Assembly (NCBI GenBank): GCA_946185225.1 | Contig: CAMHIM010000007.1 | Coordinates: forward strand, 1 to 38,871 | DNA: 38,871 bases | Origin: an uncultured Prevotellaceae bacterium | GTDB lineage: Bacteria; Bacteroidota; Bacteroidia; Bacteroidales; Bacteroidaceae | Direction of reading: 5' to 3' | In this document: positions 1 to 38,871 of the stretch, piece by piece | How the letters are laid out: each line of letters starts with the position of its first letter | Numbering within the stretch: position 1 is the first letter of the stretch | Translations under genes and position numbers: made by a program | The notes under the pieces: generated by a model | What the model was told of the DNA's origin: nothing | The model's input: the letters and a program-made list of their open reading frames with translations, nothing else | The model's database searches: none

Positions 1-23
1 AGACGAAGCACAATGCTTCTCGT

Positions 24-155
24 TTATTTACCGGCGATGTAGGTCTGGATGCGCGTACCGGACAGGTCACCCTACACTTTCTCGTACTTGTACTTGCTGC
101 ACGAACTCATCCCGAGTCCGACCAATACTGCCATCAACAACAACTTAGTTCTCAT
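24..155 (-). pseudogene. Probable remnant of a lipoprotein gene (N-terminus resembling Bacteroidota M16-family peptidases)
   Basis: Manual minus-strand translation: MRTKLLLMAVLVGLGMSSCSKYKYEKV*GDLSGTRIQTYIAGK*. Signal peptide with lipobox (GMSSC), in-frame TAG at 74..72, TAA at 26..24. Resemblance to M16 peptidase N-termini (CxKYxYExVxGDPxxTRIYTL...PRIQTYIAV) is from memory. Confidence 0.5.
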
Positions 156-2010
156 AGTCTACCTCATGGTCTAACTTCGACAGGAAGTCCTCATAGACGT
201 CTTGCTCCACATCGCCCATGGCGTACTCTTTGTCTGCATCCTTGCGGATTTCTGCTATCCATGCACGGCGGGCCCGCACATAGTCTTCGCGCACCCGTTC
301 GCATGCCCGCTCATCCAACACATCCAGGTGGTAGTAATCCATGATGAGCTGGTAAGACCACGCCCAGCGGTAGTCACGGTAATGGGCGTTAATGGTTTCG
401 AAACGGTCGAGCACCTGCTGGATGGTTTCCAAACGTCCTTCCTTGATGTCGTCTATCAGGCGCTGCTCCTCGCTCTCCGGCAGCAACAGACCAGACAAGT
501 CGGTCCAGCGCCCCACTCCCACGTCGTTCATGGGGACACCGAGGATGCCGTCCTTCTGGGCACGCTTCAGCACGGCCCCCATATAGATGCGAAGGGCGAT
601 GTCGTAATACTTCATACCCTTGCGCAGGGAGGAAGCGTTGATGACATACTCATGGAAGTTATAGGTAGTGACGTTGTCTCCTGAAGCCTGACGCAGGGAC
701 TCCAAGATTTTCATGCCTTCCTGTATCTCGCCGACGGTAAAGGGCGACAGCCAGTCGAAGTTGATGATGCTCTTCTTGGACTGCTTCGAACGTTTGTCAC
801 GCTTAGGCCACTTCTTGATGTCACGATAGAGGCCTACGGTGGTAATGTTTCTTCCCGGCACCAGATAACAGTCGTCACCGTATGCCATCAGATAGGAGAA
901 CGGCAGGTTGCGGGTGTCGGGATGGTGCATCAGTTTGCCGAAGCACACGCTGAAGGCACCGATAGTGGCCGGCATCAGGATGTAGCTTCCCGAGGCGGTC
1001 TTTGTGCCGCGTTCCAGGGTGCCGTAATGCATAGGTCCCATCTTATAGGCGTGGTTCGAGAAGTTCGTGTTGGAACCAGCGTTATAGAAGGAGAACTCAC
1101 CGCCGATGAGCAGTGAACTCTTATGATGGCTGGCTGAGAAGGGGCCGCAAAAGGCAGCACAGGCCTCACCGTTAGCCATAAAGGAGTTGGCGAAGAACAG
1201 CGATGCCTCTGCTGTAAAGCCATTGGTAATCTGACAGGCTTCACCGACGAAGCAGTCCTGCATCTTCACACTGTTATTGATGGAGCATCCGTCACAGATG
1301 ATGCTATTCTCACAGATGACACCTGTACCGATATATACAGAAGCATCTTTGGACGACATGATGGTACACTCCGAAAGGCGCGCCGCGCCATTTATCTCAC
1401 AGTCGCCCTTGATGACAGTATTTGTAATTTCCTTCGTGTTCGTAATTTTCACGTTGTTGCCAATGACGCCCCGCTCCGGCATGGAAACGCGCACCTCATC
1501 GTCAATGAGCTGGTGAAGGATGCGGCGCAGTTCTTTGTCGCGGTAGTGTTTCACCATGAATGCCGCGAGCTGCGAGTTCAGTTCACGGAAGAGAGTCACG
1601 TTGCCATCGCCCATCTCGTTCAGCACGGAGATGGTGGAACCGGCACCATAGTTGGCCCCCTCGGTAGTCTCGATGGTCGAGATATTGGAGATGTAGCAAT
1701 CGTCGCCGATGGTGTAGTTGTTGATGAAGTTGCCAACCTTCTCTATCAGGCAATTGTTACCTATACTGACGTTACGCAGCGTAGCATCGTTGATGCCGGA
1801 GTGCTTCTGGAAGCCCTTGCTCACCTCCACTTGTTTGTCGAAGGAGCCCAGAGTGATGTCTCCGTATAACACTACCCTGTGAAAGTTGTAGGGGCGAAAG
1901 GTCGGGGCAACCTTCACGCGCGTCCAATCCTCGGCCCAGCAGCCATTCTGCTCAAGGACGTCAATCTCGTCCTGTGTAAGTGTTCGGTAATCGTTCATAT
2001 CATTCGTCAC
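145..2010 (-). CDS. DUF4954 family protein (left-handed beta-helix / sugar-nucleotidyltransferase-like repeats)
   Basis: 621 aa ORF with hexapeptide-like repeats (IGNNCLIEKVGNFINNYTIGDDCYISN; IGNNVKITNTKEITNTVIKGDCEING); starts next to the hflX stop. Confidence 0.75.
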   Translation of the reverse strand: MTNDMNDYRTLTQDEIDVLEQNGCWAEDWTRVKVAPTFRPYNFHRVVLYGDITLGSFDKQVEVSKGFQKHSGINDATLRNVSIGNNCLIEKVGNFINNYTIGDDCYISNISTIETTEGANYGAGSTISVLNEMGDGNVTLFRELNSQLAAFMVKHYRDKELRRILHQLIDDEVRVSMPERGVIGNNVKITNTKEITNTVIKGDCEINGAARLSECTIMSSKDASVYIGTGVICENSIICDGCSINNSVKMQDCFVGEACQITNGFTAEASLFFANSFMANGEACAAFCGPFSASHHKSSLLIGGEFSFYNAGSNTNFSNHAYKMGPMHYGTLERGTKTASGSYILMPATIGAFSVCFGKLMHHPDTRNLPFSYLMAYGDDCYLVPGRNITTVGLYRDIKKWPKRDKRSKQSKKSIINFDWLSPFTVGEIQEGMKILESLRQASGDNVTTYNFHEYVINASSLRKGMKYYDIALRIYMGAVLKRAQKDGILGVPMNDVGVGRWTDLSGLLLPESEEQRLIDDIKEGRLETIQQVLDRFETINAHYRDYRWAWSYQLIMDYYHLDVLDERACERVREDYVRARRAWIAEIRKDADKEYAMGDVEQDVYEDFLSKLDHEVDYEN

Positions 2011-2011
2011 T

Positions 2012-3310
2012 TTAGTCTTCTATCGTATACAGGAAATCATTATAAGGGTATTTCTGCACGTGGAGTTCCCGGACTCGCATATAAAGCACCTTTCGCAGTT
2101 CGTCGATATTCTCACGCTCACGGGCGGAGATAAACAGGCAGTCACCCTGCAGCTTTCCCATCCACGTCTTCTTCAGTTCGTCCAGCGAGATGTTCTCACG
2201 GCGGGGAGGCGTAAGGTCGTCCTCGTCCTGGGGAGTCCACTGGTAGGCATCTATCTTGTTGAAAACTATCAGCTGCGGCGTCTCGGCACACCCCAGTTCG
2301 GCAAGGGTCTGCTCCACAACGCGTATCTGGTCCTCAAAGTCGGGATGGGAGATGTCCACCACATGAACCAGCAGGTCGGCCTCACGGACTTCGTCAAGGG
2401 TGGACTTGAACGACTCCACCAGGTCGGAGGGCAGTTTGCGGATAAAGCCTACGGTGTCGGCAAGCAGGAAGGGGAGATTGTCGATGGTCATCTTACGCAC
2501 CGTCGTGTCAAGTGTGGCGAAGAGTTTGTTCTCGGCAAACACCTCACTCTTAGCCAGCAGGTTCATCATCGTCGACTTGCCTACATTAGTATAGCCCACT
2601 AAAGCCACACGGATGAGTCTGCCACGGTTCTTACGCTGCGTCGTCTTCTGTTTGTCTATTTCAGCCAGACGTTGCTTGAGCAGGGTAATGCGCTGCAAAA
2701 TGATACGACGGTCCATCTCCAGCTGCGTCTCACCGGGACCGCGCAAGCCCACCGTACCCTTGCCGCCACCACCGCCGGAACCGCCACCTTGACGTTCCAG
2801 GTGGGTCCACAGGCGCTGTAGACGGGGCAGCATATATCGGTGCTGCGCCAGTTCCACCTGAGCCTTGGCCTCAGCGGTCTGTGCACGCATGGCAAAAATA
2901 TCAAGGATGAGCGATGTGCGGTCCAGTATCTTCACTTTCAGTTCCTGCTCTATATTACGTATTTGCTTGGCAGTCAGCTCATCGTCAAAGATAACCATAC
3001 CGACAGGCTGGGGGCACGTATTGTCATCGGAAGACCACTGGTTGTTGTCCATCCAGTCGTCATAAGCATCCTGGCAATCCTTGATGTATTGTTTTATCTC
3101 GTCCAGTTTTCCCTTGCCCACATAGGTCACCTGGCTGGGGCCTTGCACCTTCTGGGTGAAACGCTTCATCGTCACCGCTCCGGCAGTATCGGCAAGAAAC
3201 TCCAACTCGTCCAGATATTCCTTTGTCTTGGCCTCGTCCTGCTGCTGGGTCACCAGTCCGACCAGTACAGCAGTCTCTGCCTTGGCTTCGGAAATCACAA
3301 ATTCTTTCAT
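2012..3310 (-). CDS. hflX: GTPase HflX
   Basis: ORF 2012..3457; likely start at MKEFVISEAKAETAVLVGL (3310). G-motifs VALVGYTNVGKST, LLADTVGFIRKLP, VFNKID; HflX N-domain GPGETQLEMDRR. Confidence 0.93.
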   Translation of the reverse strand: MKEFVISEAKAETAVLVGLVTQQQDEAKTKEYLDELEFLADTAGAVTMKRFTQKVQGPSQVTYVGKGKLDEIKQYIKDCQDAYDDWMDNNQWSSDDNTCPQPVGMVIFDDELTAKQIRNIEQELKVKILDRTSLILDIFAMRAQTAEAKAQVELAQHRYMLPRLQRLWTHLERQGGGSGGGGGKGTVGLRGPGETQLEMDRRIILQRITLLKQRLAEIDKQKTTQRKNRGRLIRVALVGYTNVGKSTMMNLLAKSEVFAENKLFATLDTTVRKMTIDNLPFLLADTVGFIRKLPSDLVESFKSTLDEVREADLLVHVVDISHPDFEDQIRVVEQTLAELGCAETPQLIVFNKIDAYQWTPQDEDDLTPPRRENISLDELKKTWMGKLQGDCLFISARERENIDELRKVLYMRVRELHVQKYPYNDFLYTIED

Positions 3311-3334
3311 GTAATGTATTTCTCTTGTTGGGCA

Positions 3335-3342
3335 CAAAAGTA
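3335..3342 (-). promoter_or_regulatory. Putative Bacteroidota -7 box (TACTTTTG) upstream of hflX
   Basis: Minus-strand TAnnTTTG match 25 nt upstream of the hflX ATG; -33 element weak. Confidence 0.35.
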
Positions 3343-3385
3343 AACATTTCCACCGAAATACACAAGAAAAACAAAAAATATGTCG

Positions 3386-3393
3386 TATCTTTG
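3386..3393 (+). promoter_or_regulatory. Putative Bacteroidota -7 box (TATCTTTG) upstream of the PL11 gene
   Basis: TATCTTTG 21 nt before the ATG at 3414; no clear TTTG -33 box. Confidence 0.4.
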
Positions 3394-3413
3394 CCGAATC
3401 AACTACGAAACAA

Positions 3414-5318
3414 ATGAAAAGACTACTGACTACACTACTTCTGGGGCTGATGCTCATGACATCATGGGGTCAGGCCCACTACGACTACGACAAACTTTGT
3501 ACCGAGAACCTGAACCGCGGCGTCGTGGCCTTCCGCACGGGCGACGGCAGCGTGGCTGTCAGCTGGCGTATCCTGCGCAGCGACAGAAGAGGCGAGCCCT
3601 TCGACCTCTATCGCAACGGTGAGAAACTGAACAAGGAGCCGCTGACCACCGGAGGTTCGTTCTACATAGACAGGGAACCACTGGCAGACGACGCCACCTA
3701 CGAGGTACGGGGAGGCTCCGTGAGCGGTCTTTACACGCTGCACGCCGACGCTCCCGTGGGCTATCTCCCGATAAGGCTGCAACGCCCCCAAGGAGGCAAG
3801 GTGCCTGTCATGCAGCAGCCAATGTCAAGACAGCAAGGCAGGTTCCGCTGGCGCGACACGGGCGAGTTCGTCTACTCGGCCAACGATGCCACTGTCGGCG
3901 ACGTCGATGGTGACGGGCAGTACGAGATTATCCTGAAATGGGAACCATCGAACGCACACGATAATGCGCACGACGGTTATACCGGCCCCACCCTCTTCGA
4001 CTGCTACCGGCTGGACGGGACACTGCTCTGGCGCATCAACTTGGGGCGCAACATCCGCAGCGGTGCCCACTACGTTCCGTTCATCGTCTATGACCTGGAT
4101 GGTGACGGACGGGCAGAGTTCCTGGTCAAGACGGCTGACGGTACACGGGACGGGAAAGGAGCCGTCATCGGTGACTCGCTGGCTGACTGGCGCAGTCCGC
4201 AGGGGCGCATCCTGGAAGGGCCGGAGTACATCAGCGTCTTCAACGGACTGACGGGCGAGGTCATGGATACCAAGCCATACATCCCCGCACGAGGCGAACT
4301 GGCTGCCTGGGGCGACAGCAAGGGAAACCGCTCGGAACGCTATCTGGCTGCCGTAGGATATTTTGGCAGCAAGAAGGCATCTGCCGTCTTCTGCCGCGGT
4401 TATTACACCCGCAGCGTCCTGGCGGCATGGGACTGGGACGGCAAGAAGCTGAAGGAGCACTGGACCTTCGACACCAACCAGTCCGAGTGGCGTACCTATG
4501 CAGGACAAGGCAACCACAACCTGCGCGTGGCCGACGTTGACGGCGACGGCTTTGACGAGATTACCTACGGCTCGATGGCTGTCGACCATGACGGGCGGGG
4601 GCTCTATAACACAGGCTTCGGCCATGGTGACGCCATCCACCTGATAGCCGAGCCGAAGACGGACGCGCTGTACATCTGGGACTGCCATGAGAACAAGCGC
4701 GACGGCTCCGACCTGCGTGACGCCAGGACGGGCAAGGTAGTGTTCCAGATAAAAAGCCGTACTGACGTGGGACGTGCCATGGCTGCCGACATCGACCCCA
4801 CCAACCCGGGTGTGGAGATGTGGTCGACGGACAGCCACGGCATCCGTAACATGAAAGGAGAGGTGGTACAGACGGCCAAAGACCCCAACGACCCACAACA
4901 CGACAACACCCTGATAATGGGCGGGCGCTACCTGCCCGTCAACTTCGGCATCTGGTGGGATGGCGACCTGCTTCGCGAACTGTTGGACCACGAACGCGTC
5001 TCGAAGTACAACTGGGAGAAGGGAAGCATCGAAGACCTTGTGCGCTTCGAGGGCATCGTGTTTAACAACGGGACAAAGTCGAACCCCTGTCTGGCAGCCG
5101 ACATCCTGGGCGACTGGCGCGAAGAGGTGATTGCCCGCGACCGCGAATCCACGGAGCTACGCATCTTCGTCAGCCCCTACCCCACCGACCATCGTCTGAA
5201 CTGCCTCATGCAGGACATTCCCTACCGGCTCAGCGTGGCCACGCAGAACGTTGGCTACAACCAGCCTTCAGAGCCAGGCTTCTACATCGGACCTGACAAG
5301 ACAGACTATCTGAAGTAA
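3414..5318 (+). CDS. Rhamnogalacturonan lyase, polysaccharide lyase family 11
   Basis: 634 aa, signal peptide; PL11 hallmarks (LNRGVVAFRTGDGSVAVSWRIL, VGDVDGDGQYEIILKWEPSNAHDNAHDGYTGPTLFDCYRLDGTLLWRINLGRNIRSGAHY). Confidence 0.93.
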   Translation: MKRLLTTLLLGLMLMTSWGQAHYDYDKLCTENLNRGVVAFRTGDGSVAVSWRILRSDRRGEPFDLYRNGEKLNKEPLTTGGSFYIDREPLADDATYEVRGGSVSGLYTLHADAPVGYLPIRLQRPQGGKVPVMQQPMSRQQGRFRWRDTGEFVYSANDATVGDVDGDGQYEIILKWEPSNAHDNAHDGYTGPTLFDCYRLDGTLLWRINLGRNIRSGAHYVPFIVYDLDGDGRAEFLVKTADGTRDGKGAVIGDSLADWRSPQGRILEGPEYISVFNGLTGEVMDTKPYIPARGELAAWGDSKGNRSERYLAAVGYFGSKKASAVFCRGYYTRSVLAAWDWDGKKLKEHWTFDTNQSEWRTYAGQGNHNLRVADVDGDGFDEITYGSMAVDHDGRGLYNTGFGHGDAIHLIAEPKTDALYIWDCHENKRDGSDLRDARTGKVVFQIKSRTDVGRAMAADIDPTNPGVEMWSTDSHGIRNMKGEVVQTAKDPNDPQHDNTLIMGGRYLPVNFGIWWDGDLLRELLDHERVSKYNWEKGSIEDLVRFEGIVFNNGTKSNPCLAADILGDWREEVIARDRESTELRIFVSPYPTDHRLNCLMQDIPYRLSVATQNVGYNQPSEPGFYIGPDKTDYLK

Positions 5319-5342
5319 CTATCAACTATTCACCAGAAAGAT

Positions 5343-7292
5343 ATGAGAAAGGAACTATTCATGCTCTTCCTTATGCCGCTGACTTTAGGGGCCAAGGACA
5401 TTCATACTGCCTCGCCCGACGGGCGGCTGACAGTACACGTACAAGACGAGGGGGCACAGGCCCGCTATGCCGTCACCTATGACGGCGAGTATGTCATCAG
5501 CCCTTCGCTGCTGGGCTTCAAGGCAGACTTCGGCGACTTCACCCGGGGACTGCACATCACGGAGACCAAGACGGGCAGTGCAGACCAGCACTACCAGATG
5601 CGTCAGGCGAAGCAGTCGCACATACATTACACGGCGAATACGCTGACCGTCAGCTTCGAGAACGAGCGACGACAGCAGATGGCCGTGGAGTTCTCCGTAG
5701 GCAACAACGACATTGCCTTCCGCTACCTCATCCCACAGCAGGAGAAGGACCGTCCCAAATGTGCCGTTATCACGCAGGAAGAGACATCGTTCCTGCTGCC
5801 CGACGGGACAACCACCTTCCTCTGTCCACAGATTGGCCCCATGACCGGCTGGGAGCGCACCAAGCCGAGCTACGAGGAGGAGTATGCTGCTGACGCCCCC
5901 ATGACGAGTCCTTCACGCTTCGGCCAGGGATACACCTTCCCCTGCCTGTTCAAGACCACGGGAAACGAAACGACGCACTGGGTGCTTATCAGCGAGACGG
6001 GTGTCTCCAGTCTCTACTGTGCCTCCCACCTGAGCGACTACCAGCCTGACAAGGGTTACACCATCGCCTTCCCCCAACAGGGCGAGAACAACGGAGTAGG
6101 CTCCACCTGTGCCTCCATCGCCGTTCCCGGGGCGACGCCCTGGCGCACCATCACGATAGGCAATACGCTGAAGCCCATTGTCGAGACCACCGTAGCCTAC
6201 GACGTCGTCAGACCACTCTATGAGCCTTCTTGCGACTATCAGGGAGGGCGCTACACCTGGAGCTGGCTCATCTGGCAGGACAACAGCATCAACTACGATG
6301 ACCAGGTGCGCTTCATCGACCTGGCTGCCGAAATGGGCTACGAACTGTGTCTCGTGGACAACTGGTGGGACCAGAATATCGGACGTGCCCGCATGGCCGG
6401 GCTGTCGGACTATGCCCGGAAGAAGGGTGTCTCCCTCCTGCTATGGTACAACAGCAACGGCCACTGGAACGACGCTCCTCAGACGCCCCGCGACTGCATG
6501 TCGACCGCTGCAGCCCGTGACCGGGAGATGGCCTGGCTCAAGAGCATTGGAGTAAAGGGCATCAAGGTGGATTTCTTTGCCGGCGACAAGCAGGAGACCA
6601 TGAAACTTTACGAGGACATCCTCTTCGATGCCAACCGCTACGGACTGCAGGTCATCTTCCACGGTTGCACCCTGCCGCGGGGCTGGGAGCGCATGTACCC
6701 GAATTATGTCGCCTCTGAGGCTGTGCTGGCCTCAGAAAACGTCTACTTCTCTGAGCACCACGCCCGGCAGGAACCCTTTGAGCTGACCATGCACCCCTTC
6801 TGCCGCAATGCAGTAGCGGCCATGGACTGGGGCGGTGTCATCATGAACAAGTTCCTGTCGAAGGACAACCGCAGCCGTCACCGCCGCTATACGACGGACG
6901 TCTTCGAGATGGCTACGGGCATCACGAACCAGAGTGCCGTCAACTGCGTGGCCATGCAGCCCAACAACCTCGAGGAGCTTCCCCAATGGGAGCTGGAGTG
7001 GCTGCGCCGGCTGCCTACCACCTGGGACGAGACGCGTTTCATTGACGGCTATCCCGGACGCTACGTCGTGCTGGCCCGCCGTCACGGCACCGACTGGTAC
7101 GTGGCCGGCCTGAACGCCCTCCAGGAACCGCTGCGCCTGACGCTGGACCTGCCGATGCTGGCAGGAGAGACGGTCCGTCTGTTGACGGATAACAAGAAAG
7201 GACTTTCCCTTCCTGCCACCTTGAAGGTTGACAAGAAGGGAAAGGCGAAGGTGGAACTACAGCCGGCCGGCGGCCTGATTATTCAACGCTGA
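5343..7292 (+). CDS. Glycoside hydrolase family 97 (possibly retaining alpha-galactosidase type)
   Basis: 649 aa; GH97-type architecture (SPDGRLTVHV; WSWLIWQDNSINYDDQVRFIDLAAEMGYELCLVDNWW; GIKVDFFAGDKQETMKLYEDI; VASEAVLASE). KVDFF suggests an Asp nucleophile (retaining subtype); this is inference. Confidence 0.88.
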   Translation: MRKELFMLFLMPLTLGAKDIHTASPDGRLTVHVQDEGAQARYAVTYDGEYVISPSLLGFKADFGDFTRGLHITETKTGSADQHYQMRQAKQSHIHYTANTLTVSFENERRQQMAVEFSVGNNDIAFRYLIPQQEKDRPKCAVITQEETSFLLPDGTTTFLCPQIGPMTGWERTKPSYEEEYAADAPMTSPSRFGQGYTFPCLFKTTGNETTHWVLISETGVSSLYCASHLSDYQPDKGYTIAFPQQGENNGVGSTCASIAVPGATPWRTITIGNTLKPIVETTVAYDVVRPLYEPSCDYQGGRYTWSWLIWQDNSINYDDQVRFIDLAAEMGYELCLVDNWWDQNIGRARMAGLSDYARKKGVSLLLWYNSNGHWNDAPQTPRDCMSTAAARDREMAWLKSIGVKGIKVDFFAGDKQETMKLYEDILFDANRYGLQVIFHGCTLPRGWERMYPNYVASEAVLASENVYFSEHHARQEPFELTMHPFCRNAVAAMDWGGVIMNKFLSKDNRSRHRRYTTDVFEMATGITNQSAVNCVAMQPNNLEELPQWELEWLRRLPTTWDETRFIDGYPGRYVVLARRHGTDWYVAGLNALQEPLRLTLDLPMLAGETVRLLTDNKKGLSLPATLKVDKKGKAKVELQPAGGLIIQR

Positions 7293-8757
7293 CACGTTCC
7301 GAGCGGAACGTGACAACCTTCTCGATGCCTGGCTCCAGCTGGGCATCGAGATTTTTGATGCTGGCCCCTCGGACGTCGTCAAGGACTACCGCCGGGCGGT
7401 ACTCCGGACGGAGATAGGAGAAGCTGACGTCGTTGACGTGAAGCCCTTCCACGTGACGGGCATACAGACCGTAGGCGGGCGTCTGGCCGGCAAACTTCGG
7501 CTCGGGGTAGTTGGTTGCCTGTTCGCGGTACTGCTTGTCCACCAGCTCACGGGCACCGCCACCCTGGAACTGCAGTCGGATGTTGTTGAGCCATACGTTT
7601 CTGACGGGTTCACCGGGCATGCCGGTGACGATGATGCTGCAGAGCGAGTCGCAGTCGTCGGCAACGACATTGCTAATCTGGATGTCACGGGCCGACGAGG
7701 GCTGCGTCACCTCCTTGGGTCCGCGGTTGCGGCAGCCAGTGGTGATGTAGATGGGATAGTGGTGGACGTGGCTCATGGTGATGTTCGACACGACGATGTT
7801 CTCCATCTTTCCCTGGTCAACCTCCTCGAAGGCCAGTCCGCTGGAGTACATGAAGGTGCAGTTGGTCAGGGAGATGTTACGATAGCCGCCATTGGACTCG
7901 GTGCCCAGTTTGAAGCGTCCGCACACCCAGCCCACGGGTTCGGGGACATAGGTGCCGTCGAGCAGCGTGCCGCACTTATAACCGGTGATGTTGCAGTTGG
8001 AGACGGCGATGTGCTCACATGCCACAGGCTTCTTCAAGGCATAGGAAGCCTTGAGCACCAGCGCGTCGTCGGAAGGGGTATTGATGCGGCAGTTGGTGAT
8101 GGTCATGTACTTGCAGCAGTCTATGTCGAAGCCGTCGCGGTTAGTGTCGATGGTGACGTTGTCGATGGTCGACAGGTCGCAGCCGGTCATGATGATGCCG
8201 AAGTGTCCGCCGCGATAGATGGTAATGTCACGCAGTGTCACCTGGCGGCAGAGCTTCAGGGCGATGGCCTTGTCGCCGGTACCGATGCTTCCTCCCTGCA
8301 CCTGTCCTGCTTTCTCGGTGTCCTTTTTGGTAAGTCCCTTTCCGTCAATGAGTCCGTGCCCGGTGATGCTCACGTTCGTCTGTCCTTCGGCCCAGATGAG
8401 CGAGTTATGGAAGTAGGTGTGTCCGCCGTCCTGATACTCCGGGAAGCCGCCGAACGACTCGCTCTCGTCGTAGGCTCCCATGGAGGCAGGTGCAGCGAGG
8501 ATGGTACATCCTGCCGAGAGGTGCAGGTCGATGTTGGACTTCAAGCGGATGCTGCCGCACAGATAGGTGCCGGCGGGGAGGAGCACCTGTCCGCCGCCGC
8601 TGCGGACGGCGTCCTCAATGGCTGCATTGACAGCCGGGGAGTCCAGCGTCTTCCCGTCGCCCTTGGCGCCGTAGTCGCGCACGTTGTAGATGCCCGTTGC
8701 TGCACCGGCGGTACCAGCCACTGCGCACAGCAACATTGCCAGTATTGTTTTCTTCAT
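7279..8757 (-). CDS. Glycoside hydrolase family 28 (polygalacturonase / rhamnogalacturonan hydrolase-like)
   Basis: 492 aa, signal peptide; YNVRDYGAKGDGKTLDSPAVNAAIEDA, NTNRDGFDIDCC, PSDDALVLKAS; beta-helix repeats. Confidence 0.9.
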   Translation of the reverse strand: MKKTILAMLLCAVAGTAGAATGIYNVRDYGAKGDGKTLDSPAVNAAIEDAVRSGGGQVLLPAGTYLCGSIRLKSNIDLHLSAGCTILAAPASMGAYDESESFGGFPEYQDGGHTYFHNSLIWAEGQTNVSITGHGLIDGKGLTKKDTEKAGQVQGGSIGTGDKAIALKLCRQVTLRDITIYRGGHFGIIMTGCDLSTIDNVTIDTNRDGFDIDCCKYMTITNCRINTPSDDALVLKASYALKKPVACEHIAVSNCNITGYKCGTLLDGTYVPEPVGWVCGRFKLGTESNGGYRNISLTNCTFMYSSGLAFEEVDQGKMENIVVSNITMSHVHHYPIYITTGCRNRGPKEVTQPSSARDIQISNVVADDCDSLCSIIVTGMPGEPVRNVWLNNIRLQFQGGGARELVDKQYREQATNYPEPKFAGQTPAYGLYARHVEGLHVNDVSFSYLRPEYRPAVVLDDVRGASIKNLDAQLEPGIEKVVTFRSERVSVE

Positions 8758-8771
8758 AGCTTGTCTTTATA

Positions 8772-10220
8772 TTATTTCTTTTTCAGGATAGCGTCGTACA
8801 CCGCGCGGGCAATCTGCGCGTCACCTTTCTCCGTAGGATGGATGCCGTCCTTCTGCATCTGCTGGCCGTCGTTGTCGTTGAACAGCGCATGTAGGTTGAC
8901 CACCTGCAGATGTTCGCGCTGTGCCACTTTCTCGATGACGGGAATAATCTCGCTGGTGATGACGGAGTCGCTGATGTTCCATGAGGGTTTGTAGGCGGGG
9001 ATGGGGGTGCAGAGGATGATGCGCGTCTTCGTGGAGCGTTGCATTTTACGGGTGGGTTTGCCCTTCTTGTTCAGCACCGGCTCCATCGGGCACAGCTGGT
9101 CAATCATCTGCATGAGGTCGCTCTCGAACTCCCTGCCGTGCTTCCAGTTCTCGGGTTTGCTGTCGTTGGTGCCGAGTTTGATGACGGCGACATCGGGCTT
9201 GAAAGCCAGTGCGTCGCGCCACGCCAGCTCTTTCATGATGGGGAAGTCGCCCTTGTTGAGCAGCGTGCGTGCGCTGACCCCGCAGTTGCGTACCTGATAG
9301 CCGCTGCCGAGCAGCTGCTGCAGCTGTCCGGGATAGGCCTTGACGTCGTTCATGTCGATGCCGTGCCCGTCGGTGATGCTGTTGCCGATACATGCCACGC
9401 GCACGGCGTCCTGCCGCGGTGCCTTGTGGTAGTTAAGCCACGCGGCGAGGTCGGCCAGCATCTGGTCGTGGAAGGCATAGCTGGTGCGGAAGCCGAAGCC
9501 GTGGCCGCCGGCGGGATAGACGTGCAGCGAGCACTCGTTGCCCTGACGGCGCATGGCCGAATAGTAGGCGATGCCGTTGGTCACGGGCGGCACGGCCCTG
9601 TCGTCGTTGGCCAGCAGGATGATGGCGGGAGGCGTCAGGTGACGCCGCACGGCGTTCTGGCTGGAGAACTCACGGACGAGTTTCTGGTCAGTCTTCCCCT
9701 TGCCCAGGAAGCCGTTGACGGAGCCGCTGTGGGTCTCGCGCTCGTTCATGGAGATGACGGGATAGAAGAGGATGGTGAAGTTCGGGCGGCAGTCGTACTC
9801 GCTATGGGTGGAGACGGTCGAGGCCAGATGGCCTCCGGCGGAGAAGCCCATGATGCCTACGTCGTAGGGATTGACGCCCCATAGGGCGGCAGAGTCGCGC
9901 ACGGTGCGTATGGCCTGCTGGGCATCGCCGACAGGTATAGAGCGGTCGCCATTAGGCATGCGGTAGGTGAGCACGCAGAAGGCGATGCCCTGCTGGTTGA
10001 ACCACTGGGCCCAGTCGTGCCCTTCGTTCTGCATGGACAGGTGGCTGTAGCCGCCGCCGGGGCAGTCCACGACGGCGCGGCCCGTGGGCTGCTGGGGCAG
10101 GTAGACCGTCATGTTGGCCCGACCGTCGGGCGTAATGTTTACGCTGAACTTCCGTGCCGTCTGTGCCGGCATCGCCGATGCTGTCAGGGCCAAGAAGATG
10201 GAAAGGAGAAGTCTCATCAT
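8772..10220 (-). CDS. Two-domain esterase: alpha/beta-hydrolase fused to SGNH/GDSL hydrolase
   Basis: 482 aa, signal peptide; alpha/beta-hydrolase motifs (CPGGGYSHLS, GFSAGGHLAS, AGGHGFGF) then SGNH motifs (IGNSITDGHG, KLGTND, DGIHPTEKG). Confidence 0.88.
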   Translation of the reverse strand: MMRLLLSIFLALTASAMPAQTARKFSVNITPDGRANMTVYLPQQPTGRAVVDCPGGGYSHLSMQNEGHDWAQWFNQQGIAFCVLTYRMPNGDRSIPVGDAQQAIRTVRDSAALWGVNPYDVGIMGFSAGGHLASTVSTHSEYDCRPNFTILFYPVISMNERETHSGSVNGFLGKGKTDQKLVREFSSQNAVRRHLTPPAIILLANDDRAVPPVTNGIAYYSAMRRQGNECSLHVYPAGGHGFGFRTSYAFHDQMLADLAAWLNYHKAPRQDAVRVACIGNSITDGHGIDMNDVKAYPGQLQQLLGSGYQVRNCGVSARTLLNKGDFPIMKELAWRDALAFKPDVAVIKLGTNDSKPENWKHGREFESDLMQMIDQLCPMEPVLNKKGKPTRKMQRSTKTRIILCTPIPAYKPSWNISDSVITSEIIPVIEKVAQREHLQVVNLHALFNDNDGQQMQKDGIHPTEKGDAQIARAVYDAILKKK

Positions 10221-10252
10221 ATTGGGTAGTGTTTTATTTATTGTCTCTGCTG

Positions 10253-10283
10253 CAAATGTACGTATTTTTCTGCAGACGCCAAA
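10253..10283 (-). promoter_or_regulatory. Putative Bacteroidota promoter for the esterase-GH28 unit
   Basis: Minus-strand TTTG (10283..10280)-N19-TACATTTG (10260..10253), 33 nt upstream of the start at 10220. Confidence 0.6.
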
Positions 10284-10382
10284 AGAAATGCCGATAATTT
10301 ATGCTTTCCTCAGCAACAGGGCATCGTGACGCAATGGTGGCGGTCTGCCTCACGGACTGTCGTCACGACGGTTGGGAAAGAT

Positions 10383-10467
10383 ACCAAAAATCTTGACAAA
10401 ACAGGGTTCTGAATGCGAAAAAAACGCGTCTGGACGCTGTTTCCCGGGTTTTGACGCGATTTTTGGT
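10383..10467. repeat. Large imperfect inverted repeat with nested hairpin
   Basis: ACCAAAAATC (10383-10392) / GATTTTTGGT (10458-10467), CAAAAC (10397-10402) / GTTTTG (10448-10453), inner GCGTC-TG-GACGC (10426-10437). Confidence 0.7.
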
Positions 10468-10584
10468 GTGCAGTCGTAAGCCGTTGTTACACAGCAAGGA
10501 AGACGGATAGCGCCGGACAGTGTGCAGTCGCGACAGACGGAAAGGTCGGCTTTTTCGGGTCGAAAGGTGCCGTTTCTCTACCTT

Positions 10585-10621
10585 GAAGGTGCCGGGTTGA
10601 GGGGTTCAACGCGGCACCTTC
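10585..10621. repeat. Strong palindrome/hairpin, 15 of 16 bp paired
   Basis: GAAGGTGCCGGGTTGA-GGGGT-TCAACGCGGCACCTTC. Confidence 0.8.
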
Positions 10622-10799
10622 GTCTCGAAATAGAGCGGGGAAATTATTCTGAAACACCCTTCCGTTGTCCTAAAACTCCGATTCTTGTTGCCGACAACTG
10701 CCGACACACCCTGTCCAAGGCGTTTTTTGGCGTCCAGAAGCGGCTGGCGCAACGCCCTAAAAAACTGTCATTTTATCAGACAATTTCGCCTGTACGTCA

Positions 10800-12182
10800 T
10801 CACTGTACGGCATGCATCTGCCGCTTCATCCACTGCCAGCACTTCGCCTGGCTGGAGGGGAAGCGCCAGTGCCCGCTTGACGGGGTAATATCGTTTGCCT
10901 TGGGGGCAGTTATCTCGTTCCAGGCGGCCCATACAGAGGTGGGCGAACAGGTGTCGTCATTGTAGCCCCACGACATGAACGTGGGCACCTTCAACACGCG
11001 GGCGAAGTTGACGACGTCGAAGTACTGGAGGGTCTCCACGGCCTGGTCCTGCGGAATATCCACCTTGCTGTCCTGGCTCCACGAAGAAAAGAACTTCGGC
11101 CACCCTCCCGCACGCTGGTGCAGGAAACCGGTGAGGTCGCACAGGGCAGGATAGAACGGAGCACACACAGTGACCTTCTCGTTGAGTGCGGCAGTAACGA
11201 TGGTGAGCGCTCCGCCCTGCGAACCGCCGGTGACAATGACGTTCTTGCCGTCCCATCCGGGCAGCGAACAGAGGAAGTCCACCACACGGGCGCACCCCAC
11301 GTAGACGTCCTTGTAGTAATAGGTGTCACGCGACGACATGCCACGGCGCATGTAGCCGTCGCACTTCGCCTGTCGCATGCGGTTGTACTCATCGTCGGGC
11401 ATGCGCTGGTCGTTGTCGTGAATCTCTATCTTCAGGTAGATACACCCCTCGCGGGGGAAGTAGTCGGAAGGGTATATCTTCTGACTGCCGGCACCCGGCG
11501 GACAGAGGACAACGGGATATAGCCCCTGCCCCATTTCCGAGCATGGCTCGTCTACCCGCAGCCCTTCCCTGTGAGGGCGGGGAATGGTCAAATAGCCCTG
11601 CATCCACTTGTTCTTGCCCACATGCAGACGGACGAGTTTCGTAACAAACCTGTCGTTGGTGGCATCGGGCACGTCGAAGTATTCGGGCTCCAGGTCTACC
11701 TTGCGGGCCTCCTGAAGTGCCTTCTGCCAGAAACTCCCGAAGTCCTTCGGCATGGGGGTGAAGGTCCTAATCTGCTCAGGGGCATAGGCCAGCTTCACCA
11801 AGTCCTTGTACGTCCTGCCGTCACTGGCCTTGAACTCATACTGACAGGCCAGGAAGCCCGGCTGCATCAACGTTCCCATAGGGACAAGGGCCTCACCACG
11901 GACAAACACGGCGGTGTCGTAGGCTTCGGGCAGGAACATCTCCGGTCCCACCTTGTAGCGCAGGACGGTGCCGTCAAGGGGCATGCCGCCCTCACGAGCC
12001 ACGACACGCAGCGTAGCCGACTGCCCCACACGGTAGTAGCTGTCGGCACGGTCAGGGGTGGCCACCGTCTCCACGAAAGCCTTTCGCGAATTGCCGAACT
12101 CCTGCCGGAAAGTCTGCGCCGCCAAGGGCAGAAGGACAGACTGGCAGACGAAAATAGAGCAAAGGAGGAGAAGTTGTTTCAT
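10800..12182 (-). CDS. Acetylxylan esterase / CE7-like (AXE1) acetyl esterase
   Basis: 460 aa, signal peptide; AXE1-like C-terminal domain (VVDFLCSLPGWDGKNVIVTGGSQGGALTIVTAALNEKVTVCAPFYPALCDLTGF), GHW near C-terminus. Confidence 0.87.
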   Translation of the reverse strand: MKQLLLLCSIFVCQSVLLPLAAQTFRQEFGNSRKAFVETVATPDRADSYYRVGQSATLRVVAREGGMPLDGTVLRYKVGPEMFLPEAYDTAVFVRGEALVPMGTLMQPGFLACQYEFKASDGRTYKDLVKLAYAPEQIRTFTPMPKDFGSFWQKALQEARKVDLEPEYFDVPDATNDRFVTKLVRLHVGKNKWMQGYLTIPRPHREGLRVDEPCSEMGQGLYPVVLCPPGAGSQKIYPSDYFPREGCIYLKIEIHDNDQRMPDDEYNRMRQAKCDGYMRRGMSSRDTYYYKDVYVGCARVVDFLCSLPGWDGKNVIVTGGSQGGALTIVTAALNEKVTVCAPFYPALCDLTGFLHQRAGGWPKFFSSWSQDSKVDIPQDQAVETLQYFDVVNFARVLKVPTFMSWGYNDDTCSPTSVWAAWNEITAPKANDITPSSGHWRFPSSQAKCWQWMKRQMHAVQ

Positions 12183-13804
12183 CGTACTATCTTTTGAGTT
12201 CTTATTGTTTCATAAACGCGCTGTCCCAGCGTCTGTGCACCTTGGGAATCAAAGTGCAGCCGGTCCCGTAACAGCGGCAAGTCGGTAGCATCAACGACGT
12301 GGAAGTGCCTGTCCTCACGCGCCAGACGGTACAGGGCGTCGACCACCTGTTGGCTACGCATACGACTGTCACGGGCATAGGTAGCACAGATAACGGGAAG
12401 TTTACGGTATTTCTTCCTGCCAGTCACCTCCACCAGATGCCGGCGGATATGCAGTATCACAGCCTTGAGATTGTCGTAATAGCGGTCGGCGGCCGGCTGG
12501 TCGCTCTCACCCTGATGCCAGATGAGACACTTGATGTCGTAGTTCTCCGGCAGGTTCGGCAGACAGTCGTCAATCTGACGCTCAAAGGCCTTCAGCAGCG
12601 AACGTCCTCCATGACTGGCCGATGTGGTGCTGTCGAGGAAGGCCGGGTCGGCACTCCAGTAGAGACCATGGGTGCTGGACGTACACGAAGGGTCGATAGC
12701 CGTTCCGCCGTCGGTATGCTTGATGACATAGAAAGGGCGCTGCCAAAGTTGCTCCAACTTCTTATAGACCACGGCATCGAAGCCCCAGCTGCTTTCTATC
12801 TTTGGCTTGGCCACACGGGGCGAATAGGGCGAGAACTCACCCGTTGCCGTTTCAAAGTCACCACTGCCGTAGCTCCACTGGCAGTACTGATAGGTCTTGA
12901 GTTCCTCTGGCAGGTCGGCCAGCGGCACCCGACCGTCAGCATTCGACTGGCCGGCGGTGAGGAGGACCGGAACAGCGTACCGCTTTTCCATACTGACGAA
13001 TGGGGCTCCAGCGGACATGCCTTTCAGCACTGGCAACAGGGCCTTGCCCCAATACTCGGCCAGCCTCCGCGCTCCCTGCTCGTTGGGATGCAGCCAGTAG
13101 GACTTGCCACGGGCGTCCTTCTCCTCGAAAACGTCGGTCTTGTAGTGCTGCCTGAAATAGTCGTAGGCCTCAGCATCACCGATATGCACATGGTCCTCCT
13201 TGCAGTTCCTGACCACTTGGGGGAAACAGTCATAATAGGCGGCGATGAGCTTCAGGCTCTTCTTCGAGGCAATGGAGCCACCCTTGGTGTGATAGTCAGG
13301 ATAGTACCACGTCGGTTTGTTAAGCACCACATGGGCATCGGGCCAGAGTGTGAGCAGTGAGTCAATGATGGCGGTAAGGTTCTTCACGTAGTCGTCGGGG
13401 GAGGTGTGGCTGTTCTTCGGACGCTCCACCGTATCGTTGGTGCCCAGCATGATACTGAAGATGAGGGGCAGTCCAGGATGGGCCGTCACCAGTTCGCGGG
13501 TCTGTGCGACCACATCACCGAAATAGGTCTTGTCGCCTGCGGGGACGACATCAGCCGCATTGGGCAGGAAGTGGTAGGTGGTACGTCCGCTACGTCCGCA
13601 GTTGCGGAAGTAGATGGTGTCGACGCCGTCCTGGGCCGAGAGCCAACGGGCACACTGTGAAGGAGGTGCTGTTGATTCACGCTGCTGGTGCAGAGCACCA
13701 TAGGTGATGCTGTTGCCGATGAACACGATGTTGGCGCTTTGCTGCGCAAAGCTAAATGACAAATGATAAATGATAAATGACAAACTTAGCAGTAATCGTC
13801 TCAT
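12179..13804 (-). CDS. Double esterase: SGNH/GDSL domain plus sialate O-acetylesterase (SASA)-like domain
   Basis: ORF 12179..13831; likely start MRRLLLSLSFIIYHLSFSFAQQ (13804). SGNH: FIGNSITYGA, LGTND, WLHPNEQG. SASA: LLTAGQSNADGR, WHQGESDQPAADRYY. Confidence 0.85.
   Translation of the reverse strand: MRRLLLSLSFIIYHLSFSFAQQSANIVFIGNSITYGALHQQRESTAPPSQCARWLSAQDGVDTIYFRNCGRSGRTTYHFLPNAADVVPAGDKTYFGDVVAQTRELVTAHPGLPLIFSIMLGTNDTVERPKNSHTSPDDYVKNLTAIIDSLLTLWPDAHVVLNKPTWYYPDYHTKGGSIASKKSLKLIAAYYDCFPQVVRNCKEDHVHIGDAEAYDYFRQHYKTDVFEEKDARGKSYWLHPNEQGARRLAEYWGKALLPVLKGMSAGAPFVSMEKRYAVPVLLTAGQSNADGRVPLADLPEELKTYQYCQWSYGSGDFETATGEFSPYSPRVAKPKIESSWGFDAVVYKKLEQLWQRPFYVIKHTDGGTAIDPSCTSSTHGLYWSADPAFLDSTTSASHGGRSLLKAFERQIDDCLPNLPENYDIKCLIWHQGESDQPAADRYYDNLKAVILHIRRHLVEVTGRKKYRKLPVICATYARDSRMRSQQVVDALYRLAREDRHFHVVDATDLPLLRDRLHFDSQGAQTLGQRVYETIRTQKIVR
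13754..13781. repeat. Heptanucleotide tandem repeat, 4 units (AAATGAC/AAATGAT)
   Basis: AAATGAC AAATGAT AAATGAT AAATGAC, inside the signal-peptide coding region of the double esterase. Confidence 0.85.
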
Positions 13805-13815
13805 AATACTTAACT

Positions 13816-16647
13816 CTAAAGTTGGAACCATAGTTTAATGCGATAGCCATCATCATCCTTGCGAATCTTGATGGTACTGGGTTCTCCGTCAGCACCCTGG
13901 GAGTTGACGGCAGGAATCTCCAATAGGAACGAAAGGTCGCCTTTTGGCCATTCTGGCACACTCTTGCCACGTCCTTCGCGGTCACGCTGTTCCTCTGCAG
14001 TAAACACACGGAAGAAAAGGCCGTCGGTCTCTGTATAGACGGTGAGTGGTTTAGGACCTTGCAGGGTTACCCAATAGAGGTTGGCATGATAGCCTTTGAA
14101 CTCTGGGTATATCTGCGGATAGTAGTACTCGCCAGTAACAGTGTTGTTGTAATCCTTCTGCCAAATACCATACTGGGGACCAGGCAGACGGTTCTTCCAT
14201 ACGCGGTACGGGCCACGTCCCATCCATCGCATACCATTGACAACCTCCTCGGGATAGCTGAAAGTCAGACCGAGATTATAGCATTTCTCTGGCAGATAGT
14301 CGCTTTCTTTCATCTTATTGCCTGTTCGCCAGTTGAGCATCAGCGTCTCCATGCCTAAGAGACCGTCAGGAGTGATGCGCCAGATGATGCTGTCAATGCC
14401 GCCATCGTACTTGGCCACCACGCGAGAAAGGTTGTCGTCTATCTTGATATCGCGAAGTTGGGCCTTAATGCCTACTGGCAGCGGACCATTCGTCAGTGGC
14501 ACGACGGCGTCACCCTTCTGTAGCGACACGAGTAGTCCTGTCTGTCTGCTAAGCTTGGCTGTCGTTCCGTTGGCAGAGAGAACAATCAAGGAGTCTTCTT
14601 CGCTGATAGTCTCCGGTGCTTCTGTTTCAGAAACGGTGGCAGCGAAGTATTCTGCAGGGCGTTTGATGGGGAACGTCCAAGTACAGACTGTATCACCCTG
14701 CTGATTATACGCCTCCAGTTTCAGAATATCGCCCTTCCCATAGTCCTTAGGCAAGGTAAAGGTAGCATGACCCGTCTCACCAGGAGCAATGTCAGGCAAC
14801 TTCACATCACCTTCAGCGACAATCACAGCTGGACTATCTCCTCCCCTCTCTATAGGGAGGGGCAGGGGGTGGGTCTCCACTTTCCACCTCATAGTACACT
14901 CACTGAGACGGCTGAACAGATAGCCATTCTCCACGGCAAAAGAACCACGGAATGAGCGAGGGCTGGCTTCGAAGTCCTTAATCTGAATGGGCGACCAAAG
15001 CTGGCGTACAGTATAGAAGCTGCCTAATGGCTGCCGCTCCGCACTCACAATACCGTCAGGGGCGTTAGGCCCATAAGTATCCATCTTGTCGGTATCGCGA
15101 CGATGGATGGTCTCATCAACGTAAGCCCAGATAAAGCCACCGGCAAAGAGACGGGAGCGGCGGAACTTGGCCCATATACCCTCCAAACCGGCACCCTGTC
15201 CACGGTCATACAGACTATGCAAGAACTCTGTCATCATAAACACACGCTGACCATGATCCAGGCGATAGGCCTGGTCCTGCATCGTGGGATAATGACGGCA
15301 GTCGAGTCCATTGAAGTCACCCCAGGCATGTACGACTTTACGGTGTTGCGGGTCGTAGAGTGCGAAGTCACCATCAAGGTGTTTGTTAAATCCACCCTCA
15401 TTACCGTTACTCCAAATAAATATACACGGATGGTTCACGTCACGCTCCACCATCTCGCGTACCAACTTATGGCCTATGGCATCGCTATAGCTGTTCTGCC
15501 ATCCTGCCAACTCGTTCAGGTAGAGCACGCCCAACGAGTCGCACAGATTAAGGAAATCTACATCAGGCGGATAGTGTGAACGCACGGCGTTCATATTCAT
15601 CTGCTTGATAAGACGAATATCCTGGAGGTTTCGCTCATGACTTACCGACCGACCTGTTTCGGGATCAAAGCAATGGCGGTTGGTTCCTTTCACCAACAAC
15701 TTCACATCGTTCAGATAGATACCATCGTGTTCGCGGAACTCCAGCGTGCGGAAACCAATAGTCTCTTCTGTCTCATAAATATTATTGCCATGCGACAAGA
15801 TGCGCAGCGTCACCTCATAGAGGTTTGGGTGCTCTGTGTCCCAAGGACGGATGTTCTTCCAATGGGTCTCTACTGTCTGTCTCTCTACAGCCTTGAGGTC
15901 TATCAGACGTCTGCCTGAGGCTAGGGCATCACCCTTTCGCTGGATAGTAATCTCCAGTTGTTCGTCGCCTTTCAGATTCTTACATTGCAGGTCGAGGCAC
16001 ATCTTGCCATCGGCACGGGCATCAAAAGCCACATGATCTATGCACGTCTGCGGCTTAGCCAGCAGATAAACAGGACGATAGATACCGCCGAAGAGCCACC
16101 AGTCGGCACGACGTTCGGCTGCATTCACCGAATTGTCGGCAGAGTGTTTGTTGACCTTTACTTCTAGCACGTTTTTCTTTCCGTACTGCAACAGGTCGGT
16201 GATATCATAGCTGAAACGATAGAAGCCTCCCTGGTGCACGGCGCCTGCCATCTTGCCGTTGACCTTCACCTCTGTGTCGGTCATCACGCCCTCAAAGACA
16301 ATGGACACTTGACGGCCTTTCCACTGGCGGGGTACCTGGAAGCGATGGCGATAGAGACCATACTCTTTCGTCAGGCGATTATCATGGCGGTCAGCCCATT
16401 TCTGTTCGTTTTCGCGATCATATATATAATAGCGACCATAAGTCAGACCACCATATCCTTGTTGTTCCCAGCACGAGGGCACGTCAATCTTTCCCCATTT
16501 CTGGAATCGCATACCTTCGGAACACCAGAAGTCCCACTTGACAGCATCCTCTGGACCGTGTCCACTAAGGTAAAGCACTTCGTCAACCTGTGCATGGATA
16601 ACAATTGCACAGAAGAGAGCAAGAATGTTCAGAATTATTTTTTTCAT
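13816..16647 (-). CDS. Glycoside hydrolase family 2 (beta-galactosidase-like)
   Basis: 943 aa, signal peptide; GH2 motifs (YGLYRHRFQVPRQWKGRQVSIVFEGV, VRSHYPPDVDFLNLCDSLGVLYLNE, HPCIFIWSNGNEGG, MMTEFLHS). Confidence 0.92.
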   Translation of the reverse strand: MKKIILNILALFCAIVIHAQVDEVLYLSGHGPEDAVKWDFWCSEGMRFQKWGKIDVPSCWEQQGYGGLTYGRYYIYDRENEQKWADRHDNRLTKEYGLYRHRFQVPRQWKGRQVSIVFEGVMTDTEVKVNGKMAGAVHQGGFYRFSYDITDLLQYGKKNVLEVKVNKHSADNSVNAAERRADWWLFGGIYRPVYLLAKPQTCIDHVAFDARADGKMCLDLQCKNLKGDEQLEITIQRKGDALASGRRLIDLKAVERQTVETHWKNIRPWDTEHPNLYEVTLRILSHGNNIYETEETIGFRTLEFREHDGIYLNDVKLLVKGTNRHCFDPETGRSVSHERNLQDIRLIKQMNMNAVRSHYPPDVDFLNLCDSLGVLYLNELAGWQNSYSDAIGHKLVREMVERDVNHPCIFIWSNGNEGGFNKHLDGDFALYDPQHRKVVHAWGDFNGLDCRHYPTMQDQAYRLDHGQRVFMMTEFLHSLYDRGQGAGLEGIWAKFRRSRLFAGGFIWAYVDETIHRRDTDKMDTYGPNAPDGIVSAERQPLGSFYTVRQLWSPIQIKDFEASPRSFRGSFAVENGYLFSRLSECTMRWKVETHPLPLPIERGGDSPAVIVAEGDVKLPDIAPGETGHATFTLPKDYGKGDILKLEAYNQQGDTVCTWTFPIKRPAEYFAATVSETEAPETISEEDSLIVLSANGTTAKLSRQTGLLVSLQKGDAVVPLTNGPLPVGIKAQLRDIKIDDNLSRVVAKYDGGIDSIIWRITPDGLLGMETLMLNWRTGNKMKESDYLPEKCYNLGLTFSYPEEVVNGMRWMGRGPYRVWKNRLPGPQYGIWQKDYNNTVTGEYYYPQIYPEFKGYHANLYWVTLQGPKPLTVYTETDGLFFRVFTAEEQRDREGRGKSVPEWPKGDLSFLLEIPAVNSQGADGEPSTIKIRKDDDGYRIKLWFQL
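14843..14862. repeat. GC-rich palindrome at the core of an in-frame repeat insertion in the GH2 ORF
   Basis: CCCCTCTCTATAGGGAGGGG, near-perfect 20-bp palindrome; encodes part of ETHPLPLPIERGGDS. Confidence 0.75.
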
Positions 16648-16652
16648 AGGTC

Positions 16653-18026
16653 TTACATATTGATCGCTTTCATCAGGCGGACAGCATCCACATACTGTGC
16701 GATACCCATCGCCACTTGTTTGGCATCCTGCATGGCATGAACGACGGTGGCCTGACGCCCCACCACATCGCCACCGGCAAAGACTCCTTTGCGAGTGGTC
16801 ATGCCATAAGGCAACTCACGGGTGATGAGGAAGTTATGGTCATCGTTGTCCAGCCCCGATGTAGTCCGCACGATCTTTGTCTCAGGCACTGCCCCAATAG
16901 CCATAATCACATTGTCAGCAGGCAATACCTGACGCACCAGCGCCTTATCGGGTTCGTTGGTCTCGAGCACTATCTCAAGAATGTCGAGGTTTTCGTCAAC
17001 ATGTATTTCGGTGATGGCACTCCACCAGTTGAAGCGAACACCCTCTTTCACAGCATCATCGTACTCTGCACGTAGTGCCGACATGGTGTCAATACCCCTA
17101 TGATAGACGACATCCACCTGTGATGCACCTATGCGAAGAGAGGTGCGAGAGGCATCCATTGCCGTATTTCCACAGCCAATGACCCACACACGGGCACCAT
17201 CATCAACGGGCAGCTCCTCACGTTTCATGAATCCTTCGCTGATAAGTTCCACTCGACGCAAGAAATGAGTCGCTTTACGGACACGTTTCAAGTCTGCTAT
17301 CTTAACAGCTCCTTCGCCCTCGGAAATGCAACGGCCATTCTGCCAGATGGGAATTTCGAGCGACTTGGGCTTACTAAGGCCCGTACCGATATAAATGGCA
17401 TCGAAGCCCTGTGCGAAGAGGCTATCGACAGTAATCTCCACACCGACATGGGTGTTACGATGGATGACGACGCCCATCTTCTCAATAAAGCGTATCTCAC
17501 GAGCCACCACCTCTTTCGGCAGACGATATTCGGGAATACCATAGCGCAGCACACCGCCACACTGAGCCTCCATCTCGAACATCTCGACTGAGAAGCCCAT
17601 ACGCGACAGGTCGCCAGCAACAGTGATGCCTGAGGGACCGGCGCCTATGACGGCCACCTTGCCACGGGTCTTCTCAACCATATCTTCGTGGGTCAGACTC
17701 AGTTCCGAGTCAAAATCGGCCACGAAACGTTCCAGCTTACCTATATTGACAGGCTGTCCTTTCTTACCCAGCACACAGTTGCCTTCACATTGTTTCTCGT
17801 GGGCACACACACGACCACATACAGCCGGCAGATTGCTCTTGGCACGGATAATGCTGATGGCATTACCCATGTTCCCCTTCTTCAGCTCATGAATCCAGTC
17901 AGGTATGTTGTTGCTGATGGGACAACCCTTCTTACATTGTGGGACCCTACACTGTAGACATCGTTGCGCCTCCTTGATGGCCTCGGCCATCGTATAGCTC
18001 TCGTTAATCTCCTCTTCGAACTTCAT
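16653..18026 (-). CDS. gltD: GltD-like NADPH-dependent oxidoreductase (glutamate synthase small subunit family)
   Basis: 457 aa; N-terminal cysteines CLQCRVPQCKKGCP, FAD-binding VIGAGPSGITVAGDL, NAD(P)-binding VIGCGNTAMDASRTSLRIGA, GVFAGGDVVG. Confidence 0.88.
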   Translation of the reverse strand: MKFEEEINESYTMAEAIKEAQRCLQCRVPQCKKGCPISNNIPDWIHELKKGNMGNAISIIRAKSNLPAVCGRVCAHEKQCEGNCVLGKKGQPVNIGKLERFVADFDSELSLTHEDMVEKTRGKVAVIGAGPSGITVAGDLSRMGFSVEMFEMEAQCGGVLRYGIPEYRLPKEVVAREIRFIEKMGVVIHRNTHVGVEITVDSLFAQGFDAIYIGTGLSKPKSLEIPIWQNGRCISEGEGAVKIADLKRVRKATHFLRRVELISEGFMKREELPVDDGARVWVIGCGNTAMDASRTSLRIGASQVDVVYHRGIDTMSALRAEYDDAVKEGVRFNWWSAITEIHVDENLDILEIVLETNEPDKALVRQVLPADNVIMAIGAVPETKIVRTTSGLDNDDHNFLITRELPYGMTTRKGVFAGGDVVGRQATVVHAMQDAKQVAMGIAQYVDAVRLMKAINM

Positions 18027-18041
18027 TTATTATGTAGCTGA

Positions 18042-20471
18042 TTATTTCACAGGAATCACATAGAACTTACGTCCTTTCTTGAAGTCAACCATCCACTGGT
18101 CGGCTATAATATGATCGTCAAGTGCTTTAATCTTTAATGTGTGTCTGCCCTTCGACAAATTGACGGGAGTCTCCTTCAAGGCCTGTCCACGCAGCACACT
18201 CACCTTCCAGAAGTCAGAACGATATTTCTCCTTCAACGAAATGATGACGGGCGTCTGGTCGTCAATCTGTACTGAGTAGCGCAGGTCGCCCTTGTCGTTA
18301 GGCTGCGTAGGAATCATAGCAGTATAGAGCGTAGCATCACCCTCCTTCTCTGCCGTAAAATCGAATGACAGTTCCCCACTCTTTGGTATGGAGACAGCAT
18401 TCATCGAGTGACCAAGCATTTGAATAGGCTGACAGCCGTCAGATGCCTGACTGTAACGATATGCATTCATTGCCACAAAATCGTTTCCTGCAGGAGTGCT
18501 CTCCTTCAATACCGGAGCCTTCAAGGTAAGGTCTTCCGGCAAATACGGCAACGTCGGAGGATTGAACACGGGCAATTCACGCGGCATCATGTTCATGATA
18601 CCCGTCCACTTACCATTGCCCAAGGCATTATACTTGCGTGTCAACTCCTGAATTTCACGATAGGCACGGATGCTCGTTGCCGCCGTACTCTTCATATAAT
18701 CCTCACGACCCTCCATCGCCTTGTCGGTCTGTCCCTGATACTTCGAACGGGCTTTCTGGGCATACAGCATCTTGGCTGCCATGGCTTCTGCAGCCTTGAC
18801 AGGATACTGGATGTGGGCAAAGTAGGCATCACGCAGTTCCGGGCGCACCTTCTCGGCACAGAGGTCAACCCACTTGCTTACCTCGGCATATCGGATAAGA
18901 TAACGGTCCATCTCGTTGCCGAACTCGCTTTCGGAGAATTCGGTATCTATTACATGCGACCGGCCTCGCGGATAAGCCTTGCGGTCAGACAGTTCCACCT
19001 GTGTCCACCCCATAAACTCAGGTTTGCGGACTGCGCAAAGATAATAGAACTGCTTCATGGCCGGGAAGAGAGCCTTGCCCACCTCATTGCCAAACTGCGT
19101 ACAGAGCCAGTTTGCCAGATGCTTGTCGATGGTCTGTGGCTGGATGCTGTTGATGTCCCACGCCATATCGAGGAAGAACTCCAGGTCGTAAGCTGCCACC
19201 TTCGGGTCGTGTACATTGACAATCCACAGCTTGCGACAGTTATGGTCGTAGGCGGCCTTCATCTCCGAATATACCAATCCTGGCTGCGTCGTCGTCAGCC
19301 ACATGTAGTCGTGCGGGCGTCCCCAGTAGCTGAGGTGATAATATACACCGCCGCCACCGCTGCGCTTCTGCTGTTCGGCATCCGACAGTCGGGTCATGTA
19401 TCCATAATTGTCATCACACCACATCAACGTCACGTCGTCCGGCACACGAAGACCACTCTCAAGAATCTCCAGTACCTCCTTGTAGGGGATGAACACCTGC
19501 GGCACCTTCTCCACATTCCTGTCGTAATATTTACGGATGAGTTCGCGCTGGTCGTCGATGACCTGCTGCAGTCCATTCAGTTTCTCCTGCTTGGTGCGCA
19601 CGCCCTCCATGGAGCCGTCATGGATGCCGCGCATACCGATAGTAAAGAATTCCTCAGAACCTTTCACCTGCTGCAGACGCTCTATCCAGTACTGCTGCAC
19701 CTGCTCACGGTTGGTGATGTAATTATAGGCTCCACGCTTGGCGTGGTCCCACTCTGCCACATTGTTACGCAACAGGGGTTCACAATGAGAGGTACCGATG
19801 AGGATGCCGCACGAGTCGGCCATCTCCTTATTGCCGGGAACGGTGAAGAACCCCGGTGTCCCCGTGTGCATGCCAGGCCAGATGGTATTGGCCCGCAGAC
19901 GCAGCATCAGCTGGAAGATAGCCTTGTAAGTCTTGGGACCCATCTGTCCGAAGACTCCGTTGTCCTCATAGTGTTTCCATGCCCAGTTGCGCAGACTCCA
20001 GTCCTCATCATTGATAAAGATGCCACGATAGGCCACGGAAGGGGTATGCTCATACACGAACGTCTCAGGCAAACTGAGACGGGCACGCTTCTCTGGTACG
20101 ACATCACCCCACCACACCCAGGGCGAGACGCCAGCCATACGCGAAAGCTCCAGCAAACCGTAGGCTGTACCACGGGCGTTATGCCCCTCAACGAGTATAT
20201 GTCCGTCTTTCACACTCAGCCGGAATCCGTCGTCAGACCCTTTACCCTGCAGGATGCGGATGGTGCCCTTTTTGGATGCTATCGGCTTCATGCCTGTGAC
20301 CTGTTCCATGTCGTCGCTCCACATCTGCAGGGCAATCTTCACCACCGGGTCGGTCTTACCCGCCATCTGATAGCTCACAGGGGTTGTGCCGTCAAACCAG
20401 ACCACATCGGCAGCAGTGGCACATTGGAGACATCCGAAAAACAGAAGGATGCAATAGATACTATTCTTCAT
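18042..20471 (-). CDS. Glycoside hydrolase family 115 (alpha-glucuronidase-like)
   Basis: 809 aa, signal peptide; GH115-like VAYRGIFINDEDWSLRNWAWKHYEDNGVFGQMGPKTYKAIFQLMLRLRANTIWPGMH, WCDDNYGYMTRLSDAEQQKRSGGGGVYYHLSYWGRPHDY. Confidence 0.92.
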   Translation of the reverse strand: MKNSIYCILLFFGCLQCATAADVVWFDGTTPVSYQMAGKTDPVVKIALQMWSDDMEQVTGMKPIASKKGTIRILQGKGSDDGFRLSVKDGHILVEGHNARGTAYGLLELSRMAGVSPWVWWGDVVPEKRARLSLPETFVYEHTPSVAYRGIFINDEDWSLRNWAWKHYEDNGVFGQMGPKTYKAIFQLMLRLRANTIWPGMHTGTPGFFTVPGNKEMADSCGILIGTSHCEPLLRNNVAEWDHAKRGAYNYITNREQVQQYWIERLQQVKGSEEFFTIGMRGIHDGSMEGVRTKQEKLNGLQQVIDDQRELIRKYYDRNVEKVPQVFIPYKEVLEILESGLRVPDDVTLMWCDDNYGYMTRLSDAEQQKRSGGGGVYYHLSYWGRPHDYMWLTTTQPGLVYSEMKAAYDHNCRKLWIVNVHDPKVAAYDLEFFLDMAWDINSIQPQTIDKHLANWLCTQFGNEVGKALFPAMKQFYYLCAVRKPEFMGWTQVELSDRKAYPRGRSHVIDTEFSESEFGNEMDRYLIRYAEVSKWVDLCAEKVRPELRDAYFAHIQYPVKAAEAMAAKMLYAQKARSKYQGQTDKAMEGREDYMKSTAATSIRAYREIQELTRKYNALGNGKWTGIMNMMPRELPVFNPPTLPYLPEDLTLKAPVLKESTPAGNDFVAMNAYRYSQASDGCQPIQMLGHSMNAVSIPKSGELSFDFTAEKEGDATLYTAMIPTQPNDKGDLRYSVQIDDQTPVIISLKEKYRSDFWKVSVLRGQALKETPVNLSKGRHTLKIKALDDHIIADQWMVDFKKGRKFYVIPVK

Positions 20472-20499
20472 CGTTTTAGTTGATTAGCAGTTCTGGGTG

Positions 20500-20507
20500 C
20501 AAAGATA
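20500..20507 (-). promoter_or_regulatory. Putative -7 box (TATCTTTG) for the GH115 operon
   Basis: Minus-strand TATCTTTG 28 nt upstream of the GH115 start; no clear -33 TTTG. Confidence 0.45.
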
Positions 20508-20514
20508 CGAAGAA

Positions 20515-20544
20515 GCCGTGTGGTAGCGTACACTACCACACGGC
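20515..20544. terminator. Strong intergenic hairpin terminator between SusD and the GH115 operon
   Basis: Perfect 12-bp stem GCCGTGTGGTAG-cgtaca-CTACCACACGGC; starts 23 nt after the SusD stop; T-run on the plus side, TTCTT on the minus side. Confidence 0.7.
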
Positions 20545-20566
20545 AATTTTTGATATTTCTACTTTG

Positions 20567-22402
20567 CTATTTGAAAGGAAGATACCACGTCTCCGGTTCC
20601 TCCGTCAAACTCTGCGGCTTCTTGTAGGCCAGTTTCTCCAGCAGCCATTTGCTACCGAAACGGTTCTCGCCATATGGGTTCTCATCGTTCTTATGACGTG
20701 CCAGGCGCATCAGGTCGAACCAGCGGCAGCCCTCAAAGGCAAACTCCAGCGCATACTCATCGCAGAGAATGTCTTCCACGGCATTGATGGTGTCCTGAGG
20801 AGTAGCACCAACCACCAGACCAGCGGCTTCAAGTTCCTTGAACTTCAGACCGACGATGGTATCCAGCTGATAAGGCGACAGGCCCGGGCTGTAGACGGCG
20901 CCTGTGTAGTCGTGGGTCATACCGGCACCATGCATGTGGACACCGACACAGTTCTCTGGTTCGGAGAACTTGGCGATGTTAGCCTCCGACAGTAGTGGGT
21001 AGGTAGTCTGCAGGGCAGCCTTACTGGCATCGCTGATGTACTGTGGTCCACCTTCCTCCGTACTCTTAATCAGGTACTTGTTGATGCCGTCCTTCAGAAT
21101 AGCGAAAGCCACATCATACATACCCAGACGGTTAAGAGCCTCGGCCAAATGGAGCCACACAGTCGTCGTACGATAGAGGATGACACGTGCGTAACGGTTC
21201 TTCGTAATCCAAGTCGTAGTCTTCGCAGTCTCATCGTCTTCCTCCTGACGGCTGACGGCATTGTAGCGGGTGTCACCAATACCCGTATAACTGACAATAG
21301 TATTCGTCGGGTCGCTCTCCGTTGACTTGTAGTAGTAAGCCTGACTCTCTGACAGGTTTATAAGAGACTCGCTCGGCACTATCTGTATCTCATCCACATA
21401 ACTGGAAGAATTCGAGTAGTAGTCATAACCGTAGGCCAGAGGTATCTTCGTCGTAATACCAGAACGGTTGTTGGGGGCCATCGGGATATAGGTGATATAA
21501 TCCGACAAACCGGTAAAGATGTTCTGCCAGGATGTAGAGTTTACATAGCTGAACACATTGAAGTCACTGGGAAGAAGCATGGACTTGTCTCTGTTACGGA
21601 TGTCAAGTATACTATAGGACTGCAGGAAGGCCGAGTGAGGCGTCTGCGACAGTTCCGTCAGGTAGTTGATGTAGTGACGGGCTGCCTTGTCATACTGGCC
21701 TGTCTCCAGATACATCTCACCCAAGATAACCTCTGCTGGGATAAACAGTGCAGAAGGGATGATGGACGACGGTGCCACATTACCGAAGTTCGGCGTCACA
21801 TAGCCCATGTACTCACCCTTATTGTTGTACTGGCAGTACTGCTCCAGGTCGGGGGCCAGCCTGTCGGTAATCTCCTTCATATTCAACTTCGGGAAATTAC
21901 CGTCATTAATCTGGGAAATCTGTGTCAGCGGCTGCGTATAGAAGGGAACCTTTCCGTAGACACGGGCCAGCTGCATATAAGTCCATGCGCGGATAGCCTT
22001 TACGGCCACATACTCCGGCATCACCACATAAGAAGCACCGGTGCGCAGCGTGGTGTCACGATGAGCGATGTAGTAGTTACAATTATTGATGATGCGGTAG
22101 TAGACATAAGCCGAATCATACTTGTTCGACTCAAACGCTGCGAAGGAAGCCAGTTCCTTCAGGTTCTTGTCCGTATACTCCGTGACATCCACGAGATCGC
22201 CTCTCAGCTCACCCTGGAACATATACTGGTCGGCCAGCTGCTGCATGCCCTGAAGAATACCCAAGGCATAATAGATGGAGTCAGTCTTCGCATTCATCTC
22301 CGGGTCAAACAACTGACGTTCGCTGTCGCTGTCGAGCATGTCAGAACAGGAAGTGGTACCCAGCGTGACGACCCCTATCAGGAATAATATAATCTTTTTC
22401 AT
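20567..22402 (-). CDS. SusD/RagB-family outer-membrane lipoprotein
   Basis: 611 aa; lipobox LGTTSC; SusD features (AIRAWTYMQLARVYGKVPFYTQPLT, DEYALEFAFEGCRWFDLMRLARHK). Confidence 0.93.
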   Translation of the reverse strand: MKKIILFLIGVVTLGTTSCSDMLDSDSERQLFDPEMNAKTDSIYYALGILQGMQQLADQYMFQGELRGDLVDVTEYTDKNLKELASFAAFESNKYDSAYVYYRIINNCNYYIAHRDTTLRTGASYVVMPEYVAVKAIRAWTYMQLARVYGKVPFYTQPLTQISQINDGNFPKLNMKEITDRLAPDLEQYCQYNNKGEYMGYVTPNFGNVAPSSIIPSALFIPAEVILGEMYLETGQYDKAARHYINYLTELSQTPHSAFLQSYSILDIRNRDKSMLLPSDFNVFSYVNSTSWQNIFTGLSDYITYIPMAPNNRSGITTKIPLAYGYDYYSNSSSYVDEIQIVPSESLINLSESQAYYYKSTESDPTNTIVSYTGIGDTRYNAVSRQEEDDETAKTTTWITKNRYARVILYRTTTVWLHLAEALNRLGMYDVAFAILKDGINKYLIKSTEEGGPQYISDASKAALQTTYPLLSEANIAKFSEPENCVGVHMHGAGMTHDYTGAVYSPGLSPYQLDTIVGLKFKELEAAGLVVGATPQDTINAVEDILCDEYALEFAFEGCRWFDLMRLARHKNDENPYGENRFGSKWLLEKLAYKKPQSLTEEPETWYLPFK

Positions 22403-22414
22403 ATTGTTGTCGAT

Positions 22415-25400
22415 TTAGAGATTGATTTTAAGTCCTGCAACAAACGAGCGTCCCTGTGCCAGGCAACCCGTGTCAATGCCCTGTCCCAGAACACTGTTGG
22501 ACACCGAGAACTCCGGGTCACAACCCTTATAGCGGGTAAAAGTAAGCAGGTTCTGAGCCTCAGCCCAGATAGTGAGTCCTTGTAGCCAAGTCCAGCTGCC
22601 CGGAACGGGCACGCGGTAGGTGATGTTCACCGTCTTCAGACGCAGGTAGCTGCCGTCCTCTATCCAGCGGTCACTGAATCGGTTGTTGCCCATCGGGTCT
22701 CCAAAGACAGCCCGCGGAAGTTCTGCTACCTGGCCTTCATAACGCCAGCGTCCAACCTCTGCCACCTGCTGGTTATAGAAGGTGGAACCGGAGTTCAGCA
22801 CAGCACGCTGGTAGTTATACACGTCATTACCCAGCGAATAGTTGAAGCCAATGTTCAGTGTCAGGTTCTTCCACCCCAGCGTAGCAAAGATGTTTCCGTA
22901 AACGTCCGGATTAGGGTCACCGATAATAATTTTGTCCTTCTCATCGATTATCCCGTCTTCATACAGGTCCAAGAAGTGCACGTCACCAGCTCCGAAATAG
23001 TTCTTCTGCAGGGCATCATCCTCCATATAAAGGTATCCCTCCGGATTCTCTTGTGTAGAGATTCCCACTTTTGCATCGTCATCGGAAGCAAACACCCCGG
23101 CAGTCTTATAGCCGTAGAACACACCCACAGGCTGTCCTACCTGCGTCAGGATGTTGTTGTCTCCATAGACAGAGGCATAGGGATTGAAGCCTTCCGGCAG
23201 TTTCGTCACCTTATTCTTATAGTGTCCTACGGAGAGTCCCATCTCCAGGTTCCAGTCCTTCGAGACAATAGGTTTGGCTGTTACAGCCACCTCGAAGCCC
23301 TGGTTCTCCAGTTCACCGCCGTTGCTCCAATAGGCAGTAATACCGCCGATGGGGTTTTCAAAAGTGCGCTGTGTCAGCAGGTTGTTGGTCTTGTGGTAGA
23401 AGTAGTCGAAGGACACCCCAAGACGATTGTCCAGCATGTAAGTCTGAACACCGGCATTGAACTTGTGTGTCAACTCCCACTGAATCTTGTCGTTACCGAT
23501 GTTTGTCAGCTGGATACCCATGGCACGGTCATAGTACTTCACCGACGTGAAGCTCGTACGTGCGGCATAGTTCGAGATATTGTCATTACCGCTCATGTCG
23601 TAGCCGACGTTCAGCCGCAGGTAGTTGATGCCTCGCTGTTTCGGGAACCACTTTTCGTTGGTCATCACCCATCCCAGCTGCACACTGGGGAAGAGTGCCC
23701 ACTTCACGCCGAAGAGTCCCAGTCCGTCAGCGTTCTCGCCAAAGCGGCTGTTGGCCTCTGCCGTCAACGAAACCGTAGCAAAGTATCGGTTCTGGTAGTT
23801 GTAGTCCACGTTGCCGAACCACTGGATGCTCTTCCACACGTCGTTCACACCAGTTACACCAGGGAAGCCTGCCGTAGTGAGCTCGGGGTTCTTGTCGTTG
23901 CCCTTCGCGCTATACTCAGACTTCAGGTCACTATTATCGAACGAGAAGTAGTTATAGCGAGCACCGGCAAAGACGTTGAATGCATGATCAGCAAACTGTT
24001 TCTTCCAGTTCAGCTGCAGTTTTCCGACGATATTCTGTTCCTTGGCAAACATAGAAGCCACCAAAGACGTCGTCGTACCCATCTCCTCCACGACAAAGGG
24101 AGGCACCCCTTCGTATGGACGGTAGTAGCGCTGGGAGTTACGGTTCAGCGTATAGCTCACGTCAGCCAGCAGTGACAGAGCCGGTGAGAACTCATAGACA
24201 GGCTGTACATGAACATTGAAAAAGGTATTCTCCATCTTGTTCTTGTTGTCGCCCTCGCCATTGGTAAGGATGGACAGCGGGTTAGCCAGTGACTGACTTG
24301 TGTAGGTCAGTCCGCGGTTGTTGTCTGTCTTGATAAGTCCTCCACGGGGATACTCACTGGCAGCCAGGATGTTGTCGTACTCACTCTTCAGGTTGGTGAA
24401 GCGTCCGATGACGGAGTTGTATTCATAAGGAGCCAGCAGAGGCGACTTCAACAGGGCAAGGGCCGTCGGCGAAGTAACGGTGTAACGGTCGAAGTCGGCC
24501 GGCATACCATCGTCGTAGACTCTGTTGTTGGTACGGGCAATGGCGATGTCGAAGCGTGTCTTCAGGTTCCACAGTATCTTGATGTCCGTGTTGAAGCGTA
24601 CGTTCATACGGTTGAAGTTACTTTCCTTCAGCGTATTCTTTGAGTCAACATAGCCCACTGACAAGTTATACATGCCGATGTCGTCACCGCCCTGCACGTT
24701 GATGCTGTAGTTCTGGGTCAGTGCCGTACGATAGACCTCGTCCTTCCAATCCGTATCGTTATGGTACGGATAGTAATAATAGTTTCCTTCTTTCTGGTCG
24801 TTCAGGAAGTAGAAACCCGTGTAGTCGTTGATGTCAGGCACGGTACCCAGCAACTCCGACGCATACGTCCTGTACTGGCGTGCATTCATCACCGTCGGCA
24901 ACTGAGGCATCAGCTGAACACCGGCCGATATGTTTGCATCAATACGTGTTGCCATGGAGTGCCCGCGTTTAGTATCGATGAGCACGACACCGTTGGCGCC
25001 CCTGGCACCATAGAGTGCCGTAGCGTTCTTCAGCACCGTCACCTTCTCAATGTCGTCAGGAGCAATGTTAGCCAGCAGGTTGTTAAACTCACCCGTGTGC
25101 AAGGTGCCGCGATTGCGCTGCATGTCCTGCTCCACACCGTCGATGACAATCAGGGGCTGTGCATCACAGGTAATACTGTTCAGTCCACGGATAAACATAG
25201 ATGCTCCAACACTTTGCATGCCTGAGTGCAGGATGCTGCGCACGTCTGCTCCCAGTTTGTTGGCAATCTCGTTATCCACGGTCACGCCGAAGCGGTCAAT
25301 CTGTGCAGTGCGGCGGGCAGTATAGTCGGTACCCGTTCCGTACATCTGCAGGAACTTGTCCGGGAGCATCTTGACAGTCACGGTCTGCGTGCTGTCACCG

Positions 25401-25783
25401 GCATTGATAGCTACCTGCTGAGACAGGTATCCCACGGAGTAGGCATAGAGTGACGTGACGAACTTCGGCAGACGGATGGTGAACGTACCGTCCTCGTCAG
25501 ACATTGTCGTATAACGGTCATGTCCCATGGCACGAACCTGTACACCCGCCAAAGGAGCGCCTGTTGACTGGTCGGTCACCATGCCCTTCAGTTCGAAGGT
25601 CGGATAGTTTACCTGTTTCACCTTCGAGCGGTCGGGTTTCTTGAACGTCGTCTCCACCTCGTCGTCCTCCACGTCATCGCTCTGTGCAAAGACAGCAGAA
25701 GACCATCCGAAAGCAAGCGTGCAGACGGCTACTTTCAACATGCCGTTCTGCATCCAGTTGAATATATTATGCTTCATGTTCAT
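22415..25783 (-). CDS. SusC/RagA-family TonB-dependent receptor
   Basis: 1122 aa; carboxypeptidase-regulatory-like N-domain, plug motif (FIRGLNSITCDAQPLIVIDGVEQD; VLKNATALYGARGANGVVLIDTKRG), C-terminal barrel. Confidence 0.95.
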   Translation of the reverse strand: MNMKHNIFNWMQNGMLKVAVCTLAFGWSSAVFAQSDDVEDDEVETTFKKPDRSKVKQVNYPTFELKGMVTDQSTGAPLAGVQVRAMGHDRYTTMSDEDGTFTIRLPKFVTSLYAYSVGYLSQQVAINAGDSTQTVTVKMLPDKFLQMYGTGTDYTARRTAQIDRFGVTVDNEIANKLGADVRSILHSGMQSVGASMFIRGLNSITCDAQPLIVIDGVEQDMQRNRGTLHTGEFNNLLANIAPDDIEKVTVLKNATALYGARGANGVVLIDTKRGHSMATRIDANISAGVQLMPQLPTVMNARQYRTYASELLGTVPDINDYTGFYFLNDQKEGNYYYYPYHNDTDWKDEVYRTALTQNYSINVQGGDDIGMYNLSVGYVDSKNTLKESNFNRMNVRFNTDIKILWNLKTRFDIAIARTNNRVYDDGMPADFDRYTVTSPTALALLKSPLLAPYEYNSVIGRFTNLKSEYDNILAASEYPRGGLIKTDNNRGLTYTSQSLANPLSILTNGEGDNKNKMENTFFNVHVQPVYEFSPALSLLADVSYTLNRNSQRYYRPYEGVPPFVVEEMGTTTSLVASMFAKEQNIVGKLQLNWKKQFADHAFNVFAGARYNYFSFDNSDLKSEYSAKGNDKNPELTTAGFPGVTGVNDVWKSIQWFGNVDYNYQNRYFATVSLTAEANSRFGENADGLGLFGVKWALFPSVQLGWVMTNEKWFPKQRGINYLRLNVGYDMSGNDNISNYAARTSFTSVKYYDRAMGIQLTNIGNDKIQWELTHKFNAGVQTYMLDNRLGVSFDYFYHKTNNLLTQRTFENPIGGITAYWSNGGELENQGFEVAVTAKPIVSKDWNLEMGLSVGHYKNKVTKLPEGFNPYASVYGDNNILTQVGQPVGVFYGYKTAGVFASDDDAKVGISTQENPEGYLYMEDDALQKNYFGAGDVHFLDLYEDGIIDEKDKIIIGDPNPDVYGNIFATLGWKNLTLNIGFNYSLGNDVYNYQRAVLNSGSTFYNQQVAEVGRWRYEGQVAELPRAVFGDPMGNNRFSDRWIEDGSYLRLKTVNITYRVPVPGSWTWLQGLTIWAEAQNLLTFTRYKGCDPEFSVSNSVLGQGIDTGCLAQGRSFVAGLKINL

Positions 25784-27588
25784 TCCTTATTAGATTCTTC
25801 AAATTCCACAAGTTCCTTTGGCTTCAGGATAATGGCAGCAATACGCAGGTCACCCGTCAGAGCCTTCATCTGGTCATCTTTCATCACATTGATGGTAGAG
25901 GTAATCTTCAGGTTAGGATAGATGGGGGTCGTCTCTCTGCTGTTCAGTCTGTCCAGTCCTGCATAACAGCAGGGGAAGGTAAACTGCCCTATCTTGACGG
26001 TATCCAGTTTCTCCGGATTGTTGGAGAACGAGCGGAGGAACAGACGAGTGGACGTTCTGTCCCTCAGGTTGAACTTCGTCATATATTCCTGGACATTTTC
26101 CTCGCGGTCGTCTATAAACTGCTGTTCTGCCAGAGCTCCGTTCTTGTTGCAGTAGCTCAGGGTAAAAATGATACGACTGGGCCTGGCCTCATACTCCGGG
26201 TTGTTTGCCCACTGGTCAACGGGCGGTGCGAAGACGCAGTAGATGTCGTAGGTCGTGCTCTGCACGCGAGGCAGGAAGATGTCGAGTTCTGCCAGTCCGC
26301 CTCCGGCATTGACATACAGGTAGGAGTAGTCCTCCTGGTAGGGGTCTTCAGAGGTCACGCGGATGGTCTTTGCAGAACCGCCGGCGACACGTGCCCGGTT
26401 GCCACTGGCCGAGATAGAGAGTTCCGGTGCGAAAGTCTCCCAGGACTTCACGGCCATACTGTCAACGATGATGGCCTGTCCGTTACTCATGGGGAGTGTT
26501 TCTACCGTCTTTTCCAACATCTCCGTCGGGTTCGACAGCTTTGTACGTGTCGTAGTGTATAGCGTATCCGTACCGAACGTCGAGGGTTCTCCCGTCATCC
26601 ACTGGTTGTAGGGGTTCTTGTTGCTGTAAATCATGTAGCGCGTCAGGTAGTAGTTCGTCAGCGAGTCCTGCCAGTAGGCATTGTCTACGCTTCTCTCCAC
26701 ATTCTTGGAGGACACCTTTACAGTACCGTCGTTCAGCGTCTCATATCCCTGGGCAACGGTTTTCGGAAGATAGTTGTAGTAGGACTTGATGCGGTTGTAG
26801 AAGTCCGTCCACGCCTTCTCCGTCGGCATGAGGAAGGTATAGGTACTGTCCTCCACCTGGATTTTCGCATTCAGCGTGCTCCACAGTTCGTTGTTCGTAT
26901 CCATGACTGAGTCGACGTATGTCTGCAGTCCGTCCACAATAGGTCCGACCACCGACTTCGACTCATTCAGTGTGACGGTCTCCTTCCGCTTATAGAACTC
27001 GTGCAGACGGTCAATATCCTTACCCTCGGTCATCACGTCGTCGGTAATGAACTCATAGAGGTTCGGGTAATAGACGGCAGGGCTTTCAATGATGTGCATC
27101 AGACCGTTGTTACTGGGAAGGTTGATGCCGCCTTGCTCCAAGCCAAGTCCGTTGAAGGTGTAGTCCGAAGAACCTTCGAAGTCGTAGCTTTTCTCGTTGA
27201 GCATGAGCACACGTTCCTTCACCGTTCCTATTGCAGGGTGGTTGAACCGTGCGATGTGGTTCTGTACGAACTGCTTCAGCAGGGCCTTGTCCGTCAGACC
27301 GTCATAGTCCGACAGGTCGAACGATCCGTTCTTCGGAGCCCACACCGTGTAGTTCTGCGATTCCCCCAGTGCCTTGTCGAAGCCGGCACGTAGCACCAGT
27401 TCCTTGAAGTCCGAAAGTTCCTCATTGTCCTGGATGTTCTCCCACAAGGTCTTGTCGGCCATCTCAGCCAGGTCCGACGAGAAGACGTCTTTCGGAACTT
27501 CGTTATAGTCATCGAAATCGGTACACGACGCGGCGGTCAGCATGCCTGCCGCCATCGTCATCATACCTATAAATATATGCTTGTTCAT
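25780..27588 (-). CDS. Fasciclin (FAS1)-domain lipoprotein
   Basis: 602 aa; lipobox AASC; FAS1-like YTVWAPKNGSFDLSDYDGLTDKALLKQFVQNHIARFNHPA; stop overlaps the SusC start by 4 nt. Confidence 0.85.
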   Translation of the reverse strand: MNKHIFIGMMTMAAGMLTAASCTDFDDYNEVPKDVFSSDLAEMADKTLWENIQDNEELSDFKELVLRAGFDKALGESQNYTVWAPKNGSFDLSDYDGLTDKALLKQFVQNHIARFNHPAIGTVKERVLMLNEKSYDFEGSSDYTFNGLGLEQGGINLPSNNGLMHIIESPAVYYPNLYEFITDDVMTEGKDIDRLHEFYKRKETVTLNESKSVVGPIVDGLQTYVDSVMDTNNELWSTLNAKIQVEDSTYTFLMPTEKAWTDFYNRIKSYYNYLPKTVAQGYETLNDGTVKVSSKNVERSVDNAYWQDSLTNYYLTRYMIYSNKNPYNQWMTGEPSTFGTDTLYTTTRTKLSNPTEMLEKTVETLPMSNGQAIIVDSMAVKSWETFAPELSISASGNRARVAGGSAKTIRVTSEDPYQEDYSYLYVNAGGGLAELDIFLPRVQSTTYDIYCVFAPPVDQWANNPEYEARPSRIIFTLSYCNKNGALAEQQFIDDREENVQEYMTKFNLRDRTSTRLFLRSFSNNPEKLDTVKIGQFTFPCCYAGLDRLNSRETTPIYPNLKITSTINVMKDDQMKALTGDLRIAAIILKPKELVEFEESNKE

Positions 27589-27598
27589 AGAATCTTTA

Positions 27599-27633
27599 TT
27601 AACTCTTAACTTTTAACTATAAACTCTTAACTC
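27599..27633. repeat. Heptanucleotide tandem repeat, ~5 units, intergenic
   Basis: TTAACTC TTAACTT TTAACTA TAAACTC TTAACTC. Confidence 0.8.
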
Positions 27634-27635
27634 TC

Positions 27636-29771
27636 TTAATACCAGTCCTCGGCAAACTGCTGGTTGTCCAGGACACTGGTAGGTACGAGTTCCACGAAGT
27701 CCAGTCCGACAGGGTTCGTCAGCTGCTGGTTGTTCAGGGTCTTGATGCGCAGCCAGTTCTCGTTGCCTTGCTTCAGTTCCACACGTCCCAGCACATAGCG
27801 GATAGTATAGCTACCCGTTCCATACTCAAAGCGACAGGTCTGCTCGGGGTTGTCGTAGGTCAGTCGGTGATAACTGTTCGGTCCGCGCATGTAGCCGTGG
27901 TTGTACATGGCAATGTCCGATGCCAATCCTTTGTCATCCTCGTTCCATGCGTCGGTCAGGCCAATGCGTGGGTCTTCTACGTCAATGGTAGCATCGAAAG
28001 GCAGTCCCAAGGGTCGCATGTCGGCGATGTTCGACGAGGATCCTATATAGTACTGCATGAAGGAGCCATAGCTCATCGGTGCATAGACGACACGGATCTC
28101 ATACACATCCGACGGGACGGGAGGCAGTTTGAAAGCGAAGTCGTAACGTCCCCAGAACTGCATCTGGTCAGCCTGATAGCAGCGCCAGGCGCCACGGGTA
28201 CAGTAGGCCAGGCAGATGTAGGGGTCTTCCTCATAATAGACGATGTTCTCAAAGGCATGCTTGGGGATGCCTACACGCGAACCGCTGCCTGTGGGGAAGT
28301 TGCTGGACTCCCAGTAACGGTAGCTGTTGTTGATGAGTTCGGGGAAGAGCGAGGTACAGTTGATGCGCATACGCTCATGCAGGACTCCGTCAGGTACCAT
28401 TTGGTCATACACCAGCATGCCCTTGATAGGATGGATATATGCATTCGTAGCCGCGATGGTGTTCTTACGGTCCACCTCCACGCCTCTTCTGACCAGCTCG
28501 TGGTTCGTACCCATCGTACCCACCTCGTTGGTCAGCGTATTAAACGTCTGATAGCGGTTGATGAGCAGAGTCTTTCCCGAACCTTCGCTGACGGGCTCCC
28601 ATATCTTCATGACGGTATGGGGAAGCATGGTCTCATAGTAGTCATAGGGGTCGGCATCCGGCGTATAGTTCCATGACGAGTGCGAGCCCTTCTCAAAGAC
28701 GAGCTGGTTAGCCGCCATCCTGGCCTTGATGATGTGATAGGCCACGAACATGTTCAGCGTATTGAAGCGGTTGGTGTAGTCGTTGCCGGTACTGATGGTA
28801 ATCTTGTCACTGTTTTCACTGACGTAGTCATACCATTCCCCACAATTGCCGTATTCCTTGTTGGCGTATTCAATAAGGTCTTCGATGCTGTGGATGCCAT
28901 TTGCTGCCATGACAGCATCTGACTCGGCAAAGATGGTATAGCCGATCTTGTAGTTGTCAATCTTACCGGTGGTGTTAGGACCGGAAGCCGGCCAGATGGA
29001 GCCTACACTGTTCTGGTTGTCACGCAACAACTGTTTGAACTCAAGCGGTCCGTCTTTCTTCGTTTTGGTCAGCGAGTCACAAAGTCCCGTCATCTTGAGT
29101 GCCTGACTGAAGATTGAGAAGTCAGCATTGTGCTCCAGCATATAGTCAGTGAAGTGTGCCGTACGCGGGATGACATTGTCCAGGCGGTGTACGAGTCCGT
29201 TGACCGTCTCGTGGTCAGAGTCCAGGATGGTAGCCTTGTTGCCGAGTACGGTCTCACCCGTATCCGAAGAGTAGGAGAACTCATATCCCAGCATGGTGAG
29301 CACCTGTCCCGTACCAGTCATTGACACCAGGTTGTTGTAGGTGGTGGTGATGTGGTACTGGGCAATGGCCAGACAGAGGCTGTCACTGAGCCATTTCAGT
29401 TTCTGTTCGTCAGTCTGACTGTCAAAGTCTGCCGACACACCTTCCGGCTGCCGCATACCATTATGAGGTATGACAGCCTCCGGGTCGTTGTAGAGACTGT
29501 CGACATAGTAGGCCACACCCTCGTTGACGGGAGCAAAGCAGGTATAATGTCCGTAGGCAGCCATCATAGCGTCGTAGTCGACACGCGAGAGGATGTAGTT
29601 AAAGGCCGTCAGCGACTTGTCCTTCGCAATGAACGACTCAATCGTTTCCCCGGTGAACGTGTAGAGGTCCGATTCGTCAGGTTCGGGGTTACAGGCCGTC
29701 ATCGTCATTGCCAGCACAGCGGCTCCGGCGATGAGTGTCTGTCGTATCATGTTCTTGATATTCATTATCAT
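27636..29771 (-). CDS. Fasciclin (FAS1)-domain lipoprotein
   Basis: 711 aa; lipobox MTAC; FAS1-like TAFNYILSRVDYDAMMAAYGHYTCFAPVNEGVAYYVDSLY, VNGLVHRLDNVIPR. Confidence 0.83.
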   Translation of the reverse strand: MIMNIKNMIRQTLIAGAAVLAMTMTACNPEPDESDLYTFTGETIESFIAKDKSLTAFNYILSRVDYDAMMAAYGHYTCFAPVNEGVAYYVDSLYNDPEAVIPHNGMRQPEGVSADFDSQTDEQKLKWLSDSLCLAIAQYHITTTYNNLVSMTGTGQVLTMLGYEFSYSSDTGETVLGNKATILDSDHETVNGLVHRLDNVIPRTAHFTDYMLEHNADFSIFSQALKMTGLCDSLTKTKKDGPLEFKQLLRDNQNSVGSIWPASGPNTTGKIDNYKIGYTIFAESDAVMAANGIHSIEDLIEYANKEYGNCGEWYDYVSENSDKITISTGNDYTNRFNTLNMFVAYHIIKARMAANQLVFEKGSHSSWNYTPDADPYDYYETMLPHTVMKIWEPVSEGSGKTLLINRYQTFNTLTNEVGTMGTNHELVRRGVEVDRKNTIAATNAYIHPIKGMLVYDQMVPDGVLHERMRINCTSLFPELINNSYRYWESSNFPTGSGSRVGIPKHAFENIVYYEEDPYICLAYCTRGAWRCYQADQMQFWGRYDFAFKLPPVPSDVYEIRVVYAPMSYGSFMQYYIGSSSNIADMRPLGLPFDATIDVEDPRIGLTDAWNEDDKGLASDIAMYNHGYMRGPNSYHRLTYDNPEQTCRFEYGTGSYTIRYVLGRVELKQGNENWLRIKTLNNQQLTNPVGLDFVELVPTSVLDNQQFAEDWY

Positions 29772-29789
29772 ATCGTTAGAAATCCTTGG

Positions 29790-31613
29790 TTAATAGTTCT
29801 TGCCATAATTATTATTAGAGCTATAGGTCGGCATCTGCTTGAGCACGGGGCAAACCTTCAGGTCTGACTCGTTCACCGGCAGGTATAGCGTCGGCTCAGT
29901 GTCCATCTTGCTGACCACAGCGTCTCCCTTGGTTGACAGCTTGCGTTTCACCAGTTTCAGCATGTCTTCACTGGTCTTCGGGTAGTCACTGCCCTGGTTT
30001 GCCAGTATCGTGCTGTAGTCTACACCCTCCACATGGCGGTAGTTGTAACGCAGCAGGTCGTACCAGCGCTTGCCCTCGAAGGCCAGCTCACGGGCACGCT
30101 CCTCAAGCACCAGCACCTCCATGTCCTTCTTCTTATAGTTGTCCCAGGTCATGGAGTCTGTCGGTGTCTCCAGCGAACGGGCATTCACCACGCGCACCAG
30201 GTTAAAGGCCTCCCGCAGCCGGGGGTTCTCCGTAGTAGTGGTCGTAGCAGTCTCTTCCTCCTCGTCAGCAGCATTCTCCATCTGGGCCAGGGCCACCAGC
30301 GCCTCAGCCTTCATCAGCATGATGTCTGACAGGCGATAGACCATGTAGTTCTGCTGGTAGCCCGTAGAATTCCATGAGCGGTTCTTTTCTTCATAGCTAC
30401 TGGTGGTCGAACTGGGTACGTAGCCATAGCTGTTCGAGACGAATTTGCGGATTTCCAGTACCGAGAACTCATCCACGCTCTGGTCTTTGTTGTAGGTTGA
30501 CATGAATCCGCGCCAGTCCGTCACCTTCGGGTCTGTGAACACTGAACCGTCTTCGCCATACATATAGATTTTGGAGGCATAGAGGTATGGTGATGCATTG
30601 CCAGAACTGATACGGTTGTAGTACTGACAGAGAGCCTGACAGCCGTCGTTCGAGTTTATCTGCAGTTCCAAGATGCTCTCCTCGGCATTCTGATAGATGA
30701 ACAGGTCGCGGAACGAAGTAGCCCCGTCGCTCAACCAGTAGTCTTGGGTCCCGGTGGTTCCTCCGGTACTGGAGTGCTGCTCTTTCTTAGACGCGATGAC
30801 CTTGTCACAGTAGGCAATAGCCTGTTCGTAGTCACTGCTGCTGTGCAGCACGCTGCCGCGCCAGAGGTAGATGTCGGCCAGCAAGGCCTGGATGGCATCC
30901 TTGGTGAAGTAGCCCACCCTGCGCCAGTCATTATAGGCGCTGGCCTTCACTGCATTGGACTCAGCCGTGAGGAGGTCGTCGATACAGTGCTGGAGCACTG
31001 TTGCCGGAGCCGACTGTGCGATATTGCGGTTCTGGCTGCTGCTCATGAATGCCTCCGCCGTATAGGGCACGTCACGGAAGTTTCTTACCAGATAGAAGTA
31101 GCACAGGGCGCGGAGAGCCAGCATCTGTGAGCAGTGTGCCAGATAGTCTCCCTTGGTGTACGACGGGTCCTCCCCCATCACCGACTCAGCCTTTTTCAGT
31201 ACGATATTACAGCTGTTGATGGTCGTGTAGAGGGGCCCCCAGTTGACGAACTGGTTGTCCGTCTGGATATTGGCCAGATTGATGTCGCGGAGATCCTCCA
31301 TGAGGGTTCCCGTAATCTTAGTGTTGGGGATGAGCTCGTCCGAGCGCAGTCCTCCCCAGACAAGAAGCTTCGAGACGACGTTGTCGGCAATCATGTTCAG
31401 ATAGGCACCGTTCACCATCAGCTCTACGTCGGCCTTCTTCTTCCAGAAGTCCTCATCGACCGTCATGTCGTCCGGCAGGATAATCGTATCCACACAGGAG
31501 GTGAGTGTCGGAGCGAGGAACAGTGAGGCAAAGACCAGGGCCATGGTGCCCCGTCGTGCCGTTCTTACCTTATTATAAATTGATGTCTTCATAACTATTC
31601 TTTCTTCGTTCAA
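29790..31613 (-). CDS. SusD/RagB-family lipoprotein (start possibly 31592)
   Basis: 607 aa; lipobox LTSC; SusD features (LRALCYFYLVRNFRDVPYTAEA, ERARELAFEGKRWYDLLRYNYRH). Confidence 0.93.
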   Translation of the reverse strand: MNEERIVMKTSIYNKVRTARRGTMALVFASLFLAPTLTSCVDTIILPDDMTVDEDFWKKKADVELMVNGAYLNMIADNVVSKLLVWGGLRSDELIPNTKITGTLMEDLRDINLANIQTDNQFVNWGPLYTTINSCNIVLKKAESVMGEDPSYTKGDYLAHCSQMLALRALCYFYLVRNFRDVPYTAEAFMSSSQNRNIAQSAPATVLQHCIDDLLTAESNAVKASAYNDWRRVGYFTKDAIQALLADIYLWRGSVLHSSSDYEQAIAYCDKVIASKKEQHSSTGGTTGTQDYWLSDGATSFRDLFIYQNAEESILELQINSNDGCQALCQYYNRISSGNASPYLYASKIYMYGEDGSVFTDPKVTDWRGFMSTYNKDQSVDEFSVLEIRKFVSNSYGYVPSSTTSSYEEKNRSWNSTGYQQNYMVYRLSDIMLMKAEALVALAQMENAADEEEETATTTTTENPRLREAFNLVRVVNARSLETPTDSMTWDNYKKKDMEVLVLEERARELAFEGKRWYDLLRYNYRHVEGVDYSTILANQGSDYPKTSEDMLKLVKRKLSTKGDAVVSKMDTEPTLYLPVNESDLKVCPVLKQMPTYSSNNNYGKNY

Positions 31614-31627
31614 TCATGTTTTATTCC

Positions 31628-34600
31628 TCAGAATCCGACAGTCAGTGATGCCGTAAAGTCCTTATAACGCGGTGTCGTGCCGTAGTCGGCTGCCACACTG
31701 TAGGCGCCATAGTTGATTTCCGGATCGATGCCGCTGTACTTCGTCCATACAAAGAGGTTGTTGACAGAGATATTTGCTGACAGGCGGGTCAGTCCGAACT
31801 TCTTGATGACCTTGGGGTCGAAGTTATAGCCGAGATTCAGGTTGTTGAAACGGACATAGCCGGCATCTTCGACATAGCGGCTGGAAGCCTGTACGTTGTA
31901 GGCCGTATTGTACATGGCACGCGGAATGGGTGTCACGTCGCCGTCCTTACGCCAGCGGTAGTTCACCGTGGCACACTGGTTATACGTGTCGTACATCTTC
32001 TCCAGGTTCTGACGGGTAGTGTTCATGACTTTCTGTCCGAGTCGATAGGTGAAGCGCGTCTGCAGACTCCAGCGTCCGTAGCGGAACTTGAAGTTGAAAC
32101 CGCCCTGGAGCTTAGGCAGTGAGTTGCCCAGATAGACGATGTCCAGTTCGTTAATCTGTCCGTCCTTGTTGATATCCTCGTAGATGGCATCACCGCCATC
32201 GAACTCGTAGGTCGTGCTGGGGTTACCGTTGTTGTTTACATAATTCAGCACGACTCGCTTCGGGTGTCCCTGGTCGTCCATGAGCACCTGTCCGTTGGAC
32301 TTAAGCACCACGGGGAATGTCTTTCCCTCAGCCAGCAGTCTGTTGATTTCAGCTTCGTAGGTAGCAGCGTCCCAGTTGTTTTCCTTCTGCAGGTCTTCCA
32401 GATAGCCGTAGGTATACTGGAAGACGCCCTTGTAGCGGTAGCCATAGATGGAACCAAGGGCATTGTTCAGCTGGATACGCATAGGCCAGTTGCCGTACTG
32501 TGTGACATTCCATGGCTTGCCCTGACTTCTTGCATTGTAGTTGGCATACAGGGTATTGATAGACTCCAGCACGCTCTCGTCCATCTCCTTGATGAGGTTC
32601 GAGTACTGTGCCACATTGAAACCGAAGTCCATGGAGAACTTACCTATCTTGATAAGGTTCTTTCCGTTAACCTGGACGTCATAACCGGTATTGGTCATGC
32701 GGCCGATGTTCATCGATGACAGCGACGTATAGCCTACCATGGAGGGGATGGCCACGCCCGACATCAGGTTGTCGCGGATATCGGCGTACTCGAGGTCGAA
32801 GTCTACCTCAATCTTATCGTCGAAGAGTCCCAGGTTGACACCGAAGTTATAGCCGTACTTCTTCTCCGGTTTCAGGTCGTCAAGCTTCAGGCCAGAGAGA
32901 TAGTAGGTTGGCTGTGTATTGACGTTCAGCGGTGTACCGCTCTCACTCATGCCGCCGCTACCATAGTTCCTTGACGAGTAGTACTGGTTATAGAAGATAT
33001 AGTTGGAACGCGGTGGATTACCTGTCAAACCCCATGAGGCGCGCAGACCGAGCATGGAGAGCCAGTTGCCCTTGATTTTAGCCATGAACGGCTCATCGCT
33101 GATGTTATAGCGCAGCGAGACAGCCGGGTAGAGCATCCATTTGTGGTCAGGTCCGAACCTGGAGTTACCGTCAGCGGTCAGTGAGAAGCCGAGGCTGTAA
33201 CGGCCGTCCTTGTAGGAGAGGTGTCCGTTATAGACGGCCCTCTGGTCGGCCGACCGTGAGTTGCCGCTGCTCAAGGCCTTCAACCAGGCATACTCAGAAG
33301 AAGAGATGATGCCGGTAGGCAGGTTGTTCATCGAGTTTGACTGGGAGGTTTTCCTGAATGTGTGCATCTCATACTGTACGAGCATCGATGACGACCAGTC
33401 CTTATTCTTGAAGGCCGGAGTGTACGTCAGTTTCACCTTTCCGCCAATCTTGATACTATTGGTCTCCGAGTTGCTGCTCAGGTTGTACGAGCCGCTAGTC
33501 CAGTTCTCGGTAGAAAGGGCAGCCGGATAGTAGGAAGGATAGCTGCCTGCAAAGATGTCGAAGTCCACACGTCCGTTGAACGTCAGTCGGCTCTTGTCGT
33601 TCTCCACGCCCAGCAGCTCATAGTTGATGCTGAAGTCCGGAGTGAGTCGGAAGGTCTTGTCACGCTTCCACGCCAGATTGGCAATGGCCACAGGGTTGCC
33701 CAGGGCCTTGATGGCGCGCAACTCATAGGACGAGTAGTTGCCGTCGGCCGGTGTATGAGTATTGTCACTGGGATTCATGATGTAGAAGTCGTCCGTATCA
33801 GAGCCGTCTGCATTCTGCCTGTAGATGGCCATGTTGGGAGCCGTCTTCATGGCAATACTGAGCAGGTCAGAGTAGTTTGCCCTGTGATCGGTGTAGGTCA
33901 GGCCGAAGTTGGTAGAGAAGCGGATGCGGTCACTGACATTATAGTCCAGTGCCAGACGGGTGGTGAATCGGTCGAATCCGTCTTTGATGATAGAGCCCGA
34001 CTGCTTGTTGTAGCCCGCCGTGATGTTGAAGGTAGCCTTCTGTCCGCCACCGCTCAGGCTGAGGAAGTACTCATGCTCCAGACCGAATTGCTTGACAGCC
34101 TTCACCCAGTCGGTATTATTGTTCCAGTTCTCGTATTCTGCCCACGAACGGTCGTAGTTCAGCTCGGCAATATTGGTGGTGGCATCCGACACCTGTCCGG
34201 GGTTGTAGAACTCCTCCTTCATCAGCATGGAGTACTCGTCACCGTTAAGCAGTTTGTAGCCCTCGGGCTGCCAGGTACCCTTCAGTTTATAAGAGAAGGT
34301 GACACGTGGTTTTCCGCGTGCGCCGCGCTTGGTGGTGATGAGGAGCACACCATTGGCGCCCTTCGAGCCATAGATAGAGGTGGCAGCAGCGTCCTTCAGG
34401 ACGGTGATGGAGGCAATATCCTGCACGTTCACCGAGAGCAGCGAGGCATACTGTTCCTCCGTAGCACTGGCAAAGTCGAAGTTCTCGTCGGGGTTCTCAA
34501 ATTCCTTGTCGTCAACTACAATCAGCGGGTTGGCGTTACCCGTGATGGTCGAGACACCATTCAGACGCATCTGTGTACCAGAAGCCAGGTTACCGGAGTT

Positions 34601-35086
34601 GGACACGATGTCCAGACCGGCAATCTCACCCTGCAGGGCCTCGTCGGCCGAAGTGAAGGAAAGACCCTCGATGTTCTCCATGTTCATGGTCTGCTGAGAG
34701 GTGGTAATCTCCTTCTTCTGAATCATCAGACCGCCGGAGTTTCCGCGGCGTCCCTTGACGGTGACCTCCTTCAGCGTGGTGTTCTCCGACTCCAGTCTGA
34801 CCTTGAAGACGGTCTGCGAACCGATGTTCATGACCTTAGTTTTATCGCCGACATAGGAGAATCTCAGCTTGTTCTTGGTACTCTTCACCTGCATGGAGAA
34901 GTTACCGTTGAAGTCCGTCGTGGCATTATTCACGATACGGTTGTTGGCATCAATCTCCGAGACGTTACCCATCATGATGGGTCCGTCAGCATCGGTCACG
35001 GTACCGGATATGCGCACTCCCTGCGCCAGCAGCAACTGGCTGACAGCACAGAGAAGCATCGTAAACAGTATTTTCTTTGTTGTCAT
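31628..35086 (-). CDS. SusC/RagA-family TonB-dependent receptor
   Basis: 1152 aa; plug (MRLNGVSTITGNANPLIVVDD; VLKDAAATSIYGSKGANGVLLITTKRG) and barrel. Confidence 0.95.
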   Translation of the reverse strand: MTTKKILFTMLLCAVSQLLLAQGVRISGTVTDADGPIMMGNVSEIDANNRIVNNATTDFNGNFSMQVKSTKNKLRFSYVGDKTKVMNIGSQTVFKVRLESENTTLKEVTVKGRRGNSGGLMIQKKEITTSQQTMNMENIEGLSFTSADEALQGEIAGLDIVSNSGNLASGTQMRLNGVSTITGNANPLIVVDDKEFENPDENFDFASATEEQYASLLSVNVQDIASITVLKDAAATSIYGSKGANGVLLITTKRGARGKPRVTFSYKLKGTWQPEGYKLLNGDEYSMLMKEEFYNPGQVSDATTNIAELNYDRSWAEYENWNNNTDWVKAVKQFGLEHEYFLSLSGGGQKATFNITAGYNKQSGSIIKDGFDRFTTRLALDYNVSDRIRFSTNFGLTYTDHRANYSDLLSIAMKTAPNMAIYRQNADGSDTDDFYIMNPSDNTHTPADGNYSSYELRAIKALGNPVAIANLAWKRDKTFRLTPDFSINYELLGVENDKSRLTFNGRVDFDIFAGSYPSYYPAALSTENWTSGSYNLSSNSETNSIKIGGKVKLTYTPAFKNKDWSSSMLVQYEMHTFRKTSQSNSMNNLPTGIISSSEYAWLKALSSGNSRSADQRAVYNGHLSYKDGRYSLGFSLTADGNSRFGPDHKWMLYPAVSLRYNISDEPFMAKIKGNWLSMLGLRASWGLTGNPPRSNYIFYNQYYSSRNYGSGGMSESGTPLNVNTQPTYYLSGLKLDDLKPEKKYGYNFGVNLGLFDDKIEVDFDLEYADIRDNLMSGVAIPSMVGYTSLSSMNIGRMTNTGYDVQVNGKNLIKIGKFSMDFGFNVAQYSNLIKEMDESVLESINTLYANYNARSQGKPWNVTQYGNWPMRIQLNNALGSIYGYRYKGVFQYTYGYLEDLQKENNWDAATYEAEINRLLAEGKTFPVVLKSNGQVLMDDQGHPKRVVLNYVNNNGNPSTTYEFDGGDAIYEDINKDGQINELDIVYLGNSLPKLQGGFNFKFRYGRWSLQTRFTYRLGQKVMNTTRQNLEKMYDTYNQCATVNYRWRKDGDVTPIPRAMYNTAYNVQASSRYVEDAGYVRFNNLNLGYNFDPKVIKKFGLTRLSANISVNNLFVWTKYSGIDPEINYGAYSVAADYGTTPRYKDFTASLTVGF

Positions 35087-35105
35087 ATCTTTTGACCTGT
35101 TTTAG

Positions 35106-37907
35106 TTACTTATTCTTCGAAGCCTTTCTGCTGCCCTGTTTCCAGGAGATGCCCAGTTTACCTGAGTTCAGCGGTTCAGTGAGTTCGTGGACGACGCAGA
35201 ATGACGTGGTGTAGATGGACGATGCCACGGAGCGTTCTGCGTTGAACCAGTAGTCACGGGCCATGAGGTTGTTCTTCACGGCACCGTTCGTAGCGTCAAT
35301 GAGGTGCTGCGTTCCCTCGCCGTCGGTCACATAGAGTTTCTTGTCGCCGCCGCTGACTTTCACCTCATAGGCCAGTCCGTACTCATTGTTGCTCATGACA
35401 TTGTACTTTCCTGACTTCACCTTGTTGTCAGCAAAGAGCGACGTGTTCTGGAAGTGATAGCGGGCGAAGTCGCTCATCAGTATAATCATATCCTTCACTC
35501 GGTCCTTGTAGTTCTGCAGCTTACTTCCCTCGTACTCGTTGTCGACGGCCTCTTCCATCAGTGCCAGCACCTCGTCCCACGAGGGCAGACCAGCATCATA
35601 GGCCATCTTCATGGCGTCGTTATTGGGGGCATAGAGCGTGTAGTTAAAGGTATTGAACATCTTCACGTTACCGTCCACATCGTCCAGGCTGTTGTTTGTA
35701 GCGCTGTTGGCCTTCTTGTTGGTCTGGGTGAAGATAATGTAGGCATCCATATCGCTGATACCGAAGGCATTGGGATCCTTCGAGATGCCGGCCCACGGCA
35801 GCAGTGTCGTGTTGGAGAAGCCCTTGCAGAACTTCAGGAACTCCGAGAACTGTGGATGGTCGCGCAGCACCTGACTGACGCTGTTACGCGGCGACTCGAT
35901 GACGTGGTTGATGCGGAAGGCGGTACCGTTCTTCTCCTTGTAGACTTTCGTGATAACAGACGGCTCCACGCCGTTGTCAAGCTGCTGACCACTCAGCACC
36001 CGAGCACCCTCGGTGATGCCCGTGAGTTTCACGGCACCACCGTGCTTGGTCTTATAATAGGTATTGTCTCCCAGCACCTCTCCATCATCGAGCACGACGG
36101 TGTGATAGTTCAGGATGTCAATCATCAGCGACTTCCACTGCGAGACATCCACGTTGGCACCGGAGTTCAGCACCGCTCCCACCTCATTGGTGGCGGGGTT
36201 ATAGGCATAGGCCGTACACTTGAGCGGATTGGCCGGAGTCTTGGGGTCGTAGTAGAACTTCAGCACACGCGGCTGGGCGTGCTTGAGATATACAGGGTCG
36301 ATATAATACTTCTCAAAGGCGGCATCGTCGGGAATGAAGAAGCCGTAGTTGGCCTTCATGGCCATGAGGTAATAGTGGAACGAGACACCCAGTTTAGCAT
36401 CGTCCTGCACGGCCCAGTTCATGACGAGCATGTCCGGATAGACCGAAGCGGGAGCCATGACGCTCTGGAACTCGTCCGGTGCAATCATCTCCGTCAGTTT
36501 GTAGATGATGCCGTTGTTGGCAATCTTGATGTCGTATTTACCATCCTCCCTGACGTTCAAGATGTCCAGCGAGATGCCTTTGTATTCGCTGGCATCGCTG
36601 AGGATGGTCGGGAACTTGCTGGGTACGCTTTCCTTGAACGAATCTTCCATAAGGTTCTTCAGGAACTTCGTCAGAATGTCCGGACGCTTGGAGCGCAGCG
36701 AGTCGATGTTCTCCGTCAGATGCTCGACATTATTCTCTGCACCCGTATACTTACCATAGAGGTCAATGAGGTAGGCACCGTCGCCGCCCTCGGTGAAGAA
36801 CTTGATGAAGGCGTCGTCAATAGGCACAAAAATGGTACCGACATCAGAGAGGCTCAGGTCCAGCGTTTCCGACTTATCCTTGTTGCAGTACTGGTTCCAT
36901 CCCGGGTCGAAGGGCAGCAGTTCGCTCACTACGTTGTTGTCCGGGTCCAGGTTCTGACGATGGATGGACTGGTTGTTCAGATAGCGTTTCTCGTATATCA
37001 TGTCGACGGTCGGCATGCCGTTCTGCTCTGCCCATGCGTTGTAGGCATCCGTCAGGCTCTGGTTCTTGTAGGGAGCAGCATAGTACTCCAGGATATGGCT
37101 GAAGTAGGTCGTCTGCTCGTCTTCCAACAGTTCCTGAGCCATGTTTCCCGGAGGAACGATGACATCCTTCATCTGGTGGATATAACCATTCTGACAGGTC
37201 ACGTCGCTCTTCACGATCTGGTCGTCAAAGATGTAGGCCATGCCGTTGCTGTACGGCGTACCGGTAATGATGGCGAAGTCGCTGTTGTCGCCCTGTGTGG
37301 TGATGCCGTTGCTGAGCATGTGCTCACGCGTGAAATGCAGCATCATCGGACGGGAGGCATCGCTCACGACATACATGTCTCCAGCTTCGCGGTAGGGGTC
37401 CCAGTACTTATTGAATTGAGGCATGGCGTCACCGGACTTGATACAGGGGATGGTGTCAATCAGCGACAGGTTTGTCTGGTGCTTCATGGCCATACCCTTC
37501 GCCACCGACGTTGAAGACTGGCTGACGTTCGAGAACATGCCCACCAACAGTGCGTTGTCAAGCATGGAACTGTAGAGCAGCAGCTTCTTCTGTGCCACTG
37601 TCAGTTCACTGTAGTCTTTTACGCCCCACTTGTTTGAACTGAAGAACCGCTTGAAGGCCTCATCATTAGCCGGGAACACAGTCTTCGAACCGGTCCGTGC
37701 CATTACCTCGGTGTAGCCAAGGTCATCGATGAGTTTCAGGTAGTTTCTGAACGTACCCTTCAACGCAGTCGGATTCTTCAATTCCTGATAGATGCTTTCG
37801 TTCAGCCATGAAGGCTTCGAGTCGGCATCCACTGCCTCGTTCTTGTCGACACAGGCAGTCATCAGTCCCGTTAGCACGAGAGAGATACAGAAAATGAGTT
37901 TCTTCAT
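35106..37907 (-). CDS. Large multi-FAS1-domain lipoprotein, first gene of the PUL transcript
   Basis: 933 aa; lipobox LMTAC; FAS1-like segments (FRNYLKLIDDLGYTEVMARTGSKTVFPANDEAFKRFF; GTIFVPIDDAFIKFFTEGG; FNYTLYAPNNDAMKMAYDAGLPS). Confidence 0.83.
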   Translation of the reverse strand: MKKLIFCISLVLTGLMTACVDKNEAVDADSKPSWLNESIYQELKNPTALKGTFRNYLKLIDDLGYTEVMARTGSKTVFPANDEAFKRFFSSNKWGVKDYSELTVAQKKLLLYSSMLDNALLVGMFSNVSQSSTSVAKGMAMKHQTNLSLIDTIPCIKSGDAMPQFNKYWDPYREAGDMYVVSDASRPMMLHFTREHMLSNGITTQGDNSDFAIITGTPYSNGMAYIFDDQIVKSDVTCQNGYIHQMKDVIVPPGNMAQELLEDEQTTYFSHILEYYAAPYKNQSLTDAYNAWAEQNGMPTVDMIYEKRYLNNQSIHRQNLDPDNNVVSELLPFDPGWNQYCNKDKSETLDLSLSDVGTIFVPIDDAFIKFFTEGGDGAYLIDLYGKYTGAENNVEHLTENIDSLRSKRPDILTKFLKNLMEDSFKESVPSKFPTILSDASEYKGISLDILNVREDGKYDIKIANNGIIYKLTEMIAPDEFQSVMAPASVYPDMLVMNWAVQDDAKLGVSFHYYLMAMKANYGFFIPDDAAFEKYYIDPVYLKHAQPRVLKFYYDPKTPANPLKCTAYAYNPATNEVGAVLNSGANVDVSQWKSLMIDILNYHTVVLDDGEVLGDNTYYKTKHGGAVKLTGITEGARVLSGQQLDNGVEPSVITKVYKEKNGTAFRINHVIESPRNSVSQVLRDHPQFSEFLKFCKGFSNTTLLPWAGISKDPNAFGISDMDAYIIFTQTNKKANSATNNSLDDVDGNVKMFNTFNYTLYAPNNDAMKMAYDAGLPSWDEVLALMEEAVDNEYEGSKLQNYKDRVKDMIILMSDFARYHFQNTSLFADNKVKSGKYNVMSNNEYGLAYEVKVSGGDKKLYVTDGEGTQHLIDATNGAVKNNLMARDYWFNAERSVASSIYTTSFCVVHELTEPLNSGKLGISWKQGSRKASKNK

Positions 37908-37958
37908 AAATAGTTATTAGTAATAATTATAATTATAATTTTGTTTTAGCTTACCGAC

Positions 37959-37981
37959 GGGCAGACGCAATGCGCCTACCC
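37959..37981 (-). promoter_or_regulatory. 5'-leader hairpin of the PUL transcript
   Basis: Minus strand GGGTAGGCGC-ATT-GCGTCTGCCC: 10-bp stem with two G-U wobbles, a few nt after the predicted TSS. Confidence 0.5.
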
Positions 37982-37994
37982 TATTTTACGGCTA

Positions 37995-38025
37995 CAAAGA
38001 TAACATTTTTTATTATTCCATCAAA
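37995..38025 (-). promoter_or_regulatory. PUL promoter, Bacteroidota consensus
   Basis: Minus-strand TTTG (38025..38022)-N19-TATCTTTG (38002..37995). Confidence 0.75.
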
Positions 38026-38054
38026 CTTTTTTAGCAGAAACTAAAGTATTTCGC

Positions 38055-38096
38055 AAAAAAAGGGGGGCACAACGCACAATAGCAAGTGGTGCCCCC
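38055..38096 (-). terminator. Rho-independent terminator downstream of the DUF2335-like gene
   Basis: Minus strand GGGGGCAC (38096..38089), 18-nt loop, GTGCCCCC (38070..38063), then C and T7 (38061..38055). Confidence 0.7.
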
Positions 38097-38150
38097 GCGA
38101 GGGAGCACCACTTATTGTTTTATCACACTGGGGGACAGTCCCCTTGTGAG
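38084..38150. repeat. Two-hairpin palindromic repeat, copy A
   Basis: AAGTGGTGCCCCCGCGAGGGAGCACCACTTATTGTTTTATCACACTGGGGGACAGTCCCCTTGTGAG; direct-repeat partner at 38739-38815. Confidence 0.85.
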
Positions 38151-38152
38151 AT

Positions 38153-38518
38153 CTATTCTTCATGTTTGTTCTGTTGAGCTTTCGCATAAACAAACAAGCC
38201 GGCCACAGAAGCAATTGCTCCAATTGCGACTCCTACTGCTGTACCTGAAGCACCATAATACAAAGAAAATCCAACAAGTACAGAGAGCACGATAACACTA
38301 ATAAAAGACAAAACAACAGAAAGGTACGTGATACGTATCCGATTCTTCAACAGTCGTTTCTCGTTTTCATGACGATGTTGCATTTCCTTTTCAGCCATGC
38401 ATATGATGCGTTCTGCCGCATTTGGCACTGCTTCATTATACTTAATAAGGGATTCAGGAGGAGGCAGTGGTCCAGAGAACTGCGAAACCTTAGTAAGTTT
38501 AGCATCCATCTTACTCAT
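38153..38518 (-). CDS. DUF2335-like small membrane protein
   Basis: 121 aa; FSGPLPPPESLIKYNEAVPNAAERIICMAEKEMQHRHENEK then two predicted TM segments; matches the remembered DUF2335 pattern. Confidence 0.7.
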   Translation of the reverse strand: MSKMDAKLTKVSQFSGPLPPPESLIKYNEAVPNAAERIICMAEKEMQHRHENEKRLLKNRIRITYLSVVLSFISVIVLSVLVGFSLYYGASGTAVGVAIGAIASVAGLFVYAKAQQNKHEE

Positions 38519-38669
38519 AGGTACTATACAAAATCATCGACTTCCTTATATCGTCACCTATTTTCAGCCAGTCAGACTGCATTGCCTCGGCATCTGACCG
38601 GGAAAGACGTCCCAACGGATTTCTTCCGATTCCGAAGAAGAACAACACACCATTCATCAATGTACTCAT
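38511..38669 (-). CDS. Small protein of unknown function, translationally coupled to the DUF2335-like gene
   Basis: ORF 38511..38723; a promoter -7 box lies inside the first codons, so the start is more likely MSTLMNGVLFFFG (38669). Ends SDAEAMQSDWLKIGDDIRKSMILYSTYE; 8-nt ATGAGTAA overlap with the next gene. Confidence 0.65.
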   Translation of the reverse strand: MSTLMNGVLFFFGIGRNPLGRLSRSDAEAMQSDWLKIGDDIRKSMILYSTYE

Positions 38670-38692
38670 AAGCCAAACATTTTTTAATGCTG

Positions 38693-38724
38693 CAAAGATA
38701 AGCCTTTTATCCTTTCCCTCCAAA
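38693..38724 (-). promoter_or_regulatory. Promoter of the DUF2335 cassette
   Basis: Minus-strand TTTG (38724..38721)-N20-TATCTTTG (38700..38693). Confidence 0.7.
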
Positions 38725-38738
38725 CTTTTTGACAGAAA

Positions 38739-38815
38739 AGTGGTGCTCCGCGAGGGAGCACCACTTGTTGTTTATCACACTGGGGTATCACACTGGGGGA
38801 CGGCCCCCCCTGTGA
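38739..38815. repeat. Two-hairpin palindromic repeat, copy B
   Basis: AAGTGGTGCTCCGCGAGGGAGCACCACTTGTTGTTTATCACACTGGGGTATCACACTGGGGGACGGCCCCCCCTGTGAG; perfect 12-bp first stem; internal duplication of TATCACACTGGGG. Confidence 0.85.
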
Positions 38816-38868
38816 GGCCGGTAGCGAGACAATGCCTGGTAGTTCTCTTCTGTCAATCCTGTTTTCAT
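38788..38868 (-). pseudogene. Truncated ORF resembling the N-terminus of a HEPN-domain protein, running into repeat copy B
   Basis: Manual minus-strand translation: MKTGLTEENYQALSRYRPHRGGRPPV*; the last residues are encoded by the repeat itself. Confidence 0.4.
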
Positions 38869-38871
38869 AAA

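Follow-up and report, generated by a model that had tools for sequence, protein, structure and literature searches.

Proteins of the DUF2335 family (PF10097), which is also represented by the phage family phrog_3996 ('membrane protein', moron category), share a GPLPPPxxLxxYxxxxPxAAERI..MAEKExxHR core and have two C-terminal transmembrane (TM) helices. To our knowledge, no DUF2335 protein has a known function, and a literature search brought up two passing mentions. One literature entry, 'DUF2335 (phospholipase)', may be a slip for DUF2235. This phospholipase label (PMC6267618) has been set aside as doubtful. The small phage families phrog_27385, phrog_26284 and phrog_10654 have no assigned function, and a curated family joining them or recording a link with DUF2335 was not found in this analysis.

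The second point of comparison is formed by the REPs, surveyed in PMC3733652: short imperfect palindromes present in several dispersed copies. REPs of the RAYT type have a GTAG/GTGG tetranucleotide foot. Among the TnpAREP proteins, subclass 2.6 is a Bacteroidetes group with atypical flanking structures (PMC6006769).

Layout of the locus

The window is the whole of contig C7, 38,871 nucleotides (nt) of an uncultured Prevotellaceae bacterium, whose 2.03-Mb assembly consists of 145 contigs and is 67% complete. The contig carries SusC-like and fasciclin-type lipoprotein genes with TTTG/TAnnTTTG promoters, a content that would suit a Prevotella-like bacterium. Close to its end lies a small gene pair between two hairpin blocks, the second of which (copy B) is only 54 nt away from the contig end. 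The features are as follows.

35106-37907, minus strand: gene for a 933-aa lipoprotein of fasciclin type, situated downstream of the pair and serving as locus anchor (ORF; orthologue comparison)
37995-38031, minus strand: Bacteroidota promoter of the fasciclin-type gene, TTTG-N19-TAtcTTTG (pattern match)
38084-38113, no strand: hairpin 1, copy A (alignment of flanks, folding)
38122-38151, no strand: hairpin 2, copy A, REP-like palindrome TCACACTGGGGGACAGTCCCCTTGTGAG (sequence, folding, copies elsewhere)
38153-38518, minus strand: 121-aa DUF2335 membrane protein (PF10097, 66 bits; phrog_3996, E 1.5e-27; model pLDDT 68)
38511-38669, minus strand: 52-aa partner ORF with C-terminal motif SDWLKIGDDIRKSM, family motif DWxxVGxDxRxAM (phrog_27385, E 4.7e-5; no Pfam or NCBIfam match)
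38693-38730, minus strand: Bacteroidota promoter of the pair, TTTG-N20-TAtcTTTG (pattern match; -7 consensus TAnnTTTG, PMC4747536)
38738-38766, no strand: hairpin 1, copy B, 12-bp perfect stem (alignment, folding, terminator scan)
38773-38817, no strand: hairpin 2, copy B; contains a 13-nt partial duplication and reaches into the 3' end of the upstream ORF that the contig end cuts (alignment, folding)

Along the minus strand, an upstream ORF cut by the contig end is followed by hairpin 2, hairpin 1, a promoter and the 52-aa gene, and then by the 121-aa gene, hairpin 2, hairpin 1, a promoter and the fasciclin gene. Therefore, every hairpin block is situated 3' of one gene and 5' of the promoter of the next. 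The two copies of about 70-80 nt, copy A (38084-38151) and copy B (38738-38817), have the same orientation around the pair, as the original prediction had stated: the best local alignment of one flank against the other comprises 46/50 columns with a score of 76, while the maximum of 100 shuffles is 23, and both hairpins fold. As whole blocks, copies A and B reach folding z-scores of -6.2 and -3.6, respectively. Hairpin 1 has a near-perfect stem of 12-14 bp (z about -7 in both copies), while hairpin 2, a GGGGGAC-N-GTCCCC palindrome with the foot CTCACA/TGTGAG, folds weakly on its own (z -2.4 and -1.5). Copy B is not a perfect copy, since it contains an extra 13-nt partial duplication (38773-38785) in comparison to copy A. 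A role in termination is putative, since hairpin 1 scores as a terminator in one copy only, on the strand opposite to the genes. Rfam gave sub-threshold matches only (BTnc231, E 0.29; Guanidine-II, E 0.9). In the ORF cut by the contig end (38790-38868, MKTGLTEENYQALSRYRPHRGGRPPV), the stop codon and the last residues are encoded by hairpin 2 of copy B, and the repeat may therefore have altered the end of this ORF.

The consensus promoter that had been ascribed to the pair is of the Bacteroidota type, and a promoter of the same type, with a spacer of 19 instead of 20 nt, precedes the next gene. A sigma-70 promoter scan found nothing, as expected for Bacteroidota. The homology that was thought to run past the hairpins into promoter DNA dissolves into this pattern: CAAAGATAA...CAAACTTTTT, read as its reverse complement, gives the -33/-7 promoter of Bacteroidota (TTTG-N19/20-TATCTTTG). 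It is generic, being found at 5 places in the own assembly, three of them outside this locus, and being the source of most matches in other genomes; therefore, it does not belong to the repeat unit. The gap between promoter and hairpin 1 is about 40 nt at copy A, and the two abut at copy B.

The DUF2335 protein and its small partner

The 121-aa protein belongs to DUF2335, with 66.3 bits over residues 19-62 (curated cut-off 25 bits), and possesses the family core. Its helices 34-88 and 93-120 span hydrophobic stretches (model pLDDT 68), in line with the two C-terminal TM helices of the family. The N-terminus is shorter than in many members; otherwise there is no important difference. The model consists of a short helix, a long helix running into the first TM segment and a second TM helix, but it is of moderate confidence (pLDDT 68, built on five sequences), and for this reason the fold was left unused as evidence. 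A PDB sequence search yielded nothing of note, Foldseek against viral models gave no match at E<=0.001, and no phage matched the region at the DNA level.

The ORF of the partner overlaps that of the membrane protein by 8 nt (ATGAGTAA), as had been noticed originally. Its model shows a short N-terminal helix and a confident C-terminal helix that bears the motif. Homologues of the partner match phrog_26284, phrog_27385 and phrog_10654, and because of these matches the three families, with their common DWxxVGxD-type motif, likely constitute a single superfamily. A short ORF with a DWxxVGxDxRxAM-like motif at its end precedes DUF2335 at 24/30 loci of the genus by pattern, and at about 26/30 when the partners in G084 and G125, recognized by eye, are added. 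The same arrangement exists in Odoribacter, a KSB1 MAG, a Leptospira plasmid, an E. coli plasmid, Klebsiella and Escherichia phages and two viral contigs. The two ORFs frequently overlap or nearly touch, which suggests translational coupling. The partner and DUF2335 are thus a real conserved two-gene module; the pairing of a 52-aa ORF with a DUF2335-like two-TM protein is supported.

The distribution of the module is patchy. DUF2335 was found in 16/200 genomes of the genus by protein search and in 27/399 (about 7%) with the Pfam model; the own assembly has a single DUF2335 gene. Orthologues of the fasciclin gene are present in many relatives; the collections searched contain no genome of this species or of one very close to it. 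The pair is missing upstream of the orthologue in all nine relatives (9/9) whose upstream region could be read; another two contigs were left out as they ended too soon. At these nine loci, its place is taken by another gene, usually for an exported protein, or by unrelated DNA. The pair may have been inserted here, or the neighbourhood may have been rearranged. Present in 27/399 genomes and lacking at the fasciclin locus of these nine relatives, it is an accessory module, which is also carried by phages and plasmids. The neighbourhoods of DUF2335 are varied and include SusC/fasciclin genes, other exported proteins, glycosyltransferases and a mobile island; they are not consistently defence islands. 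The complete genome G024 has the pair twice, in segments of about 9 kb (C1:2728000-2746000 and 3428000-3446000) that are 95-98% identical, with HU-like, toxin-antitoxin-like and primase-like genes beside it. The local repeats in these two segments (CGCAGATAACGCAGAG type) differ from copy to copy.

Hairpin 2 as a REP-like element

The two components of the hairpin block have a different distribution. Hairpin 2 occurs elsewhere in the own assembly without DUF2335, once on C20 and three times on C81, with weaker copies on C3 and C94. Together with the two on C7, these are several dispersed copies of a short imperfect palindrome, as in REPs. In a relative (G083), three tandem copies, one of them cut by the contig end, are located upstream of a Y1_Tnp gene and one downstream, all nearly identical to hairpin 2 of copy A. 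The product of this gene (PF01797, 45.9 bits) has NHVH and YIHQNP motifs that fit TnpAREP subclass 2.6, and both the core and the foot of hairpin 2 are nearly identical to the repeats flanking it. On the G083 contig concerned (C25; L143:1-1100), the Y1_Tnp (RAYT-type) gene comes after a tandem series of units about 98 nt long, every one of which contains a CTCACAGGGGGACAGTCCCCTTGTGAG hairpin. By its sequence, hairpin 2 can be considered a dispersed REP-like palindrome of the RAYT-associated type. It is termed REP-like and not REP because it lacks the GTAG/GTGG foot of RAYT-type REPs, having CTCACA/TGTGAG instead. It further differs from these in its few copies, in the lack of a detected RAYT in the own assembly and in the companionship of hairpin 1, which has no counterpart there.

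For hairpin 1, no other occurrence was found among 389 genomes of the genus. The full two-hairpin block is therefore locus-specific, which fits a cassette boundary. As regards the further copies and REP-associated transposases asked about in the original prediction, hairpin 2 is dispersed and has a Y1_Tnp gene beside it in G083, hairpin 1 is confined to this locus, and a search for Y1_Tnp in the own assembly (67% complete) detected none. In two other genomes, G136 and G051, a nearly identical multi-copy sequence contains two GGGGAC/GTCCCC hairpins (GGTGAATCATGGGGACTGTCCCATCTGTGCGACTTATCGCACTGGGGGACTGTCCCCTGTGATTCGCC) and, after them, a conserved stretch; it resembles a mobile-element end.

Repeats, mobility and the role of the module

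Direct repeats bracket the DUF2335 pair at 3 of about 29 loci (the own locus, G111 and G024), each time with a different sequence. Among control operons, 3/170 outside this locus are bracketed. The controls were operons of 250-1500 nt from ten 20-kb stretches per genome and the window; since they rely on simple ORF calls (>=60 aa) in sampled stretches, their rates are approximate: 1/33 in the own genome (G000; the pair itself, none of the other 32), 3/65 in G111 and 0/73 in G024. The comparison is post hoc and weak, with a Fisher p of 0.04 when the discovery locus is included and 0.15 when it is not. In the single case of two species with the pair at the same site, G111 and G071, the pairs have about 91% DNA identity and the surrounding intergenic DNA is different. 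The full bracketing repeat exists in G111 only and is missing from G071; therefore, the repeats change independently of the pair. In G111 (L141:6740-6900 and 7600-7700), about 100 nt of AAAAGTGAAAAATGAAAAAT-type repeat flanks the pair on both sides, and in G071 (L142) a CCCCCTTGAGGGGG-type sequence takes the place of the upstream copy. The same repeats do not travel with the pair to other sites, the other DUF2335 loci having different repeats or none.

These data bear on the idea that the two blocks are the ends of a small cassette, gained or lost either when the blocks recombine with each other or when a RAYT acts on the REP-like hairpins. This idea can appeal to significantly similar direct repeats exactly around the pair, to a full block restricted to this locus, to relatives without the pair and to the different direct repeats in G111 and G024, with the excess over controls when the discovery locus is counted. 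It is nevertheless unlikely, given that this excess fades once that locus is dropped, that the repeats are different in every case, that G071 has the same pair at the same site without the bracketing repeat of G111, that hairpin 2 occurs without the pair as well, and that no Y1_Tnp was found in the assembly (67% complete). Of the mobile or recombinational cassette originally proposed, the patchy accessory module, also present on phages and plasmids, is retained, while the repeats as its boundary are not; a repeat-bounded mobile cassette is conceivable but not supported. A general form of the idea holds that intergenic hairpin repeats, REP-like ones included, are ends used in recombination or recognised by a transposase, and that they carry small accessory operons, the DUF2335 pair among them, from one intergenic site to another in Prevotella-like bacteria, with bracketing repeats that differ between lineages; this is very improbable. 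Most simply, hairpins and repeats would build up in the intergenic DNA around accessory genes. The opposite extreme, a normal core gene pair flanked by two plain terminators, would agree with the terminator-like placement of the hairpins 3' of genes and upstream of promoters, but it is contradicted by the distribution of the pair, with DUF2335 in only about 7% of the genus genomes and a locus that is not conserved, and can hardly be credited.

As to function, carriage by phages and plasmids would favour a candidate role in exclusion, competition or defence. A toxin-antitoxin-like or phage-defence module, in which the small protein would serve DUF2335, the membrane effector, as inhibitor or sensor, is conceivable though doubtful. 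The order of the genes, with the small protein first and the membrane protein overlapping it, the patchy distribution and the phage and plasmid carriage are all compatible with it, as is a weak SLATT-like similarity (PADLOC RTasSLATT, E 0.006; NCBIfam SLATT_1, E 0.09). However, the SLATT matches stay below the cut-off (SLATT_1, 12.7 bits versus 41) and do not place the protein in SLATT or a known defence family, the partner has no PADLOC match, and the neighbourhoods are varied without consistent defence islands.

As a whole, the locus is probably best explained by an accessory operon of the mobile-element type that lies beside passive hairpin blocks which are not its vehicle. The pair would be an operon of the kind carried by mobile elements, in which a single promoter is predicted to drive both the small protein and the two-TM membrane protein of the DUF2335 family, their translation being coupled. 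These two proteins would most likely form a joint membrane complex, with a moron-type role in exclusion or competition as the best guess. The blocks, which lie 3' of two consecutive genes and are each made up of what appears to be a RAYT-associated-type REP-like palindrome and a locus-specific stem-loop, probably provide transcript ends or 3' stabilisers. The second block would probably stem from local duplication or repeat insertion and would not mark the vehicle that brought the genes.

The locus is an example of dispersed REP-like hairpins that, by lying close to accessory genes, are easily mistaken for the ends of a cassette. The useful result is that DUF2335 has a conserved partner gene without annotation in several phyla and in phages and plasmids. 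What was a solitary domain of unknown function thereby becomes a two-gene module open to tests of a joint membrane function.
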